Assembly: GCF_037975215.1 (NCBI RefSeq)
Contig: NZ_CP150239.1
Location: forward strand, 3,262,001-3,326,000
Reading direction: 5' to 3'
DNA from: Solibacillus sp. FSL R5-0449
Lineage (GTDB): Bacteria; Bacillota; Bacilli; Bacillales_A; Planococcaceae
DNA: 64,000 bases
Shown here: in pieces, positions 1 through 64,000 of the stretch
Numbering within the stretch: the stretch's first letter is position 1
Layout: every line of letters starts with the position of its first letter
Notes under the pieces: model-generated
Told to the model about the DNA's origin: nothing
Database searches by the model: none
The model's input: the letters and a program-made list of their open reading frames with translations, nothing else
Position numbers and translations under genes: made by a program

Positions 1-1010
1 TTGTCATGTACTTTGACCCTGATCAGTATAAAAAAATGGCTTGGCCGTTGTACGGTTTCGGAATATTATTATTAATCGCCCTTGTCATTATTCCGACTTC
101 AACTGGTTTAACTGTTGAAACAAACGGAGCAAAGAGCTGGTATAAAACACCAATCGGTAATATACAGCCTGCCGAATTTATGAAGACATTCTACATTTTA
201 GCTTCGGCCTTTTTAATTAGTAAGCACAATGAAACTTACCAGATCAAAACGATAAAATCCGATTTAGTGCTGCTCGGCAAAATAGCACTAACATTAGGCG
301 TGCCGCTTGGCTTCATTATGCTGCAGCCTGACTTAGGTTCTGCGCTAGTATTCTTTGCCATTACCGCTGCACTTGTGATTGTGGCAGGTGTAACGTGGAA
401 AATTATTTTACCGCTGTTCGGCGGGGCTGTCGTTATAGGCGGTTCGTTATTATGGATGGCACTGTATATGCAGGATTTTTTGGAAAAGACATTTGGTTTC
501 CAGCCATATCAATTCGCTCGTATTTATTCATGGCTTGATCCATACTCGTATGCAACATCAGACGGCTACCACTTAATTACTTCACTAAATGCAATTGGAT
601 CGGGTGAGGTTTTCGGTAAAGGTTTCATGTCGCGTGAAGTATATGTAGCAGAAAACCATACAGACTTTATCTTTGCTGTAATTGGCGAAGAATGGGGCTT
701 TATCGGTGCGAGCGCGGTTATTTGTCTTTATTTCCTATTAATCTATCACTTAACGAAAATGACGTTAATGTTAAAAGATCCGTTCTGTACTTATGTATGT
801 GCAGGAATTATCGCCATGATTACATTCCATGTATTTGAAAACATCGGTATGACAATCCAACTTCTGCCGATTACAGGGATTCCGTTACCTTTCATTAGCT
901 ACGGAGGTAGTTCGATGATGGGGAATGCATTAGCGATCGGTTTAGTGTATAGTATGAAATTTCATTACCGGACGTATATGTTTACAACAAATGATCCGGA
1001 CGATGAATAA
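1..1010 (+). CDS. RodA/FtsW/SpoVE (SEDS) family glycosyltransferase, 5' end cut by window edge
   Basis: SEDS proteins are multi-pass membrane glycosyltransferases that polymerise lipid II into peptidoglycan with a partner class B PBP. The reading frame is open through the left edge, so the N-terminus (the first one or two membrane helices) is missing; about 335 residues are visible. Family signatures seen are PDLGSAL, the loop block NHTDFIFAVIGEEWGF, and the C-terminal block PLPFISYGGSS. The spacing and wording of these blocks fit RodA-type rod elongation better than FtsW, but I cannot separate paralogues with certainty. A strong terminator follows at once, so this is the last gene of its unit. 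Confidence 0.88.
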   Translation, partial: VMYFDPDQYKKMAWPLYGFGILLLIALVIIPTSTGLTVETNGAKSWYKTPIGNIQPAEFMKTFYILASAFLISKHNETYQIKTIKSDLVLLGKIALTLGVPLGFIMLQPDLGSALVFFAITAALVIVAGVTWKIILPLFGGAVVIGGSLLWMALYMQDFLEKTFGFQPYQFARIYSWLDPYSYATSDGYHLITSLNAIGSGEVFGKGFMSREVYVAENHTDFIFAVIGEEWGFIGASAVICLYFLLIYHLTKMTLMLKDPFCTYVCAGIIAMITFHVFENIGMTIQLLPITGIPLPFISYGGSSMMGNALAIGLVYSMKFHYRTYMFTTNDPDDE

Positions 1011-1013
1011 TAC

Positions 1014-1044
1014 AAAAGGACCCGTATATGACACGGGTCCTTTT
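1014..1044 (+). terminator. rho-independent terminator after rodA-like gene
   Basis: Stem AAAAGGACCCGT / ACGGGTCCTTTT with a 7-nt loop begins 4 nt after the stop codon. The A-rich and T-rich flanks could let it work in both directions, also serving the small minus-strand gene. Confidence 0.9.
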
Positions 1045-1104
1045 CCTATTGTTATAAATAAAAATAAGGTACGATGAACGGGTTTTCATCACACCTGATT
1101 TTCA

Positions 1105-1242
1105 TTAATTTTGCGTTTGTGGAGTTTGTGTTGGTGGTGTTAAAACTTTTAAAAGCTCAAGACGAGATTTCGTAACTGTCGCCGTAACACCTAATTTTGA
1201 TAAGTTTGTAACAATACGCTTTAAATCAATCTCTTTCGCCAT
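1105..1242 (-). CDS. small basic protein of unknown function, 45 aa
   Basis: Too short for usual ORF cut-offs but well supported. ATG at 1242 is preceded by GAGGTG at a good distance (GAGGTGTAATCAA). The peptide starts MAKEIDLKRIVTNLSKLGVT, predicted amphipathic helix, and ends in a Pro/Thr/Gln-rich tail (VLTPPTQTPQTQN). There is no signal peptide or membrane segment. It is convergent with the rodA-like gene and monocistronic. A perfect 13-bp palindrome lies about 70 bp upstream and may be its operator. I do not recognise the family. Confidence 0.7.
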   Translation of the reverse strand: MAKEIDLKRIVTNLSKLGVTATVTKSRLELLKVLTPPTQTPQTQN

Positions 1243-1711
1243 TTGATTACACCTCAAACTTTCCGTTGTTAATATATATAACGTTTTTTCATGTTAAAAG
1301 TTTCAAATTAATAAGGTCAGACCTTTTACTACTTCATATGTTACCACGTATAAGCTAATTTTTCTTTCCTGTTTTGTGACAAAACTAAAACATAATTAAA
1401 CTTAACCGTTAATCAATAATAATAAACCTATTATTTAGAGAAATTTTTTTCTTATAAATTTTATAATTACTTTTGAAATAATCTTTATAATCCTTTTCGG
1501 ATACATGTTATTTAATAATTTTATTTTTCCTTGTAGTCAAAATGAATTGCATTATATTTCCAACTATGTTTAACAAAAATTACAAGTGGAAATATTGAAA
1601 ATATCATAATCATTTTGTGAAGTAATTCCGTTTAGAATAAACAAATTTTAGCCACAAGGGCTTTTTCATCCATCATTCATATAGATGTTACTTCATTAGG
1701 AGGAACTTCAA
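1243..1711. other. 469-bp AT-rich intergenic region between divergent genes
   Basis: Holds the upstream regions of the 45-aa gene (left) and the YwqG-like gene (right). The only distinct element I see is the palindrome at 1313-1325. The rest is AT-rich with no supported ORF or hairpin terminator. Confidence 0.6.
1313..1325. promoter_or_regulatory. perfect palindrome AAGGTCAGACCTT, candidate operator
   Basis: Two 6-bp arms around a central base. The core GGTCNGACC equals the core of operators bound by FadR-type GntR regulators. It lies upstream of the 45-aa minus-strand gene. The regulator is unknown, and binding is inference only. Confidence 0.4.
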
Positions 1712-2512
1712 ATGCCACATATAGAAAAAAATATTTATATACCGAAAGAATTGATCCATTATCATACAAGTTTAAGTCACTCAGCTGAACAAGCAGCCAT
1801 TTTACAACCGGTGAAACAACCTGCGTTCTTACATGAAAGTAAATTTGCCGGTCTTCCTTTTTTGACAAATAAAATGGAACATCCAAAAGATAAACATAAT
1901 CGCTATATGCTTTTTCTAGCGCAGCTTAATTTTGCGGAAATCCAGCTTGATCACCCATTTCCGCAGGATGGAATATTGCAATTTTATATCCCGCAGCAAT
2001 GTTACGAAAAGGAGAAGTCACATTCTGAATGTCGCTCTTTTAAAGTGCAGTATATCCCTTATCAAGGTCACTATAATGAATTTATTCATGATTTCACTTA
2101 TTTAGAAGATGTAAACATCAGCAGTTTCCCGATTCAGCAGGAGATGAAGCTCATTGCAAAAACACAATTTGAGCCGGTTTCTGCAACGGATTACCGATTA
2201 AATAATTATTTCAAACCCGAAATTATGGATGCACCGATCACGTTGGATGACCGTTCATTTCAGGATGTATATTTGGAATGTTATTTAGCGGCGGAACATA
2301 AAATCGGCGGCTATCCGTATTTCATACATCAGGACTTCAGGAAAACTTCACCTTATTTGCAGCATTACGACACATTATTACTGCAAATCGTTTCCAACGA
2401 TGAGCAAAAGATTATGTGGGGAGATAGCGGTATTATCAGTTTCTTCATCAACTCAAAAAAATTAGCACAATGCGATTTCTCGGATATTTACTTTCATGTT
2501 GAGGAATATTAA
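1712..2512 (+). CDS. YwqG family protein (DUF1963)
   Basis: 266 aa, normal for the family. Soluble protein with no signal or membrane segment. The C-terminal part carries the typical YwqG blocks: KIGGYPYFIHQDFR, then LLLQIVSNDEQKIMWGDSGI, then a closing CDFSDIYFHVEEY. The biochemical function is not established for the family. Start ATG is preceded by TTAGGAGGAACTTCAA. It stands alone, with 459 bp upstream and a terminator downstream. Confidence 0.85.
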   Translation: MPHIEKNIYIPKELIHYHTSLSHSAEQAAILQPVKQPAFLHESKFAGLPFLTNKMEHPKDKHNRYMLFLAQLNFAEIQLDHPFPQDGILQFYIPQQCYEKEKSHSECRSFKVQYIPYQGHYNEFIHDFTYLEDVNISSFPIQQEMKLIAKTQFEPVSATDYRLNNYFKPEIMDAPITLDDRSFQDVYLECYLAAEHKIGGYPYFIHQDFRKTSPYLQHYDTLLLQIVSNDEQKIMWGDSGIISFFINSKKLAQCDFSDIYFHVEEY

Positions 2513-2519
2513 TCATCAA

Positions 2520-2549
2520 GAAGCACTCGCTTGTAGTGTTTCTTTTTTT
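2520..2549 (+). terminator. terminator after ywqG-like gene
   Basis: GAAGCACT / AGTGTTTC stem (one G-U pair), 7-nt loop, then a run of seven T. Confidence 0.75.
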
Positions 2550-2598
2550 GTTTTGCTTCCATAGGCTATAATGATAAGAAAGAAAGTAGGTGAATCTT

Positions 2599-4056
2599 TT
2601 GAGCGCAATTACCCAAAGTTCCATACTCGTGCCACTTATAATGTTTATAAATATTCTATTTGCCCTGACTGTCATATTTTTAGAGCGCAAAAAGCCTTCA
2701 TCGACCTGGGCATGGTTGCTCGTTCTTTTTTTCTTACCGTTTGTTGGATTTTTCCTCTATTTATTGTTAGGAAGACAATTGAGAAAAAAACATTTATTCC
2801 GGTGGGATGGCAGAAAAGATATCGGGATTGAACAGCTGATTAATTATCAGATTGAAGCAATTGAAAGTAATGAGCTGGAACTGCGTACAGAAAACATTAA
2901 AAATTATAACCATCTTATTTATATGAATTTAAAAACAAATAACGCTGTTTTGACACAGGACAATGATGTGAAAATTTTCGTTGATGGCAGTGACAAGTTC
3001 GAAGCACTTATAAATGATATCCTACATGCGAAAAACCATATCCATATTCAATATTATATTTTTAAACTGGATAATTTGGGGCAACGTATTTTAAATGCTT
3101 TAATAAAAAAGGCGAAACAAGGTGTAAAAGTACGTGTACTGTTTGATGAAATGGGATCCCGCGGAGTTCGGAAGCGGCATTTTAAAGAGCTGATCGAAGC
3201 AGGCGGTGAAGTAGAAGTTTTTTTCCCTTCGATTTTACCTCTTATCAATCCGCGTCTAAACTTTAGAAATCACAGAAAAATTTCCATAATAGACGGGCGT
3301 GTCGGCTATATCGGCGGATTTAACGTCGGGGACGAATACTTAAGTTTATCGGATCGATTCGGCTACTGGCGCGATACCCACTTGCGTATTGAAGGGAGTG
3401 CTGTCCATCCATTACAGACTCGATTCATTTTGGACTGGAATCAGGCAAGCGCCAAAAATGATATTTGCTATGCAGAACGCTACTTCCCGATTATTCCTCT
3501 AAAAGGAATGGCAGCTTTGCAAATTATTTCAAGCGGGCCTGATACAGAATGGGAAGTCATTAAAAACAACTATTTGCATTTAATCTCAAATGCAAAAAAA
3601 TACGTGTACATACAGTCCCCGTATTTCATTCCAGATGAATCGTTTTTTGATGCGATTCGAATCGCTGCCCTATCCGGAATCGACGTTCGGATTATGATTC
3701 CAAATAAACCTGACCATATGTTCGTCTATTGGGCGACCTATTCATATGTAGGACCACTCGTAGAAGCTGGAGCTAAAGTGTATCAATATGAGAAAGGCTT
3801 TATCCATGCAAAAATGATTGTCGTGGATGATGAAATCGCTTCAGTCGGTACCGCTAATATCGATGTCCGAAGCTTTAGTTTAAACTTTGAAGTGAATGCC
3901 CTTCTTTATGACGGGGAATTGGCACACAGTCTTGCTGAAATATTCGAACGTGATATATTAGACTGCTCAGAGCTCACATATGAACTGTATAATAACCGTT
4001 CTAATTTCATTAAATTCAAAGAATCCATTTCACGTTTATTATCCCCAATTTTATAG
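2599..4056 (+). CDS. cls: cardiolipin synthase (phospholipase D superfamily)
   Basis: Joins two phosphatidylglycerol molecules into cardiolipin and glycerol at the membrane. About 485 aa, the family's usual length. Two N-terminal membrane helices are followed by two HKD active-site motifs: HRKISIIDGRVGYIGG (His about 225) and HAKMIVVDDEIASVGTANID (His about 403). I place the start at TTG 2599 because AGGTGA sits 5 nt ahead of it; an upstream in-frame GTG at 2590 lies inside that ribosome binding site. Monocistronic with a strong terminator downstream. Confidence 0.93.
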   Translation: MSAITQSSILVPLIMFINILFALTVIFLERKKPSSTWAWLLVLFFLPFVGFFLYLLLGRQLRKKHLFRWDGRKDIGIEQLINYQIEAIESNELELRTENIKNYNHLIYMNLKTNNAVLTQDNDVKIFVDGSDKFEALINDILHAKNHIHIQYYIFKLDNLGQRILNALIKKAKQGVKVRVLFDEMGSRGVRKRHFKELIEAGGEVEVFFPSILPLINPRLNFRNHRKISIIDGRVGYIGGFNVGDEYLSLSDRFGYWRDTHLRIEGSAVHPLQTRFILDWNQASAKNDICYAERYFPIIPLKGMAALQIISSGPDTEWEVIKNNYLHLISNAKKYVYIQSPYFIPDESFFDAIRIAALSGIDVRIMIPNKPDHMFVYWATYSYVGPLVEAGAKVYQYEKGFIHAKMIVVDDEIASVGTANIDVRSFSLNFEVNALLYDGELAHSLAEIFERDILDCSELTYELYNNRSNFIKFKESISRLLSPIL

Positions 4057-4110
4057 AAAGGGTAATGAATGTAATAGTAGCTGAAGTTGAAAACCTTTTG
4101 CGCACAGAAA

Positions 4111-4146
4111 AAACCAATTTTCTTCCGAGAGAAAATTGGTTTTTTT
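4111..4146. terminator. bidirectional terminator between cls and vanY-like genes
   Basis: Stem AACCAATTTTCT / AGAAAATTGGTT flanked by A-run and T-run. It lies between two convergent genes and can serve both. Confidence 0.85.
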
Positions 4147-4156
4147 GATCCCTATA

Positions 4157-5032
4157 TTATTGAATCCCTAAATATTCTTCCAACGTTACGCCTGCTTCAT
4201 ATACCTTTGTGGCCAATTCCCCTTCTAAATAGCGGAAGTGCCAAGATTCATGCATGAAACCTGTGATTTCTTCTTTTCCTTTTGGATATCGTAAAATGAA
4301 CCCGTATTTATGGGCATTTTGCGCCAACCACTGCCCTGCTTCGGTGTCGCCGAACTCATTTGTCAGCCATAATTCTTCACGACCTTTTTCCCCTATATCA
4401 AAAGCAAGTCCAGTTTGATGTTCGGAATATCCCGGTCTTGCACTATAGCGATCAGCCGCTTCTTTCCCGTCTCGCTTCACATAGCGGTCATATAGCGTTT
4501 GTTGATATTCGTAAGAACGGAAACCACTAAAAGCAACAAGCTCTAGCCCATTTTCCTTCGCAGCTTTTGCCATCTTTTCAAAAGCGGCACGCGCTTTAGG
4601 ATCTTCCCCCTTATTGTATGTGGCAGGGAGCGGATTTTTCTTATTCGCAATTAAAACCCCTTTCACAAAAGTAGGTTCTGTTGCAGGTTTTTGGCCAACA
4701 ATGTACCCATTTTCCAGCTCTACCTCTTCTGTAGCAGGTGGTGTTTCTTTAGCCCGTTCTTTAATTGGCTGTTCCGAACTTGAAGAAGGGTCTTCAGCGC
4801 TATCCGGTTCATCGCCATTTCCACTTTGTGGCTTCAATGGTTCTTCTTTTTCGTTTATTGTATTTTGTGTCTCTTTATTTTCCAGTTCATTTGGTTCAAC
4901 AGATTTTTCTTCTGTAGCTGTTTGTGCTACTTCAAATTTATAATAAATAGATCCTAGGATCGCGATTAAAATAATAATTGAAATGGATACAATCATTGCG
5001 ATCGGACTTTTTCTGTTTGCTTTTCTGTTCAT
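4157..5032 (-). CDS. D-alanyl-D-alanine carboxypeptidase, VanY/M15B family
   Basis: Membrane-anchored peptidase that trims the terminal D-Ala from peptidoglycan stem peptides. N-terminal membrane anchor, then a long Glu/Pro/Ser-rich linker (about residues 35-120), then the M15 domain with zinc motifs SEHQTGLAFD and ESWHFRY. I choose ATG 5032 (291 aa) because AAGGCG precedes it at a suitable distance. A TTG at 5071 would extend the protein by 13 basic residues and overlap the upstream gene but has no visible ribosome site. Probably co-transcribed with the small membrane protein upstream. Confidence 0.88.
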   Translation of the reverse strand: MNRKANRKSPIAMIVSISIIILIAILGSIYYKFEVAQTATEEKSVEPNELENKETQNTINEKEEPLKPQSGNGDEPDSAEDPSSSSEQPIKERAKETPPATEEVELENGYIVGQKPATEPTFVKGVLIANKKNPLPATYNKGEDPKARAAFEKMAKAAKENGLELVAFSGFRSYEYQQTLYDRYVKRDGKEAADRYSARPGYSEHQTGLAFDIGEKGREELWLTNEFGDTEAGQWLAQNAHKYGFILRYPKGKEEITGFMHESWHFRYLEGELATKVYEAGVTLEEYLGIQ

Positions 5033-5057
5033 TCCATTTCGCCTTCTTTTTCTATTT

Positions 5058-5312
5058 TTATCCTGTGACAATAATCAATAATACAATTACTGATAAAACC
5101 GCAAAAATCATCGACATCCTCTGCATCCATTTAGCTTCTTTTTCATGTCCCTTTTCTTTGAAGGTACGTGAACGGAAAAAATTCGTAAACGTAAACATAA
5201 TTGTCATTGCTAAAATGGCCGCTTCCATATTTTGCTTCACAATGAAAAATAGTGCGGTTAAACTAGCCCCTGCAACTAAAATGAGTGAAATCGCTCTTTC
5301 GTATTTTTTCAT
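5058..5312 (-). CDS. small membrane protein of unknown function, 84 aa
   Basis: Three hydrophobic segments with a basic/acidic loop (FRSRTFKEKGHEKEAKW) between the second and third. ATG 5312 has a textbook site (AAGGAGAGAAAA) and the peptide starts MKKYERAIS. The open frame to 5339 lies upstream of the ribosome site and is not coding. The gene ends 25 bp before the VanY-like gene, so the two likely form an operon. It resembles small YtpI-like membrane proteins only in size and topology; the family is not firmly recognised. Confidence 0.75.
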   Translation of the reverse strand: MKKYERAISLILVAGASLTALFFIVKQNMEAAILAMTIMFTFTNFFRSRTFKEKGHEKEAKWMQRMSMIFAVLSVIVLLIIVTG

Positions 5313-5439
5313 TTTTCTCTCCTTACATGATGATTGCATGTAAAAGCAATCTAATTTTCAATCCTTGTTTAGTATAAAACTAGCGTAAATGATAATGCAA
5401 TTTTGAAAATCTTTTAGAATAAACTAGATTCCAAATAAA

Positions 5440-5476
5440 AAACTCTACATGTAATAATATATACCATGCAGAGTTT
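5440..5476 (-). terminator. terminator after araC-like gene
   Basis: AAACTCTaCATG / CATGcAGAGTTT inverted repeat. On the minus strand the stem is followed by a T-rich tail. Confidence 0.75.
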
Positions 5477-5580
5477 TCATATATTATTCTTTTTTTTCTG
5501 AAACTTTCAGGTGTAAGAAGAATAAGGAAATACAATTAACCAATCTGCCCTACACTTAAGAATACGCAAGCTTTATAATA

Positions 5581-6375
5581 TTAAACACTTTCGTACTCGA
5601 CTTCCGGAATTTCAAATCGGAAAAATTCATGATGCAGCTCATCACGGAAATGTTTAGGTGTCACACCAGTGTACTTCTTGAAGATTCTAGTGAAATAACT
5701 CTGATTACAGAAATGGAACTGATCTGAAATTGACGTAATACTTTTATTCGTATGACGTAAATAATATTGAGATTCCTCTACACGGCGAACATTTAAGTAT
5801 TCCACTAACGTGATACCAACATGCTCACGGAATATACGCGATAAATGACTCGTACTAATATGGAAGTTTGCTGCAATACTTTCAACTGTCAAATCATTTT
5901 CCAGCTCATCATTTATGTACATAATTACTTTGTTTACTGTTTGGTGACGGAACGTTGGCTGTTTACGGTCCGCAATAAAGTACACATAAAAGTCAATTAA
6001 GTCATCTGCAAATTGCAGAAACTCGGCATCCTTCATCTTGTTTTCAATCATATCTGCACATGCTAAATTGAAGGCAAAGGCTTTTTTAGAAGGAACTTGA
6101 TTATCTAAAAGCTTACGCGCAACAATTGAGGATAACGTAACAAAGTACGAGCGCACTACTTTAATGACTTGTTTTCCGAAGCGTGCGGATAATATGTCTA
6201 TAATTTCATGTAATGTCTTCTTTGCTTTCGCTACTTCTAAATGATAGACTTCAAAAATCAATCGAGATTCCAGAACAAAAAAATCTTCGATACCAGCATA
6301 TTGATTGATATTGTCAATCTCTTGAAAATATCGTTTTGAAATTGTTTCCGAGATTGAATATTGATGTAGTTGCAT
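5581..6375 (-). CDS. AraC family transcriptional regulator
   Basis: 264 aa. The C-terminal 100 residues form the double helix-turn-helix: NDLTVESIAANFHISTSHLS, then SITSISDQFHFCNQSYFTRI and the closing block FKKYTGVTPKHFRD. The N-terminal 150 residues are helical and match no ligand-binding domain I can name. ATG 6375 is preceded by GATGGGGTAACTT. The gene diverges from the LytTR regulator across a 570-bp region. Target genes are unknown. Confidence 0.9.
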   Translation of the reverse strand: MQLHQYSISETISKRYFQEIDNINQYAGIEDFFVLESRLIFEVYHLEVAKAKKTLHEIIDILSARFGKQVIKVVRSYFVTLSSIVARKLLDNQVPSKKAFAFNLACADMIENKMKDAEFLQFADDLIDFYVYFIADRKQPTFRHQTVNKVIMYINDELENDLTVESIAANFHISTSHLSRIFREHVGITLVEYLNVRRVEESQYYLRHTNKSITSISDQFHFCNQSYFTRIFKKYTGVTPKHFRDELHHEFFRFEIPEVEYESV

Positions 6376-6946
6376 AAGTTACCCCATCTTTCTTCAGAAT
6401 GACCTTCTATTACTTATTAAAAAAACAAGCCTTATACAAAATGTACAAGAATTTGTCATAATTGCGCAGATTGGTTATGTACCTTTCACGAGCCAGTCTG
6501 CACTTCATAATAAGTGATATCATTATATTAATCATAAGAATTGTCCATAGGAAATTTCTTATATTAAGCAAAGTAATTATTTATACTATTATAATATGCA
6601 TTGTTTTCCGCACAATAGTACATTTTATTAGTAACCATAGTGAATATTACCATATTACAAGATTTGCTTTCAACCTAATTTTAACAATTACTCTAGGACA
6701 AAATTATTAGGTTACTTCCAATTATAGAAATAATGGAATTTAAAAAATGCATATTTCACCTAATCATACTCTTTTAGCATAGTAATTTTCACGCTATTTT
6801 TTCACTAAATTTTTTATGAAAATAATTCCTTTTATTATCTCTAATAAATATTTTTCAAATTAAAAAATCTTCCCAACCCAATTTCTTTAAATATGTAGTA
6901 AAATAGTTCATAATTGTATAAAATGCTTATAAAGAGGTGTTATAAA
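6376..6946. other. 570-bp AT-rich divergent intergenic region
   Basis: Lies between the araC-like and lytTR genes and must hold both promoters. An open frame at 6462-6710 has no ribosome site and reads as low-complexity Ile/Arg translation of AT-rich DNA, so I do not call it. No clear operator was identified. Confidence 0.5.
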
Positions 6947-7597
6947 GTGGATCCAAGACAAATAGAAGAAATTATGGAAGTCATTAAAGAATTTTTCCCT
7001 GAGAATACATCAATTGCTATTTCAGATACCAATGAGTATTTATATTACCAGCCAAGCAAAAAGGTAGACTTGAAAATCAAAGCAGGTGACCCGATCAAAG
7101 AAGGTTCTGCTGCGTACAAAGCGTTAACGTATGGTCAAAAAATCAATTCATACATTGAATCGGACGTATTCGGAGTTCCGTATTACGGAATGAGTATTCC
7201 TCTCATTGAAGAAGGTGAAACAAAAGGTGCTATTACAGCAATCTTCCCTCAAAAACCTTCTCCATTTTTAACAAATTATATCACAGTAAAAATTGATGAC
7301 TGCTGGTATCCAATTAAACACAACCAAGTGATTTATTTGGAGACACAATTGCGTAAAACATTTGTAAAAACGATGCACCGTGAAGGGTATCACCGCTTGA
7401 ACTTAAGTGACCTAGAGTTATTTTTAGCTCCTGATTCGTTCATCCGCTGCCACCGTTCTTACATTGTAAATATCGATTATATCGATGAAATCCAACCAGA
7501 TTCACACTCAACTTTCCTATTAATTATGAAAGACGGTACGCGTATTCCTGTAAGCCAACGCTATGCAAGCTACTTCCGCCGTTCTTTAGGGTTCTAA
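6947..7597 (+). CDS. LytTR-domain one-component transcriptional regulator
   Basis: 216 aa from GTG 6947, chosen because AAAGAGGTG stands 7 nt ahead. The N-terminal half (about 1-100) is a PAS/GAF-like sensor-type fold with no receiver aspartate pattern and no membrane helix. The C-terminal half is a LytTR DNA-binding domain (VIYLETQLRKTFVKT, FLAPDSFIRCHRSYIVNIDYI, GTRIPVSQRY). This is therefore not a classical AgrA/LytR response regulator. Immediately downstream, after a terminator, is a CoA-transferase gene, its plausible target. Ligand unknown. Confidence 0.88.
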   Translation: MDPRQIEEIMEVIKEFFPENTSIAISDTNEYLYYQPSKKVDLKIKAGDPIKEGSAAYKALTYGQKINSYIESDVFGVPYYGMSIPLIEEGETKGAITAIFPQKPSPFLTNYITVKIDDCWYPIKHNQVIYLETQLRKTFVKTMHREGYHRLNLSDLELFLAPDSFIRCHRSYIVNIDYIDEIQPDSHSTFLLIMKDGTRIPVSQRYASYFRRSLGF

Positions 7598-7605
7598 AAT
7601 CATTT

Positions 7606-7640
7606 AAAAGCGACTCGTACATACACGAGTCGCTTTTTCA
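7606..7640 (+). terminator. terminator after lytTR regulator
   Basis: AAAAGCGACTCGT / ACGAGTCGCTTTTT perfect stem with short loop and T-run. Confidence 0.92.
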
Positions 7641-7770
7641 TTTCCCCATTTAGTCTTTTGACCTATTTCCCTGATTTTAATTGTGCAAATTTGCTGAACA
7701 AATTCTACTCTACACTTCACAACCAATCTTTTTTATCTCTTTTTTACACTAAATTTCTCTATTATTCACC

Positions 7771-7786
7771 TTTTAAGCGCTTTTAT
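7771..7786. promoter_or_regulatory. cre-like palindrome upstream of CoA transferase gene
   Basis: TTTTAAGCGCTTTTAT has the CG-centred dyad of CcpA catabolite-responsive elements (WTGNAANCGNWNNCA) but lacks the conserved flanking G and C. It lies about 140 bp upstream of the start codon. CcpA control is plausible for acetate metabolism but is only inferred. Confidence 0.35.
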
Positions 7787-7926
7787 GTTGGGCGTGAAGT
7801 AAATGTGACAATTTGATGATAATATTAGCATAAATGCCGGTTTACTACCTGGTAAAATACACAGAAAATTAAAAAAGTTTTCTGTTTATCAAACGATTAA
7901 ATAACTTATTAGGGGAGGATTTATTA

Positions 7927-9447
7927 ATGGATCCACGAGTTGAGAAACGTTTAGGTTTAAAACAATTAGTAGATAAAGTTGTATCTGCTGAAGAAGCTGC
8001 TGCTTTAATCCAAGATGGCACAGTAGTAGGGATGTCAGGATTTACTCGCGCAGGTGACGCTAAAGTTGTACCAATGGCATTAGTAGAGCGCGCTAAAAAT
8101 GAAAAATTCAAAATTGATGTATATACAGGGGCTTCATTAGGTCCTGAAGTTGATAACTACCTGGCTGCTGCTGGCGTTATTAACAAACGCGGTCCTTTCC
8201 AAGGAGATGCGGTAATGCGCGGTTTAGTTAACAAAGACGAAATTTCTTATGTAGACGCACACCTTTCTCACAACGCTGAGTTAGTACGTCAAGGAATTAT
8301 CGGTCCTATTAAACACTTAATTTTAGAAGCAGTTGCTATTACAGAAGATGGCTTAATTATCCCATCTAACTCTGTAGGTAACTCTCCTATCTTCGCTGAG
8401 TATGCAGAGAATATTATTATCGAATTAAATATCTCTCATCCAGAAGCATTGATCGGTATTCACGACATTTATGTTCCAGGTGAACAAGGTAAGCGTGACG
8501 CGATCCCAATGACAAATGCTGAGCAACGTATCGGTGAAATCGGTATTAAAGTTGATCCAGCTAAAATTAAAGCAATCGTTATTTCTGAAGAGCCAGACGC
8601 TCCTTCATTAATCGTTCCTCCAGATGAGGAAACACAAACAATGGCAAACATTTTATTAGACTTCTTCCGTTCTGAAATCAAAGCGGGTCGTTTAACAAAT
8701 GAATTAATGCCATTACAATCAGGTGTAGGTTCTGTAGCAAACGCAGTATTAGACGGCTTTGCTGATGCAGAATTCGAAAACTTGGTAGTTGCTTCTGAAG
8801 TTTTACAAGATGCAGTATTCAACTTAATTGATGCTGGTAAAGTACGCTTTGCTGCTGCAACTTCTATTACACTTACAGAAGAATTACAGAAAAAAGTTTA
8901 CGGCAACTTAGAAAAGTATGCCGATAAAATTTGCTTACGTCCACAAGAAATCTCTAACCACCCAGAGCTTATCCGTCGTTTGGGCTTAATCTCAATCAAC
9001 ACTGCTCTTGAGTTAGATATTTATGGTAACGTAAACTCTACACACGTTTCAGGTACTAAAATGATGAACGGTATCGGCGGTTCTGGTGACTTCGCACGTA
9101 ACGCTCGTCTTGGTATCTTCGTAACGAAATCATACGCAAAAGGCGGCGCGATTTCTTCAATCGTACCAATGGTTTCTCACGTAGACCATACTGAACACGA
9201 TGTAGACGTAATTGTAACTGAACAAGGTATCGCTGATTTACGTGGACTTGCTCCAAAAGAGCGCGTAAAATTAATCATCGAAAACTGTGCTCACCCAGAT
9301 TTCAAAGAGCAGTTATGGGATTACTATAACCGCGCTTACGAAGCAACTGGCGGCGCGCACACTCCTCATATCTTAGAGGAAGCTTTATCTTGGCACGTTA
9401 ACCTTGCTAAAAACAAAACAATGAAAAAAGAAACAGCTAACGCTTAA
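7927..9447 (+). CDS. acetyl-CoA hydrolase/transferase family protein (succinyl-CoA:acetate CoA-transferase type)
   Basis: 506 aa, full family length (Ach1/ScpC/AarC/Cat1 group). These enzymes move CoA between acyl-CoA and a carboxylate such as acetate through a glutamyl-CoA intermediate. The expected catalytic glutamate is Glu-291 in SEVLQD. The oxyanion/CoA loops SGVGSVANAVLDGF and NGIGGSGDFARNA are also present, and EQGIADLRGL closes the domain. ATG 7927 has AGGGGAGGATTTATTA ahead. Single gene with a strong terminator. The upstream LytTR protein is the obvious candidate regulator. The exact acyl donor cannot be read from sequence. Confidence 0.9.
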   Translation: MDPRVEKRLGLKQLVDKVVSAEEAAALIQDGTVVGMSGFTRAGDAKVVPMALVERAKNEKFKIDVYTGASLGPEVDNYLAAAGVINKRGPFQGDAVMRGLVNKDEISYVDAHLSHNAELVRQGIIGPIKHLILEAVAITEDGLIIPSNSVGNSPIFAEYAENIIIELNISHPEALIGIHDIYVPGEQGKRDAIPMTNAEQRIGEIGIKVDPAKIKAIVISEEPDAPSLIVPPDEETQTMANILLDFFRSEIKAGRLTNELMPLQSGVGSVANAVLDGFADAEFENLVVASEVLQDAVFNLIDAGKVRFAAATSITLTEELQKKVYGNLEKYADKICLRPQEISNHPELIRRLGLISINTALELDIYGNVNSTHVSGTKMMNGIGGSGDFARNARLGIFVTKSYAKGGAISSIVPMVSHVDHTEHDVDVIVTEQGIADLRGLAPKERVKLIIENCAHPDFKEQLWDYYNRAYEATGGAHTPHILEEALSWHVNLAKNKTMKKETANA

Positions 9448-9461
9448 TCTTTATATATGTT

Positions 9462-9513
9462 AAAGGGTTTGTCTGAAACGATTTATTAACGTTTCAAGAC
9501 AAACCCTTTTTAA
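9462..9513 (+). terminator. long terminator after CoA transferase gene
   Basis: Stem of about 19 bp, AAAGGGTTTGTCTGAAACG pairing with CGTTTCAAGACAAACCCTTT (one bulge), followed by T-run. Confidence 0.93.
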
Positions 9514-9533
9514 TTGCTAACCACAAAAAATAT

Positions 9534-9559
9534 AAAAAAAGGCGGCTAATTTCCCGCCT
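9534..9559 (-). terminator. terminator after small lysine-rich protein gene
   Basis: AGGCGG / CCGCCT stem; on the minus strand it is followed by seven T. Confidence 0.85.
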
Positions 9560-9589
9560 GCCTTGTTTTTATATAAAGGATCGGACTGC

Positions 9590-9997
9590 TTATGCACGTT
9601 TGTCCTGTTCATGGTTGTAATATTCCAGTGTTGTTTGACCGCCTTCTTCAACCATTTGGTTACCCTCTAAAGTATGGTCTGATACTTCTCCAGCTGTCGA
9701 TGCAACTTCCTCCAGTGATTCTTTCTTGTAATCATCTTTCCCGACTGAAGCTGATTTCGCAACATTTGTATCCAAATCACCAGTTGATGATGGATGTGCA
9801 TCTTCATTACTGTAACCAGCAGATTTGCCTTGAACTTTCTCCATCAAGCCCTGCACGCCACCGCTTTCGTTTACTTTTCCTTTTGCTTTATTCAAATAAT
9901 CCATTGCTTTATCACGATTTTCCTTTTTACTTAAAAATGAAGCGGCACCCGCTAATAATCCTGCAACTACAACGCCTTTACCTTTTAATTTAGCCAT
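9590..9997 (-). CDS. small hydrophilic protein, general-stress-like, 135 aa
   Basis: Starts MAKLKGKGVVVAGLLAGAAS, a short hydrophobic glycine/alanine segment like that of YtxH-type proteins, followed by a lysine-rich helix and a long charged, probably disordered tail (residues about 40-135). ATG 9997 is preceded by AGGAGGTAATATTATT. Monocistronic. The open frame on the opposite strand over the same bases is a shadow. Function unknown; the composition suggests stress tolerance, but I cannot confirm it. Confidence 0.75.
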   Translation of the reverse strand: MAKLKGKGVVVAGLLAGAASFLSKKENRDKAMDYLNKAKGKVNESGGVQGLMEKVQGKSAGYSNEDAHPSSTGDLDTNVAKSASVGKDDYKKESLEEVASTAGEVSDHTLEGNQMVEEGGQTTLEYYNHEQDKRA

Positions 9998-10150
9998 AAT
10001 AATATTACCTCCTATTTCGGAATTTAATTTCCCTTTTCATATAAATTAATATACCCTGCGAAATTCTTTTAAAACATTCGGTGTTATAGGATTAAAAACT
10101 ACCTGAATTGGATAAATATATATAAATAAAAAAATAAAGGAGTGGTCGCT

Positions 10151-10255
10151 ATGTTCCACAACAAAGAAATTACATATAAAGGTACCGAAATCCTTTCGCT
10201 TCTCGGTGTTTCCGCAGTAGTTACAGCTCTGATTTCATTATTTGTAGGTTTTTAA
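10151..10255 (+). CDS. 34-aa single-pass membrane peptide
   Basis: ATG 10151 follows AAAGGAGTGGTCGCT, a strong ribosome site. The peptide starts MFHNKEITYKGTEI, then one hydrophobic helix SLLGVSAVVTALISLFVGF to the end. A terminator lies about 45 bp after the stop, so this is a complete small transcription unit. Size and topology resemble small membrane peptides of stress or toxin type. No partner antisense RNA was identified. Family unknown. Confidence 0.65.
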   Translation: MFHNKEITYKGTEILSLLGVSAVVTALISLFVGF

Positions 10256-10297
10256 TTAACATGCTATTAAAACAAAATAAAGTTATAATTCCATAAT

Positions 10298-10334
10298 AAA
10301 ACACGATTTTCTAAAAAAAGAAAATCGTGTTTTT
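10298..10334. terminator. bidirectional terminator
   Basis: AAAACACGATTTTC / GAAAATCGTGTTTT stem with A-rich loop between the 34-aa gene and the convergent GNAT gene. Confidence 0.88.
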
Positions 10335-10343
10335 TGTATATTG

Positions 10344-10625
10344 CTATACTTTTACATCGTCATACGCATCGCTTTTTTGGAATGAAGAAACGACATATGA
10401 ACAAAGGGCATTCATTTTGTAATTGTTTTCCCGTGCATAATCCGCAGCAGCATCTAAAAGCTTTTTGGCTACCCCTTGACCGCGCAGTACATCAGAAACA
10501 TACGTATGATCCATATTCATGACACCATCACGTAAAAACCAGGTAATCTCAGCAACACGTTGACCGTCCTTTTCATATTCCAAAGCACCATAGTTGTTCC
10601 CTTTGTCTTTATAAATAAATTCCAT
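10344..10625 (-). CDS. small GNAT family N-acetyltransferase (YidJ-like)
   Basis: 93 aa, the length of the minimal COG2388-type acetyltransferases. Has the acetyl-CoA binding block VSDVLRGQGVAKKLLDAAADYA (V-x-x-x-x-R-G-x-G form) and the conserved HTYVSD before it; C-terminal half has ALCSYV. ATG 10625 is preceded by AGAAGGAGGGAGAAAT. Substrate unknown for the family. Single gene. Confidence 0.85.
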   Translation of the reverse strand: MEFIYKDKGNNYGALEYEKDGQRVAEITWFLRDGVMNMDHTYVSDVLRGQGVAKKLLDAAADYARENNYKMNALCSYVVSSFQKSDAYDDVKV

Positions 10626-10683
10626 ATTTCTCCCTCCTTCTGTACTTCACAATATACCATAATTTGAATTTTCAATAAAAATA

Positions 10684-10709
10684 AAAGCACCCGAATTTAT
10701 GAGTGCTTT
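10684..10709 (-). terminator. terminator after ypuA-like gene
   Basis: AAAGCACCC / GAGTGCTTT stem with T-rich tail on the minus strand. Confidence 0.8.
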
Positions 10710-10724
10710 CACTGAACGACTATT

Positions 10725-11639
10725 TTATTTGAACCAGGATGAAATGGTATTGATTAAATTATTGAAGAAGTTTTTGACGCTTTGCCAAAATCCTTCATCC
10801 TCTAATATCGCCCCGAACTTTTCATCGAATTTTGCCGTTAAATCCGAAAGCTGTGATGATAATTTACCGAAGTCGATATTTAAATTACTAATTCGGTTCA
10901 TTAAATCCACTAAAAGCTGACGGTCTTTTTCACTTAAATTGATTTGCAGTTTGTTCAATTGTTCTTCAACAATTTGCTGAACTTCTTCTTTTGTTCCCGG
11001 TTTATTTTCTGCAATAGCTTTTTTAATTTCTGTTAATAATTCAGAAACTTGTGCATCTGAAACGCCTGCCGATTCAGCAATTGATGTAGCAACGGATAAT
11101 TCGTCATTTGCAACATCTGTACGCTCGATATCTAATGTCTCACCTGTTTTTGCTTCATATGCTTTGTATATCCCGACTAATGCCGAGTGACCTGTTACCG
11201 GTTTTGGTGCAGCAATTTCCACAATCGCATCTTCAATACCTGCTGTTAACATGGCATTTGCATACATTTCCGATGTTACCTGTGTAATATTATCTGGTGT
11301 TACGATACTAATCGTAAGTCCTTTACCAGCATCTTGACGCGTAATTTTAGCAGATGAAAACATGCGTGAACTTGGGTTACTATCTTTTATATATTTAGCT
11401 AAATCCTGTCCTGAAATTGTAATTTCATCTACTTCTGATTCCTGATCTACACGTAAAGCAGTTTTCACTAATTCCTTTTCATCAGCAGATAAATTGCTTC
11501 CATAAACAACGATTGGTACACCGAGCTTTTCATTGATTGGATTTTTTTGTTCTGTAGTAGCCGCAGAAGCGCTCATTGGTAAAACGAAAGAAATCAATAA
11601 AGCGAATGCTGCGATGACTGCCATCCATTTTTGTCTCAT
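10725..11639 (-). CDS. DUF1002 family secreted protein (YpuA-like)
   Basis: 304 aa with a clear Sec signal peptide (MRQKWMAVIAAFALLISFV, cleavage probably after ASA near residue 26). The body matches the DUF1002/YpuA pattern: GVPIVVYGSNLSADEK, ITRQDAGKGLTISIVTPDNIT, TGHSALVGIYKAYE. The C-terminal 90 residues are predicted coiled coil (LNKLQINLSEKDRQLLVDL and on) and end in an amphipathic Phe/Trp-rich helix that could touch the membrane. ATG 11639 has AAAGGGGGATATACAA ahead. Function unknown; B. subtilis ypuA is an envelope-stress responsive gene. Confidence 0.88.
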   Translation of the reverse strand: MRQKWMAVIAAFALLISFVLPMSASAATTEQKNPINEKLGVPIVVYGSNLSADEKELVKTALRVDQESEVDEITISGQDLAKYIKDSNPSSRMFSSAKITRQDAGKGLTISIVTPDNITQVTSEMYANAMLTAGIEDAIVEIAAPKPVTGHSALVGIYKAYEAKTGETLDIERTDVANDELSVATSIAESAGVSDAQVSELLTEIKKAIAENKPGTKEEVQQIVEEQLNKLQINLSEKDRQLLVDLMNRISNLNIDFGKLSSQLSDLTAKFDEKFGAILEDEGFWQSVKNFFNNLINTISSWFK

Positions 11640-11707
11640 TTGTATATCCCCCTTTGCGAATGTATATATTGTCCAACTTTGCTATACATTCTTTAAATAA
11701 TACGAAT

Positions 11708-11748
11708 AAAAAAAGTAAAAGGTTTCATATGTATTTCCCCTTTTACTT
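11708..11748 (-). terminator. terminator after cvfB
   Basis: AAGTAAAAGG / CCTTTTACTT stem, then a T-run on the minus strand. Ends the mntR-cvfB unit. Confidence 0.85.
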
Positions 11749-11758
11749 ATATTTGTAT

Positions 11759-12616
11759 CTAAACGATTTCTGTCCAGCCGTCTTTTTGCGTAATTTTGCG
11801 TGCTTTCATTAAAGTACCTAGTGCACGTTTAAACGAACCTTTACTCATATTGAACATTTCGGATATTTCCTCTGGTGTTGACTTATCGCCAAATGGCATC
11901 TTTCCACCGACACTTTCCAAATAGGCGAAGATTTTTTCCGCATCATCACCTAAACGCTCATGTTTTCGGGGTAAGAATGAGCCGTTCAACGAGCCATCTT
12001 CCTTCACATCAATAATGCGCACTTGCACTTCTTGTCCTAGACGTGGCTCAGCTTTCATTTCCGATTCGTGTACGAAAATACGATAAGGGTTTTCAACGCC
12101 TAATAAAAACGAACCTACCGGTAATAGACGGTATGGTCGAGCTGTAATGTTTTTATTGAACATATCTTCTGCTGCGCCTTCAAACATGTCATTAACCTTT
12201 TCTTCTGTAATTAAACGACCGAATAAATCCCCGTTGCGATCTGTTCGTAATGTAATATACAAATGATCTCCCGCTTCCGGCCACACTTCTTCAATTGCAG
12301 GTAAGTCTTCAGCACGCACTAATACTTCGCGGGAAGTACCAATATCACAGAAAGCCCCTTCTTTTGTCACTTTCAACACTCGTGCCCAACCATAATCCGC
12401 TTCTGTAATATGCGGAATGGCTGTCGTTGCCTGAAGGTCTCCACGACGGTCCGTATAAAGGAAAACTTTTAAAACATCGCCGATTGCAATTTCTTCTATT
12501 ACATCTGATGCATTTAAAGGAATTTCCAACTCACCATTCGTTAAAATATAACGTGACCCTTGCTCTTCCAATACCGTTAATTCCACAACTTGTCCTGATT
12601 TTATTAATTGATTCAT
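11759..12616 (-). CDS. cvfB: S1 RNA-binding domain protein CvfB (YitL-like)
   Basis: About 285 aa with tandem S1-like OB folds (for example YGWARVLKVTKEGAFCDIG near residues 75-95) and a C-terminal winged helix (TPEEISEMFNMSKGSFKRAL). CvfB binds RNA and affects virulence-gene expression in Staphylococcus aureus. There are two adjacent ATG codons; GGAG is 3 nt from the first (12619) and 6 nt from the second (12616), so I take the second. It starts 26 bp after mntR and should be co-transcribed with it, ending at the terminator downstream. Confidence 0.88.
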   Translation of the reverse strand: MNQLIKSGQVVELTVLEEQGSRYILTNGELEIPLNASDVIEEIAIGDVLKVFLYTDRRGDLQATTAIPHITEADYGWARVLKVTKEGAFCDIGTSREVLVRAEDLPAIEEVWPEAGDHLYITLRTDRNGDLFGRLITEEKVNDMFEGAAEDMFNKNITARPYRLLPVGSFLLGVENPYRIFVHESEMKAEPRLGQEVQVRIIDVKEDGSLNGSFLPRKHERLGDDAEKIFAYLESVGGKMPFGDKSTPEEISEMFNMSKGSFKRALGTLMKARKITQKDGWTEIV

Positions 12617-12642
12617 CATATTCTCCTTTTTCTAGTCAATCA

Positions 12643-13062
12643 TTACATACTATGATTTGATTTCATTTCTTCCAGCTTCTTGGTCAATTGAGGCTCTTCT
12701 TCTAAAAGCTGGACCAGATCTGCAATGCGATCAATGGAATTCCAGCTCAAGTGATGTTCAATACCTTCAACGTCTTCATATATACGTTCTTCATCAACCC
12801 CTATTAAACGCAAAAATTGTTCCAGCAAATCATGTCGCTGAACAAGTCTCTTTCCTAACTTTTGCCCTTTTGGCGTTAATGTTAAGCCTCTATATTTTTC
12901 ATATATTAAATAGCCGTCTTTATCCAATTTCTGCACCATTTTTGTAACGGAGGAAGGTAGAACAGATAAAGCTTCAGCAATATCGGACACACGTGCATAC
13001 CCTTTATGTTCAATTAGTAGATAAATTTGTTCAATGTGGTCCTCCATGCTAGGTGTTGGCAT
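12643..13062 (-). CDS. mntR: manganese-responsive transcriptional repressor MntR (DtxR family)
   Basis: 139 aa. The N-terminal winged helix ([40 protein letters not shown]) and the dimer/metal domain ([31 protein letters not shown]) read almost word for word as Bacillus MntR. Metal ligands expected in the family are visible: Asp in SMED, the Glu and His residues of EGIEHH, and His in RHDLLE. ATG 13062 has GAGAGGGAACAGCT ahead; the frame to 13083 is not needed. Represses Mn(II) uptake when Mn is plentiful. The transporter genes are not in this window. Confidence 0.95.
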
Positions 13063-13159
13063 AGCTGTTCCCTCTCTTTCCAATTGCTTCTTTCAGTTTA
13101 CTACAATTTCACGCAAAAAGTTAACTGAAAACAGTAAACGCTTAAATTACATTGACTCA

Positions 13160-13250
13160 TTCCATAACGATTCGGCTATCGCAAGACAGGAAGCAGGTTA
13201 GTCCGTCATTTCCGTGAATTACGGCTTATACAAACAGCTTCCTACGCTAA
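13160..13250. other. unexplained structured intergenic element
   Basis: Between mntR and the comFB-like gene. Arms AGGAAGC (13189-13195) and GCTTCCT (13241-13247) enclose a second small dyad CCGTGAATTACGG. It is noticeably richer in GC than its surroundings. No ORF runs through it. It could be part of the mntR leader, a small RNA or a degenerate repeat copy. Confidence 0.35.
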
Positions 13251-13263
13251 AAGGCATTAAAAG

Positions 13264-13304
13264 AAAAAGGCTATTGCAATTAGTATGCCCCTAATTGAAT
13301 AACC
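13264..13304 (-). terminator. terminator-like hairpin after comFB-like gene
   Basis: GGTTATTCAATTA / TAATTGCAATAGCC (minus-strand reading, one bulge) followed by TTTTTCTTTT. Confidence 0.7.
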
Positions 13305-13374
13305 TCTTCCTTTTACCTTTTATAAAACTTGCTCGTAACTACTTATATACATAAAGAATGCATTGAATCATTTC

Positions 13375-13662
13375 TTATGGATGTTTAGGATATTGTTTAA
13401 CAATGTGAAGGGCACGGATAATCTGTTTGTTGATTTCCTCAAGATTTTCCGGTGTGCTCATTTGTTTAAATACAGCATCTCTCGTTTCGTTTGAAGTAAC
13501 ATAACGAGCCGGCAATACATTTAAAACAATTGCATTCACATCCATCTCACATTGTTCACAATGACAAAATGTTTGATATTCAACGCCATGCAGCAGAAAA
13601 CTTACAAGCCCTTTTACAATTTCTTCTGTTACATTTACTAATATAATACCTGACATTGTCAT
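13375..13662 (-). CDS. late competence protein ComFB family
   Basis: About 95 aa. The cysteine-rich block FCHCEQCEMDVNAIVLNVLPARYVTS is the hallmark of the ComFB family, whose B. subtilis member lies in the comF competence operon but has no proven role. Here it stands alone, away from comFA/comFC. GAGGCGAAAG supports ATG 13662 as start; ATG 13674 overlaps that site and ATG 13656 is also possible. The CxC-x2-C arrangement could bind a metal. Confidence 0.8.
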   Translation of the reverse strand: MTMSGIILVNVTEEIVKGLVSFLLHGVEYQTFCHCEQCEMDVNAIVLNVLPARYVTSNETRDAVFKQMSTPENLEEINKQIIRALHIVKQYPKHP

Positions 13663-13872
13663 CTTTCGCCTCATTTATAAAACTGGATTCTCTTCTATAA
13701 TCATATAACGCAAAGTAATTTAACTCAAACATTTCGATTAGAATATGTGACTTTTTTACTTTTGAATTAAAAACTATACCTCTATATTTTAGCTTACTTT
13801 ATAAATATCAGTATACTACTTTCTGCCTTTAGTAAACTCATCAAATTAAGCGCAAAAAATGCATCCAGAAAT

Positions 13873-13910
13873 TAAAACACCCTTTTTCTCGTTGAAAAAG
13901 GGTGTTTTAC
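13873..13910 (-). terminator. terminator after penicillin acylase family gene
   Basis: AAAACACCCTTTTTC / GAAAAAGGGTGTTTT near-perfect stem with T-tail on the minus strand. Confidence 0.92.
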
Positions 13911-13912
13911 TT

Positions 13913-16324
13913 CTATTCGGCTTTTAAAATTAACTCGTACTTCGTATTAATATCGCCATTAATATTTGTTTTATGGTAACGGCCGTATACCCAGTTTGAA
14001 ACTTGGTTGTCGTACCATTTTGACTTCACATGTCCACTTTGTCCTGGACCTACAATGTGATGTGCTGTATTTAAATTATCCAAGTCTGCAACAAAACGCC
14101 ACGATGCACCGTGATTTACATTTCCGCTGCCATCTTCGGAAGCTGCCTGTACGGTAACACTAGACCCGCCAACCGGCAGTTTTTCAGGGTTGACATAGTC
14201 CGCTAAAAAGTCCGACGCACTTGCTAATGGATGTTTAAATGTAAGCTGATTATAGCTGCCCCATTTCCATTTTGAAACGGATGTCCCGTATTTACCTTTA
14301 ATCTTCGTTACAGCATCCTCGAAGGCAGTATATACGAATTTATCCAGTCCGCCTTCTTCTGTAATCCAGACACCCGAATTACCTGCATATGCATCACGCA
14401 GCATTTGGTCTGTAATTTGCGATTTGCCAGGCATTAATTTATACACATCTTCCGGCATTGCATCCTGGAACAATGCTTTTTCCATGTTTTCGATTAAGAA
14501 ATGGTACACAAGTGGTGCGCCTTGGTCTTTGTCATCGTAATACTCCCATTCTTCCAGAAGCGTAATGACATTTTTGTACTTACCATCTTGATCTTGAGCT
14601 TTAATCGTTTCAAGCAAGTCTGGTAAAAATTCTACTGCATGCAAATTCTTCTTATCCATTTGCATACCTTTCATTTCCGCAACAGAAAGCTTTAATAATT
14701 CACCTGTTTCCTCATCATACATCGGTGTTTTAATCATCTCTACGATTCGCTCATATCGATAAGGCTGTGCCCAAAGATTCGAAATATGGTAAGGGTATTC
14801 CTCGCCTACCACTTGATTGTTCGCTGTTGCAATAAAGCCTTCTTCCGGATTAATAACCGTTGGCAGCTCATCAAATGGAATATAGCTTTCCCAGCCGTAT
14901 TCCGAAGAGTTACCTGGTACCGGTAATGAACCTGTACCTTGTTTACGGATTGGTACTAGACCATTTGCTTTGTATGCAATTGTTCCATCAGTTGAAGCAA
15001 ACACAAAGTTTTGTGCCGGTGCTTTAAAGTCTTCTAGTGCAACTTCGAACTCTTCCCAATTTGTCGCTTTATTGAAGCCTAGAACTGCTTTTAATTCCTG
15101 TGTTGATTGCAGTGCTGTCCACTGCATAGAGAATTGCTCTTTCATCTCAGTATCTTTCAGCATAATATTAGAGATGACTGGACCGTGGCGTGTCTCCACA
15201 ACTTCAAAGTCAACCGTTTCACCGTCTTTTACTTTGATCGGCTCTTGTCGTACAGTTGCCTCTTCCCATTCACCGTCATACTCAAATTCATACGGGTTTT
15301 CCGGGTTTGGTGTTTCAATATATAAATCTTGCACATCCGGGTTCACATTTGTTACACCCCATGCAATCTCTTCGTTATGTCCAAGAATAATTCCAGGAAT
15401 CCCTGCAAAAATGACACCACTAACATTTTGTTCAGGTGATTGCAGATGCATTTGATACCATACAGATGGCGTGCTTAATCCTAGATGCGGATCATCTGCA
15501 AGTAATGGTTTACCTGATTTTGTCAGGTCACCGCTTATAACCCAGTTATTACTGCCGTTATGTTCTGACGGCAAATAATCCGTTGGAATGGCGCTTGCAA
15601 TATCCGTTTCAAGATTTAAATTTGCCTCAATAATTGATTGAGCGTTTTCAGGGTATTCTACAAATAATTCTTCAGCTTGTTCTTTTGTATAATTCTGCAT
15701 TGCCCATGAACGGAAAGCCTGCTGATTCCAGTTTCCGCCTAAGTCATATGCCATGTATTTTCCGATTGTCAATGAATCAATCGGTGACCAAGCTTCAGGT
15801 GTATACCCAAGTAATTTGAATTCATATGAAAGTTTGCTTGTACCTTTTACTTCATCGATAAAAGCATTTACCCCATCCGCATACCATTCAAGAATTTGTT
15901 TTGACTGTGCATCATAGTCATCCCATGATAACTCTGCAGCCTGTCGTAAACTGAATGTACGGAAAAACTTATCTGTATTTACCGCAGATTCCCCTACTAC
16001 CTCAGCTAAAGTACCACTTGCTTGACGGCGTGCCAAATCCATTTGGAATAAACGATCCTGTGCCTGGACATAGCCTTGAGCACGATAAAGATCTGCATCG
16101 GACTTGGCCACAATATGCGGTACTCCTACACCATCTCTCGTAACTTCCACATCATCATCTAAAATGGATACTGCAAGTTCACCTTCAATGACAGGTTTAG
16201 AATTGGATACGTATAAGTGCAATCCTGCTACCGCCGCACCACCTATAATAATTAAAATCCCGACTGCCCAAATGGCGATGTTTATAAATTTGCGCCATTT
16301 TGACTTTTTCGCCTGTTGTGCCAT
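13913..16324 (-). CDS. penicillin acylase family protein (Ntn hydrolase)
   Basis: 803 aa. Basic N-terminus and one membrane helix (about residues 12-38) anchor it outside the membrane. The catalytic N-terminal serine, exposed by self-cleavage, is expected at Ser-258 in HNGSNNW; conserved DDPHLGLSTPSVWYQ follows. The family hydrolyses amide bonds of beta-lactams, acyl-homoserine lactones or other acylated amines; the natural substrate here is unknown. ATG 16324 is set by GAGGTGGAATTT; the frame to 16354 runs through that ribosome site. The gap of 78 bp to the nuclease gene upstream shows no terminator, so read-through is likely. Confidence 0.9.
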   Translation of the reverse strand: MAQQAKKSKWRKFINIAIWAVGILIIIGGAAVAGLHLYVSNSKPVIEGELAVSILDDDVEVTRDGVGVPHIVAKSDADLYRAQGYVQAQDRLFQMDLARRQASGTLAEVVGESAVNTDKFFRTFSLRQAAELSWDDYDAQSKQILEWYADGVNAFIDEVKGTSKLSYEFKLLGYTPEAWSPIDSLTIGKYMAYDLGGNWNQQAFRSWAMQNYTKEQAEELFVEYPENAQSIIEANLNLETDIASAIPTDYLPSEHNGSNNWVISGDLTKSGKPLLADDPHLGLSTPSVWYQMHLQSPEQNVSGVIFAGIPGIILGHNEEIAWGVTNVNPDVQDLYIETPNPENPYEFEYDGEWEEATVRQEPIKVKDGETVDFEVVETRHGPVISNIMLKDTEMKEQFSMQWTALQSTQELKAVLGFNKATNWEEFEVALEDFKAPAQNFVFASTDGTIAYKANGLVPIRKQGTGSLPVPGNSSEYGWESYIPFDELPTVINPEEGFIATANNQVVGEEYPYHISNLWAQPYRYERIVEMIKTPMYDEETGELLKLSVAEMKGMQMDKKNLHAVEFLPDLLETIKAQDQDGKYKNVITLLEEWEYYDDKDQGAPLVYHFLIENMEKALFQDAMPEDVYKLMPGKSQITDQMLRDAYAGNSGVWITEEGGLDKFVYTAFEDAVTKIKGKYGTSVSKWKWGSYNQLTFKHPLASASDFLADYVNPEKLPVGGSSVTVQAASEDGSGNVNHGASWRFVADLDNLNTAHHIVGPGQSGHVKSKWYDNQVSNWVYGRYHKTNINGDINTKYELILKAE

Positions 16325-16402
16325 AAATTCCACCTCTTTTTTTCTCTTTTTCACAAAGCTTTAATATGCTGCAAAAGTTCTGTTTCTATTAGTCTATTCA
16401 TC

Positions 16403-17161
16403 TTACACCGTTTTTAATTTTAATACGATAGGGCAATGATCGCTACCTAAAATTTCTGAATGTATGGATGCTTCCTCAACCTTATCTACAAGCCGGTCGG
16501 AGATGATAAAATAGTCAATGCGCCAGCCGATATTTCTTTCGCGTACTTTCGCCATATAACTCCACCATGTGAAGTGGTCGGTTAGGTCCGGATGGAAATG
16601 CCGAAACGAATCTGTAAAACCGCTTGCAAGCAAATCTGTCATTTTCCCGCGCTCTTCATATGTAAATCCGGAATTTCCGATATTGGATTTCACATTTTTA
16701 ATATCCAATTCGCTATGTGCAACATTTAAATCTCCACAATAAATGACGGGCTTTTTCGCATCAAGTTCCTTCAAATAGAGTGCCATACGGTCTTCCCATT
16801 GCAACCGCTCTTCCAAACGAGTTAAATCCCTTTTGGCATTCGGTGTGTACGTATTCACTAAATAAAAATTTTCATATTCCAATGTAAGGATACGTCCTTC
16901 ATCTGCCGCTATTTCATTTTCGATACCGTAATACACTGCTAACGGTTCATGTTTCGTAAAGACAGCTGTACCAGAGTAACCTTTTTTCACTGCCGAGTGC
17001 CAATATTGATAATATCCTTCCAGTTGAAGATCAATCTGTCCTACCTGGCATTTTGTTTCCTGGATACAGAAAAAGTCCGCATCCATTTCACGGAAATAAT
17101 CCAAAAACCCTTTATTTACACATGCACGAATCCCATTTACATTCCACGAAATAAATTTCAT
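16403..17161 (-). CDS. exoA: exodeoxyribonuclease III (AP endonuclease, ExoA/Xth type)
   Basis: 252 aa, full length. Cuts DNA at abasic sites and trims 3' ends in base-excision repair. Motifs in order: MKFISWNVNGIRAC, the metal glutamate in FFCIQETKCQ, YTPNAKRDLTRLEER, GDLNVAHSELDI, and the catalytic SDHCPIVL at the end. ATG 17161 has AAAGGGAGTAGGATAG ahead. It lies downstream of the murB terminator and so has its own promoter in the short gap. Confidence 0.95.
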   Translation of the reverse strand: MKFISWNVNGIRACVNKGFLDYFREMDADFFCIQETKCQVGQIDLQLEGYYQYWHSAVKKGYSGTAVFTKHEPLAVYYGIENEIAADEGRILTLEYENFYLVNTYTPNAKRDLTRLEERLQWEDRMALYLKELDAKKPVIYCGDLNVAHSELDIKNVKSNIGNSGFTYEERGKMTDLLASGFTDSFRHFHPDLTDHFTWWSYMAKVRERNIGWRIDYFIISDRLVDKVEEASIHSEILGSDHCPIVLKLKTV

Positions 17162-17203
17162 CTATCCTACTCCCTTTATGTAACTCATATTAAAATTATC
17201 CAT

Positions 17204-17239
17204 TAAAAAAAGAGAACCCGCGCTAAACTAGCACGAGTT
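17204..17239 (-). terminator. terminator after murB
   Basis: On the minus strand AACTCGTGCTA pairs with TAGCGCGGGTT (two G-U pairs) and is followed by seven T. Confidence 0.85.
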
Positions 17240-17263
17240 GAAGTCATTTTATATCATCCAAGA

Positions 17264-18184
17264 TTAGTCTTCACCGACAATTTTTACTTCCATTTCCAAG
17301 TCGATATCATACTTCTCTTTTACAACACGCTGTACCATTTGAATTGTATCAATATAATCCTTTGCCGTGGCATTGTTTTTATTGACGATAAATCCTGCAT
17401 GCTTTGTAGAAACTTCTGCCCCTCCGACACCTTTACCTTGCAATTCACTATCCTGAATAAGCTTACCTGCAAAATAACCTGGCGGGCGCTTGAATACACT
17501 GCCTGCTGAAGGGTATTCAAGCGGCTGCTTCGATTCACGCTGGAATGTTAAATCGGCAATTTTCTCATCGATTTGCTTTTGATCACCATGTGCTAATTGG
17601 AACGTAGCAGACAGTACAAAATAGCCTTTTTTAGCAATGATGCTTTTACGGTAAGAAAGTTCTAGTTGCTCATTGTTCAACTCAAGAACCTCTCCTTCCG
17701 GTGTCAATACTTTACATGATGTGACGATGTCTTTAACTTCACCACCGTACGCACCTGCATTCATTGCCATTGCTCCGCCTATTGAACCTGGAATACCACA
17801 TGCAAACTCAAAACCGGTTAAGCTTTGAGCTGCAACTTGTTTGGATACTTCTTTTATCAATGCCCCACTTTGAGCATAAACCGTTTCACCTTCAATGCGA
17901 ATTTCGTCCAGTAAAGCAAAATGCAGGACGATACCACGTACCCCGCCATCACGTACGACCATATTGGAGCCGTTCCCCAGCATGAGTAGCGGTACATTAT
18001 TTTCGTATGCATACTTAACGACTGCTGCTGCTTGCTCTTCAGTTTTCGGCAGTACTAAAATATCTGCCTTACCGCCAAGTTTTGTCATCGTATATTTTTT
18101 TAATGTTTCATTTTTTTTTATATTAGTTGAAGGAATCCATTGTAATAAATCATTTTCCCACTGTTGAATTGTCATAAAAAACAT
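17264..18184 (-). CDS. murB: UDP-N-acetylenolpyruvoylglucosamine reductase
   Basis: Second committed step of peptidoglycan precursor synthesis: NADPH-dependent reduction to UDP-MurNAc, FAD-bound. About 306 aa. FAD-binding block LLMLGNGSNMVVRDGG, then GFEFACGIPGSIGGAMAMNA, the catalytic serine block PSAGSVFKRP, and the closing AGFIVNKNNATAKD. AGGA 7 nt ahead supports ATG 18184 (MFFMTIQQW); ATG 18175 is the alternative. The frame upstream to 18289 overlaps the regulator gene and is not coding. It starts 76 bp after that regulator with no terminator between. Confidence 0.94.
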   Translation of the reverse strand: MFFMTIQQWENDLLQWIPSTNIKKNETLKKYTMTKLGGKADILVLPKTEEQAAAVVKYAYENNVPLLMLGNGSNMVVRDGGVRGIVLHFALLDEIRIEGETVYAQSGALIKEVSKQVAAQSLTGFEFACGIPGSIGGAMAMNAGAYGGEVKDIVTSCKVLTPEGEVLELNNEQLELSYRKSIIAKKGYFVLSATFQLAHGDQKQIDEKIADLTFQRESKQPLEYPSAGSVFKRPPGYFAGKLIQDSELQGKGVGGAEVSTKHAGFIVNKNNATAKDYIDTIQMVQRVVKEKYDIDLEMEVKIVGED

Positions 18185-18260
18185 TTTCCTTTCCTGTAAA
18201 GCTGACGTACTTTTTAAGTATCTGTTTTTATAACGCTTTTTACAAGTAAAACAGCAAGAT

Positions 18261-18566
18261 TTATAACCAAGTTTTCGCCCATATTTCAATTTCTCTCACA
18301 GTTTGTTCAAGTGAACGCCCTTTATCGGTTAAATTATACTCAACACGAACCGGTACTTCTGAAAACACTTTCCGTTCAACAATACCTTCTTTTTCGAGTT
18401 CCTTTAGTCGCTCCGACAGTAAGCGTCCACTAATCGGTAATGCTGCTTCGATTGCATTGAAACGTTGAGGCCCTTCCAACAATTGATAAATAATTAAAGC
18501 TGTCCAGCGTTTTCCTACAAGCTCCATTGCTTTTGACAGGCGCGGACATAGTGCTGATTCTTTCAT
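18261..18566 (-). CDS. HxlR (DUF24) family redox-sensing repressor, CatR/YodB-like
   Basis: 101 aa winged-helix protein. It begins MKESALCPRLSKAMELVGKR, putting a cysteine at position 7, the residue that senses quinones and diamide in B. subtilis YodB and CatR. RWTALIIYQLLEGPQRFNAI and GRLLSERLKELEKEGIVER complete the family pattern. ATG 18566 is chosen because GAGGTG lies 6 nt ahead; GTG 18575 is part of that site. The next gene upstream is an azoreductase, a classic target class of YodB. A dyad near its own promoter suggests autoregulation. Confidence 0.9.
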   Translation of the reverse strand: MKESALCPRLSKAMELVGKRWTALIIYQLLEGPQRFNAIEAALPISGRLLSERLKELEKEGIVERKVFSEVPVRVEYNLTDKGRSLEQTVREIEIWAKTWL

Positions 18567-18619
18567 TTTCTTCACCTCATATTCACTACTCTAAAACTAA
18601 ATTTATTTAACTGCTACTT

Positions 18620-18665
18620 ATTATATTACCACTTCTCATTAATTACGAAAAGTAAGTAGCTTACT
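18620..18665 (-). promoter_or_regulatory. promoter -10 and dyad AGTAAGTAGCTTACT upstream of hxlR-type gene
   Basis: Reading leftwards, a TATAAT -10 box lies at 18625-18620. The -35 is weak. A perfect 6+3+6 palindrome AGTAAG-TAG-CTTACT (18651-18665) lies just upstream, placed to act as an operator. The position fits autorepression by the CatR-like protein; binding is inferred. Confidence 0.45.
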
Positions 18666-18710
18666 GCCAAGTGACATTTTACCTTAAGACACGCTGTTAT
18701 CCGACTAAAA

Positions 18711-18747
18711 AAAGAAGGGAGCCCACAACTTTGTGAGCAACCCTTCT
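18711..18747 (-). terminator. terminator after azoreductase gene
   Basis: AGAAGGG...CACAA / TTGTG...CCCTTCT stem with internal loop; seven T follow on the minus strand. Confidence 0.88.
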
Positions 18748-18767
18748 CTACTATATGAATAATTAAA

Positions 18768-19406
18768 TTAAGCTGTTACTTTTGCCAAGTTTTGCGCTGC
18801 AGCTTTTACTTTTTCTAAGCCATCAGCAATAATTTGTTCAGCACCAGCTGGATTCGAAGCATGACCTTCGATAATAACTTCATCAATTTTTTCCATACCA
18901 TATACGCCGCCGATAACTGCATTAATGTAGTTTACAGACATTTCTGAAGCAGATGCTTGTGGTGTTGAGTAAATACCGCCGCGAGCGTTTAATACGATAT
19001 ATTTTTTGTCAGTCATTAAGCTTACTAATTGACCTTGTTCATTGTATTTGAATGAATAACCTGCGCCATAAGTGTAATCGATAAATGATTGTAATGCTGC
19101 TGGAATTGTTAAGTTCCATAATGGGAATGCAAATACTACTACATCTGCAGCTGTTAATGCTTCACGAGATTTATTGAAAGCAGCTAATGAACCTGCTTCG
19201 ATTGCTGATAATTCTTCGCCTGCTTGTGCTTTACCGAATGCATTGAATAGTTCTTGGCCAAAATATGGCATATTTTCTTCAAATACATCAAAAGATGTTA
19301 CGTTTAAACCTTCAACGTTCGCTACTTCCGCCATGAATGTTTCATACATTTTTGTTGATACGCCGTCCGGACGGTTATTTGCTTTTACTACTAATACGTT
19401 TGTCAT
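18768..19406 (-). CDS. azoR: FMN-dependent NADH-azoreductase
   Basis: About 212 aa flavodoxin-fold quinone/azo reductase (AzoR family). It reduces quinones by two electrons, avoiding semiquinones. N-terminal NVLVVKANNRPDGVSTKMYE, flavin loop FAFPLWNLTIPAALQSFIDY and LNARGGIYSTP are typical. ATG 19406 is favoured (GGGAG 8 nt ahead) over ATG 19412. An 18-bp palindrome close to the MhqR operator lies about 65 bp upstream, and a CatR-like regulator gene lies downstream, so induction by quinones or electrophiles is likely. Confidence 0.93.
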   Translation of the reverse strand: MTNVLVVKANNRPDGVSTKMYETFMAEVANVEGLNVTSFDVFEENMPYFGQELFNAFGKAQAGEELSAIEAGSLAAFNKSREALTAADVVVFAFPLWNLTIPAALQSFIDYTYGAGYSFKYNEQGQLVSLMTDKKYIVLNARGGIYSTPQASASEMSVNYINAVIGGVYGMEKIDEVIIEGHASNPAGAEQIIADGLEKVKAAAQNLAKVTA

Positions 19407-19469
19407 TTTCATTTCTCCCTACTATTTCAATCTTATTTATTTTTTGAATATTTTTATCTTGTTTTAAAA

Positions 19470-19487
19470 TATCTCAAATTCGAGGTA
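19470..19487. promoter_or_regulatory. MhqR-like operator upstream of azoR
   Basis: TATCTCAAATTCGAGGTA, an imperfect palindrome with 7 of 9 pairs matched. It resembles the TATCTCGAATTCGAGATA-type box reported for the MarR-family repressor MhqR in front of B. subtilis azoR2 and mhq genes. The mhqR gene itself is not in the window. Confidence 0.6.
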
Positions 19488-19621
19488 CTTATATATAATA
19501 AAAGAACAACCTAAAAAAATCAATTAGATTGCCCTCATACTTTAGTCTGAATTCCTATTTCACTTTTATATAAAAATACGAATCTAGGTAAAATTTCCCG
19601 TTAACACCACGTGAACTCCTG

Positions 19622-20326
19622 TTAAATATCACAAGAATCGTCAGTACACGCAGCCCCGTCTACCCCTTGCATTTTCAAGGGCTTACGCAAACCACTTTCC
19701 TGCGCTGCCTTTTCAATTGTTTGTTCAAATACTTCCTGTGGCTGTGCACCTGAAATTCCATACTTATTATCAATGACAAAGAAAGGTACACCGCGTACAC
19801 CAAGATTTTGAGCTACCGCAATATCCTGCTGTACCTGTTCCATATACTCATCGCTTTCAATAACTTGACGCGCTTTTTCTGCAGATAAGCCGACTTCTTT
19901 TGCCAATGTCAGCAATACATCAGTTTGCCCAATTGCTTCACCTTCTAAAAAGTAGGCTTTTAAAACGCGCTCTGTGAACTGCTGTTCTTTCCCTTCCGTT
20001 TCAGCCCATTTTGCTAAACGGTGCGCTTTTACAGTGTTTGCACTTTTCATATCATCAAAATTGTACTCAAGCCCAACTTCTTTGGCACGTGCTGTAACAT
20101 TTGCTGTCATTTTCTTCACTTCATCTAATGAAATTTGATACTTTCGGGACAATTCTTCGTATACAGAGCTTGTTGTATCAACAGGTGTAGAAGGATCTAA
20201 TAAATAGCTTTTATATGATACTTCAATCGCCTCTCCATACCCAAGTTCATCTAATGCGATTTCCAATTGTTTTTTGCCGATATAGCAAAAAGGACATACA
20301 TAGTCGGACCATACTTCGATTTTCAT
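19622..20326 (-). CDS. DsbA family oxidoreductase, FrnE/YwbO type
   Basis: 234 aa thioredoxin-fold protein. The start MKIEVWSDYVCPFCYIGKKQ carries the CxxC active site (CPFC), and GVRGVPFFVIDNKYGISGAQ holds the cis-proline. No signal peptide, so it is cytoplasmic, as usual for FrnE relatives linked to oxidative stress. It ends in a second cysteine pair (ACTDDSCDI). AAGGAGAGTGATTAGC sets ATG 20326; the open frame to 20425 crosses the promoter. It diverges from the Rieske oxidoreductase gene with a perfect palindrome between them. No clear terminator downstream. Confidence 0.9.
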   Translation of the reverse strand: MKIEVWSDYVCPFCYIGKKQLEIALDELGYGEAIEVSYKSYLLDPSTPVDTTSSVYEELSRKYQISLDEVKKMTANVTARAKEVGLEYNFDDMKSANTVKAHRLAKWAETEGKEQQFTERVLKAYFLEGEAIGQTDVLLTLAKEVGLSAEKARQVIESDEYMEQVQQDIAVAQNLGVRGVPFFVIDNKYGISGAQPQEVFEQTIEKAAQESGLRKPLKMQGVDGAACTDDSCDI

Positions 20327-20345
20327 GCTAATCACTCTCCTTGTC

Positions 20346-20371
20346 TTGTATTGTAGCGAGCAACAATACAA
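20346..20371. promoter_or_regulatory. perfect 9+8+9 palindrome overlapping the frnE-like promoter
   Basis: Arms TTGTATTGT and ACAATACAA around AGCGAGCA. Read leftwards, a TTGTAC -35 and a TACAAT -10 about 18 nt apart overlap the dyad, and the ribosome site follows directly. This is the layout of a repressor operator. It lies about 110 bp upstream of the divergent gene as well. Confidence 0.55.
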
Positions 20372-20480
20372 AAGTACAATGTTTGAAACTACCCCTCTGG
20401 CCCGGAAATATTTAATATGTGACAACTCCTGAATAAATCCTCGTCAAATGCCCAATGCTAAAAAATAAAAAGGTGATATT

Positions 20481-21857
20481 TTGAAACAATCGCTCTGGCT
20501 CCCAACACATTCAGATTTTGCTGCCCCTACCCTTCAAGAATCGATCAACTGCGACATATGCATAATCGGAGGAGGGATTAGTGGCATTTATACTGCCTAT
20601 TCGCTTGCTAAAGAGGGGCTTAGTGTCGTTCTTATCGAAGCAATGCCTCAGTTTGCACAAGGAACAACCGGCTATTCGACTGGAAAATTGACAGTGCAGC
20701 ATAACCTCATTTACTCAAAACTAAGTGAAGAAGACGGGAAAATTTACTACGAGGCGAATAAGCGAGCTATTGAACAAGCCGCCTCCGAAAATAGCACAAG
20801 CTTTTCCCGTGCTACTTCCTATGTATATACAGCTACCCCACAAGGGAAAGAGCAGCTGTTAAATGAGGCGGAAAGCTATAAAAAAATCGGCATTCCCTTT
20901 GAAGCCACAAAAGAAATCGAACTTTCGGTTCCTGTAGAACTTGCGCTCGGCATTAAAAATGAAGGTCAGATCAATCCAGTACAGTTCACAAATACGTATG
21001 TCCATTTAGCAAGAAAACATGGAGCTCAACTTTATTTAAATACGAGGGTTACAAAATTAGAGATGTCCAAAAATTGCCTTCATACAAGCAATGACCATAC
21101 TGTGCATTATAAAAAGCTGATTTTATGCACTCATTATCCGATTGAATCGATTCGTCAGCTTTATTCGATGAAGCTGCAAATTAAACGTTCTTACCTGACA
21201 GCAACTAAATATTCACAGCTGTTGGAAGGCCAATATTTAAGTATCGATGCGCAAAGCCGTACTATCAGAACAGCACTGATCGATAATCAGCCCTACTTCA
21301 TCTACGGCGGACAATCACATACAGCCGGATCGACGAGCGATACAGACCCGTTTTACGAAACATTGCAGCATGAGCTAACAAAAGACTTTGAGCTTCCGCC
21401 ATATGAATACGGCTGGAGTGCACAGGATGTTATGACTGCAGATCAGATTCCATATATCGGCCAACTATCCCCAAGTGATGACAGTTTGTACATTGCAACG
21501 GGTTTCAACAAATGGGGGCTTTCTTCTTCACTTGTTGCCGGAACATTGCTTACAGATCTTATTAAAAGAATTGCAAACCCGGCAACTGCTTTATACTCAC
21601 CGAATCGTTCGAATTTCGGGAAGACCTTTTACTTTATGCTGCAAACGGGCGGGATGATTGGAAAAGAGCTTGTAAAAGGCTATATCGACAGACCGGATGC
21701 ACCGAAATGTACACATCTTGGCTGTAAAACAAGATGGAATGTTGCAGATGATACATGGGATTGCCCTTGCCACGGATCACGCTATAACGCAAAAGGCGAG
21801 GTTATTGAAGGTCCTGCCGTCTACCCGTTAAAAATGAAAAAATCCGGTAACTCTTAA
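20481..21857 (+). CDS. FAD-dependent oxidoreductase with C-terminal Rieske [2Fe-2S] domain (YhfW-like)
   Basis: 458 aa. The N-terminal dinucleotide fold CDICIIGGGISGIYTAYSLA opens a DAO-type flavin domain (to about residue 365). The C-terminal 50 residues form a Rieske cluster domain with CTHLGCKTRW and CPCHGSRY (C-x-H ... C-x2-H). This fusion is the known YhfW arrangement; the substrate is undefined. TTG 20481 is the start, with AAAGGTGATATT ahead. It diverges from the thiol oxidoreductase gene. The terminator stem begins within the last five codons. Confidence 0.9.
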   Translation: MKQSLWLPTHSDFAAPTLQESINCDICIIGGGISGIYTAYSLAKEGLSVVLIEAMPQFAQGTTGYSTGKLTVQHNLIYSKLSEEDGKIYYEANKRAIEQAASENSTSFSRATSYVYTATPQGKEQLLNEAESYKKIGIPFEATKEIELSVPVELALGIKNEGQINPVQFTNTYVHLARKHGAQLYLNTRVTKLEMSKNCLHTSNDHTVHYKKLILCTHYPIESIRQLYSMKLQIKRSYLTATKYSQLLEGQYLSIDAQSRTIRTALIDNQPYFIYGGQSHTAGSTSDTDPFYETLQHELTKDFELPPYEYGWSAQDVMTADQIPYIGQLSPSDDSLYIATGFNKWGLSSSLVAGTLLTDLIKRIANPATALYSPNRSNFGKTFYFMLQTGGMIGKELVKGYIDRPDAPKCTHLGCKTRWNVADDTWDCPCHGSRYNAKGEVIEGPAVYPLKMKKSGNS

Positions 21858-21871
21858 AAGAGTTACCGGAT
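21840..21871. terminator. terminator overlapping the 3' end of the Rieske oxidoreductase gene
   Basis: ATCCGGTAACTC / GAGTTACCGGAT perfect 12-bp stem with T-run. The left arm encodes the last residues and the stop codon. It lies between convergent genes. Confidence 0.92.
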
Positions 21872-21877
21872 CATTTT

Positions 21878-22804
21878 TTATTTTAAGTTTTCAGTTAAAA
21901 CGGGAACGATTTGTTTTTTACGTGATACAACGCCTGGTAAGCTGATGCGGCCATTGACAATTGTTGCACCGAAAGCTTTCGCAGCTTCTTCTGCAACTTG
22001 TCCAGCTGCAACTGCTGTTGAATCATTGTTTAAAATATCTGTTACGACAAAGAAGAATAAATCCAGGCCGTTATCAGCTATATTTTTGTTCAATAAGTTT
22101 TCAAGCTCTTCCTGGCGTCCAAGAACGTCTTCGATATCAACCGCATTTACTTGGGCAACCGTCGCTTTATACTCACCAAATTCAAAGCCTTTTGCGTCCA
22201 ATGATAATAAATCTTCCAATGATTTATCCGAAAGGTCTGCACCTGCTTTTAGCATAGCTAAACCATATTGTGCCGTATCAACATTTGCAATTGCCGCCAG
22301 TTCTTCACCAGCTTTCACATCTTGCTCTGTACATGTTGGCGATTTGAATAGTAATGTATCCGAAATAATCGCAGAAAGCATTAAACCAGCAATATTAGCC
22401 GGAATTTCCACGTTATTTTCTTTATATAATTTATTTAAGATTGTTGCTGTACAACCTACAGGCTCCGCACGGAAATATACCGGGTCAGCTGTTTGGAAGT
22501 TTGCAACTCGGTGATGATCGATAACTTCCGTGATTTGTACTTCTTCGATTCCATCTGCTGATTGCTGGAACTCATTATGATCCACTAAAATTACCTGTGC
22601 TCCTTCATCTTTTACGTTAGCGATTAGACGCGGTGCTTCAAAGTTGAATTTTTCTAGTGCATACTTTGTTTCGTTATTTAATTCACCAAGTCGAACTGCT
22701 TCTGCATCTACACCTAATTGTTGTTTTAAGTATGCATAAACAATCGCTGAAGTGATTGTATCTGTATCTGGATTTTTATGTCCGAAAACTAATGTTTTAC
22801 TCAT
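21878..22804 (-). CDS. ppaC: manganese-dependent inorganic pyrophosphatase
   Basis: 308 aa DHH-family enzyme hydrolysing pyrophosphate to phosphate. Metal motifs in order: HKNPDTDT at the N-terminus, VDHNE, DHHR, and the C-terminal DHHA2 block with SRKKQIVP. Starts [10 protein letters not shown] at ATG 22804 behind AGGAGGCTCACTC; the frame to 22840 is upstream of that site. Monocistronic. Its Mn dependence is a metabolic link to MntR elsewhere in the window, not a genetic one. Confidence 0.95.
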
Positions 22805-22895
22805 GAGTGAGCCTCCTATTAAATGCTTTTCGCTCTTCATTTTAACATAATGTTCAGAAAGTGAAAAACAGAAGATTTACCAATATTGTTTAGCA

Positions 22896-22938
22896 AAAAG
22901 AAAACTGTAACGGCTGTGAGTTAGCCATTACAGTTTTA
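22896..22938 (-). terminator. terminator overlapping the stop codon of the rpiR-like gene
   Basis: AAAACTGTAATGGCT / AGCCGTTACAGTTTT (minus-strand reading, one mismatch), followed by CTTTTTG. The stem starts at the stop codon. Confidence 0.88.
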
Positions 22939-23793
22939 GCTGATTGCTATTAAATTAGACGCACTGACCGCGATTTTTGTCTTTTTAGTATATTGCTCAT
23001 ATTGCTGCGGGTTTTGGCTTACCATTGATTCTACCAATATATGCAAAAGAGAGAAAATAGCAATTGTACATGTAACTCCGTCTTCTTTTGTATTTGGAAC
23101 AATAAGTACGGGGTTAGCCGGTTCCGCTTGAGATGTAAGCTCTTCGTTACGGATTGCAACAATTTTCACATTTTTTCTTTTAGCGATTTCTACTGTTGTT
23201 GCCATATCTTCATACTCTTCATCAAGCGATATAACGAAAAGCAATGAATCTTCGTCCATATATGCCAGTTGTTGTGCAATTTTATCTGCCTCATGGGGAA
23301 TAAAATGAACATGATTTCTCAATCTGTTGACATTGCTGTACATCCAAAATGCAGCTGGTGTCGATTGTCTGAAACCTAAAAAGTGGATTTTCTTCGCTGT
23401 ATGTAATAAATGTACGACTTCTTCAACATCCTGCTCTTTTAGCTGGTTGAATGTTTTTGAAATGTTGGCGATATCTTTTTTTACAATGTCCGCTCCAATA
23501 TGATTACGGATTTTTTTTACAGGCATCGCTTGTTTAGATTCGGTTGCTTCACCTTTTTCCATTAAGTATTCCTTCAATTTATCTTGGAGCTCACTAAAAC
23601 CTGCTAAATCCATTGAATAGCAAAATCTGATTACAGTTGATTCACTTACATCTGCTAACCTTCCTACTTCGGAGGCGGTATGTGTCCCAACTAAATTCGG
23701 ATTATCCATAACAAACTGTGCAACTTTTCGCTGCCCCTTAGAAAGACGAATATACTTCTTCTTAATATTTTCGCAAATAGTCAAACTCTCCAT
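22936..23793 (-). CDS. MurR/RpiR family transcriptional regulator
   Basis: 285 aa. N-terminal helix-turn-helix (LSKGQRKVAQFVMDN, ASEVGRLADVSESTVIRFCY) and a C-terminal SIS sugar-phosphate binding domain (KKIHFLGFRQSTPAAFWMYS, LLFVISLDEEYEDM). Such proteins usually sense phosphosugars, but no sugar genes lie beside it. AAAGGGAG is very close to ATG 23793, so a start a few codons downstream (TTG) is possible. Neighbour niaP has its own terminator, so they are not co-transcribed. Confidence 0.88.
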   Translation of the reverse strand: MESLTICENIKKKYIRLSKGQRKVAQFVMDNPNLVGTHTASEVGRLADVSESTVIRFCYSMDLAGFSELQDKLKEYLMEKGEATESKQAMPVKKIRNHIGADIVKKDIANISKTFNQLKEQDVEEVVHLLHTAKKIHFLGFRQSTPAAFWMYSNVNRLRNHVHFIPHEADKIAQQLAYMDEDSLLFVISLDEEYEDMATTVEIAKRKNVKIVAIRNEELTSQAEPANPVLIVPNTKEDGVTCTIAIFSLLHILVESMVSQNPQQYEQYTKKTKIAVSASNLIAIS

Positions 23794-24062
23794 CTCCCTT
23801 TCTTATATTTTTTTTAAAATAATACCTCACTCATTCATGTAACTTTACGTGCGCTAAATTCTTAATAATAAAAAATACATTATCATGAATAATAATAGAA
23901 TTCAACGAGTTTTCTGAAAAAACTTTAGCATACTAAAGAATATAAAAATTCGGATAGGAAATTGACATACATTTGTAAAATTTATAATTTATAAATAAAC
24001 TCTTATTAAAAAACTGTTATATTCATTTATCTATTAGGTATTTTTTTACAGCTTGCAGATAT
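23794..24062. other. AT-rich intergenic region upstream of rpiR-like gene
   Basis: Carries the promoter region of the regulator and, at its right end, the niaP terminator. I see no ORF, operator or structured RNA that I can support. Confidence 0.5.
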
Positions 24063-24096
24063 AAAAAAAGACCTGCGCTGTTTATTAGCACAGGTT
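24063..24096 (-). terminator. terminator after niaP
   Basis: Minus-strand AACCTGTGCT / AGCGCAGGTC stem (G-U pairs) followed by seven T. Confidence 0.87.
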
Positions 24097-24141
24097 CCTA
24101 TTTATTATTATAAAAAGCATTTTAATACGCATAATTTACAA

Positions 24142-25374
24142 CTATAGTAGTTCTGTTTGCTTCGTTTCTTTTCCTAAAAAAATAACAGCTAGCACTCCAA
24201 TGACAATCGCTACACAGAAAATCGCGAAAATATAGCTAATATCAAAGCCTTTTGTCAGCAGTGTCCCAACTAATAACGGTCCGAAAATACCTCCTACACG
24301 ACCTATTGCTGCCGCCATACCAGCTCCTGTCCCGCGTACAATTGCCGGATATTGCTCAGGTGTATACGCATATAAGGCACCCCATGCTCCTAAGTTGAAG
24401 AAGGAAAGCAACATACCGGAAATTAATAATGTTTCAATCGTTTCTGCACCACCGAATACAAATGCACTTGCTGCCGTTCCTAATAAATATGTAACCAATA
24501 CAAATTTGCGCCCAAACCTTTCGATGAACCAAGCAGCTGTAAAATAACCTGGTAATTGGGCCAAAGTCATGATTAATACATATTTAAAACTAGATATTAG
24601 ATCAAACCCCTTGCCAACCATTACACTTGGTAACCATAAAAACATGCCATAGTAAGAAAATACAACTGCAAACCATAAAATCCAAAGCATTAGTGTAGAA
24701 CGTGCATACTTTTTCTCCCATAATGTGGCGATATTTTGAAAAACTGAACGTTTTTTCGATTCTTCTTTTACCCTGAACTGTGGAGAGTCCGGTAATTTTA
24801 TTCTTATATAAATTGCATAAAATGCAGGGATTGCCGTAATTAATAATGCAACTCGCCATCCTTCAATTGGCCAAAATTCAGCCGGTATAACGAAATAGGC
24901 AATAAGTGCGGCGATTAGCCAGCCTCCAGCCCAAAAACTTTCTAGTAAAACGACAACTCTTCCGCGTTCTTCAGCTTTTACACTTTCAGATACAAGTGTT
25001 GATGCGACAGGTAATTCCCCGCCAAGCCCCATGCCAACAAAGAACCGTAAAATTAAAAATAGTGTCAAAGTTGTTGTAAATGCGGATAAACCACTCGCAA
25101 CGGAGAATATTATGAGTGTCCACATAAAAATTTGTTTACGTCCAACTTTATCTGCGAGTGCACCAAAAAACAACGCACCAACAGCCATTCCGATCGAGTT
25201 TACACTTGCAATCCAACCCATTTGACTGCTATTTAATCCCCAGTCAACGGCAAGTGCTGCAATGATAAAAGAAAGTATTCCGACATCCATTGCATCGAAC
25301 ATCCATCCAACCCCTGCTATACGTAGAAGTTTATTACGTGATAGGGGCTTTTGTTCCTTTGTTTCCACCGACAT
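24142..25374 (-). CDS. niaP: niacin permease NiaP (MFS transporter)
   Basis: 410 aa, twelve hydrophobic segments. The sequence follows B. subtilis NiaP (YceI) closely through conserved stretches: GWMFDAMDVGILSFIIAAL, GMGLGGELPVASTLVSE, SYYGMFLWLPSVM, LSFFNLGAWGALYAYTPEQY and the C-terminal GKETKQTEL. NiaP imports nicotinate/nicotinamide for NAD salvage. ATG 25374 has GGAAGGTGGAAAAGTA ahead; the frame to 25392 runs through it. In Bacillus the gene is controlled by NiaR; I did not find an obvious operator. Monocistronic. Confidence 0.9.
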   Translation of the reverse strand: MSVETKEQKPLSRNKLLRIAGVGWMFDAMDVGILSFIIAALAVDWGLNSSQMGWIASVNSIGMAVGALFFGALADKVGRKQIFMWTLIIFSVASGLSAFTTTLTLFLILRFFVGMGLGGELPVASTLVSESVKAEERGRVVVLLESFWAGGWLIAALIAYFVIPAEFWPIEGWRVALLITAIPAFYAIYIRIKLPDSPQFRVKEESKKRSVFQNIATLWEKKYARSTLMLWILWFAVVFSYYGMFLWLPSVMVGKGFDLISSFKYVLIMTLAQLPGYFTAAWFIERFGRKFVLVTYLLGTAASAFVFGGAETIETLLISGMLLSFFNLGAWGALYAYTPEQYPAIVRGTGAGMAAAIGRVGGIFGPLLVGTLLTKGFDISYIFAIFCVAIVIGVLAVIFLGKETKQTELL

Positions 25375-25469
25375 TACTTTTCCACCTTCCATGTGTCTTT
25401 ACACTTGACTTAACAACGTTACTATCATACATTTATTTCTTAAAAGTGACAACATTTTTTTAACTTAAC

Positions 25470-25527
25470 GAATTGTTCCGACAATTTAACAATTCCTATT
25501 GAAATAAGGAACACATAGGTATAAAAT
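25470..25527 (+). promoter_or_regulatory. thrC promoter with upstream inverted repeat
   Basis: TTGAAA (25499-25504), 17 nt, TAAAAT (25522-25527) form a sigma-A type promoter. Directly upstream, GAATTGTT and AACAATTC make a perfect 8-bp dyad with a 10-nt spacer (25470-25495) that also contains a third half-site ACAATTT. The position suits a threonine-responsive or other regulator; none is identified. Confidence 0.6.
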
Positions 25528-25583
25528 GTCTTGTATACAAAAACAAATGTTCACCTAGCGAGAACAGAAGGAGTTTATTATCT

Positions 25584-26642
25584 ATGTGGAAAGGTCTTAT
25601 CGAAGAATATAAACAGTACCTACCTGTTACTGAAAATACACCTGCATTATCACTAAACGAAGGAAATACACCATTGATTCCATTAGTAAATTTATCTAAA
25701 GAACTTGGAATTGAGTTATACGGAAAAATTGAAGGCGCTAACCCAACCGGTTCATTTAAAGACCGCGGGATGGTATTTGCTGTTGCTAAAGCTATCGAAG
25801 AAGGCTCTAAAGTTGTCATTTGCGCATCGACAGGCAATACATCTGCGGCAGCGGCTGCATATGCTGCTCGTGCAGGCATCCAGTCAATCGTTGTCATTCC
25901 CAAAGGCAAAGTAGCACTCGGTAAATTGGCACAAGCTTGCATGTATGGTGCAAAAATTATTGAAATTGACGGCAACTTTGATGATGCATTAAATATTGTG
26001 CGCAAAATCAGTGAAAATACTCCGATTGCACTTGTGAACTCTGTAAACCCATATCGTATTGAAGGTCAAAAAACAGCGGCTTTTGAAATTGTTGATCAAC
26101 TAGGTCAAGCTCCTGATTACTTATGTATTCCTGTAGGGAACGCGGGGAATATTACAGCTTACTGGAAAGGCTTCAAAGAATATAATGAAGCAAAACAAAG
26201 TGGTCTTCCTAAAATGTACGGCTTTGAAGCAGAGGGTGCCGCTGCTATCGTGCAAGGAGCACCAATTGCAGACCCGGAAACGGTAGCAACAGCGATTCGT
26301 ATCGGAAACCCTGCAAGCTGGAAGTTCGCTGAAAATGCCCGTGATGAGTCAGGCGGTTTAATTGACTCAGTAACTGATGATGAAATTTTAGATGCTTATA
26401 AACTAATCGCCAACAGAGAAGGGATCTTTGTTGAACCTGGTTCGGCAGCATCATTAGCTGGTGTCATTAAATCTGTAAAAGCAGGTAAAATTGCTGCTGG
26501 CAGTCGTGTTGTTACAGTGTTTACCGGAAACGGCTTAAAGGACCCAGATACAGCGATGAATGTTTCGACAGTAGACCTTGTCTCACTTCAAAATGATGAG
26601 CAGGAAATCCGTAATTACATCGAGGGCGTATTTAGTCTATGA
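25584..26642 (+). CDS. thrC: threonine synthase
   Basis: PLP enzyme converting O-phosphohomoserine to threonine. 352 aa, the Bacillus length. PLP lysine is Lys-59 in [24 protein letters not shown] binds the phosphate of the cofactor, and TGNGLKDPD is the conserved C-terminal block. ATG 25584 has AGAAGGAGTTTATTATCT ahead. It overlaps thrB by 4 bp (ATGA). The usual first gene hom (homoserine dehydrogenase) is not upstream here; niaP diverges instead. Confidence 0.96.
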
Positions 26643-27538
26643 GTAAGAAGTGGCAAATCAAAGTTCCTGGCAGTACAGCAAATTTAGGTCCTGGATTTGA
26701 TTCCATCGGTCTTGGACTTTCACTTTATTTAACATTGGATGTCACATTACAAGACGAGTGGGAATTTGTGCATATTGGTGACAATGTGCCCTCTGATACG
26801 ACAGTCGAAACACATTTAATTTATACGATAGCGCAGCAAGTGGCACAGCAATATCATGCCGTGCTGCCTCCATGTAAAATTGAAATGACGAGTGAGCTCC
26901 CGCTTGCACGTGGAATCGGCAGCAGTGCGGCTGCAATTGTCGGTGCTATAGAATTAGCCGATATTTTAGGAAATCTGAAATTATCGCAACAGGATAAACT
27001 GAATATTTCTTCTCAGATTGAAGGTCATCCTGATAATGCGACCGCTTCGGTTTTAGGCGGATTGACGATTTCTTCAATGGATGAAGCAGGAATTGTCGAT
27101 ACACTTCATATTCGGGAAATGGATGCAGCATTCGTTGTCTTCATTCCGAACGTTGAACTTAAAACTGCGGCATCACGTGGTGTTTTACCGGAACAGCTGC
27201 AGCGAAGTTATGCAGTGCGGGCAAGTGCCAATGCAAATATGCTCGCCGCTTCCCTTATTGCGAAGGATTATGTACGAATCGGGCGTTATATGGAAGCAGA
27301 TCTTTTCCATGAGCCTTTCCGAGCAAATCTTATTCCTTCTTATAATGAGATTCGCGAAGCAGCAAAAAAAGCTGGCGCATATGGAACAGCTTTAAGCGGT
27401 GCTGGGCCAACTTTAATCTCGATGATTCCGTCCGCTATTTCCGAACAATTTGTCGCTTCAATGCAACAGCAATTCCCGGATCACCAAGTGGTAGCAACAA
27501 CTGCATCACCATCGGGCTCAACTGTCACAGTTAATTAA
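26639..27538 (+). CDS. thrB: homoserine kinase (GHMP family)
   Basis: Phosphorylates homoserine to feed threonine synthase. 299 aa. GHMP motifs: N-terminal [23 protein letters not shown] loop [20 protein letters not shown], and C-terminal [14 protein letters not shown]. Translationally coupled to thrC through the ATGA overlap. The unit ends at a strong terminator. Confidence 0.96.
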
Positions 27539-27576
27539 TTTACAAAGTTATAGATAACAAGCTCATAATGATAGTT

Positions 27577-27620
27577 AATGTACGTTATTCAATTTCGAAT
27601 AGCGTACATTTTTTGTTTTT
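27577..27620 (+). terminator. terminator after thrCB
   Basis: AATGTACGTTATTC / GAATAGCGTACATT stem with one mismatch, then TTTTTTG and more T. Confidence 0.92.
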
Positions 27621-27704
27621 TTATATGTAATTTTGTCTTTTATGCATAATTCCCGTTAAATATGGGTATATTAATAAATCTACTGTTAGAAAGGGGTAAT
27701 GTTT

Positions 27705-28352
27705 ATGAAAATTGCAGTTATTGGGGCTGCGGGTAAGGCAGGGACTCATATATTACGAGAAGCAATCATGCGAAAGTTCGATGTGACAGCGATTGTAAAA
27801 AATAAAGCAACAGTCCAAGAAAATAATATTAATATCATTGAAAGCGACCTATTTAAATTAACAAAGGAACAAATCGCTCCTTTCGATATTTTAATTAATG
27901 CTTTTGCTCCACTACCAGGAGAGGAACATCTGCATGTAGATGCCGGTGAACATTTAATTTCCTTATTGGAAGGTACAGAAAAAAAATTATTTGTTATCGG
28001 TAGTTCAGGCTGCCTTTTTGTTGACCGTGAAAAAACAGTTCGTCTTATGGATCTCGAGGATTATCCAGAAGACCTTGCTGTCGCAGCAAAGGCTCAATTG
28101 CAGAACCTGCGTGATTTAGAAAATTCTTCAATTCAATGGTCCTTTGCTATCCCGTCTGCTATGTTCGATTCAGATGGACCACGTACCGGCCATTATATTA
28201 AAGGCGAAGAGAAAATTTTAGTAAACTCGCAATTTAACAGTTATATCAGTTATGCTGATTTTGCTGTCGCATTGCTTGATGAAATCGAAAAAAGTGAATA
28301 TCCAAATACAACATTTACTGTTGCATCCGAAAATGTAACAGCCGCATCTTAA
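27705..28352 (+). CDS. NAD(P)-binding oxidoreductase, atypical SDR (YwnB-like)
   Basis: 215 aa Rossmann-fold protein beginning MKIAVIGAAGKAGTHILREA with the GxxGxxG nucleotide loop. Further features are ESDLFKL and VIGSSGCLFVD, and no catalytic YxxxK is evident, as in the NmrA/flavin-reductase-like group. ATG 27705 is preferred (AAGGGG 8 nt ahead) over ATG 27699 (only 2 nt). Monocistronic. Substrate unknown. Confidence 0.85.
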   Translation: MKIAVIGAAGKAGTHILREAIMRKFDVTAIVKNKATVQENNINIIESDLFKLTKEQIAPFDILINAFAPLPGEEHLHVDAGEHLISLLEGTEKKLFVIGSSGCLFVDREKTVRLMDLEDYPEDLAVAAKAQLQNLRDLENSSIQWSFAIPSAMFDSDGPRTGHYIKGEEKILVNSQFNSYISYADFAVALLDEIEKSEYPNTTFTVASENVTAAS

Positions 28353-28362
28353 TAAAAAAGGG

Positions 28363-28450
28363 TTAAAGCTTCTATTCCGCCAATAGGCACCGAAGCTTTA
28401 ATACCTAAAAGGCCAGCATGCCCCTTGTAGGAGAGATGCTGGCTTTTTTG
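28363..28450 (+). terminator. two tandem hairpins, second a terminator
   Basis: First stem TTAAAGCTTC / GAAGCTTTAA (with an inner CTATT/AATAG pair). Second stem AAGGCCAGCAT / ATGCTGGCTT followed by TTTTTTG. They lie between convergent genes, and the second may act in both directions. Confidence 0.85.
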
Positions 28451-28458
28451 TGAGGAAA

Positions 28459-29280
28459 TCAAGTTAACATTACTAAACTGATGGCCATTACTGCCATACC
28501 TGCTATTAATCCGTAAATAGAAGAGTGTGCTTCATCATATTTTTTAGCAGCGGGCAACAGTTCATCAATCGAAATAAATACCATAATCCCTGCAACACCA
28601 GCAAAAACTATACCGAACAATGTATCTGTCATAAATTGCATTAGTACTAAGTAGGCAATCAATGCACCTAACGGCTCTGACAAACCAGAGGCGAAAGACC
28701 ATTTAAATGCCTTCATACGCTTCCCTGTTGCATAGAAAATAGGAATGGCTACCGCAATACCTTCCGGGATGTTATGAATAGCTACCGCAATTGCTATCGC
28801 TATTCCGACATTCGGATCTTGAAGTACCGCCATGAATGTTGCAATACCTTCCGGAAAGTTATGGATTGCGATTGCCAGCGCTGTAAATAATCCCATTTTC
28901 ATGAGGCGGTCCGCTTCTACATCTTCATTTCCGGTCAGTTGAGCCTTTTGAACATCTTCTACAGACTTTACTTCATGCGGATTTTTCCCTTTCGGAATAA
29001 AGCGGTCAATTAAGGCAATTACAAGCATCCCTCCGAAAAAGCCGATGATTGTGTACCAATACCCTACTGTTTCACCATGTACGTTTACTAAAGCATCTTT
29101 CGCTTTCACAAAAATTTCTACAAGCGATACATAAATCATAACGCCCGCCGAAAATCCTAATGCAATCGAAAGAAACTTCTTATTTGTGCGTGTTGTAAAA
29201 AATGCGATTAGGCTGCCAATACCGGTAGCAAGCCCTGCAAATAATGTTAAGCCAAGCGCTAATAATACATTCTCATCCAT
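28459..29280 (-). CDS. zupT: ZIP family metal transporter (ZupT type)
   Basis: 273 aa, eight hydrophobic segments. ZIP metal motifs in helices IV and [15 protein letters not shown] and [15 protein letters not shown] hydrophilic loop after helix III (about residues 95-125) is present but not histidine-rich. Imports divalent metals, mainly zinc, possibly Mn or Fe. ATG 29280 has AAAGAAGGAGAATAGT ahead. No Zur box recognised upstream. Monocistronic. Confidence 0.92.
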
Positions 29281-29390
29281 ACTATTCTCCTTCTTTATAA
29301 TTCTTTTCTCACATTATACGCACAATGTTTCCTTTGCGCAACTTTTTTCAATAAGGAAACATCTTATGCAGGAAACCAAATCAATATTAC

Positions 29391-29422
29391 TAAAAAAGGG
29401 ATTCCTAATTATCAGGAATCCC
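29391..29422 (-). terminator. terminator after PAP2 gene
   Basis: GGGATTCCT / AGGAATCCC perfect 9-bp stem with T-run on the minus strand. Confidence 0.9.
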
Positions 29423-29429
29423 GGTACTT

Positions 29430-30023
29430 CTATTTATGTTTTTTTGACTCATACCATAATACGCATACCATAAACCAAGTATACCCGATGCTCCATCCTG
29501 CTAAAACATCTGTTGCATAATGGCGCCCTTCCGCTATACGTGATAATCCTACTAAAAAAATTAAAATCAGCATTATAGTGTATGTAATAAAATCCCATCT
29601 CTTGTTTTTCAGCCATTTCGAAATCAAGTATGCCAGCGTCAATAGAAACATGACACTAATTTGCGCATGGCCGGAAGGAAAGCTAAACGACGAAAGCTGA
29701 TCTTCAATTTCCGGACGTGGTCTTGCAAAAATACGCTTTAAAAGCTGGTTTAGACCATTTCCAACACCAACTGTAAGTAGGACAAAAAGCACACCGCGAA
29801 AATCTTTTTTAAAGATCGCTAAATACAGCAGTATAATGACGGTTGCCACTATAATAAATTTTGTTTCTCCTAAATTATGAAATAAAATAACGAAACTATT
29901 CCCAAATAATAATGAACGGATTTTTAAATCGAATGCCTCAAAGCTTGCTGTATCAAAATTCAGTGCAATAATCATAAATATTATGAATGTAACAACTGCC
30001 AAAATAGAAAATCCCTTTTTCAA
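29430..30023 (-). CDS. PAP2 family phosphatase
   Basis: 197 aa membrane phosphatase with six hydrophobic segments. The three-part active site is complete: KRIFARPRPE, FPSGHA, and SRIAEGRHYATDVLAGW. Relatives dephosphorylate undecaprenyl pyrophosphate, phosphatidylglycerol phosphate or phosphatidate; I cannot tell which. The start is TTG 30023 with AAGTAGGTGTTTAT ahead. Monocistronic. Confidence 0.9.
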   Translation of the reverse strand: MKKGFSILAVVTFIIFMIIALNFDTASFEAFDLKIRSLLFGNSFVILFHNLGETKFIIVATVIILLYLAIFKKDFRGVLFVLLTVGVGNGLNQLLKRIFARPRPEIEDQLSSFSFPSGHAQISVMFLLTLAYLISKWLKNKRWDFITYTIMLILIFLVGLSRIAEGRHYATDVLAGWSIGYTWFMVCVLWYESKKHK

Positions 30024-30090
30024 ATAAACACCTACTTTCTTCAGTCAAACTGTTACTTTACTTACCCTATTATTATATGTAATAGACAAA

Positions 30091-30131
30091 AAAATAAAAA
30101 TCCACTTTGCAAAAAAACTGCAAAGTAGATT
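30091..30131 (-). terminator. terminator after heme monooxygenase gene
   Basis: Minus-strand ATCTACTTTGCA / TGCAAAGTGGAT type stem (one G-U), followed by TTTTATTTTTTT. Confidence 0.82.
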
Positions 30132-30147
30132 ACTCTTTAAGCATCCA

Positions 30148-30480
30148 TTATTCCACAACTGTATAATTTCCGTGCTCCATCGAAATCACGAATTCCGGTT
30201 TTGGTGGTTTACCGCCATGCTCTTTGATTTTCGCTTTATGGCCTGCAATATGCTCCGGGCTCTTTTCCCAGGCTTTCCATGCATCTTCTGATTCCCAACG
30301 AATAATCATTACAACTTCCTCTTCACCACGTCGAACATTTTTTACTAGCAGTTCACGTCCAATAAAGCCTTCACGTTGTTCAAGCATTGATGGTCCTTGA
30401 CCTGGTTTTTTGCTGAAGCGCTCAATAATTTTATCAGAGTTGCCTTCTGTTACGATCCATTTACGGATTTGTACAAACAT
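30148..30480 (-). CDS. hmoA: heme-degrading monooxygenase, HmoA/IsdG family
   Basis: 110 aa ABM-fold protein. MFVQIRKWIVTEGNSDKIIE, RWESEDAWKAWEKSPEH and the histidine in HIAGHKAKI fit the HmoA branch of IsdG-type enzymes, which open heme and release iron. The Asn typical of staphylococcal IsdG is not in the equivalent place, as in HmoA relatives. ATG 30480 has GAGAGGGGAACTAAA ahead. It follows the siderophore-binding gene with a weak hairpin between, so it is likely co-transcribed in part and iron-regulated. Confidence 0.85.
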   Translation of the reverse strand: MFVQIRKWIVTEGNSDKIIERFSKKPGQGPSMLEQREGFIGRELLVKNVRRGEEEVVMIIRWESEDAWKAWEKSPEHIAGHKAKIKEHGGKPPKPEFVISMEHGNYTVVE

Positions 30481-30500
30481 TTTAGTTCCCCTCTCTTTTA

Positions 30501-30534
30501 AAAATGGCATGCCTCCAGTTAAGAGACATGCCAT
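30501..30534 (-). terminator. attenuator-like hairpin between siderophore-binding and hmoA genes
   Basis: ATGGCATGTC / GGCATGCCAT stem followed by TTTTTAAAA on the minus strand. It lies in the short gap just upstream of the hmoA ribosome site. Probably partial termination or 3' protection of the upstream message. Confidence 0.6.
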
Positions 30535-30543
30535 ATTTCCATC

Positions 30544-31581
30544 TTATTTTAATTCATTTAAGATTTCATCTAATTTCTCTGCTTCAGTTGTTACACCGTT
30601 AGAAGAGAAGTACCAGTTTACGCCATCAAGGTAAACGATTTTACCTTCTTTGTATGCACGAGTTTGTTTGATGATATCATTTTCGATATCAGCTTTGATT
30701 GTGTCTACATCAGATGCTGTACGGTCGATGATTAGTAATACTTCCGGATCTACAGAAAGAATTGATTCATAAGAGAAGTCAGAACCGTGTGATGAAGCTT
30801 TGATGTCAGTAGTTGATGGTTTGAAACCAAAGTCATTGTACACGTATGCGAAACGAGAATCTTCACCGTTGTCGAAACCAGAGATTTTTTTATCGTTGTA
30901 CATTGCTACTAATGCATTCTCATAACCAGCTGCTTTTTCTTTTACAGCGTCAACTTTTTCTTGTAAAGCAGTTTTTAATTCTTCAGCTTTTTCTTCTTTG
31001 CCGAAGATTTCAGCAGCTAAATCAACTGTTTCAAATACGCCATCAACATAGTTAGAGTTATCAGAACCGATGAAGACTACGTTTGGTGTAATTTCTTTTA
31101 ATTCTTCATAGAATGAACCTTGACGACCTGAGATGAAGATAGCATCCGGATTAGCAGCTGCTACTTTCTCGAAGTCAATTTGTTTTAAAGAACCAACGTC
31201 AACAACTGAATCCGTTAAATATTTTTCTTTTAAATGCTCAGGGAAGTTACCTTTACCGCCGTTTGCAGCGATACCTACAATACCTTCAACACCTAATGCA
31301 TCAAGTGTATCTAAGAAACCGTAGTCAAATACTACGATGTTTTTTGGCATTTCTTCAAATGTAACATCTTCGAAAGTAAGGGACTTACCATCTTCTGTTT
31401 CACTGCCTGCTGATAATGAAGAAACTGTCATCGGGAAAGCTGAAGCTTCTGTAGCTGAAGTTGTCTCTTCTGTTTTAGCTGGTTCGTTTGCTTCATCTTT
31501 TGTCGATGTTTCTTCATCTGAACCACAAGCTGCTAACATTAATGTTAATGCTGCTGCCGTTAAAAATTTCCACTTTTTCAT
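30544..31581 (-). CDS. siderophore ABC transporter substrate-binding lipoprotein (YclQ/FatB-like)
   Basis: 345 aa. Lipoprotein signal MKKWKFLTAAALTLMLAACG with the lipid-attached cysteine at 19, then an acidic Thr/Glu linker and a class III binding-protein fold (PKNIVVFDYGFLDTLDALGV, NPDAIFISGRQGS, FGFKPSTTDIK). Closest in character to the petrobactin-type YclQ/FatB group. It has its own promoter region with a Fur-box-like site about 40 bp upstream and is separated by a terminator from the permease/ATPase genes, which it serves. Confidence 0.9.
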   Translation of the reverse strand: MKKWKFLTAAALTLMLAACGSDEETSTKDEANEPAKTEETTSATEASAFPMTVSSLSAGSETEDGKSLTFEDVTFEEMPKNIVVFDYGFLDTLDALGVEGIVGIAANGGKGNFPEHLKEKYLTDSVVDVGSLKQIDFEKVAAANPDAIFISGRQGSFYEELKEITPNVVFIGSDNSNYVDGVFETVDLAAEIFGKEEKAEELKTALQEKVDAVKEKAAGYENALVAMYNDKKISGFDNGEDSRFAYVYNDFGFKPSTTDIKASSHGSDFSYESILSVDPEVLLIIDRTASDVDTIKADIENDIIKQTRAYKEGKIVYLDGVNWYFSSNGVTTEAEKLDEILNELK

Positions 31582-31617
31582 TATTACTTTTCCTCCTACT
31601 GTTCTCTCAAGCGAGAG

Positions 31618-31632
31618 TGATAATCGTTTTCA
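31618..31632. promoter_or_regulatory. Fur box upstream of siderophore-binding gene
   Basis: TGATAATCGTTTTCA matches the 7-1-7 Fur consensus TGATAATNATTATCA at 12 of 14 defined positions. It lies about 40 bp ahead of the start codon. Confidence 0.8.
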
Positions 31633-31711
31633 ATTAACTAACGTTAGTGTAAATCAACTGCTTATAGTTGTCAACGAATATTCTGAAACTAATATTCATT
31701 CTCAATTAAAT

Positions 31712-31754
31712 TTACAAAATAAATGCATAAGCGAGAAAACTTATGCATTTATTT
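31712..31754 (-). terminator. terminator after siderophore ATPase gene
   Basis: AAATAAATGCATAAG / CTTATGCATTTATTT perfect 15-bp stem. It ends the permease-ATPase operon. Confidence 0.88.
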
Positions 31755-31764
31755 CCATTTATAA

Positions 31765-32532
31765 TTAACTATGTGAATTAAAATATACGCAAATACGACA
31801 GCCGTCTTGTTCCTGCACCGGAATATGCATATCGTAAACTTCTCTTAATGCCTCTGAGTTAATAATCTCATTTGTTGGACCATCTTTTACAAGGCGTCCA
31901 TCTTTCAATGCGACAATGCGATCTGAATACACGGAAGCAAAGTTAATATCATGCAAAACAATTACTACTGTTTTGCCCAACTCATCGACAAGCTTGCGTA
32001 AAATTTTCATAATCTGAACAGAGTGTTTCATATCCAAGTTGTTCAATGGCTCATCCAATAAAATATATTCCGTATCCTGAGCGATGACCATCGAGATAAA
32101 GGCACGCTGTTTTTGACCGCCTGATAGTTCATCCAAAAACTTATGTTCCATCTCACCCAATGTCATATATTCAATAGCACGGTCAATATGCTGTTCATCT
32201 TCCGGAGTCAAACGGCCTTTCGAATATGGATAACGCCCAAATGAGACAAGTTCACGAACTGTTAAACGCACATTTAAATGATTTGACTGGCGTAAAATAG
32301 CGACACGTTTCGCAAAATCATTGGACTTCATTTTTTTTACATCACTTTGATCTAAAAATACTTCACCTGTATCTGCATCAAGCAATCGGCTTACCATTGA
32401 TAATAATGTTGATTTTCCTGCACCATTCGGTCCGATAAATGAAGTGATTGCTTTCGGCTGTATAGTTAATGAGACATCCTCAACGACCGGTTTTTTTCCA
32501 AAGCTTTTAGAAAGCCCTTTAATTTCAATCAT
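31765..32532 (-). CDS. iron-siderophore ABC transporter ATP-binding protein (YclP/FecE-like)
   Basis: 255 aa. Walker A GPNGAGKST, Q-loop region ILRQSNHLNVRLTV, signature LSGGQKQRAF, Walker B YILLDEPLNNLD, and switch VLHDINFAS are all intact. Powers uptake of ferric siderophore through the two permeases encoded just upstream. The start ATG overlaps the previous gene by 4 bp. Last gene of the operon. Confidence 0.94.
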   Translation of the reverse strand: MIEIKGLSKSFGKKPVVEDVSLTIQPKAITSFIGPNGAGKSTLLSMVSRLLDADTGEVFLDQSDVKKMKSNDFAKRVAILRQSNHLNVRLTVRELVSFGRYPYSKGRLTPEDEQHIDRAIEYMTLGEMEHKFLDELSGGQKQRAFISMVIAQDTEYILLDEPLNNLDMKHSVQIMKILRKLVDELGKTVVIVLHDINFASVYSDRIVALKDGRLVKDGPTNEIINSEALREVYDMHIPVQEQDGCRICVYFNSHS

Positions 32533-33485
32533 CCTGCTTTCCTACTTTCCTTCAGTATTAGGTAAATAAAGTAAAGTCCTCCGACAAAGTTAATAATAAC
32601 GCTGATCGTCGTACTTAACTGGAATACATGCAGTACTAGGAACTGCCCACCGACAAGTGCAATAATACTAATTAAACTCGCACCGACTATTAAAACCGAA
32701 TGCTTGTACGTAGCAAAAAACTGATAAGCCAAGTTTGAGACGATTAACCCTAAAAATGTAATCGGACCAACCAGGGCTGTAGATGTTGCAATTAAAATTG
32801 AAGATAAAATTAATACTTTCAATACTATTCTATCATAATTTACACCTAAGTTTATTGCATTCTCCCGACCTAGCGACATTACATCCAGATCACGCAATAA
32901 ACGGTAACCGTAAATAAATGATGCCACTAAAATAATGACAGCAATAAGCAACAGCTCTGTTTTCACATTCATGAAACTAGCAAACAAACGAGACTGTAAG
33001 CTTTCATATTCTACAGGGTCTATAATTACCTGTAAAAAAGTTACAAAACTGCCGAGCAATGTTCCGATTATCATCCCGGCAAGTAAAAGCAGGAATATCG
33101 GATGTTTATCTGCCCGGAATAAGAACCGGTATAAAATCAGGGCGAAAAGTACCATCGCCACAATGGATAAACCAAAGTTTAAATAACGACTCACTACAAA
33201 GATAGATGCAGAGCCTGCAAAGAAGAAAATAACCGTCTGCACTACTTCATACATCGAATCGACACCCATCATGGAAGGTGTCAGTAAACGGTTATGTGTA
33301 ACTGTCTGGAATGTAACGGTCGCATAGGCAATCGCCGTACCAGTAATCACCATTGCCGCTATTCGCTCCAAACGCTTTGGAAAGGCATAGCTAAAGCCGC
33401 CTTGAATATTATAAAAAGCAAATAACGCAATAAACACCAGTGCGATAATTGCTAAAAGTATTAGCTTCGTACTATTTTTTCGCAT
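32529..33485 (-). CDS. iron-siderophore ABC transporter permease (YclO/FecD-like)
   Basis: 318 aa FecCD-family permease with about nine hydrophobic helices. Conserved blocks: GTAIAYATVTFQTVTHNRLLT near the start and GPITFLGLIVSNLAYQF late. It starts inside the end of the preceding permease gene (14-bp overlap) and overlaps the ATPase gene by 4 bp, so the three are translationally coupled. Confidence 0.92.
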   Translation of the reverse strand: MRKNSTKLILLAIIALVFIALFAFYNIQGGFSYAFPKRLERIAAMVITGTAIAYATVTFQTVTHNRLLTPSMMGVDSMYEVVQTVIFFFAGSASIFVVSRYLNFGLSIVAMVLFALILYRFLFRADKHPIFLLLLAGMIIGTLLGSFVTFLQVIIDPVEYESLQSRLFASFMNVKTELLLIAVIILVASFIYGYRLLRDLDVMSLGRENAINLGVNYDRIVLKVLILSSILIATSTALVGPITFLGLIVSNLAYQFFATYKHSVLIVGASLISIIALVGGQFLVLHVFQLSTTISVIINFVGGLYFIYLILKESRKAG

Positions 33486-34428
33486 ATGCTTTCCCCCTAA
33501 ACAACATTACTAAGAAGATCGCACTGCCGATTACCGCAACTGTCGTGTTTACTGGAATTTCAAACGGGTATACAATTAAACGACTTAAAATATCACACAT
33601 TAACAGGAATGCTGCACCTAAGAAAATTGTATGCGGAATTGTTTTACGTAAATTGTCCCCCATATATAATGAAACCAGGTTCGGTACGATTAATCCCAGG
33701 AAAGGTATAATCCCTACCGTTAAAACAACTGTTGTAGAAATAATCGCTACCAGTACTAAACCGAGATTTAATACGGTACGATAGCTTAATCCAAGATTTT
33801 TGGCGAAATCTTCCCCCATACCAGCCACTGTAAACTTATTGGCATACAAGTACGCAAGGATAATTGCAGGGACTGCTACATAAAGCAGTTCATAGCGGCC
33901 TGATACAACAAGTGTAAAACTCCCTAGGAAGAATGTATCCACACTTTGCAGCACATCGGCCTCGTACGCAAGAAATGTTGAAATGGCACCAATAATATTT
34001 CCATACATAATCCCGATAAGGGGCACAAAAATAACGTCCTTGAATTTAATGCTTTCAAGTAGACGCATGAAAATCATCATACCGATTAGTGCAAATGCAA
34101 AACTGAAGAGAATCTTCTCCATATATCCTGCACTTGTGAAAAATATCATTGATACAACAATACCTAGCTTTGCCGCATCGAGTGTACCGGACGTTGTCGG
34201 CGATACGAATTTGTTACGGCTTAAGCTTTGCATAATTAATCCAGAAATACCCATCCCTGCCCCGGCAAGTATAATTGCCATCAATCGTGGTACTCGACTC
34301 ATTAAGAAAATTTGCATTTTATCTGATTCCCAATCTAATAAATCAGATGGCTTAATATCGATCGCACCAATAAATAATGATAAAAAGGACAGAACGATGG
34401 TCGCTGCTACGAGCATCCAAAGTCTCAT
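33472..34428 (-). CDS. iron-siderophore ABC transporter permease (YclN/FecC-like)
   Basis: 318 aa FecCD-family permease; blocks RVPRLMAIILAGAGMGISGL, NKFVSPTTSGTLDAAKLGI and VGIIPFLGLIVPNLVSL. First gene of the operon, ATG 34428 after GGGAGAATGTA. A Fur-box-like sequence lies about 60 bp upstream. Forms the membrane channel with the second permease. Confidence 0.92.
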   Translation of the reverse strand: MRLWMLVAATIVLSFLSLFIGAIDIKPSDLLDWESDKMQIFLMSRVPRLMAIILAGAGMGISGLIMQSLSRNKFVSPTTSGTLDAAKLGIVVSMIFFTSAGYMEKILFSFAFALIGMMIFMRLLESIKFKDVIFVPLIGIMYGNIIGAISTFLAYEADVLQSVDTFFLGSFTLVVSGRYELLYVAVPAIILAYLYANKFTVAGMGEDFAKNLGLSYRTVLNLGLVLVAIISTTVVLTVGIIPFLGLIVPNLVSLYMGDNLRKTIPHTIFLGAAFLLMCDILSRLIVYPFEIPVNTTVAVIGSAIFLVMLFRGKAYAKK

Positions 34429-34487
34429 TACATTCTCCCACTATTCTTTATATATTTTAGATTTTTATATATGACGTAAATTCTAAA

Positions 34488-34502
34488 TGAAAATGAGAAT
34501 CA
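34488..34502. promoter_or_regulatory. Fur box upstream of siderophore permease operon
   Basis: TGAAAATGAGAATCA; the reverse strand TGATTCTCATTTTCA matches the Fur consensus at 11 of 14 defined positions. It sits in the promoter region of the permease-ATPase operon. Confidence 0.75.
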
Positions 34503-34667
34503 TCTCTTTCCCTACATCATTATATAATTGCTAATAATGAAAATCAAACAGACAATTTATAATAAGGAGTATTAAAAGAGGAATAGACTGAAAAATGCAC
34601 TTTTAGAGCGATTCTCCGTTTTATTTACAACATCCCGTATGTATTCTAATAGGAAGAAAAATTGAGT

Positions 34668-34699
34668 AGAAAAAGACCACAACTATTAAAATTGTGGCC
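34668..34699 (-). terminator. terminator after NSAR/OSBS gene
   Basis: Minus-strand GGCCACAAT / GTTGTGGTC stem followed by TTTTTC. Confidence 0.85.
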
Positions 34700-34705
34700 T
34701 CACAT

Positions 34706-35815
34706 TTACATGCGATATGTTTTTTTATTTACACTGTACTTATTTATTGCTTCACGGTTTACATTATAGCCAAGCCCTTTTGTTTTTGGGACAGTAATGT
34801 AGCCATCTGTAACAGTTACTTCCGGTTGAATAATGTCTTCATGCCAATAGCGTTCAGAAGCAGCGGTATCCCCAGGCATTATAAAGTTTGCAAGACTCGT
34901 CAGTGCTACATTTTGCGCACGGCCGATACCCGCTTCCAGCATTCCCCCGCACCACACAGGAATATGGTGTTCCATACAGTAGTCATGGATACGCTTCGCC
35001 TCGCTAATACCGCCAACTCGTGCAATTTTAATATTTACCACCTGACAGCTGCCTAGTTGAATCGCTTTTCTCGTATCCTCTAACGAAGTAATACTTTCAT
35101 CTAAACAAATCGGTGTCTTTAGTTGCTTTTGCAATGTGGCATGATCGATGATGTCGTCATGCGCTAATGGCTGCTCCATCATCATTAAATTAAATGCATC
35201 CAGCTCTTTTAACCGATCGATATCATCCAATGTATATGCAGAATTTGCATCTGCCATTAAAGGAATTGCCGGGAATGCTTGCCGTATTGTTCGGATCAGC
35301 TCAATATCTTTTCCCGGTTTGATTTTTACTTTAATCCGCTTATAACCTTCATACAAATAATGCTGAATTGTATGAATCAGCTGTTCATCTGTAGGCTGTA
35401 AACCGATGCTGATTCCAACTTCAATTTTTTCCTGGACTCCGCCAACAGCCGATGCCAACGATTGGTTCGTCAATTGGGCATAAATATCCCATACCGCTCC
35501 TTCAATCGATGCTTTCGCCATGTTATTGCGCCGAATAGTTCGGAATCGCTCATACACATCATCCGGATGCTTTAATTCTTCCCCGAGTAATGCAGGGATT
35601 AAAAAATCCTCCAATACATGAAGTGAAGTTTTAAAAGTTTCTTCTGTATAGGAAGGCTCTTCAAATGCAACACCCTCGCCCCAGCCGACTACACCACTTT
35701 CATCCGTCGCCTCTACAACTAAAAAACGCTTGTCTTGCATCGTCCCTAAGCTTGTCGTAAACGGTGTTTTCATTCGCATCACTAGTTCATGTATTGTCAC
35801 TTCTACTAATTTCAT
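34706..35815 (-). CDS. N-succinylamino acid racemase / o-succinylbenzoate synthase (enolase superfamily)
   Basis: 369 aa, usual length of the NSAR/OSBS family. Catalytic pieces seen: KVKIKPG (KxK acid/base lysine), metal ligands MADANSAY, MMEQPL and CLDES, and the second lysine in NIKIARVGG; WCGGMLEAGIGRAQN follows. It could make o-succinylbenzoate for menaquinone or racemise N-succinyl amino acids. No men genes are near, and the gene 44 bp upstream encodes the COG3375 GNAT protein known to pair with NSAR, so racemase function in D-amino-acid conversion is more likely. ATG 35815 follows TTAGGAGCAACAAAG. Confidence 0.88.
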   Translation of the reverse strand: MKLVEVTIHELVMRMKTPFTTSLGTMQDKRFLVVEATDESGVVGWGEGVAFEEPSYTEETFKTSLHVLEDFLIPALLGEELKHPDDVYERFRTIRRNNMAKASIEGAVWDIYAQLTNQSLASAVGGVQEKIEVGISIGLQPTDEQLIHTIQHYLYEGYKRIKVKIKPGKDIELIRTIRQAFPAIPLMADANSAYTLDDIDRLKELDAFNLMMMEQPLAHDDIIDHATLQKQLKTPICLDESITSLEDTRKAIQLGSCQVVNIKIARVGGISEAKRIHDYCMEHHIPVWCGGMLEAGIGRAQNVALTSLANFIMPGDTAASERYWHEDIIQPEVTVTDGYITVPKTKGLGYNVNREAINKYSVNKKTYRM

Positions 35816-35859
35816 CTTTGTTGCTCCTAATAATATTTAGCTGCCTCATCATTCACTGA

Positions 35860-36693
35860 TTAAAGAGCAAATAATGAACGCTTTACTAACAAGTAATGGC
35901 TAATATTATCATTTATTTTATTTAAATAAATTATTTTATAATTTTGCTCGAACATTGCCTGTAAAATATGTCTTGTTTTATAGCGCCAATCTTCTGCTAA
36001 AGCAACACTTTCCACTTTGATTTTCTGGAAGTTCGTAGGGATCGGCAACAGATAGGCATCATGGATAAGCGCCTCTTCTTTATCAAACTTTTGTTCCGGA
36101 TCCAATGTCGGAAGACCTACCATATTTTCTTCCCAATTCACTACAGGCTTTGCTTCATCCAGTAATTCCTCCACTTTCGCATCCCAGCGCAAGTAATCAT
36201 TATCAACAAGTTGCCACTCTACACAAAGACGGTCTGTAGGTAATACCCGATTAAACGGGTCTTCCATTTCACCGTAGCAATTTTCTATATAAGTATCGCT
36301 GTAACCACGCAACTTTGAGAAGTTTAAAAATCCGCTGCGCGCTTCAAGTGGATCGAATGTCCAGCGGCAAGTTCTGTAACCGCGCTCGATTGCGATATCC
36401 TTTAAGTAATTTTTAAGCAGTTCTCCAACGCCTTGCTCACGATAATTACGCTTTACACCAATCATATGGGAATATAAGTATATATTCTCATCCATATATC
36501 CAGGGCAACTATAGTTAAAACCAATTATTTCGTCATTTAAATATGCACCAAGTACAATCCCGCCATTGCGAATCGTTGCAATTGTCTGATGTACCGGAAT
36601 GCTGCCGACAGCCCAAATTTCATGCTCTAGATTACGTGCCTCTTCAATTTGTTCAATTGTCGTTAATTCTTTAATCGTCACTGATTCTAACAT
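35860..36693 (-). CDS. COG3375 GNAT acyltransferase, probable amino acid N-succinyltransferase
   Basis: 277 aa, larger than a single GNAT domain. The acyl-CoA loop HMIGVKRNYREQGVGELLKN is followed by WTFDPLEARSGFLNFSKLRG, typical of COG3375. In Geobacillus kaustophilus a relative succinylates D-amino acids for a partner racemase. The same pairing is present here, with the racemase directly downstream. ATG 36693 is fixed by GGGGAGGCAGAATT; the frame to 36726 crosses that site. The expected third enzyme, a desuccinylase, is not adjacent. Confidence 0.85.
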   Translation of the reverse strand: MLESVTIKELTTIEQIEEARNLEHEIWAVGSIPVHQTIATIRNGGIVLGAYLNDEIIGFNYSCPGYMDENIYLYSHMIGVKRNYREQGVGELLKNYLKDIAIERGYRTCRWTFDPLEARSGFLNFSKLRGYSDTYIENCYGEMEDPFNRVLPTDRLCVEWQLVDNDYLRWDAKVEELLDEAKPVVNWEENMVGLPTLDPEQKFDKEEALIHDAYLLPIPTNFQKIKVESVALAEDWRYKTRHILQAMFEQNYKIIYLNKINDNISHYLLVKRSLFAL

Positions 36694-37050
36694 AATTCTG
36701 CCTCCCCTATAGTTACTATTCTTCATACTTTAAAACGCCTTGCTTTACTTAGTGTCTCTCCGCAATCATGCTTTGTTGCATGATTTTTGAAAAAGATGTG
36801 TAACCATCGGGAATGTTCTACATATATCGGTTACCCCGGTTATTTTCGACCAAATGTAGCGAAATTAACCCAAATAGGTCTCTTTCGGCAAAAGTTTTTG
36901 ACAATCGCCAAAAGAAGTTCATGTGAAGAATCGATACTTTTTTACTGAAAGATTTTGTAGCGCTTCTTTAAGTATCATCCCAATCTCATTATATACCACA
37001 TGCTACCATTTTAAGTAGTTAACTTTTATTATTCCTTATTAGGCAAAAGA
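36694..37050. other. long, partly structured leader region of the GNAT-racemase operon
   Basis: About 360 bp without a supported ORF. It contains several dyads: ATCATGC/GCATGAT (36764-36783), GTAACC/GGTTAC (about 36811-36835) and GATACTT/AAGTATC (36934-36978, with an inner AAAGA/TCTTT). It does not match the conserved cores of riboswitches I know (T-box, SAM, glycine, lysine). Its role is open. Confidence 0.4.
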
Positions 37051-37089
37051 AAAAACCTTTATTTACAGAATTTCTGTAAATAAAGGTTT
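37051..37089 (-). terminator. terminator after POT transporter gene
   Basis: AAACCTTTATTTACAG / CTGTAAATAAAGGTTT perfect 16-bp stem with T-run on the minus strand. Confidence 0.93.
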
Positions 37090-37094
37090 GGTAA

Positions 37095-38579
37095 TTATTT
37101 AATACCGCGCATTGCTTTAGAGATGATTGGTGAAATCAGTAGGATAATAACACCTAATACAACTGATAAACCACCTAACACACCGAAATAAGTTGTTTCA
37201 GATACGATTCCGTAAACTCGAACTAACTGTGCGTTAATTGCTTGTGCAGCAGCTGATGCCAGGAACCATAACGCCATTGTTTGTCCTGCGAATGCAGCTG
37301 GTGCCAATTTCGTTGTAGCTGATAAACCAACTGGTGAAAGCAATAGCTCACCTAATACTAACAGGAAGATTGAGAATACAACCCAAAGTGGGTTTACTAA
37401 CGTACCTTCCGGAGTTAAAACGATTGCTGCGATCATTACGAAGAATGAAATACCTGCAAAGAATAAAGATAAAGCAAATTTCTTCGGAGTTGATGGTCCG
37501 CGATCCGCTAATTTCGTCCACATAAACGCAAACATTGGCGCTAGAATGATGATGAATAACGGGTTAAATGACTGGAACCATGCAGCCGGAATTTCAAAGC
37601 CCCATAAATTTAAGTTTGTACGAGTATCGATGAACGTTGCAATAACTGTTGAAGATTGTTCAGCAATCGCCCAGAACATTACCGCACAAATGAATAATGG
37701 GATATATGCTAATAGACGAGATTTTTCATCTGCATTTGTTTTTGGACTACGATACATATAAATAATAAATAACGTAGGAATCATTACACCTAAGAATGTA
37801 ATTAATAATGAGAAGTTTTCAATGCTAGCGTTACCTGTTTGGTAAGCTACAAACCCTAAAATTACAATAATTAAACCACCGATTGTGAAGTTACGAGTTG
37901 TCGTTTTCTTCTCTTTATCAGAAAGTGGGTTTGGTGCTACAGAACCTGCTAAACCAAGGCTCTTTTGTGACATTAAGTAAACAACCAGACCGATGAACAT
38001 ACCTATTGCAGCAACACTGAATCCTGCATGGAAGCCCCAGTTTTTTTGGAATAAACCAACTAATAAAGGTGCCAGGAAACCACCCATGTTGATCCCCATA
38101 TAGAAAATAGAGAATCCTGAATCACGACGTGCATCATTTTCTGCATACAAGTCACCAACTACTGATGAAACGTTTGGCTTTAATAGACCAGTACCAATGA
38201 TGATAAAGAACATCGATAAGTATAATGCTGTTACACCAAGCGGCAAGGCCAATAGTATATGACCAATCATAATTAATATTCCGCCGTAGAATATCGCTTT
38301 ACGCATACCAGTAATACGGTCAGCGATCCACCCGCCGATAATACCTGACATGTAGATTAATGAACCGTAAATCGACATGATGATGTTAGCTTGCGTACGA
38401 TCTAGTCCTAATCCACCATCTTTAACTGCATAGTACATGTAGAATAGTAGAATGGCACGCATACCATAATATGAAAAACGTTCCCAAAACTCTGTAAAGA
38501 ATAGTGTAAACAACCCTTTAGGTTGACCGACAAAACCAGTTTGAGGAACGGACTTCACGATTTCTTCTTTTGAATACAT
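37095..38579 (-). CDS. dtpT: POT family proton-dependent di/tripeptide transporter (DtpT-like)
   Basis: 494 aa, about fourteen hydrophobic segments. Proton-coupling motif EFWERFSYYGMRAIL near residue 30, then GGWIADRITGMRKAI (MFS loop) and the PTR2 block FSIFYMGINMGGFLAPLLVG. Imports di- and tripeptides. ATG 38579 has GGGAGGATTTCAA ahead. Single gene with strong terminator; an AT-rich region of about 260 bp upstream carries its promoter. Confidence 0.93.
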   Translation of the reverse strand: MYSKEEIVKSVPQTGFVGQPKGLFTLFFTEFWERFSYYGMRAILLFYMYYAVKDGGLGLDRTQANIIMSIYGSLIYMSGIIGGWIADRITGMRKAIFYGGILIMIGHILLALPLGVTALYLSMFFIIIGTGLLKPNVSSVVGDLYAENDARRDSGFSIFYMGINMGGFLAPLLVGLFQKNWGFHAGFSVAAIGMFIGLVVYLMSQKSLGLAGSVAPNPLSDKEKKTTTRNFTIGGLIIVILGFVAYQTGNASIENFSLLITFLGVMIPTLFIIYMYRSPKTNADEKSRLLAYIPLFICAVMFWAIAEQSSTVIATFIDTRTNLNLWGFEIPAAWFQSFNPLFIIILAPMFAFMWTKLADRGPSTPKKFALSLFFAGISFFVMIAAIVLTPEGTLVNPLWVVFSIFLLVLGELLLSPVGLSATTKLAPAAFAGQTMALWFLASAAAQAINAQLVRVYGIVSETTYFGVLGGLSVVLGVIILLISPIISKAMRGIK

Positions 38580-38838
38580 TTGAAATCCTCCCGATTAATA
38601 AATATTCTGACAATAAACTCCATGGTCTGTTGTCTGACATTTGAAATAATATACTTGAACACTTTAGCCTAATAGTGGATTAAAATCAACAAATAATCAA
38701 AATGTTATAATTTTGTGTTTTTTCGTTATTTTCGGACAAATAAAATAAAATACCACAACAGGATTTTTGTATTATAAAACAATTAATTCAGTAAAGAAAT
38801 TATTTTGACTTTTTATATAGGCAAAAATTTAATAAAAA
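38580..38838. other. AT-rich promoter region of the peptide transporter gene
   Basis: Contains short A- and T-runs and TATAAT-like strings. I cannot single out a promoter or a CodY box by eye. No ORF. Confidence 0.4.
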
Positions 38839-38881
38839 TAAAAAAGCTAAAGTACGATGCCACTGCAATGTACCTTAGCTT
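38839..38881 (-). terminator. terminator after hflX
   Basis: AAGCTAAaGTAC / GTACcTTAGCTT stem, T-run on the minus strand. Confidence 0.87.
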
Positions 38882-38894
38882 GTTATGTCCGTTA

Positions 38895-40172
38895 TTACTT
38901 TACCACATAAATTTCATACTTCTGATAATCCGCCTCTTTAAGTTCAAGCGTTAATAATGTACCCTCTTCTTCATATTCCGTTTCCAAAACAGTTGCCTGC
39001 TCATTTAAATAGGAAACAATTCCGCCCTGATTATATGGAATAAGCATTTGACATGTAACATAATTAGCAAAAATTTGTTGTTTGATTTGCTGTAGCAACT
39101 CTTCCAGTCCTACATCTTCCTTCGCGGAAAGCCAAATATTATCCCCGCTGACTAACGGATATTCCACATCAGCCAAGTCGGATTTATTGTATACATATAT
39201 AGTAGGAATATTTTCAACATCAATCGCTTTTAATGTTTCATTCGTTACTTCCATCATGAAGCGGTATTCCTCATTTGAAACATCGACAACATGCAGCAGC
39301 AGATCGGATTCTCGCGCTTCTTCCAATGTCGATCGGAATGCTTTTACTAAGTGATGCGGCAGTTTACTAACAAAACCAACCGTATCAGTCAGTAAAAAGG
39401 ATTTATTGTCTTCCAGTTCAATATTGCGGACCGAAGTTTCAAGTGTCGCGAACAACATATCCTTTTCAAACACTTGCTTCGTATCATCTTGCCCCGCCTT
39501 TGCAAGTAACTGGTTCATAATCGTGGACTTCCCTGCATTTGTATAACCGACAATTGATACGACAGGTACTGCATTTTTACGGCGTTGCTTCCGCTGTGTT
39601 TCACGCTGTTCTTTAACGGATTCCAGCTCTTTCTTGATTTTCGAAATCTGATCTTCAATTTTACGACGGTCCAGCTCAAGTTTTGTTTCCCCTGCACCAC
39701 GGTTTTTAAAGCCGCCGCCTGTTCCTCCCCCTTGACGGGATAGTGAAGCATGGAGCCCAACTAGGCGCGGAAGCATATACTGTAATTGAGCGAGCTCTAC
39801 TTGTAATTGTGCTTCACGTGTTTTTGCACGGCGACTGAAAATATCTAAAATCAGCATTGTACGGTCAATTACTTTACATTGTAAATCACGTTCTAAATTA
39901 CGGATTTGGGATGGGGACAGTTCATCATTAAAGATAACAATATTGGCATCTGTTTCATCAAAGAACGCCTTAATTTCTTCAATTTTACCAGTACCTACAT
40001 AATGCGAAGGTGTCACACGTTCCAGATTTTGCGTCACCATGCCGACAACTTCTACATCTAAAGCTTGTGCTAAATTTGCCAACTCTTCCATTGAGTAATC
40101 AAAATGCTCATCTTTTTGTAAATTGACGCCAACTAATATACCGCGTTCAATTAATACTTCAACATCTTTCAA
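38895..40172 (-). CDS. hflX: GTPase HflX
   Basis: 425 aa. Ribosome-splitting GTPase that rescues stalled or heat-damaged ribosomes. N-terminal HflX domain (VGTGKIEEIKAFF, IFNDELSPSQIRNLE), glycine-rich linker LSRQGGGTGGGFKNRGAGET, then the G domain: G1 GYTNAGKST, G3 DTVGF, G4 NKSD, G5 SAKED. The start is TTG 40172 with AAGGAGGCAAAAAT ahead. It diverges from the methyltransferase gene. Confidence 0.95.
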   Translation of the reverse strand: MKDVEVLIERGILVGVNLQKDEHFDYSMEELANLAQALDVEVVGMVTQNLERVTPSHYVGTGKIEEIKAFFDETDANIVIFNDELSPSQIRNLERDLQCKVIDRTMLILDIFSRRAKTREAQLQVELAQLQYMLPRLVGLHASLSRQGGGTGGGFKNRGAGETKLELDRRKIEDQISKIKKELESVKEQRETQRKQRRKNAVPVVSIVGYTNAGKSTIMNQLLAKAGQDDTKQVFEKDMLFATLETSVRNIELEDNKSFLLTDTVGFVSKLPHHLVKAFRSTLEEARESDLLLHVVDVSNEEYRFMMEVTNETLKAIDVENIPTIYVYNKSDLADVEYPLVSGDNIWLSAKEDVGLEELLQQIKQQIFANYVTCQMLIPYNQGGIVSYLNEQATVLETEYEEEGTLLTLELKEADYQKYEIYVVK

Positions 40173-40308
40173 ATTTTTGCCTCCTTGCTACAATCTATAG
40201 TTTTTCCCCATCGTAACATACAATTCAAAAGCCTGTACAATGACAACATATAAGCGCATTATGATACTATAGGGACACATTATTTTGAAAAAAGAAAAGG
40301 CGGTTTTT

Positions 40309-41472
40309 ATGGAATTCGAACAAATGAAAGTGCAGCTTCAAGCACTCATTTCTAATAAAACACTACTACAGGCAACTATTAGCCAGCCACGTCAAAAATC
40401 GAGTGACTTAAGACGGGTCAAACTGAAGCCCGTTGAAATTCGCGGAGAATATATGATTCAGCTGGAATATCAATTTGAGCGCATTTTAAAGCATGAAAAT
40501 ATTACAGTTGAAGATATAGCCGCGAAGCTCGACGCTCTTTTTGAACAGTTCCGTCAAGTACATGCTGAGTTTCAGGAGCAGACAGTACAAGTGCAGCTCT
40601 CGAAGAAAAATAAAGTGCTTTGGAAATCTGATCAAAATGCTACCACTAAACAAGTGAACTTATCCCATAACCGAAAAAAACAATATTTATTGGATGATTC
40701 CCGGATTCACCCGTTTTTAGTCCGTTTAGGCGTGCAGTCAGAGGATGGGAAAATAAAGAAACAGAAATACGATAAGTTTAAACAAATCAATCGCTTTGTT
40801 GAGTTTATCGATGATTCTTTAGCCCATTTACCGAAAGACAAAACAATTCGCATACTAGATTTCGGTTCAGGTAAATCTTATTTAACATTCGCTTTGTATC
40901 ATTACTTAAAAATTGAAAAGGGTCTTGATATACATGTCACAGGACTTGATCTCAAAAAGGAAGTAATTGAGGAATGTAACCGGATTGCGGCCGATTTACA
41001 ATATGAAGATCTGCAGTTTTTAGTTGGGGATATTAATGACTTCAATGAAGAAACTGCTGTAGATATGGTCGTAACCCTTCATGCCTGTGATGTTGCGACA
41101 GATATGGCATTAGCCCGTGCAGTGAAATGGGGCGCAAAAGTTATTTTAAGTGTTCCATGCTGTCAACATGAACTGAACCGTCAGCTGCAGGCACCTGCAT
41201 TATCGATTATGACACAGCATGGTTTAGTGAAGGAACGCTTTGCCGCATTGGCTACGGATTCAATCCGCGCTGAACTTTTATCACTTGTCGGCTATGATAC
41301 GCAGTTATTGGAATTTATCGATATGGAAAACACTCCAAAGAATATTTTAATACGTGCATATTATACCGGGAAGAAGCCAACGAGTGAGCAGAGATTACAG
41401 TATGACGAATTTGTACGCTTTTTAAATGCGAAACCATTTTTGGAAAACGAGCTGCAATATTTACTATCATAA
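40309..41472 (+). CDS. class I SAM-dependent methyltransferase (PF13679-type)
   Basis: 387 aa. SAM-binding block IRILDFGSGKSYLTFALYHY with IHVTGLDLKKEVIEEC after it. VVTLHACDVATDMALARAVK and ILSVPCCQHELNRQL form the conserved second half of the Methyltransf_32 family, related to eukaryotic RRNAD1/METTL25-type proteins. The N-terminal 150 residues are specific to Bacillales members. ATG 40309 is set by AAGGCGG; TTG 40285 upstream is not needed. Substrate unknown, RNA likely. Monocistronic. Confidence 0.85.
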   Translation: MEFEQMKVQLQALISNKTLLQATISQPRQKSSDLRRVKLKPVEIRGEYMIQLEYQFERILKHENITVEDIAAKLDALFEQFRQVHAEFQEQTVQVQLSKKNKVLWKSDQNATTKQVNLSHNRKKQYLLDDSRIHPFLVRLGVQSEDGKIKKQKYDKFKQINRFVEFIDDSLAHLPKDKTIRILDFGSGKSYLTFALYHYLKIEKGLDIHVTGLDLKKEVIEECNRIAADLQYEDLQFLVGDINDFNEETAVDMVVTLHACDVATDMALARAVKWGAKVILSVPCCQHELNRQLQAPALSIMTQHGLVKERFAALATDSIRAELLSLVGYDTQLLEFIDMENTPKNILIRAYYTGKKPTSEQRLQYDEFVRFLNAKPFLENELQYLLS

Positions 41473-41673
41473 AAAAACATCACTCTCGTTTATACTTGTT
41501 TTTTCTATATTTCGACTGAAATCAATTACTCATTCACCTTTTCCTTTTGTTACAGAATTGTAAAGATTAATTAGATTAAAGTAAAATTTGTATAGATTTT
41601 TTTAAGTTTTTGTTATGATAATTGAGGTTAATTTTTAAAATTATTTTAATTATATATATCCAGGAGGCATTCC

Positions 41674-42294
41674 ATGTTTAGTTCAAAGAAGCAAGATCCG
41701 TTTTTCTCAGCCTTATTAAAAATTGCTGAAAATATGCGTGAAGGTATCCATTATGCTAATGATTTCCGCATTGAAACGGTTGCAGACTTAAAGGAAATCA
41801 GCATTCGTATGAAGCAATACGAAACAGCAGGTGATAAATTAATTCATGAATTAATCGTCATGCTTAATAAATCATTTATGACACCAATCGAGCGTGAAGA
41901 TATTTTATCATTGGCGATTCGTATGGATGACGTGTTAGATGGCGCAGAAGGTACGATTGCACACTTCGAAATGTTTTCATTAACAGAAATCGATGAATCG
42001 ATGCGTGATTTCCTAGCCTATATCGCTAAATCGACGGATGAAATCGTTAAAGCGATGGAACTATTGAACAAAAAAGATCTTGTTGGAATGCGTCAGCACG
42101 CAATTTTAATTAAAGATTATGAGCGCGAATGTGATGAAGTATTACGTTCTTCTATTAAAAAGCTGTTTTTAAATGAGAAAGATCCAATTCGTCTAATTAA
42201 ATTCAAAGATATTTATGAGCAGTTAGAAGAAATTGCCGACTACTGTCAAACTGTTGCTAACACAATCGAAACAATCATTATGCGTAATGCGTAA
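41674..42294 (+). CDS. DUF47 family PhoU-like protein, phosphate transporter partner
   Basis: 206 aa, all-helical, PhoU-like. Begins MFSSKKQDPFFSALLKIAEN and contains FMTPIEREDILSLAIRMDDV and LDGAEGTIAHFE, typical of DUF47 proteins encoded next to Pit transporters and thought to regulate them. CCAGGAGGCATTCC precedes ATG 41674. It is 22 bp upstream of pit; one operon. Confidence 0.92.
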   Translation: MFSSKKQDPFFSALLKIAENMREGIHYANDFRIETVADLKEISIRMKQYETAGDKLIHELIVMLNKSFMTPIEREDILSLAIRMDDVLDGAEGTIAHFEMFSLTEIDESMRDFLAYIAKSTDEIVKAMELLNKKDLVGMRQHAILIKDYERECDEVLRSSIKKLFLNEKDPIRLIKFKDIYEQLEEIADYCQTVANTIETIIMRNA

Positions 42295-42316
42295 TTAATG
42301 AGGAGTCCTTTTAATA

Positions 42317-43333
42317 ATGAATACACTACTTATCATTACCGTCCTAGTAGTCTTTTTTGCACTTGCATTTGACTTCATTAATGGTTTTCATGATACGGCA
42401 AATGCGATTGCAACATCTGTTTCAACACGTGCCCTACCTCCTCGAGTAGCGGTACTCATGGCAGCCATTATGAACTTTTTAGGTGCCATTACATTCGTTG
42501 GAGTAGCAAAAGCAATTGCTTCCGATATTGTTGACCCGTTTGCATTATCTTCACCTGATGCACCATTAATCGGTACTGTTGTTATTTTGGCCGCTCTATT
42601 ATCGGCGATTACTTGGAACTTGGTCACTTGGTATTTTGGAATTCCATCAAGTTCTTCTCATACATTGATCGGTTCGATTGCAGGTGCTGCCATTGCAGCA
42701 TCTGGAATCGGGGTTTTAAACTATAGCGGATTCTCAAAAATCATCATTGCTTTATTAGCATCACCAATCATCGCGATTTGTGCCGGTTATATCATGATGA
42801 CAATAATGAAATTCATTTTTAAGAATATGAACCTATATAAAACAAATAAAGGTTTCCGTATTATGCAAATTTTCACTGCTGCCATTCAATCATTTACCCA
42901 CGGAACAAACGATGCTCAAAAGGCGATGGGGATTATTACAATGGCACTTATTGCAGCGAATTGGCAGACAACGGATGATGTACAAGGTTGGGTACGTTTT
43001 GCCTGTGCTTTAGCAATGGGTCTTGGTACATCAATCGGCGGTTATAAAATCATTAAAACAGTCGGCGGTAAAATCATGAAAATCCGTCCTGTAAACGGTG
43101 CTGCTGCAGATCTTGCTTCCGCATCCATTATTTTCGGTGCAACGTTAATTCACTTGCCTGTATCAACAACACATGTTATTTCTTCTGCAATTATGGGTGT
43201 TGGTTCGGCTCAAAATGTAAAAGGCGTAAACTGGGGTATGGCTCGTAAAATTGTTACAACATGGATTATTACAATGCCTATTTCTGCTGTCATGGCAGCG
43301 ATTATTTATACAATATTAAATCTATTCTTTTAA
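42317..43333 (+). CDS. pit: low-affinity inorganic phosphate transporter, Pit family
   Basis: 338 aa, about ten hydrophobic segments in two repeats. Both PD001131-type signatures are seen: FDFINGFHDTANAIATSVST near the N-terminus and SFTHGTNDAQKAMGIITMAL in the second half. Symports metal-phosphate with protons. Second gene of the DUF47-pit operon, ended by a hairpin downstream. Confidence 0.95.
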   Translation: MNTLLIITVLVVFFALAFDFINGFHDTANAIATSVSTRALPPRVAVLMAAIMNFLGAITFVGVAKAIASDIVDPFALSSPDAPLIGTVVILAALLSAITWNLVTWYFGIPSSSSHTLIGSIAGAAIAASGIGVLNYSGFSKIIIALLASPIIAICAGYIMMTIMKFIFKNMNLYKTNKGFRIMQIFTAAIQSFTHGTNDAQKAMGIITMALIAANWQTTDDVQGWVRFACALAMGLGTSIGGYKIIKTVGGKIMKIRPVNGAAADLASASIIFGATLIHLPVSTTHVISSAIMGVGSAQNVKGVNWGMARKIVTTWIITMPISAVMAAIIYTILNLFF

Positions 43334-43335
43334 TC

Positions 43336-43394
43336 AAGAGGACAGGTATGTTTCGAATTTTTTTCGGACAAACCTCCCTCTTTTCTTTTTTTCT
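43336..43394 (+). terminator. imperfect terminator after pit
   Basis: AAGAGG...GGT / ACC...CCTCTT interrupted stem with loop rich in T, then a T-rich tail. Confidence 0.6.
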
Positions 43395-43440
43395 GCGAAT
43401 CCATTACACTGTAAATATGGAGAAAGAAAGGCGGTAATTT

Positions 43441-45558
43441 ATGAAACAGTTCGCAGCATTCATTACAAAATTCGCAAAACCGATTGTTCTACTATGGTGT
43501 GCACTTTTAGTTGTTCTAGCATTTTTTGCGCTTCAACTCCCTTCTAAACTGCAAGGGGATGGTTTTTTCTACGATGGCGACCACTCGTATGTAACGAACG
43601 AGCTATCGGATACATTCAATTTACCCGCAAAAACAATTTTTGTGCTGTTTGAAAATAAAACAGATGAAGAAATTTCTTCCGCCCTAGAAAGTTTAGAAAC
43701 AATAGAAGAGATTCAAACAATCACATCTCCCGTAGGTGTCGAAGAATTAAATAAAGACGGGTTTGCCTATGGAATGCTCGATTTTGATAATTCGGTGGAT
43801 GATTACTTCCCGATTATTGATGAGCTCCGTGAAAAACTCGGCGAAGACAACGGTATTTCCATTACAGGTGAACCGGTTATTTCAAAGGATATTAATGTCG
43901 CAAGTCAAAATGATTTAATTAAAGCGGAAACGATAGGTCTTCCGATTGCTTTAATCGTTTTACTGCTGGCTTTCGGTACAATCGTAGCTTCTTTACTGCC
44001 GATTTTAGTCGGCGGTGCGACAGTTGTCATTACACTTGGTCTATTGGCTCTTTTAGGCGACAGTGTGAACCTGTCGATTTTCGTATTAAATATCGTCCCA
44101 ATGCTCGGGCTGGCTTTAAGCATTGATTTTGCATTGCTCCTTATTAACCGGTACCGTGAAGAGCGCAATACCCAATCGATTGAGCAGTCTGTTCAAACAG
44201 CCATCCAAACAGCCGGACGTTCGATTATCTTCTCCGCACTTTGTGTCATGATCGGTCTTGGTGCTATGATCGTCATTGACGTGGAGATTTTTATGAACAT
44301 CGCGCTTGGCGGATCAATTGTCGTGTTGTTGGCTGTTTTAACAGGTATTACACTTTTACCGGCAACATTGATGCTTCTTGGTGACCGTTTAAATAAAGGC
44401 CGTGTTTTCCGAATAAAACCGACTGCCTCCCGCTGGCAGAAGTTCGCCGCCTTTGTTATGAAACGACCTGTCACAATTATTGTTGTGGCCATTATATTGC
44501 TATGTGTTGCAATGGTGCCGATCAAAGATATCGAGTTAACGATCCCTTCTACGGAATCATTGCCGGAATCCTATGAATCGCGCCAAACATTCGATACACT
44601 TGATGAACAATTCGGACTCGGCGACGATACACCGGTTTTCCTTCTGGCAGAAAATGAAGTTGCCGGTGATTGGGATACGACAGAAGGACGCGAAAAAATA
44701 TTCGATATCCAGCAACAGCTGTTGGATGACCCTCTTGTTGACCGGGTAACATCAATGTTTACTGTAGCCAATATTGAGTCTGTTGAAATGTGGGAAATGG
44801 CAAACAGCAACCCACAAGCACCCGGTGCACTGGATGAAGTAGCGGAAAACTTTATTCAGGAAGACAAAATGTATATGGTTGCTTATCTGCATGCAGACGG
44901 TTCTTCATTCGAAGCACAGGATTTCGTACGCGACTGGAGTGAAAAAGACTTAGGTGTCGATTTTGCATTGTCCGGTCAAGCGAAGTTCAATCAGGAAATT
45001 TTTGATGAAATTGCCGGTAAAGTACTCATTGCCGTTGCGATCATCATTGTCTCTACCTTCTTTATTTTAATGATTGCGTTCCGGTCGATTTTAATTCCGT
45101 TGAAAGCGATCTTAATGAACATCCTTGGTTTAGGTGCGACATTCGGTATCCTTGTCTACGTTTTCCAGTACGGCCACTTCGGTCTGGAAGCAACGACAAT
45201 TGTGCTGATTATTCCGGTGTTGACGTTCTGCTTAGTTTTCGGTTTGAGTATGGACTATGAAGTATTTTTAATTTCCCGTATTCAGGAAGAATATTTAAAA
45301 GGGGCAACAAATACGAAGGCTACAGTCGATGGGCTTGTTTCCACAAGTAAAATCATTACATCGGCAGCGCTTATTATGATCGTTATTACAGGCGCCTTCG
45401 CATTTACGGATGTTATGCCCGTGAAGCAAATCGGGGTCGGTATTGCGATCGCGATTGCCATTGATGCAACAATCATCCGGTTGATGCTCGTCCCAAGTTT
45501 CATGAAGCTGTTTGGCGACTGGAACTGGTGGCTGCCATTTAAGAAGAATACGAGATAG
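43441..45558 (+). CDS. MMPL/RND family membrane transporter (YdfJ-like)
   Basis: 705 aa, two repeats each of one helix, an extracellular domain and five helices. Conserved GLALSIDFALLLINRYREE in the first half and VFGLSMDYEVFLISRIQEEY in the second carry the acidic/tyrosine proton-relay residues of MMPL proteins. Members export lipids or hydrophobic compounds; the cargo here is unknown. ATG 43441 has AAAGAAAGGCGGTAATTT ahead. Single gene with terminator; the phased repeat array begins just downstream. Confidence 0.92.
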   Translation: MKQFAAFITKFAKPIVLLWCALLVVLAFFALQLPSKLQGDGFFYDGDHSYVTNELSDTFNLPAKTIFVLFENKTDEEISSALESLETIEEIQTITSPVGVEELNKDGFAYGMLDFDNSVDDYFPIIDELREKLGEDNGISITGEPVISKDINVASQNDLIKAETIGLPIALIVLLLAFGTIVASLLPILVGGATVVITLGLLALLGDSVNLSIFVLNIVPMLGLALSIDFALLLINRYREERNTQSIEQSVQTAIQTAGRSIIFSALCVMIGLGAMIVIDVEIFMNIALGGSIVVLLAVLTGITLLPATLMLLGDRLNKGRVFRIKPTASRWQKFAAFVMKRPVTIIVVAIILLCVAMVPIKDIELTIPSTESLPESYESRQTFDTLDEQFGLGDDTPVFLLAENEVAGDWDTTEGREKIFDIQQQLLDDPLVDRVTSMFTVANIESVEMWEMANSNPQAPGALDEVAENFIQEDKMYMVAYLHADGSSFEAQDFVRDWSEKDLGVDFALSGQAKFNQEIFDEIAGKVLIAVAIIIVSTFFILMIAFRSILIPLKAILMNILGLGATFGILVYVFQYGHFGLEATTIVLIIPVLTFCLVFGLSMDYEVFLISRIQEEYLKGATNTKATVDGLVSTSKIITSAALIMIVITGAFAFTDVMPVKQIGVGIAIAIAIDATIIRLMLVPSFMKLFGDWNWWLPFKKNTR

Positions 45559-45571
45559 TTGATTAGTAAAT

Positions 45572-45611
45572 AGTCGTCTGGCCTGTTTTATATGGGTTGG
45601 ACGGCTTTTTA
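45572..45611 (+). terminator. terminator after MMPL gene
   Basis: AGTCGTCTGGCC pairs with GGTTGGACGGCT (12 bp including four G-U pairs), followed by TTTTTAT. Confidence 0.82.
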
Positions 45612-45619
45612 TTTGGAAA

Positions 45620-46001
45620 TCTGGTGGAGTGCGGGAGCTGTTTAAGTTTATTAGAACAAATGCCGAGGTTATTAGAAGAAATCATGTGGTTATTAGAACT
45701 TTCGTTGCTTTTATTAGAAGACCGGGGGAAACGTATGCCGGTTAAGCTGCTTTTCCTTTTAATTTAGGCTGTCCGGGTTGGAGATTTTGATTTTATTAGA
45801 ACATTTTTAATTATATTAGAACAACTTGGTACGATATTAGCACATCTACCCTCGATATTAGAAGATCTCGAACACTTATTAGCACATTGGGCAAAGATAT
45901 TAGAAAATCGCAATTTTATTAGAACATTTTAAAATATATTAGAACATTTCACCTGTTTATTAGAAAACCACGCCCACCGCAACCACGCCCACTCCGCCAG
46001 A
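45620..46001. repeat. array of 13 TATTAG[AC]A units at 21-bp spacing, bracketed by inverted repeats
   Basis: Copies of TATTAG[AC]A start at 45649, 45670, 45691, 45712, 45794, 45814, 45835, 45856, 45877, 45898, 45917, 45937 and 45958. Steps are 21,21,21,82,20,21,21,21,21,19,20,21; the 82-bp step equals four periods, as if three units had decayed. TATTAG is invariant in all 13, and CA plus T often follows. The DNA between units is unrelated. TCTGGTGGAGTG (45620-45631) and CACTCCGCCAGA (45990-46001) form an inverted pair with one mismatch at the ends. It lies between two terminators of convergent genes. No gene runs through it. Likely a helically phased protein-binding array or a small intergenic element; function unknown. 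Confidence 0.85.
45966..45992. repeat. direct repeat AACCACGCCCAC, two copies 15 bp apart
   Basis: Copies at 45966-45977 and 45981-45992 in a sharply GC-rich, C-skewed patch at the right end of the phased array. It overlaps the right arm of the inverted repeat. Confidence 0.7.
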
Positions 46002-46009
46002 CCACAAAC

Positions 46010-46048
46010 AAAAAAAATCCCCCGCGCCACTACCGACGCAAGGGATTC
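46010..46048 (-). terminator. terminator after 75-aa membrane protein gene
   Basis: Minus-strand AATCCCttGCG / CGCggGGGATT stem followed by eight T. Confidence 0.88.
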
Positions 46049-46053
46049 CATAA

Positions 46054-46281
46054 CTAACCTAAATACAGCCGTTCCTCAAACGGAAACATAACTGAATTTA
46101 CAGCGCTCGATTCCTCATCACTTTTGTTCAACTCGATTTGCTTCGGGTCTTTAGGTTCCCACAACATGTAAAATGCTTGAATTGCAATGACAATAACTAT
46201 GGATGCTACTACAATTGTACCGACGATAATTTTGACCATTTTATTTCCGGACATTTCCTTCGATGAATTCTGTTGTGTCAT
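46054..46281 (-). CDS. small single-pass membrane protein of unknown function, 75 aa
   Basis: A short polar N-terminus, one hydrophobic helix (IIVGTIVVASIVIVIAIQAF), then an acidic outer tail rich in Glu, Ser and Lys. GAGGGAATTGGAGA precedes ATG 46281. It begins 20 bp after the 155-aa gene, so the two form an operon. Family not recognised. Confidence 0.72.
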   Translation of the reverse strand: MTQQNSSKEMSGNKMVKIIVGTIVVASIVIVIAIQAFYMLWEPKDPKQIELNKSDEESSAVNSVMFPFEERLYLG

Positions 46282-46301
46282 TCTCCAATTCCCTCACTTA
46301 T

Positions 46302-46769
46302 CTATTTTGAAAGTCGGAAACCTTCCTCACGTAAATAAGCAACAGCGTCTTCACGCGTACCGAATGTTTCCTCTAAATTTCCTTGATGATAAATATTCCA
46401 AGAACGATCGTTAAACTCCAGTTCCAGCTTCGTCGTGCCTTCACGCGATATCCATGTTTCGACGATCGGTAAAGTCTCTTCTTCTTCCTCAGATAAATAG
46501 TTGATTGCGTCGCGCACGATTTCACGTAACGCTTCCTCGCTGTAGTCACGAATATTAACTAATCCGTTGTCGCCTGCTTCTTTTTCATATTTCAATAAGT
46601 CGCCCACGAAGACAAAGCCATTGCCGTTTGGATGCAATTTTTCTACAACGATCGACTTTTCGTAAAGACTTCCTTCAAAGTGATAATTCACACGTTTTAA
46701 TGAAATTTCCTTTTTAGTCAGCTGTGGAAATGATTCAATAATTTCTTGTTTTTGTTCAAATGTTAGCAT
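46302..46769 (-). CDS. hypothetical soluble protein, 155 aa
   Basis: No signal or membrane segment; mixed alpha/beta pattern with an acidic stretch (LSEEEEETLP) in the middle. GRDYSEEAL-like and FGTREDAVAYLREEGF near the C-terminus suggest a small compact domain repeated around an EAL/DAV helix, but I recognise no family. ATG 46769 follows AAAAGGAGCAGACA. First gene of a two-gene operon with the 75-aa membrane protein. Confidence 0.75.
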   Translation of the reverse strand: MLTFEQKQEIIESFPQLTKKEISLKRVNYHFEGSLYEKSIVVEKLHPNGNGFVFVGDLLKYEKEAGDNGLVNIRDYSEEALREIVRDAINYLSEEEEETLPIVETWISREGTTKLELEFNDRSWNIYHQGNLEETFGTREDAVAYLREEGFRLSK

Positions 46770-46884
46770 TGTCTGCTCCTTTTAAATGTCTTTTCAATTA
46801 ATAAGTATACCGTGTCCGGCGAAAATTAAAAAGCGAAGCATATGTTTATCACATATGTCCCGCAATTTAGCAAAATAAAATAAA

Positions 46885-47973
46885 TTATACCGTTTTATTG
46901 GCAGTCTCTTTAATCTGTGTACGTTCTTCATAAATATTTTGAACGATTACTTTCAGGACGCAATACGTAGGAATAGCGATTAAAATTCCGATAAATCCGG
47001 CAATATTTCCTGCTGCCAATACGATAGAAATAACTGTCAGCGGATGAATATCCAAAGATCTGCCCATTACATTCGGCGTAATTAAGTTACTCTCTACTTG
47101 TTGTGCGACAAGTGTTATAACAGCAACCCAAATAACGTCAAACGGATCATAAATCAGTGCCACAATCACAGCCGGCACCAGCGAAAGCCATGGACCGATA
47201 AATGGAATCATATTCATGAAAAATGCAAATAAGGCAAGTAATAATGAATACTCCAAACCAATGATTAAATAACCAATGTACATCATGATCGCAAGTAAAA
47301 AGCTGACCAGTACTTGTCCCTGTACATAACTTCTTAATACATTATCAATATCTTCTAATGTTTTCTTCACCCATGTGCGGCGTTCCCCGGAAAATATACC
47401 GTAAATTTGAGGAGCGAATTTTTCATGGTCTTTCAACATAAAAATAAAGAAAAATGGCGCCAGTACTAGTGTTAATGTTACCGTTACCGCCCCGCTTAAA
47501 AATGAAACAAGATATCTGCTGCTTGTGACAGCAATGTCTTGTATGGAATTGGTTACAGAACCTATAAACTCTTCTACTTGCGGCGGCAGCATCGGAATAT
47601 TATCCTTATTATCTAAAATAAAATCAGCTGTTTCTTCAATATCCTTAGCGATTGTCGGTGCATTTTCAACAAGTCTGTTTACTTGGTTTGCAATTGGAGA
47701 ACCGACTAAAATTAAAAAGGTTGCGAATACACCTGCAATTATAAGGACAATTGTTACTAAACTTCCCCATCTCGGCATACCCCGTTTTTCCAATATTCGC
47801 TGCAATGGCTCCGAAATATAATAAAGCACCCCACCGAGTAATAACGGAACAAGGATTGTTGTAAAGATGATGATAATCGGATTAAAAATCGAATGAATTT
47901 CAATAAAATATTTGATAATTAATAATGTAATCAGAATACCTACGCCCACTTGGAACCACAGTTTTCTTGTCAT
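46885..47973 (-). CDS. AI-2E family transporter (PerM/YtvI-like permease)
   Basis: 362 aa, seven to eight hydrophobic segments with a soluble loop (about residues 85-150). Family blocks: LVPLLLGGVLYYISEPLQRI, LRSYVQGQVLVSFLLAIMMY, and NMIPFIGPWLSLVPAVIVAL; VESNLITPNVMGRSLDIHPL is typical of the group. Members export small molecules or act as Na+/H+ antiporters; cargo unknown. ATG 47973 (GAGAGTGAGCCG ahead) is the start; the 46 residues of open frame upstream lie over the promoter. Confidence 0.88.
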   Translation of the reverse strand: MTRKLWFQVGVGILITLLIIKYFIEIHSIFNPIIIIFTTILVPLLLGGVLYYISEPLQRILEKRGMPRWGSLVTIVLIIAGVFATFLILVGSPIANQVNRLVENAPTIAKDIEETADFILDNKDNIPMLPPQVEEFIGSVTNSIQDIAVTSSRYLVSFLSGAVTVTLTLVLAPFFFIFMLKDHEKFAPQIYGIFSGERRTWVKKTLEDIDNVLRSYVQGQVLVSFLLAIMMYIGYLIIGLEYSLLLALFAFFMNMIPFIGPWLSLVPAVIVALIYDPFDVIWVAVITLVAQQVESNLITPNVMGRSLDIHPLTVISIVLAAGNIAGFIGILIAIPTYCVLKVIVQNIYEERTQIKETANKTV

Positions 47974-48070
47974 CGGCTCACTCTCTTTCTCAATCTTTCT
48001 TTTACTTTTAATTTTCACTATAACTATGTACGTTTTAGCATGCCATAAAGCTTCATAAAACACAAAAAAT

Positions 48071-48107
48071 AAAAAAGGATTGTTTCGCAAAGCATTTTTT
48101 GCGAAAC
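48071..48107 (-). terminator. terminator after oligopeptidase gene
   Basis: GTTTCGCAAA / TTTGCGAAAC perfect 10-bp stem. On the minus strand AATCC then six T follow. Confidence 0.75.
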
Positions 48108-48122
48108 GCACCTCTTAAATTT

Positions 48123-49826
48123 TTATAGCTTTTTATCGTCGATTGAATTTAAATAGTCTTCGATTGTTCCTACAACCGACTCCACACAGCCGTCGTCAAA
48201 TGGCGAGATTAAGCCCGCTTCCTCAACAAGTTTTGTGAAAGCAAATGACCCGCCAAGACTGCATAGGTGCAGATAGTCTTTCCAGGCTCCTTCAAAGTCT
48301 TCGCATGAACGTTTCCAGAACTGGAATGCACAAATTTGCGCCAGCGTGTAGTCAATATAATAGAATGGAGATGAATAAATATGGCCTTGTCGCTGCCAAA
48401 TAGCTCCTGATTCTAAATAGTCATGGCCATCATAATCACGATGCGGTAAATACTTCGCTTCGATTTCTTTCCATGCAGCATTGCGCTCGGCAGGTGACAT
48501 TTGTGGATTTTCATACACGACATGCTGGAACTCATCGACTGCTACACCGTATGGCAAGAATAGTAGCCCGCTGCTTAAGTGCGAGAATTTATACTTATCT
48601 GTTTGGTCTTTGAAGAATAGCTCCATCCAAGGCCATGTAAAAAATTCCATACTCATAGAATGGATTTCAGCTGATTCATATGTCGGCCATAAGTATTCCG
48701 GGATTCCAATATTTCGGCTTGAATACACTTGGAATGCATGTCCTGCCTCATGTGTCAGTACATCGATATCACCAGATGTGCCATTAAAGTTCGAGAAAAT
48801 GAACGGTGATTCGTAGTCTTCGATAAACGTACAGTATCCGCCGCTTTCCTTACCTTTTTTCGCAACAAGATCCATCAGGTCATGCTCAATCATATAGTTG
48901 AAGAACTCGCCTGTTTCTTTAGATAATTCTTCGTACATTTTTTTACCGTTATCGATAATCCACTCTGGGTCACCTTGAGGAACGGCATTTCCTGTTAGGA
49001 ATGTTAAGCCTTCATCATAGAATTTGAAGTCTTCCACACCGATACGTTCTGCTTGGCGCTCGTACAGTTTTGTTGCAAGCGGCACGATATATTCGCGCAC
49101 TTGCTCGCGGAATTTTGCGACCATCTCTGCGTTGTAGTCAACACGGTTCATATTGACATAGCCAAGCTCCACATAGTTTTTAAAGCCTAACTTTGTCGCG
49201 ATTTCATGACGAAGTTTTACTAACTCATCATAAATCTGATCGAACTTCTCTTTGTTTGAAGCAAAAAAGTCTGCAGTCGCTTCACGTGCTGCTTTTCGAA
49301 CATCACGCTCAGTCGATTCTGCATATGGTCCAAGCTGTGCCAATGTCAATGTTTTGCCGTCAAATTCAATCTGAGCAGAAGCTACGAGTTTGCTGTATTC
49401 AGATGTTAATTTATTTTCCTTTTGCATAAGCTCGATTACTGCAGGCGAGAAACCTTTTAATAAGTTTTCGGCTAAAGCAAACAGCTGCGTACCCCATTTT
49501 TCTTCCAGTTGTGCACGGAATGGCGATTTCACTAGTTCCGTATAGTAATTAAATACAAGCTCATCTGCCATTGGGCTTACTTCATCGAAATGGTCACGTT
49601 CTTTTTGGTAATATTCATCATTTGTATCAATTGATGCACGTACATAGACGATATTAGCCATTGTAGAAAATGTGTTGCGAATCGCATTTAATTTTTCGAT
49701 AACTTCGCTTTGTTCATCTACAGTAGTTGCAGCTTTAAATTCTTCCAATAATGCTGCTGTCTGTTCTTTCATTTGTTCTAAATCTGGACGTTTATAATCA
49801 AAGTCTTTAAATGTTACCAAACTCAT
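48123..49826 (-). CDS. M3 family oligoendopeptidase F-type zinc peptidase
   Basis: 567 aa cytoplasmic metallopeptidase. Zinc motif HEAGHAFQ with the third ligand in WPTYESAEIHSMSMEF, and YIDYTLAQICAFQFWK near the C-terminus. Degrades short peptides. GGGGTG is only 1 nt from ATG 49826 but 7 nt from an in-frame TTG at 49820 (MVTFKDFDY), so the true start may be the latter. Single gene. Confidence 0.9.
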   Translation of the reverse strand: MSLVTFKDFDYKRPDLEQMKEQTAALLEEFKAATTVDEQSEVIEKLNAIRNTFSTMANIVYVRASIDTNDEYYQKERDHFDEVSPMADELVFNYYTELVKSPFRAQLEEKWGTQLFALAENLLKGFSPAVIELMQKENKLTSEYSKLVASAQIEFDGKTLTLAQLGPYAESTERDVRKAAREATADFFASNKEKFDQIYDELVKLRHEIATKLGFKNYVELGYVNMNRVDYNAEMVAKFREQVREYIVPLATKLYERQAERIGVEDFKFYDEGLTFLTGNAVPQGDPEWIIDNGKKMYEELSKETGEFFNYMIEHDLMDLVAKKGKESGGYCTFIEDYESPFIFSNFNGTSGDIDVLTHEAGHAFQVYSSRNIGIPEYLWPTYESAEIHSMSMEFFTWPWMELFFKDQTDKYKFSHLSSGLLFLPYGVAVDEFQHVVYENPQMSPAERNAAWKEIEAKYLPHRDYDGHDYLESGAIWQRQGHIYSSPFYYIDYTLAQICAFQFWKRSCEDFEGAWKDYLHLCSLGGSFAFTKLVEEAGLISPFDDGCVESVVGTIEDYLNSIDDKKL

Positions 49827-49946
49827 TCACCCCATCAGTTCACTTCATTCGGAATTCGAAATTCCCTCTTTTATTATTTATGATTATGGCAAAAATTGCA
49901 ATTATTTTCAGAATATTTATCTGGCTTTATTTTATGTGATAAGCCA

Positions 49947-49984
49947 TAAAAATAAGCAGCCGAGAAATGGTCTCAGCTGCTTAT
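49947..49984 (-). terminator. terminator after chemoreceptor gene
   Basis: ATAAGCAGC / GCTGCTTAT stem with inner GAGA/TCTC pairing; TTTTTAT follows on the minus strand. Confidence 0.87.
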
Positions 49985-49991
49985 GCCCATA

Positions 49992-51740
49992 TTATATCTT
50001 GAATTTATTCATTTCCAGTACAACTTGTTGTGAATGGTTATCCAATTCTTCAACAGCTTTTGTTAAATCATCGACTACGAGTGTTTGTTCATCTGAAGCA
50101 AGTGCCAAATGTTTTGCATAGTCGGAAGTATCGTTTACTAACCGGCTCATTTCCTCAGTCGAAGCTAAAATCTGCTCTGCACCTGCTGACATCTGCTCAA
50201 CAACTGCTGAATCGTCCTGAATGCGATTGTTGACATTTAGTACAGAGTTTAAAATCTGATCTAAGCGCTGACCGATTTCACCTACTGCCATCGTTCCTTC
50301 TTTAACATCTGTTGTTGTCATATCAATCTCAACTAGTAAACGATCCGTAATATGCGAAAATTTTTGAAGATGACCGGAAATTTCATCCGCTGATGTACGG
50401 GACATTTCAGCCAGTTTCTTCACTTCATCCGCCACAACCGCAAATCCTTTTCCGGCTTCCCCGGCACGTGCTGCTTCAATTGCTGCATTGAGCGCAAGTA
50501 AATTCGTCTGATCCGAAATATTCGTGATGACTGTTACCATTTCTTTAATTGAGTGGAAGTTTTCTCCCATCTCTTTCACGAGCTTAGCAGTGTTTTCCAC
50601 TGATTTTTCTACCCCGTGGATCTGGTCAACTACCTTACCTGAACTTTGTGCGCCATCTTCAACAAGGCTTGTCATATCAGAAGAGATTTCCGCAATTTCA
50701 TTAAATGTATCGGCCAGTTTCTGAATACCGATTGCCATTTCATTCATCGCCGCATTTACTTCATTATTGCTTACTTGCTGTAATGACCCACTATGTGAAA
50801 TTGTAGTAATATTTTCCACCATTTTTTCATTTGATGTGTTCACACGTTCTGTTGATGTTTCAATTAAATTAACCACTTCTCCCAGCCCATTTGTACGTTC
50901 CTTCAATACTTGGAATGTAGCTGATAACTCGACAAGCGAGCTTTGGAAATTTTTAGCGAACGCTGTAATTTCATTATTCGTTTTAAAATTCAGCTTTTCC
51001 AACATAGACTGTGATTCAACAATATCACCTGAAGCTAGATTTTCTGCTGCTTTATTCAATGTTTCTAATGGAGCTAACGCCCGACGGATATAACTGTAAA
51101 TACCGATTAAAGCTGCTACAAATATAACAATGAAAATCAGCGCAATAATTGGCACAATCTCCTTTGCCACATCCTTTGTCAGAGCCGAGACATATGATGC
51201 ATTGATATCAACACCTAAATAGGCAATTGTTTCCCCTGCATCATTTTTAATCGGAACAATACCGGTAATATATTCACCAAAATCACTGCTTAAAATATCT
51301 GTTGCAAAGCGGCCGTCTTCGATAACGTGCTCGATATGCTCGTACTTTGTTGAACCTGAAACTTCACCCAGTTTCCCGGCATTTTCAGTATCATCTGAAG
51401 GCATGCCATCAACTAAAAAGGTAACGTCCCCATTTTCTTCTGGTACAAAATAGGTATAGGCATACATGACACCATTATATTCGCGTAATTCGTTTAACTG
51501 TTCACGTAATTCCCAATATGTTGCATTTTCTTCCGGGTTTTCAATAAGTTGCTCATACTTTTGCACATCTACGTAATTTACTATATTACTAGCTACTTCA
51601 ATCGTACGTTCTTTCACTGATGACTGTACTGAGCGCGCGGAATTAAATTGAAGCATAACAACGGTTAATACTAAAATAACCGCGAAAATAATGCCGATCA
51701 TCAAGATGATTCTACTTCCTAATTTGTCCATTCTTTTCAT
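49992..51740 (-). CDS. methyl-accepting chemotaxis protein
   Basis: 582 aa. N-terminal helix (residues about 9-30), extracellular Cache-type sensor (about 40-185), second helix ([20 protein letters not shown]), HAMP domain, then the long signalling coiled coil with the hairpin tip [20 protein letters not shown] and [16 protein letters not shown]. The sensor block [20 protein letters not shown] suggests a small-molecule ligand that I cannot name. AGGAGACATAATAGGCT precedes ATG 51740. No che genes adjacent. Confidence 0.93.
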
Positions 51741-51898
51741 AGCCTATTATGTCTCCTAGTATAATATTTGATTGTTAAATTTATTTTGAATTAAAAGTTA
51801 TTTAAATGCAACTGCTTTTCGAGAATACTACATATTATTAATGAATAATAAGAAAATAGCACCATCCATTTCCCGTTAGTTTCCAATAATCAGCAAAA

Positions 51899-51929
51899 AT
51901 AAAAAGCCCAAAGAATTATCTTTGGACTT
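51899..51929 (-). terminator. terminator after yebC-like gene
   Basis: AAGTCCAAAGA / TCTTTGGGCTT (minus strand, one G-U), then TTTATT. Confidence 0.85.
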
Positions 51930-51935
51930 ACATCA

Positions 51936-52655
51936 TTATTCGCCTAAATCAGCATTGTGGTAGACGCGTTGCACGTCTTCCAAATCTTCCAATGCATCAA
52001 TCATTTTTTCGAACTTCACTAAATCATCACCAGTTAAAGCAACATCTGTCATTGGCAGCATCGTTAACTCTGCTACAGTGAACTCTTCAATGCCTGCTCC
52101 TTTAAATGCTTCTTGTGTTGCATGGAATTGTTCCGGCTCAACATACACGATGATTGTGCCTTCTTCATCCATGATGTCACGCATATCTAAATCAGCTTCC
52201 ATTAAAATTTCAAGAATTTCATCTTCTGATTTACCTTCAATCCCGAATACAGCTGTGTTTTGGAACATATGCGCTGCAGAACCTGATACGCCCATGTTAC
52301 CGCCATTTTTACCGAATGCTGCACGTACTTCAGAAGCTGTACGGTTTACGTTGTTTGTTAACGCATCAACGATTACCATTGTACCCGCAACACCGAAACC
52401 TTCATAGCGTAACTCATCGAATTGCTCATCGCCGCCGCCTTTTGCTTTGTCGATTGCTTTTTCAATAATATGTTTCGGTACAGAGTAAGTTTTTGCACGT
52501 TCTAAAACTGTTTTTAATGCACGGTTAGATTCAGGGTTTGGTTCACCTGATTTTGCTGCTACGTAAATTTCACGACCGAATTTAGCATAGATACGACTAT
52601 TTGCTGCGTCTTTCCCAGCCTTTTTATCTTTAATGTTATTCCACTTACGACCCAT
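51936..52655 (-). CDS. YebC/PmpR family regulator (YeeN type)
   Basis: 239 aa. Begins [20 protein letters not shown] followed by [17 protein letters not shown], the wording of the YeeN branch; [20 protein letters not shown] is the family core. YebC proteins were first called transcription regulators, and recent work ties them to translation through difficult proline stretches. ATG 52655 follows AGAGAGTGAACAAA; an ATG 9 nt upstream is inside the leader. Monocistronic. Confidence 0.92.
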
Positions 52656-52773
52656 TTTGTTCACTCTCTTTCATACTCTATTAGTAACGTTATTTAAAAA
52701 CGAAAAAATATATTTAACTTATTTATTATACATAAACTTGAAATAATTTTAAATTACTCTGCACAAAAAAATG

Positions 52774-52807
52774 TAAAAACCTATAGCACTTTTTCGATGC
52801 TATAGGT
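52774..52807 (-). terminator. terminator after ypfJ-like gene
   Basis: ACCTATAGCA / TGCTATAGGT perfect 10-bp stem, then TTTTTACATTTTTTT on the minus strand. Confidence 0.9.
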
Positions 52808-52814
52808 CACACGT

Positions 52815-53678
52815 TTATAGTTGGGAAGCCTCTAAACTAAATGTATCGCCGCCTTGAAGTGTACCGGCATTATAGCCTTTTTTGAACCAGCGCATCCGTT
52901 GTTCGCTTGTACCATGTGTAAAGCTTTCCGGAACGACATAGCCTTGCGCTTCCATCTGCAATGTATCGTCGCCAATGGCATTCGCTGCCGTTAATGCCTC
53001 TTCAAAATCGCCTTCTTCCAAATAGCCCTTATCCTGGACATGGTGTGCCCATACACCCGAGTAATAGTCCGCCTGAAGTTCCAGACGTTTCACTGCTTCA
53101 TTATATTTAGCTTGCGATACTTTTCCGTTCAGCGCGTGTACTTGTTCGGATGTACCCAACAATGTTTGGACATGGTGACCGACTTCATGTGCCACTACAT
53201 AAGCCATTGCAAAATCACCCGGTGCATCAAATCGGTTTTTTAATTCTTTATAAAAACTTAAATCAATATAAAGCTTATAATCCGCCGGACAGTAAAATGG
53301 CCCAACCGCTGCACTTTGCATCCCGCATCCGGAACTTACGCTGTCCGTAAATAATACGAGCGTCGGGTTTTCGTATGTCAGTCCATTGTCAGCAAACAGT
53401 TGTTGCCAAATATCCTCTGTATCCGCAAGTACTACGGAAACGAATTCCGCCAGTTCCTCTTCTTCAGCGGTTGGTTCATAGTTTTCAGAAGTTGCACCGT
53501 TTTGCGTAATGCTCTTTGATACTTCCGAAACAACATCCCCCGCATCTCCGCCATTAAGCAATGTAAAAATAATAGCAATAATTATTCCGACTCCACCAAG
53601 TCCTCCACCGATTTTCCCGGCACTCATCCCCCGGCGATCTTCCACATTACTGCTTTTTCGTCTTCCTTTCACATCCAT
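52815..53678 (-). CDS. neutral zinc metallopeptidase, YpfJ family
   Basis: 288 aa. Starts MDVKGRRKSSNVEDRRGMS, then a glycine-rich membrane helix (GGGLGGVGIIIAIIFTLL), then the peptidase domain with VVAHEVGHHVQ and the downstream LELQADYYSGVWAHH. GCGMQSAAVGPFYCPAD is a family hallmark. Natural substrate unknown. ATG 53678 has GGAGGGAAAAACT ahead; the reading frame continues open to 53852 but that part overlaps the promoter region shared with the divergent gene. Confidence 0.92.
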   Translation of the reverse strand: MDVKGRRKSSNVEDRRGMSAGKIGGGLGGVGIIIAIIFTLLNGGDAGDVVSEVSKSITQNGATSENYEPTAEEEELAEFVSVVLADTEDIWQQLFADNGLTYENPTLVLFTDSVSSGCGMQSAAVGPFYCPADYKLYIDLSFYKELKNRFDAPGDFAMAYVVAHEVGHHVQTLLGTSEQVHALNGKVSQAKYNEAVKRLELQADYYSGVWAHHVQDKGYLEEGDFEEALTAANAIGDDTLQMEAQGYVVPESFTHGTSEQRMRWFKKGYNAGTLQGGDTFSLEASQL

Positions 53679-53850
53679 AGTTTTTCCCTCCATATGACTC
53701 TGTACATACTTTGCCATATAATTACCCTTAACAAAGCTTCTTATAACCGACAGTAATAATAAAATAGCCTTTATATTTAATGAATCTAGTGTAACGTACC
53801 GATCCTTCGCTTCGTCTAATTGGTAATTAAAGAAAAAGGGGTGCTTTATC

Positions 53851-54597
53851 ATGATGCTTTCCGGTAAAGGGGTCTTTATTTCAAAAACAAGTGAGAAAAA
53901 ACGGCAAAATCCGAAAACAAAAAAACCGAAAAGTTTATACTATGCAATCTTTACGGCTATTTTTGCACTGGCAGCACTGACAATTTTCTTGCAGCCATGG
54001 TCAACAAATGATGCCAACAAAGCCTTACTGCCTTCAAACGAAGAAAATGATTCAAGCAATGAGGAAATCGGAGAACAACCAAACTTACCATTACGAAATT
54101 ATTTTAAACAAGACGGCGATGTTGCTTATTTTTTAGGAATGGGCAACGAATATGCCTCATTTAAAGAAACAACAGCATGGCTTTTCGATAATTATGTTGA
54201 AGTCCAAGAAGATAATGGAGGTGCAGTAATCCAAAAAGTTTATCATATACAACAAAATGCGATAGAGCTCGTATATGAGGAAATAATAGAAAAAGAAAAA
54301 AAATCATTTACTTTAGCACAGTTGAATCAATTAGACTCTCTCCATATTATTTTACAGTGGCCTATAGTTAGTGGCGAAACATTTGAAAATAAATCGGTAA
54401 CTTATCCAGTAAATTTTAAAACTCCTTACAAGAACTATGATAATTTAATTCAAATTTCCGAAGCGGTCGAGGGTGGGAAAAATCACTTTTATTATGACGA
54501 TGAAGATGGGCTCATTGCGGAACAGTATATTATGAATGAAGGGGGAGAGGTAACTTCGGTGCTCGCTTCTATTAATGAGCCGCCAATAACAAAATAA
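53851..54597 (+). CDS. membrane-anchored hypothetical protein, 248 aa
   Basis: A very basic N-terminus (SEKKRQNPKTKKPKSL), one membrane helix (about residues 30-46), an acidic Ser/Asn/Glu linker, then an extracytoplasmic domain of about 170 residues with QDGDVAYFLGMGNEYASFKE and repeated aromatic blocks. The strand-rich pattern suggests a small beta-fold domain, but I recognise no family. AAGGGGTGCTTTATC precedes ATG 53851. It diverges from the metallopeptidase gene across 172 bp; a functional link is possible but unproven. Confidence 0.75.
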   Translation: MMLSGKGVFISKTSEKKRQNPKTKKPKSLYYAIFTAIFALAALTIFLQPWSTNDANKALLPSNEENDSSNEEIGEQPNLPLRNYFKQDGDVAYFLGMGNEYASFKETTAWLFDNYVEVQEDNGGAVIQKVYHIQQNAIELVYEEIIEKEKKSFTLAQLNQLDSLHIILQWPIVSGETFENKSVTYPVNFKTPYKNYDNLIQISEAVEGGKNHFYYDDEDGLIAEQYIMNEGGEVTSVLASINEPPITK

Positions 54598-54625
54598 TCG
54601 AATTGTCTTTGCCGTAGGAAGATGA

Positions 54626-54664
54626 AAAAGGCGGATTTGATTAACACTAAATCTAATCCGCTTT
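54626..54664. terminator. terminator between convergent genes
   Basis: GCGGATT / AATCCGC stem. On the minus strand it is followed by CTTTTTC; the plus direction has a weaker TTTCC tail. Confidence 0.75.
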
Positions 54665-54670
54665 CCATAA

Positions 54671-55132
54671 TCATTTTATATCTTGTAATATCCGTTCCAG
54701 CAATGCCTCACAGCCTTCTACACATAAATCATAGGTTTCCTGGAAGTCCCCTGTATACCAAGGATCCGGTACATCTTTTTGATGTGACGTCAAATCAAGG
54801 AAACGGAACACTTTTGCATCTGCTTCTGCACGCAGCATTTCAATCGTATTTTTCACATTGCTTTCATCCATACAGACAATATAGTCAAAGCTGTCTAAAT
54901 CGGACGAGCGTAATTGTCTTGCAAGCATACCTGTTGGCATAATTCCGTATTCTTTTAATTTTGCCGTTGTTCCTTTATGCGGGGGTTCTCCGATATGGTA
55001 ATTGCTCGTTCCGGCCGAATCGACTGTAATTTGATCCGTCAAACCGCGTTTAGCAATTAAATCACGCATAACCGCCTCTGCCATAGGAGAGCGGCAAATA
55101 TTGCCCAAACATACGAATAGTACTTGCTTCAT
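54671..55132 (-). CDS. low-molecular-weight protein-tyrosine phosphatase
   Basis: 153 aa. The P-loop is at the very N-terminus, KQVLFVCLGNICRSPMAEAV (catalytic Cys-8), and the general acid aspartate is in VPDPWYTGDF. Reverses tyrosine or arginine phosphorylation. ATG 55132 is preferred (GGAGTG 9 nt ahead) over GTG 55144, which overlaps that site. Lies at the end of the rlmA-epimerase-plsC group, behind a hairpin. Confidence 0.93.
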   Translation of the reverse strand: MKQVLFVCLGNICRSPMAEAVMRDLIAKRGLTDQITVDSAGTSNYHIGEPPHKGTTAKLKEYGIMPTGMLARQLRSSDLDSFDYIVCMDESNVKNTIEMLRAEADAKVFRFLDLTSHQKDVPDPWYTGDFQETYDLCVEGCEALLERILQDIK

Positions 55133-55152
55133 CTCTTTATCCACTCCTACTT

Positions 55153-55184
55153 AAAGAAGCCGCACGAAAGATTTTCGCGCAGCT
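55153..55184 (-). terminator. hairpin between plsC-like and phosphatase genes
   Basis: Minus-strand AGCTGCGCGAAA pairs with TTTCGTGCGGCT over 12 bp (two G-U). The tail TCTTTAAG is weak, so partial read-through is likely. Confidence 0.65.
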
Positions 55185-55188
55185 CCTG

Positions 55189-55791
55189 TTATTTTACTTC
55201 CGGATGCATTTCTTTTAAATGTGCTGTCAATCGGTTCAGTTCTTCTTCCAAAAATTGCACGGATTGTTCACGGCCTTCTTTTCCTGCGCCAACCGTAAAC
55301 GGCTTTCCATAAATTAAATAGCCTTTTTGGCGTTTGAATACACCATTTGCATTTTTCGGACCGATATAAGCAGCCGGTAATATTTCCGTCTTCGCCAGTT
55401 GAGCAATCGTCACTGCACCGGCTTTCAGTTCTGAGTTTTCAGAGCTTCGTGTTCCACTAGGAAAGATCCCGACTACTTTTCCTTCTTTAATAAGCTGGCG
55501 AGGTACTTTAATAACACTTGGTCCCGGATTGTCACGATCCACAGGGAATGCATTCAATCTCGTAATTAGCCAGCCTAAACCTTTTACATCAAATAGTTGT
55601 TTCTTAGCCATAAAGTGTACTTCTTTTGGCAGCATTGAAATCCCCAGGTTCAAAATATCGATATAGCCATTATGAGTACAGGCAACAACAAAACCGCCTT
55701 CTTTCGGTATATTTTCTTTCCCATATACCTTAGCCTTTGCTCCGTTAACCCCTAAAATTCCAGATACAAGTCTTGCAATAAATTTATACAC
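55189..55791 (-). CDS. plsC: 1-acyl-sn-glycerol-3-phosphate acyltransferase (PlsC/YhdO-like)
   Basis: 200 aa. Adds the second acyl chain to lysophosphatidate. Motif I CTHNGYIDIL keeps the catalytic H-x4-D. Motif III reads GIFPSGTRS, with Ser in place of the usual Glu (FPEGTR), as in B. subtilis YhdO. AFPVDRDNPGPS is motif II. The start is GTG 55791 behind TAGGAATGAAAC. It lies 63 bp after the epimerase gene, probably in one operon. Confidence 0.9.
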   Translation of the reverse strand: MYKFIARLVSGILGVNGAKAKVYGKENIPKEGGFVVACTHNGYIDILNLGISMLPKEVHFMAKKQLFDVKGLGWLITRLNAFPVDRDNPGPSVIKVPRQLIKEGKVVGIFPSGTRSSENSELKAGAVTIAQLAKTEILPAAYIGPKNANGVFKRQKGYLIYGKPFTVGAGKEGREQSVQFLEEELNRLTAHLKEMHPEVK

Positions 55792-55854
55792 GTTTCATTC
55801 CTACCTTATCGTTAATCTCACTTCATTTTAATTGAAAGTCATACTTACATTCAA

Positions 55855-56745
55855 TTACTGTTGCTTTACTGTAGTTCCTACAATTTGCTCAACTAATGGA
55901 GTCAGCCAGTCTTCAAGCTTGCTGAACGAGAATCCTAATTGCTCCGCCTTGTCGTTTTTCATATACCATGTTGCGGGAATCGCGTATGGCGAACGGATTT
56001 CCTCTGTCCCAAGCAGCGCGATTTTGGCACGTTCCCCTGTCTTTTCTTCAATAAGAGCAATAAGTTCTTTTAAAGAGATCGCACCATTTGCTGTCGCGTT
56101 AATTGGGCCTTCCACATTATCATTACCTGCCCACTGTAAAAATCGAGCCGCTTCTGTTGCCTGAATAAAGGACATTTCCGCATCCATATTCACAAATCCA
56201 ATCGGTTCTTTATTCATTATGCGCTCAATATGGAAATGCAATCGGCGCGTGTAATCATCTTCTCCCATAACAATTGGGAAACGGACTGCCACTACAGGAA
56301 ACTCGGCAAATTTATAAAATACCGCTTCTGCCAGACGCTTTCCTTCACCATACGTAAATTCATGTGTGTCGCCCATGATGATGTCATAGGTAGTCGGATC
56401 GAAGTCTTCTTCAGAATGCGCCTTCCCATCAGCATCATATACAGATAATGTAGATGTGAAAACAAGCTTGCCGATTTTCCCATTGAATAGATCGCACAGC
56501 TGTTTTGCTTCGTTTGGCGAATAGCAAATATTATCATACACAATATCAAATGTACGGTTTTCCAATGCTTTCTCGAAAGCTGCTGTATCTTTACGGTCCA
56601 CTTTAATATGCTCCACTGCATCGCCAAAAGGGTTCTCCGACATTCCGCGCGTAACAATTGTTACCTCATGCTTTTGCTCCAATAAAAGTTCCACTAATTT
56701 ACGGCCAAAAAATCGTGTCCCGCCTAATACTAAGATTTTCTTCAT
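55855..56745 (-). CDS. NAD-dependent epimerase/dehydratase family protein (extended SDR)
   Basis: 296 aa. Rossmann start KKILVLGGTRFFGRKLVELL with the GGTRFxG loop of the isoflavone-reductase/CSP41-like group. FTSTLSVYD and FTYGEGKRLAE stand where the catalytic Ser and Y-x3-K lie; here the tyrosine-lysine pair reads YGEGK. Substrate unknown. GGAGTGATCGTAG, inside the end of rlmA, precedes ATG 56745; the genes are 6 bp apart and co-transcribed. Confidence 0.87.
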   Translation of the reverse strand: MKKILVLGGTRFFGRKLVELLLEQKHEVTIVTRGMSENPFGDAVEHIKVDRKDTAAFEKALENRTFDIVYDNICYSPNEAKQLCDLFNGKIGKLVFTSTLSVYDADGKAHSEEDFDPTTYDIIMGDTHEFTYGEGKRLAEAVFYKFAEFPVVAVRFPIVMGEDDYTRRLHFHIERIMNKEPIGFVNMDAEMSFIQATEAARFLQWAGNDNVEGPINATANGAISLKELIALIEEKTGERAKIALLGTEEIRSPYAIPATWYMKNDKAEQLGFSFSKLEDWLTPLVEQIVGTTVKQQ

Positions 56746-56751
56746 CTACGA

Positions 56752-57588
56752 TCACTCCATTCCAATTAATAAATCTAAATCAATTGTAATTTCCTGTAAT
56801 TGAATGCTTCCTTTATCTTCAATATGCCAGCCCATCGGTGTCATTTCTAGCAGGTTTTGTACTAAATATGGTTCAAGCGGTACTGTATACGTAATTCTTT
56901 TCACTTCGGTATTTGCAAAACTTGCCCTGAAACGCTCTACCGTTTGGGCATTTGTATAACTTTCCTTCTCCGAATCTGCAAAAGCCTGTTTACGCAGTTC
57001 TTTCAAGTAATTTTCCTGTGGCACAACTTTAATTACTTTACCGCCTCTTTTTAATAGACGTTTAAACTCATCATAATTTGCAGGGGATAAAATATTTAAA
57101 ATCGCATCAAATGATTGCTCATTGAACGGACTATTCGCTAAATCACCGACACACCAAAGCTGTTCGGGATTATACTTTGCCGCTGCGATTATCCCTTCTT
57201 TTGAAATATCGATTCCAACACCAACAGGGCGATCAAGCTGTTCGCAAATACGATGTAAATGAGACCCCTCGCCACAGCCTGTATCTAAAAGTACTGGTTT
57301 GGCTACAGTGATTTCCCGGGCAATTGCTGCCTGCAACCGATCGTAAATCCCTGCTTGAATAACTGTATGGCGCGAATCGAATAATTCTTTTCCATACATG
57401 GATTGGACAGGACGGTTTAACATATAAACATAGCCTTGTTTTGCCACATCAAATGTATGATTCGATAGACAGCTCATTTTTCCTTCATTACTAATCTCTA
57501 TTTCCTTTTTACAAATAGGGCATGCAAAAAGTCGGCTATTGACTTGAAACTGCTGAATACTTAACGCTCGCTTTGATAATAGACCCAT
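56752..57588 (-). CDS. 23S rRNA (guanine-N1)-methyltransferase family protein, RlmA-like
   Basis: 278 aa. An N-terminal zinc finger (FACPICKKE then SCLSNHTFD, C-x2-C ... C-x3-H) is followed by the family mark AKQGYVYML. The SAM domain has LLDTGCGEGSHLHRI and GIDISKEGI. RlmA enzymes methylate G745 or G748 of 23S rRNA and in some species affect macrolide sensitivity. ATG 57588 has GAAGGAGGATCCATC ahead. First gene of the group running to plsC. Confidence 0.88.
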   Translation of the reverse strand: MGLLSKRALSIQQFQVNSRLFACPICKKEIEISNEGKMSCLSNHTFDVAKQGYVYMLNRPVQSMYGKELFDSRHTVIQAGIYDRLQAAIAREITVAKPVLLDTGCGEGSHLHRICEQLDRPVGVGIDISKEGIIAAAKYNPEQLWCVGDLANSPFNEQSFDAILNILSPANYDEFKRLLKRGGKVIKVVPQENYLKELRKQAFADSEKESYTNAQTVERFRASFANTEVKRITYTVPLEPYLVQNLLEMTPMGWHIEDKGSIQLQEITIDLDLLIGME

Positions 57589-57642
57589 GATGGATCCTCC
57601 TTCATATGTGTTCGCTAGTATCGTACCATAAACTCATTCAAA

Positions 57643-57674
57643 TAAAAAAAGGAAATAGTGGTCACTACTCCCTT
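57643..57674 (-). terminator. terminator after polysaccharide deacetylase gene
   Basis: Interrupted stem AAGGGAgTAG / CTAtTTCCTT around GTGACCAC; seven T follow on the minus strand. Confidence 0.65.
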
Positions 57675-57688
57675 CAAATCCTTTCAAT

Positions 57689-58564
57689 CTATAATAGTTG
57701 GCTCGTTGTCACAAATTCATAGCCTTCTTCTTTCAAATACAATATGACATCCTCTAATGCATCTGCTGATTGCTGGTGAATATCATGCATCAAAATAATG
57801 CCATTGTCCTTTGCTTGTGCCTTTAGATTCGCCAATGTCTTTTTAGGTGTTTTATGCTGCCAGTCAAGTGTATCGATATTCCAGAGTACCGGCGTTAAAT
57901 CAATCGATTCCCGTACTTTTTCGTCCAATGCTCCAAATGGCGGACGGTACATCGTAGGCGTCTTCCCTGTTGCATCACAAATTGCGTCGTTTGCCCGGTC
58001 GATTTCCGCTTGCATTTGTTGTGCGTTTAGCTTCGTTAAGTTTTTGTGGCTCCACGTATGATTGGCAATTTCATGACCGAAAGCATCCGCTTTTTTTACG
58101 ACATCAGGATACTTTGCAGCGTTTTGACCGAGTACAAAAAATGTTGCTTTCACTTCATACTTTTGCAGTGTCATTAAAATTTGGTCGGTCACATTTTTAT
58201 GGGGGCCGTCATCGAACGTAAGTGCAATTCTTTTGTGATTGGCTTCCTGTTCTGTTTGTTTTTGCTGCTGATCACTTTCTTGTACAACATCTGCCTCCTT
58301 ATTATCCAATATATTTTCAACCTTTATGTATGTTGTACAATTTCTGCCCGGTGCCCCGCCGTCATTCATATAATACGGCATCATTTTATTTAAGCTGGCG
58401 GACGACTTGTTTATATAATCATTGGAAATGGACGGCAATTTATAAGTAGCATTCACTACCGTTTTATTGCTAGCATAAGTTGGCGGTGTATTAGTCCATA
58501 CACGAAAACCGACAACTATTAATATTCCACATAATATGCTGAGCACTGTTATTTTTTTGCCCAT
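57689..58564 (-). CDS. polysaccharide deacetylase, membrane-anchored
   Basis: 291 aa. N-terminal membrane segment, a spacer of about 85 residues, then the NodB domain (about 110-290) with all five motifs: ALTFDDGPH, HTWSHKNL, YRPPFGALD, WNIDTLDW, and ILMHDIH. Likely removes acetyl groups from peptidoglycan or another cell-wall polymer at the outer face of the membrane. ATG 58564 follows AAAGGAGGGTAGTAGA. Monocistronic. Confidence 0.93.
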   Translation of the reverse strand: MGKKITVLSILCGILIVVGFRVWTNTPPTYASNKTVVNATYKLPSISNDYINKSSASLNKMMPYYMNDGGAPGRNCTTYIKVENILDNKEADVVQESDQQQKQTEQEANHKRIALTFDDGPHKNVTDQILMTLQKYEVKATFFVLGQNAAKYPDVVKKADAFGHEIANHTWSHKNLTKLNAQQMQAEIDRANDAICDATGKTPTMYRPPFGALDEKVRESIDLTPVLWNIDTLDWQHKTPKKTLANLKAQAKDNGIILMHDIHQQSADALEDVILYLKEEGYEFVTTSQLL

Positions 58565-58659
58565 TCTACTACCCTCCTTTACTCTTCTTTTTATTAGACG
58601 TTTAAGGAGAGCAAAAAGTTGATAAAATTTTGGATTTTTTTATATATTTTTCCTATAAG

Positions 58660-58690
58660 AAAAAGCAAAGCAGAAAAAACTACTTTGCTC
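58660..58690 (-). terminator. terminator after NERD gene
   Basis: AGCAAAG / CTTTGCT stem with A-rich loop; TTTTTC follows on the minus strand. Confidence 0.82.
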
Positions 58691-58698
58691 TCTTCTAA

Positions 58699-59367
58699 TT
58701 AATTTACCGATGTGGCCGTTTTTGAACGTAATTTCACATTTTTTCTTTGCATAAAGGTTTCTAATGTTGCATACAAATTTTCAATCTCTGTCTCCGATAA
58801 ACGTTTTCCTTCAATTGTTGCTGCCCACTTTTTCAAATCCCCGATTTTCAGCACTTCTACATCGGAAGATTGAATCTCAATTTGCTGGAATGAACAATCA
58901 TTCGTAAAAACTACTATTGTTTCAAAAATTGTACCATCTACTTCCGGCAGCCGGTCTTTTAATGTATGGATTAAACGCTTCGTTTCATGAATTGGGTTAT
59001 TAAATACTTGTTTTTGATTTTTATACAATAGCTCAATCCACTCGATGCTCTGTTCCCGTCCATTTATCCATCCTGACTTCTCTTTCACATTCACTACATA
59101 AATTCCTGATTCATGGAGTAAAAGGGCATCAATTGTTTGAATTTCATTTTGTACAGGTAATTGTAGATTCACCATTATTTTCTTTGTACCTTGAACATGC
59201 TCCAATTCCTTTATAAGCTGGTAGGAAGTTCGGACACTTTTATTCAATAGGATGTCAAAATAGGAATAACCGGTCAACTGATAAAATGGTGTATTGTCAT
59301 GCTTATATAATTTAAATATAAAGTAACCTATAATCGCAATGAGAACGACCAGTATAAATAATGTCAT
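58699..59367 (-). CDS. NERD domain protein, membrane-anchored
   Basis: 222 aa. One N-terminal helix (TLFILVVLIAIIGYFIFKLY), then the nuclease-related domain: NEIQTIDALLLHESGIYVVN, VKEKSGWINGREQSIEW, and NPIHETKRLIHTL. The Asp and (V/K)xx-Lys positions of the restriction-like fold are kept. Function not established for most NERD proteins. AGAAGGAGTGTACGCA sets ATG 59367. It follows the nucleotidase gene by 54 bp without a terminator, so co-transcription is possible. Confidence 0.86.
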   Translation of the reverse strand: MTLFILVVLIAIIGYFIFKLYKHDNTPFYQLTGYSYFDILLNKSVRTSYQLIKELEHVQGTKKIMVNLQLPVQNEIQTIDALLLHESGIYVVNVKEKSGWINGREQSIEWIELLYKNQKQVFNNPIHETKRLIHTLKDRLPEVDGTIFETIVVFTNDCSFQQIEIQSSDVEVLKIGDLKKWAATIEGKRLSETEIENLYATLETFMQRKNVKLRSKTATSVN

Positions 59368-59421
59368 TGCGTACACTCCTTCTGCATTATTGCATTTCAT
59401 TTTATATACTAATGCCTTAAG

Positions 59422-60141
59422 CTAAATACCTAAAGGCTGTTGATTGATGGCTTTATTACTGTTTATAATGGGCAAAAGTTGAGCCAGCGTTTGTATTTCA
59501 TAAGTCGGATGAATTGTTGATGGTACTGCATTCGACGGGTTAAGCCAACACGTATCGATTCCAGCATTTACACCCCCGATAATATCCGCACTATAAGAAT
59601 CACCAATAATCATCGCCTTGTTTGGATCAAAATTTGGAATCCGTTCAAACACATAATCAAAAAATGGCTTCATCGGTTTTTGATAGCCAGTATCCTCCGA
59701 AACGAAGACTTGCTTAAAATAAGGTGCCAGCCCTGTTACTTGGAGACGTTTATTCTGTGTCTCCGCCAATCCATTCGATGTAATATACAGTTCATATTCA
59801 GGTGCCAATGTTTGAATCAGCTCCAGTGCACCTTCAACAAAAACTTTACTTTCTGCTAAATAGCCACGGTACTCGGCGTCCAATAACCTGCCATCCACTT
59901 CAACGCCAAAATGCTCGAATGTCTTGCCGAAACGGGTTTCCATCAAAAAGTCACGAGTGATCAGCCCTTCTTCAAGCGAGCGCCATAAACCGGTATTAAT
60001 TTCGCGGTAAACAGCTTCGATTTGAGGTGTTAATGGCAGCTGATGTGCTTCAAATAATTTCGGCAAAGCCAATCTTTCCGCAGCTTTAAAATCCAATAAT
60101 GTATCATCTAAGTCAAACAATAAAAACTGATAATCCTTCAT
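59422..60141 (-). CDS. HAD-type noncanonical pyrimidine nucleotidase, YjjG family
   Basis: 239 aa. HAD motifs: LFDLDDTLLDF (nucleophile aspartate), YITSNGLAETQ, lysine in YQKPMKPFF, and IIGDSYSADI. A helical cap lies between motifs I and II. YjjG-type enzymes hydrolyse noncanonical pyrimidine nucleoside monophosphates. GGAACGGAGTATAGATGA precedes ATG 60141. Confidence 0.92.
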   Translation of the reverse strand: MKDYQFLLFDLDDTLLDFKAAERLALPKLFEAHQLPLTPQIEAVYREINTGLWRSLEEGLITRDFLMETRFGKTFEHFGVEVDGRLLDAEYRGYLAESKVFVEGALELIQTLAPEYELYITSNGLAETQNKRLQVTGLAPYFKQVFVSEDTGYQKPMKPFFDYVFERIPNFDPNKAMIIGDSYSADIIGGVNAGIDTCWLNPSNAVPSTIHPTYEIQTLAQLLPIINSNKAINQQPLGI

Positions 60142-60274
60142 TCATCTATACTCCGTTCCGTTATACTAATATATTACCTTATCATAATCGAATCATAATT
60201 TTAACTATTTACACTACTCCTAATTTTCGATAGCATGAGTGTATTGCTCGATGTGAAGAAAGAAGGGTTCTTTT

Positions 60275-61045
60275 ATGGGATTTGAGTTAGACCCACAACT
60301 AGTTATTATTTTAATTTGTTTTGGTTTTTTAGCAGCATTTATCGATTCTGTTGTGGGAGGCGGTGGCCTTATTTCACTGCCTGCATTAATGTTTGCCGGG
60401 CTAAGTCCCTCTGCAGCTGTTGCAACAAACAAACTCGCCGGGACAATGGGTTCCTTAACGAGTACTATTACCTTTTATCGGTCTGGAAAGCTAGATATTA
60501 AATCTGTCATGAAGTATTTTCCGTGGGTTTTTATTAGTTCGATGATCGGGGCCTGGATTGTCCATTTACTTGATCCGAACTTATTAAAACCTTTAATGCT
60601 GATAATGCTGGCAGCCGTAGCAGTCTATACAATTTTCAAAAAAGATTGGGGCAGTATTTCAGCGGTTAAATCCCTTTCAAAGACAAAGTATATTCTGTTT
60701 TTCTTCGTGATTTCACTCATTGGTTTTTATGATGGGTTTTTAGGTCCTGGTACTGGATCATTCCTGATCTTTGCGTTTCTAATGGTCGGCTATGATTTCT
60801 TAAAGGCAGCCGGTAATGCAAAGCTCCTTAATTTCGGAAGTAATATCGGGGCTCTTTTAATGTTTATCTACTTAGGGCAAATCAATTATACATATGGCTT
60901 GATAATGGGGGCCGCTCAAATTGTCGGAGCGATTGTCGGTTCACGGTTTGCAATTAAGCGTGGAAGCGGCTATGTGCGTGTCCTTTTTATCGTCGTTACG
61001 ATTACTTTACTTGCAAAAAATAGCTATGATTTTTTCTTGAAATAA
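60275..61045 (+). CDS. TSUP family transporter (TauE/SafE sulfite exporter type)
   Basis: 256 aa, about eight hydrophobic segments. Family marks: AAFIDSVVGGGGLISLPALM near the start, ATNKLAGTMGSLTST, and GFYDGFLGPGTGSFLIFAFL in the second half. Exports sulfite, sulfoacetate or related organosulfur anions; cargo not determinable. AAGAAGGGTTCTTTT precedes ATG 60275. Single gene, diverging from the nucleotidase gene. Confidence 0.92.
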   Translation: MGFELDPQLVIILICFGFLAAFIDSVVGGGGLISLPALMFAGLSPSAAVATNKLAGTMGSLTSTITFYRSGKLDIKSVMKYFPWVFISSMIGAWIVHLLDPNLLKPLMLIMLAAVAVYTIFKKDWGSISAVKSLSKTKYILFFFVISLIGFYDGFLGPGTGSFLIFAFLMVGYDFLKAAGNAKLLNFGSNIGALLMFIYLGQINYTYGLIMGAAQIVGAIVGSRFAIKRGSGYVRVLFIVVTITLLAKNSYDFFLK

Positions 61046-61053
61046 ATGTACCG

Positions 61054-61084
61054 GATGTCCAATTTAACTTGGGCATCTTTTTTT
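61054..61084 (+). terminator. terminator after TSUP gene
   Basis: GATGTCC / GGGCATC type stem with 10-nt loop followed by eight T. Confidence 0.85.
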
Positions 61085-61086
61085 TA

Positions 61087-61119
61087 TAAAATAAGCCCCG
61101 AAACATGTTCGGAGCTTAA
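61087..61119 (-). terminator. terminator after dinB-like gene
   Basis: Minus-strand AAGCTCCGAA / TTCGGGGCTT stem (one G-U), then TTTTAT. Confidence 0.85.
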
Positions 61120-61122
61120 ATC

Positions 61123-61593
61123 TTATTGCATTTCTTTTGTAGGTCCCATTACTGGTGGTACTGTTAAGCCTGCTTGGCGAAGTAATACTGTCATTTGCCC
61201 AACATGATGTGTTTGGTGTGAGATCACTTTGCCTAGTAATTCACCGCGCTTCATCATCCCTCCAAAAGCAGGTACTTCTTCTAAAAGCTGTTCCTCTGTT
61301 AATGCTGCCGCTTCTTTTTTATACGCTTCGCGTACCATTTCATACTTCTCCGTAATTTCAGCCATTGTTTCCGGCTGTGGCATATCAGGCCCTGGACCCG
61401 GAATTTGTAATCCTGCAAAGTGGCCGAATGCGCCTGCTACACTTACTAAATGCCAAGATAACCATCCTAATGAATTGTGCTCATCTACGATGGCGATATG
61501 CATTTTGTCATCCGGAATTGCTTGCATTACTTTCAATGCACCCTTAGATGAAATTGCCCAATCTTTTACGAAATCTTCTGCTACACGATACAT
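61123..61593 (-). CDS. DinB family protein (four-helix metal-binding)
   Basis: 156 aa. DinB/YfiT-like bundle with the metal histidines in NSLGWLSWHLVSVAG and VISHQTHHVGQM. The family includes DNA-damage-inducible proteins and thiol-transferase relatives; the role here is unknown. AAAGGGGAATTATTT sets ATG 61593; the frame to 61629 is upstream of it. It lies 84 bp after the deoxyinosine glycosylase gene, and a shared transcript is possible. Confidence 0.88.
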   Translation of the reverse strand: MYRVAEDFVKDWAISSKGALKVMQAIPDDKMHIAIVDEHNSLGWLSWHLVSVAGAFGHFAGLQIPGPGPDMPQPETMAEITEKYEMVREAYKKEAAALTEEQLLEEVPAFGGMMKRGELLGKVISHQTHHVGQMTVLLRQAGLTVPPVMGPTKEMQ

Positions 61594-61677
61594 AAATAAT
61601 TCCCCTTTACTACGATTTGTTTTTATCATACCGAAGTTGATGGCATTGCGCTATCAATCAACAAGTAAGATTTTTGA

Positions 61678-62184
61678 TTAAGATAAATAATTTAGCACGA
61701 TGCTCCATATTTCAACTTTTTCATCAAAGGTTTTAATATTCTTTCCCGGAATCGGACTGGTTGATGGCATTTTTTTATATGCCCGTCCGTCCAACACCTC
61801 AAGTCCGATATGTCTTTTAAAAACATCGAAGCTCTTCCCGCCATTAAATAAGACAAGCTGTATTTGCGGATACCTAATAAACAGCTCCGAAAAGTTATTC
61901 GGTACTTCATTTTTTATTTTTGCATCCAGACTGCCTTCGCGTTCACAGCTTTCGATCGAATCCCATAGCCCTATATGATGTTTACGAAGAAGTGCGATTC
62001 TTTCGTTATAGTCTTCCGGAATATCGGTTGCTAGAAGCTTTCCCATAATCGGCCAAAAGTGATTCCGTCGGTTGCCGTAGTATTGTTGCTTCTCCAGCGA
62101 TTGCTTTCCTGGCATCGATCCAAGGATAAGCACTTTAGTCGTTTCATCCACAATCGGAGGTAATATGTTTCGGATTGGCTCCAT
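61678..62184 (-). CDS. DNA-deoxyinosine glycosylase (uracil-DNA glycosylase superfamily)
   Basis: 168 aa, the size of this subgroup. Motif region VLILGSMPGKQSLEKQQYYG and NRRNHFWPIMGKLLA is the hallmark of hypoxanthine/deoxyinosine-specific glycosylases, and LVLFNGGKSF and MPSTSPIPGKN complete the fold. Removes hypoxanthine from deaminated DNA. AAGGGGTGGGAAACG sets ATG 62184; the residues upstream are not coding. Confidence 0.9.
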   Translation of the reverse strand: MEPIRNILPPIVDETTKVLILGSMPGKQSLEKQQYYGNRRNHFWPIMGKLLATDIPEDYNERIALLRKHHIGLWDSIESCEREGSLDAKIKNEVPNNFSELFIRYPQIQLVLFNGGKSFDVFKRHIGLEVLDGRAYKKMPSTSPIPGKNIKTFDEKVEIWSIVLNYLS

Positions 62185-62235
62185 CGTTTCCCACCCCTTC
62201 GCTATAGTCAGTATTATTATAAATAAATTTTCCAA

Positions 62236-62282
62236 ACAAAAATACTGTCCACTCCCCCAAATAGCCCGGTTAGTGAACAGTA
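62236..62282 (-). terminator. terminator after peptide-binding lipoprotein gene
   Basis: TACTGTcCACT / AGTGaACAGTA stem with long loop; TTTTTG follows on the minus strand. Confidence 0.8.
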
Positions 62283-62293
62283 CTTATATTAAA

Positions 62294-63916
62294 TCATTGT
62301 GAAATTTTCACGTTTTGGATCTGATAAATGCCAGTCGCATCGATTGAGAAGCCTGTAACGCTATTTGCATAACCTGTTAAATAAGCTTGGTGGTGGATAA
62401 ATGCTGCAGGTGCTTCATTAATAATAATATCCTGTGCCTGTTTATAAATATCCATGCGAATCGTTTCGTCTGTCTCAATGCGCCCAACTTCCAATAGCTC
62501 ATCCAGCTCTTTATTGCTGTAGCGTGTACGGTTGTTATTGCCGATATCAGAAGTGTGGAATAGCGGGTAAAGTGCCCCGTCCGCATCTCCTGTAGAAGGT
62601 GCCCACCCAAGCATGAACATATCGTGGTCACCTTTAGATGTTCTTTCTAAATAAGCGCCCCATTCCATTACTTCAATTTCCACCTGAATGTTGAGCTGCT
62701 TTAACGTTTCTTGCAGGATGATCGCAATTTGCTGGCGTTGCGGGTTATCATTTGTCCAGATTGTCGTTTTAAATCCATCCGGGAAGCCTGCTTCTTCCAG
62801 CAATTTCTTTGCTTCATCAATATTAGTGTCCTGTTTCGCCACTTCTTCGTTATAACCCCATACCATTGGCGATAGCGGGCCAAATGCCTGAACACCAAAG
62901 CCATCATAAACGCCTTTTAATATCGCTTCACGATCAAGCGCTTTTGAAATGGCCTGACGTACTTTCGGATTATCAAATGGCGCTTTTTCTGTATTGAAAC
63001 CTAAATAGGAAATGGAAACTGAAGGCTGTTTTACTACTTGGGCAAACCCTTCGACAAGCGGTACTTCTGTTGGTTGTACCGGGTCGATAATGTGCGCATA
63101 GCCTGCTTCCAAGTCAGCCGCCCGTGTTGCACTTTCCGGCACGGTTTTAAATACAGCAGAATCATAGGCTACTTGATCACCCCAGTATTCTGTATTTTTC
63201 ACAAGACGAATTTCCTGACCAGGTGTCCACTTCTCTAACTTCAGGAAGCCAGTGCCGATCGGATTTTCATTTCCGTATGCACGCGCTTCACCGCCACTTT
63301 CCATACGTTTATAATCTTCTTCAATAACCGCCGGACTCATCATATCGCCGCCAGGATGTGTTAATGCAAACAGCAACGGTCCATAAGGCTCTTCTGTTTT
63401 AATCTGAACTGTATAGTCATCGACAACGACTACTTCTTTAATCGGTTCAAAATTAGAAAGACGAGGTGATGCAATATTCGGATCAAGCAGACGATCTAAA
63501 TTCGCTTTAACCGCTTCCGCATTGAAATCTGTCCCATCATGGAACTTTACCCCTTGGCGCAGTTTTAACTGCAATGTTAAATCGTCGAGATATTCCCATG
63601 ACTCTGCTAATAAAGGTTCGATCTCACCAGTATCAAAATTACGGACAACTAATGTCTCGAAAATATTGCGTTGTACATTTGATGAAGGGACATCATTTGA
63701 GCCGTGTGGATCTAATTCAACTGCTTCTGAAAGAACTTCAATTACAAGCTCGCCGCCTTCTGATGATGTATTCTCTGTAGCTGAATCTTTACCAGCATCC
63801 GTTTCGGCACTAGAATCGGCCGAACTGTTTGGAGATGTTTCCTCGTCATTACTGCATGCAGCCAATATGAGGATAAAAGAAAACAATAATAGCCACCATA
63901 CTTTTTGTAACTTCAT
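62294..63916 (-). CDS. ABC transporter substrate-binding lipoprotein, peptide/nickel type (SBP_bac_5)
   Basis: 540 aa. Lipoprotein signal with lipobox LILAAC (Cys-21), an acidic Ser/Asp linker, then the large family 5 binding domain: LAESWEYLDDLTLQLKLRQG, VKFHDGTDFNAEAVKANLDR, and LGFNTEKAPFDNPKVRQAIS. Typical of dipeptide, oligopeptide or glutathione binding proteins. AAAGGAGGAAGGTAAGA precedes ATG 63916. The partner permease and ATPase genes are not downstream (a terminator follows), so they must be upstream beyond the window or elsewhere. Confidence 0.93.
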   Translation of the reverse strand: MKLQKVWWLLLFSFILILAACSNDEETSPNSSADSSAETDAGKDSATENTSSEGGELVIEVLSEAVELDPHGSNDVPSSNVQRNIFETLVVRNFDTGEIEPLLAESWEYLDDLTLQLKLRQGVKFHDGTDFNAEAVKANLDRLLDPNIASPRLSNFEPIKEVVVVDDYTVQIKTEEPYGPLLFALTHPGGDMMSPAVIEEDYKRMESGGEARAYGNENPIGTGFLKLEKWTPGQEIRLVKNTEYWGDQVAYDSAVFKTVPESATRAADLEAGYAHIIDPVQPTEVPLVEGFAQVVKQPSVSISYLGFNTEKAPFDNPKVRQAISKALDREAILKGVYDGFGVQAFGPLSPMVWGYNEEVAKQDTNIDEAKKLLEEAGFPDGFKTTIWTNDNPQRQQIAIILQETLKQLNIQVEIEVMEWGAYLERTSKGDHDMFMLGWAPSTGDADGALYPLFHTSDIGNNNRTRYSNKELDELLEVGRIETDETIRMDIYKQAQDIIINEAPAAFIHHQAYLTGYANSVTGFSIDATGIYQIQNVKISQ

Positions 63917-64000
63917 TCTTACCTTCCTCCTTTTTAACTGAATTTTCTGTTTTTAATATATTAACTTTTATTGGAAATAATAACAACCCCTTATTATATA

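Follow-up and report, generated by a model that had tools for sequence, protein, structure and literature searches.

Polar, helically phased arrays of an eight-base word, mostly behind terminators, as putative protein-binding sites in Solibacillus

The window, by which we mean the whole stretch of 64,000 nucleotides that was analysed, contains an array of short direct words between two convergent genes. The upstream ORF (705 aa, 43441–45558, + strand), which we take to be an MMPL/RND-type transporter, is followed by a terminator-like hairpin (45572–45606, +), and the convergent downstream ORF (75 aa, 46054–46281, −) has a terminator-like hairpin of its own (46014–46049, −). Between these opposed hairpins and the ORF ends at 45558 and 46054, there are 13 exact TATTAG words (45649–45965, +), all 13 of which read TATTAGAA or TATTAGCA. 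The word-to-word steps are 21, 21, 21, 82, 20, 21, 21, 21, 21, 19, 20, and 21 bp. An earlier, sequence-only reading of this DNA had described 13 TATTAG units with steps of 19–21 bp and one 82-bp gap, placed between two terminators, and both our recount and the hairpins on either side confirmed this description. The first word block (45649–45719, +) has TATTAGAA at 45649, 45670, 45691, and 45712. The gap separating the word blocks (45720–45793, +) measures 82 bp from word to word and is 72 bp at the same locus in the genome G008. The second word block (45794–45965, +) has nine words, at 45794, 45814, 45835, 45856, 45877, 45898 (the anchor word), 45917, 45937, and 45958, with the 19-20-21 steps at its end. 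Both strands of the window together have 21 matches to TATTAGMA, 13 of which are accounted for by the array; random sequence had been proposed as the comparison, and 100 shuffled windows gave a mean of 8.5 and a maximum of 17.

The same reading held that the block was bounded by terminal inverted repeats. The two arms, TCTGGTGGAGTG (45620–45631, +) and CACTCCGCCAGA (45990–46001, +), do pair at 11 of 12 positions, but they lie beyond the homologous unit, whose ends in the window are at about 45645 and 45968, and they were not conserved at the orthologous loci compared across the genus. The 5′ flanks paired no better with their own 3′ flanks than with those of other loci in three genomes (p = 0.44, 0.33, and 0.36); in the source genome, the mean score was 12.6 for own flanks and 12.6 for those of other loci (p = 0.44). 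The 47 bases 5′ of the first word were G/T-rich and C-poor (C 0.12–0.13), and the bases after the last word were C/A-rich and G-poor (G 0.15–0.16), in G000, G007, and G008. Because a GT-rich 5′ flank and a CA-rich 3′ flank produce inverted repeats by chance, the arms were rejected as ends of the element.

The window array belongs to a dispersed repeat family. The source genome, a single contig of 3.58 Mb, has 351 pairs of the form TATTAGNA-(10 to 15 bases)-TATTAGNA and 2 of the reversed form, a result that answers the earlier question of whether other such arrays exist in the same genome. A three-word signature (with 19- and 20-bp steps, at most two mismatches) was found at 53 places, and its control at 0. 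The family comprises about 50 elements with a unit of ~180 bp or ~322 bp and sharp ends. In an all-against-all comparison of the source-genome copies, the short unit reached from about −107/−111 to +70 around the anchor word and the long unit from about −250/−255 (some −277) to +70. When these pairwise homology limits were transferred to the window, the long unit (~322 bp) spanned 45645–45968 (+), with the first word block as its extra part; the short unit (~180 bp), which is found alone at many other loci, spans 45791–45968 (+). In the common layout, four words are separated by about 81 bp from nine others, whose last steps are 19, 20, and then 20 or 21 bp, and many copies have the nine-word part alone or miss some words. 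Within the 81–82-bp gap, degenerate words were not found at the phased offsets, and the best mean match (3.9/8; overall 3.2) lay off them. The sequence-only reading had called the DNA between words unrelated, which is how it looks inside a single array, but corresponding slots of different arrays are homologous, which makes this a repeat family and not a set of bare words. Some loci of the source genome have several units in a row: at L035 (313.5–314.3 kb), an M20-type peptidase gene is followed by three anchor words at intervals of about 236 bp, and at L051 (1078.2–1078.9 kb), recA is followed by two long units 345 bp apart. The genome G005 has three anchors spaced 367 bp (2538984–2539764).

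The word is far better conserved than its surroundings. Across 65 pairs of orthologues involving G007 or G008, its eight positions were conserved at 0.994, 0.975, 0.996, 0.999, 0.952, 0.996, 0.963, and 0.935, and spacer positions 12–16 at 0.67–0.70. The first six values presuppose an exact word in one of the species, so the safer comparison is between those free of this condition: 0.963 and 0.935 for the last two word positions and 0.87–0.91 at positions −2, −1, and 9. T0, T2, T3, and G5 were conserved at 0.98–1.00 in each of eight core slots among 138 copies from three genomes (134–138 words per slot, at most three mismatches). The consensus of the word is TATTAGAA, in which T.TT.G is nearly invariant, and an imperfect dyad, TTnTT..AAnAA, can be read by eye in the consensus of the extended site TTATTAGAAcAA. 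The arrays are also strongly polar: 1,820 words from 152 arrays run forward and 6 are inverted, counts that are not independent because the copies share descent.

The distribution of the arrays is patchy. By the 705-aa protein encoded next to the window array, the closest named relatives are Solibacillus faecavium (90%) and S. merdavium (89%), and these two were the only ones with at least three clustered words among the matches listed (80 named loci). Among 16 genomes of the genus Solibacillus, eight carried 51, 46, 18, 54, 19, 45, 41, and 24 copies of the signature (at most one mismatch), the other eight carried none, and the reversed control was zero in all 16. The array-rich eight form one clade with full support in a tree of the neighbouring gene, which does not include G010. 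Three genomes of related species (G001, G015, and G013) have a few plain 21-bp arrays, with 9, 9, and 8 triples. Related genomes had been named as a place to look, and among 261 genomes of the family, triples were found in 11 of the genus Solibacillus and in 2 of 25 of a second genus (18 and 65 triples); three further genomes had one triple each, which is the control level. In a class-level sample of 398 genomes, which leaves the array-rich relatives outside, the source genome was the sole match. The second genus has a layout of its own, 21, 21, 21, and 40 bp repeated (103-bp period) with up to 25 words (L312–L327, in G260 and G250), and several of these arrays seem to be co-located in the two genomes. 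A plain 21-bp array stands in a divergent gap in G001 (L075:2346–2458), G015, and G013, with six words in the first two and four in G013, next to an ORF that is presumably an ArsR-like regulator. A phage origin was rejected, the five viral-contig matches looking by eye like coding or low-complexity repeats. The repeat was not described in the excerpts of open-licence papers among the matches listed.

The position of the arrays relative to genes was assigned by simple ORF calls. Among 49 source-genome arrays, 21 lay between two genes co-directional with the element, 9 between two genes running the opposite way, 16 in convergent gaps, and 2 in divergent gaps, and 1 was undecided; the convergent placement that the earlier reading noted is therefore true at the window but not general, since only 16 of the 49 arrays have it. 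Where a sense upstream gene ended within 260 bp (37 arrays), the median distance from the stop codon to the first word was 75 bp. A scan without a shuffled control found a terminator-like structure before the first word for 31 of these 37 genes and at 23 of 25 convergent downstream genes. Judged against the window's own gene gaps of at least 60 bp (28 co-directional, 6 convergent, and 4 divergent), convergent gaps look enriched for arrays; the shortage of arrays in divergent gaps was not significant (p = 0.11). In the second genus, 15 of 16 arrays had at least one flanking ORF ending towards them, some of them several hundred bases off. Ten upstream genes were scanned, and nine had Pfam matches of unrelated functions (RecA, enolase, thiolase, and amino-acid permease among them), by which a regulon of one function was rejected.

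The strongest regularity concerns the turn of the helix. The word steps are not uniform (19, 20, and 21 bp). Among 123 word-to-word gaps of at least 44 bp in three genomes (orthologues counted apart), 111 fell into clusters about one turn apart, at 50, 58–60, 70–73, 79–85, 90–93, and 100–103 bp, with none at 74–78, 86–89, and 94–99 bp. The 12 off-cluster gaps were 45, 45, 48, 63, and 67 bp, plus seven single values from 106 to 133 bp. When orthologous gaps were compared, 33 of 48 differed by 0–1 bp and the other 15 by 9, 10, 10, 11, 11, 14, 20, 21, 21, 21, 22, 32, 32, 45, and 56 bp. Changes of 2–8 bp were absent; those of 14, 45, and 56 bp fit whole turns poorly. Against uniform sizes of 4 to 56 bp, the whole-turn fit gave p = 0.0002, and p = 0.001 when each locus contributed a single change (n = 11). 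Word pairs were best fitted by a common period of 10.26 bp in the source genome (bootstrap 10.23–10.30, an interval too narrow owing to the shared descent of copies), 10.30 bp in G008, and 10.29 bp in the second genus, which has its own layout and yet an equal period value. The helical phasing proposed from the window alone is thus borne out, both by the clustering of long gaps and by orthologous gaps that shift mostly by whole turns.

Arguments for selection on helical phase usually come from single promoters. The helical turn matters for double-stranded DNA, so the phase argues for a function at the DNA level, and selection on it favours such a role. Reasoning from sequence comparison, we believe with a probability of roughly 60% that these are polar, helically phased binding arrays for a putative sequence-specific DNA-binding protein, mostly behind terminators. 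A site of protein assembly was one of the suggestions of the sequence-only reading, and it is also our preferred reading.

Its other suggestion was a small non-autonomous mobile element. A selfish, MITE-like dispersed repeat would spread through a transposase acting in trans or through recombination and be tolerated behind terminators, and the words would be recognition sites of the mobilising enzyme. The sharp homology limits, the tandem copies at some loci, and the near copies L061 and L068, which are 1.1 Mb apart and 86.6% identical over 336 bp, are consistent with this. So is the L061 site, where the unit is present in G000, G003, and G005 and is missing in G008. However, this single site, emptied or never filled, is not a clean insertion: in G008, a small convergent ORF runs through intact (by eye), and in G007 and G012 the site is occupied by about 2.4 kb of different DNA. 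It was also the one site compared for a target-site duplication, and G008 differs from the filled sites by replacement. At L061 and its orthologues in G003 and G005, the unit seems to replace the tail of the small convergent ORF, and the upstream terminator differs.

Most copies, moreover, are stable in position. A flank-matched element was found for 42 of 52 source-genome anchors in G007 and for 39 of 52 in G008, so the elements are mostly old and fixed, and most sites are common to several species; yet words and gap phase were kept after insertion. All eight array-rich genomes have the array at the window locus, in G012 in rearranged form, and in the gaps read at this locus in G001, G002, G009, G011, G013, G014, and G015, no word array was visible. 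One source-genome array lies behind an enolase gene (Pfam), and one G001 array also lies behind an ORF that we take to be enolase. The unit is without terminal inverted repeats, and because the words all run one way, its two ends are not mirror images. The mobile-element suggestion therefore stands as regards dispersal, sharp ends, and at least one variable site, but not as regards a family that is mostly old and fixed. Site gain also occurs, so copying may explain part of the pattern; as an account of the whole, the selfish repeat is unlikely.

Quite improbable, in our judgement, is that the arrays are BIME-like wrapping sites for gyrase or another topoisomerase, which would relax supercoils at the ends of transcription units. 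To our knowledge, gyrase is universal, but eight of the 16 genus genomes have no signature copies. The location behind terminators and between convergent genes agrees with such sites, and E. coli gyrase is described, in the excerpts of PMC6379681, as having a motif with phased G/C variation and as enriched downstream of highly transcribed operons. In the arrays, however, the alternation of G/C between word and spacer, as judged from composition bins and the unit consensus, seems to recur every two turns and not every turn, and the nearly invariant bases point to base-specific reading.

The words might instead act in read-through transcripts, through an RNA-binding protein, decay, or termination. 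Co-directional source-genome arrays do show a bias of 21 sense to 9 antisense (p = 0.043), but the second genus has no such bias (4 vs 7), and helical phase has no reason in single-stranded RNA. Rfam gave 0 matches at the gathering score in the window, the window copy folds only weakly (z = −1.6 on both strands), and RNA structure was rejected on these two results; we consider an RNA-level element very improbable. A remnant of a protein-coding coiled coil, in which the 21-bp step would be seven codons, can practically be dismissed: L-L-E heptads can be read by eye in one frame, whose third codon positions coincide with the less conserved positions of the word (1, 4, and 7), but the 19-, 20-, and 40-bp steps break that frame, and the fifth base of the middle slot changed from A to T 59 times and from A to G 2 times, so that Leu mostly gave way to Phe and hardly ever to its synonymous codon TTG.

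Returning to the binding arrays, we speculate that one unit of the putative protein would sit on each word, perhaps as a dimer because of the imperfect dyad in the extended site. Neighbouring units could contact each other head to tail on one DNA face and thus form a filament or wrap the DNA; the mean register, ~10.3 bp per turn and so under 10.5, is one that left-handed toroidal wrapping would favour. In the excerpts of PMC5418058, sequence periods below 10.5 bp are linked to left-handed toroidal coiling, and a left-handed wrap is argued in the same way for the E. coli tyrT region, whose period is ~10.2 bp. A position outside transcribed stretches would protect the complex from being cleared by polymerase, and it could then separate transcription units as a topological boundary or serve as an anchor between them; it is the placement behind terminators that suggests this role. 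We hold it possible, though with more doubt than confidence, that a lineage-specific protein forms a polar, one-face nucleoprotein, possibly a left-handed wrap, over hundreds of almost identical words at about 50 intergenic boundary sites and acts as a chromosomal organiser, with phase as the selected trait. Equally tentative, and joined to that picture, is the idea that two lineages have reached ~10.3 bp per turn through different layouts. The orthologous loci, whose length changes are filtered by the helix turn, are a natural experiment on nucleoprotein geometry, and the uneven occurrence, with 8 of 16 genomes array-rich in Solibacillus and arrays in 2 of 25 genomes of the second genus, offers natural comparisons with and without arrays. 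If a protein that binds the word were found, the arrays would become a test system for inter-operon complexes, supercoiling, and insulation in Gram-positive bacteria.

In plasmid iteron and centromere-type arrays, a single protein occupies successive direct repeats, each about two helical turns long, and the phased array resembles them in this step. In contrast, they are single plasmid loci with a long conserved repeat, whereas the present family has about 50 chromosomal loci, an 8-bp word, and free spacers; a plasmid-type initiator or partition protein was absent among the 10 upstream genes scanned. The sequence-only reading had also mentioned partition or condensin-like loading, and nothing was found that links the array to either. 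REP/BIME elements, interspersed repeats known to bind proteins, likewise have dozens of non-coding intergenic copies adjoining gene ends and form composite arrays (excerpts of PMC2817692). The repeat unit of REPs is a palindrome, and BIMEs contain REPs in alternating orientation, according to the same excerpts, whereas the phased words are short, in register, and nearly all in one direction; their 12-bp dyad is short and imperfect, and no inverted pair was reported in the window block. BIMEs and gyrase sites are nevertheless the nearest functional parallels. H-NS-type nucleation sites, as in the proV and tyrT regions, are also helically phased sites that seed a cooperative nucleoprotein, but they are AT-rich and few per region, and a strict polar word array is not described in the excerpts of PMC5418058. 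MITEs, RUP, and BOX share with the phased unit a small, dispersed, non-coding nature, definite ends, and some site gain. Unlike MITEs, the phased unit is without terminal inverted repeats, has a polar interior, is mostly fixed, and keeps its words after insertion.

A placement linked to replication was rejected, as no rule fitted all genomes when positions were compared by eye. By the same inspection, the arrays of G008 look sparse near the terminus, and those of the source genome do not. The GC skew of the fetched stretches switches sign near 1.6–1.8 Mb. In the source genome, the signature places were more numerous on the replichore at 0–1.75 Mb than on the other half.
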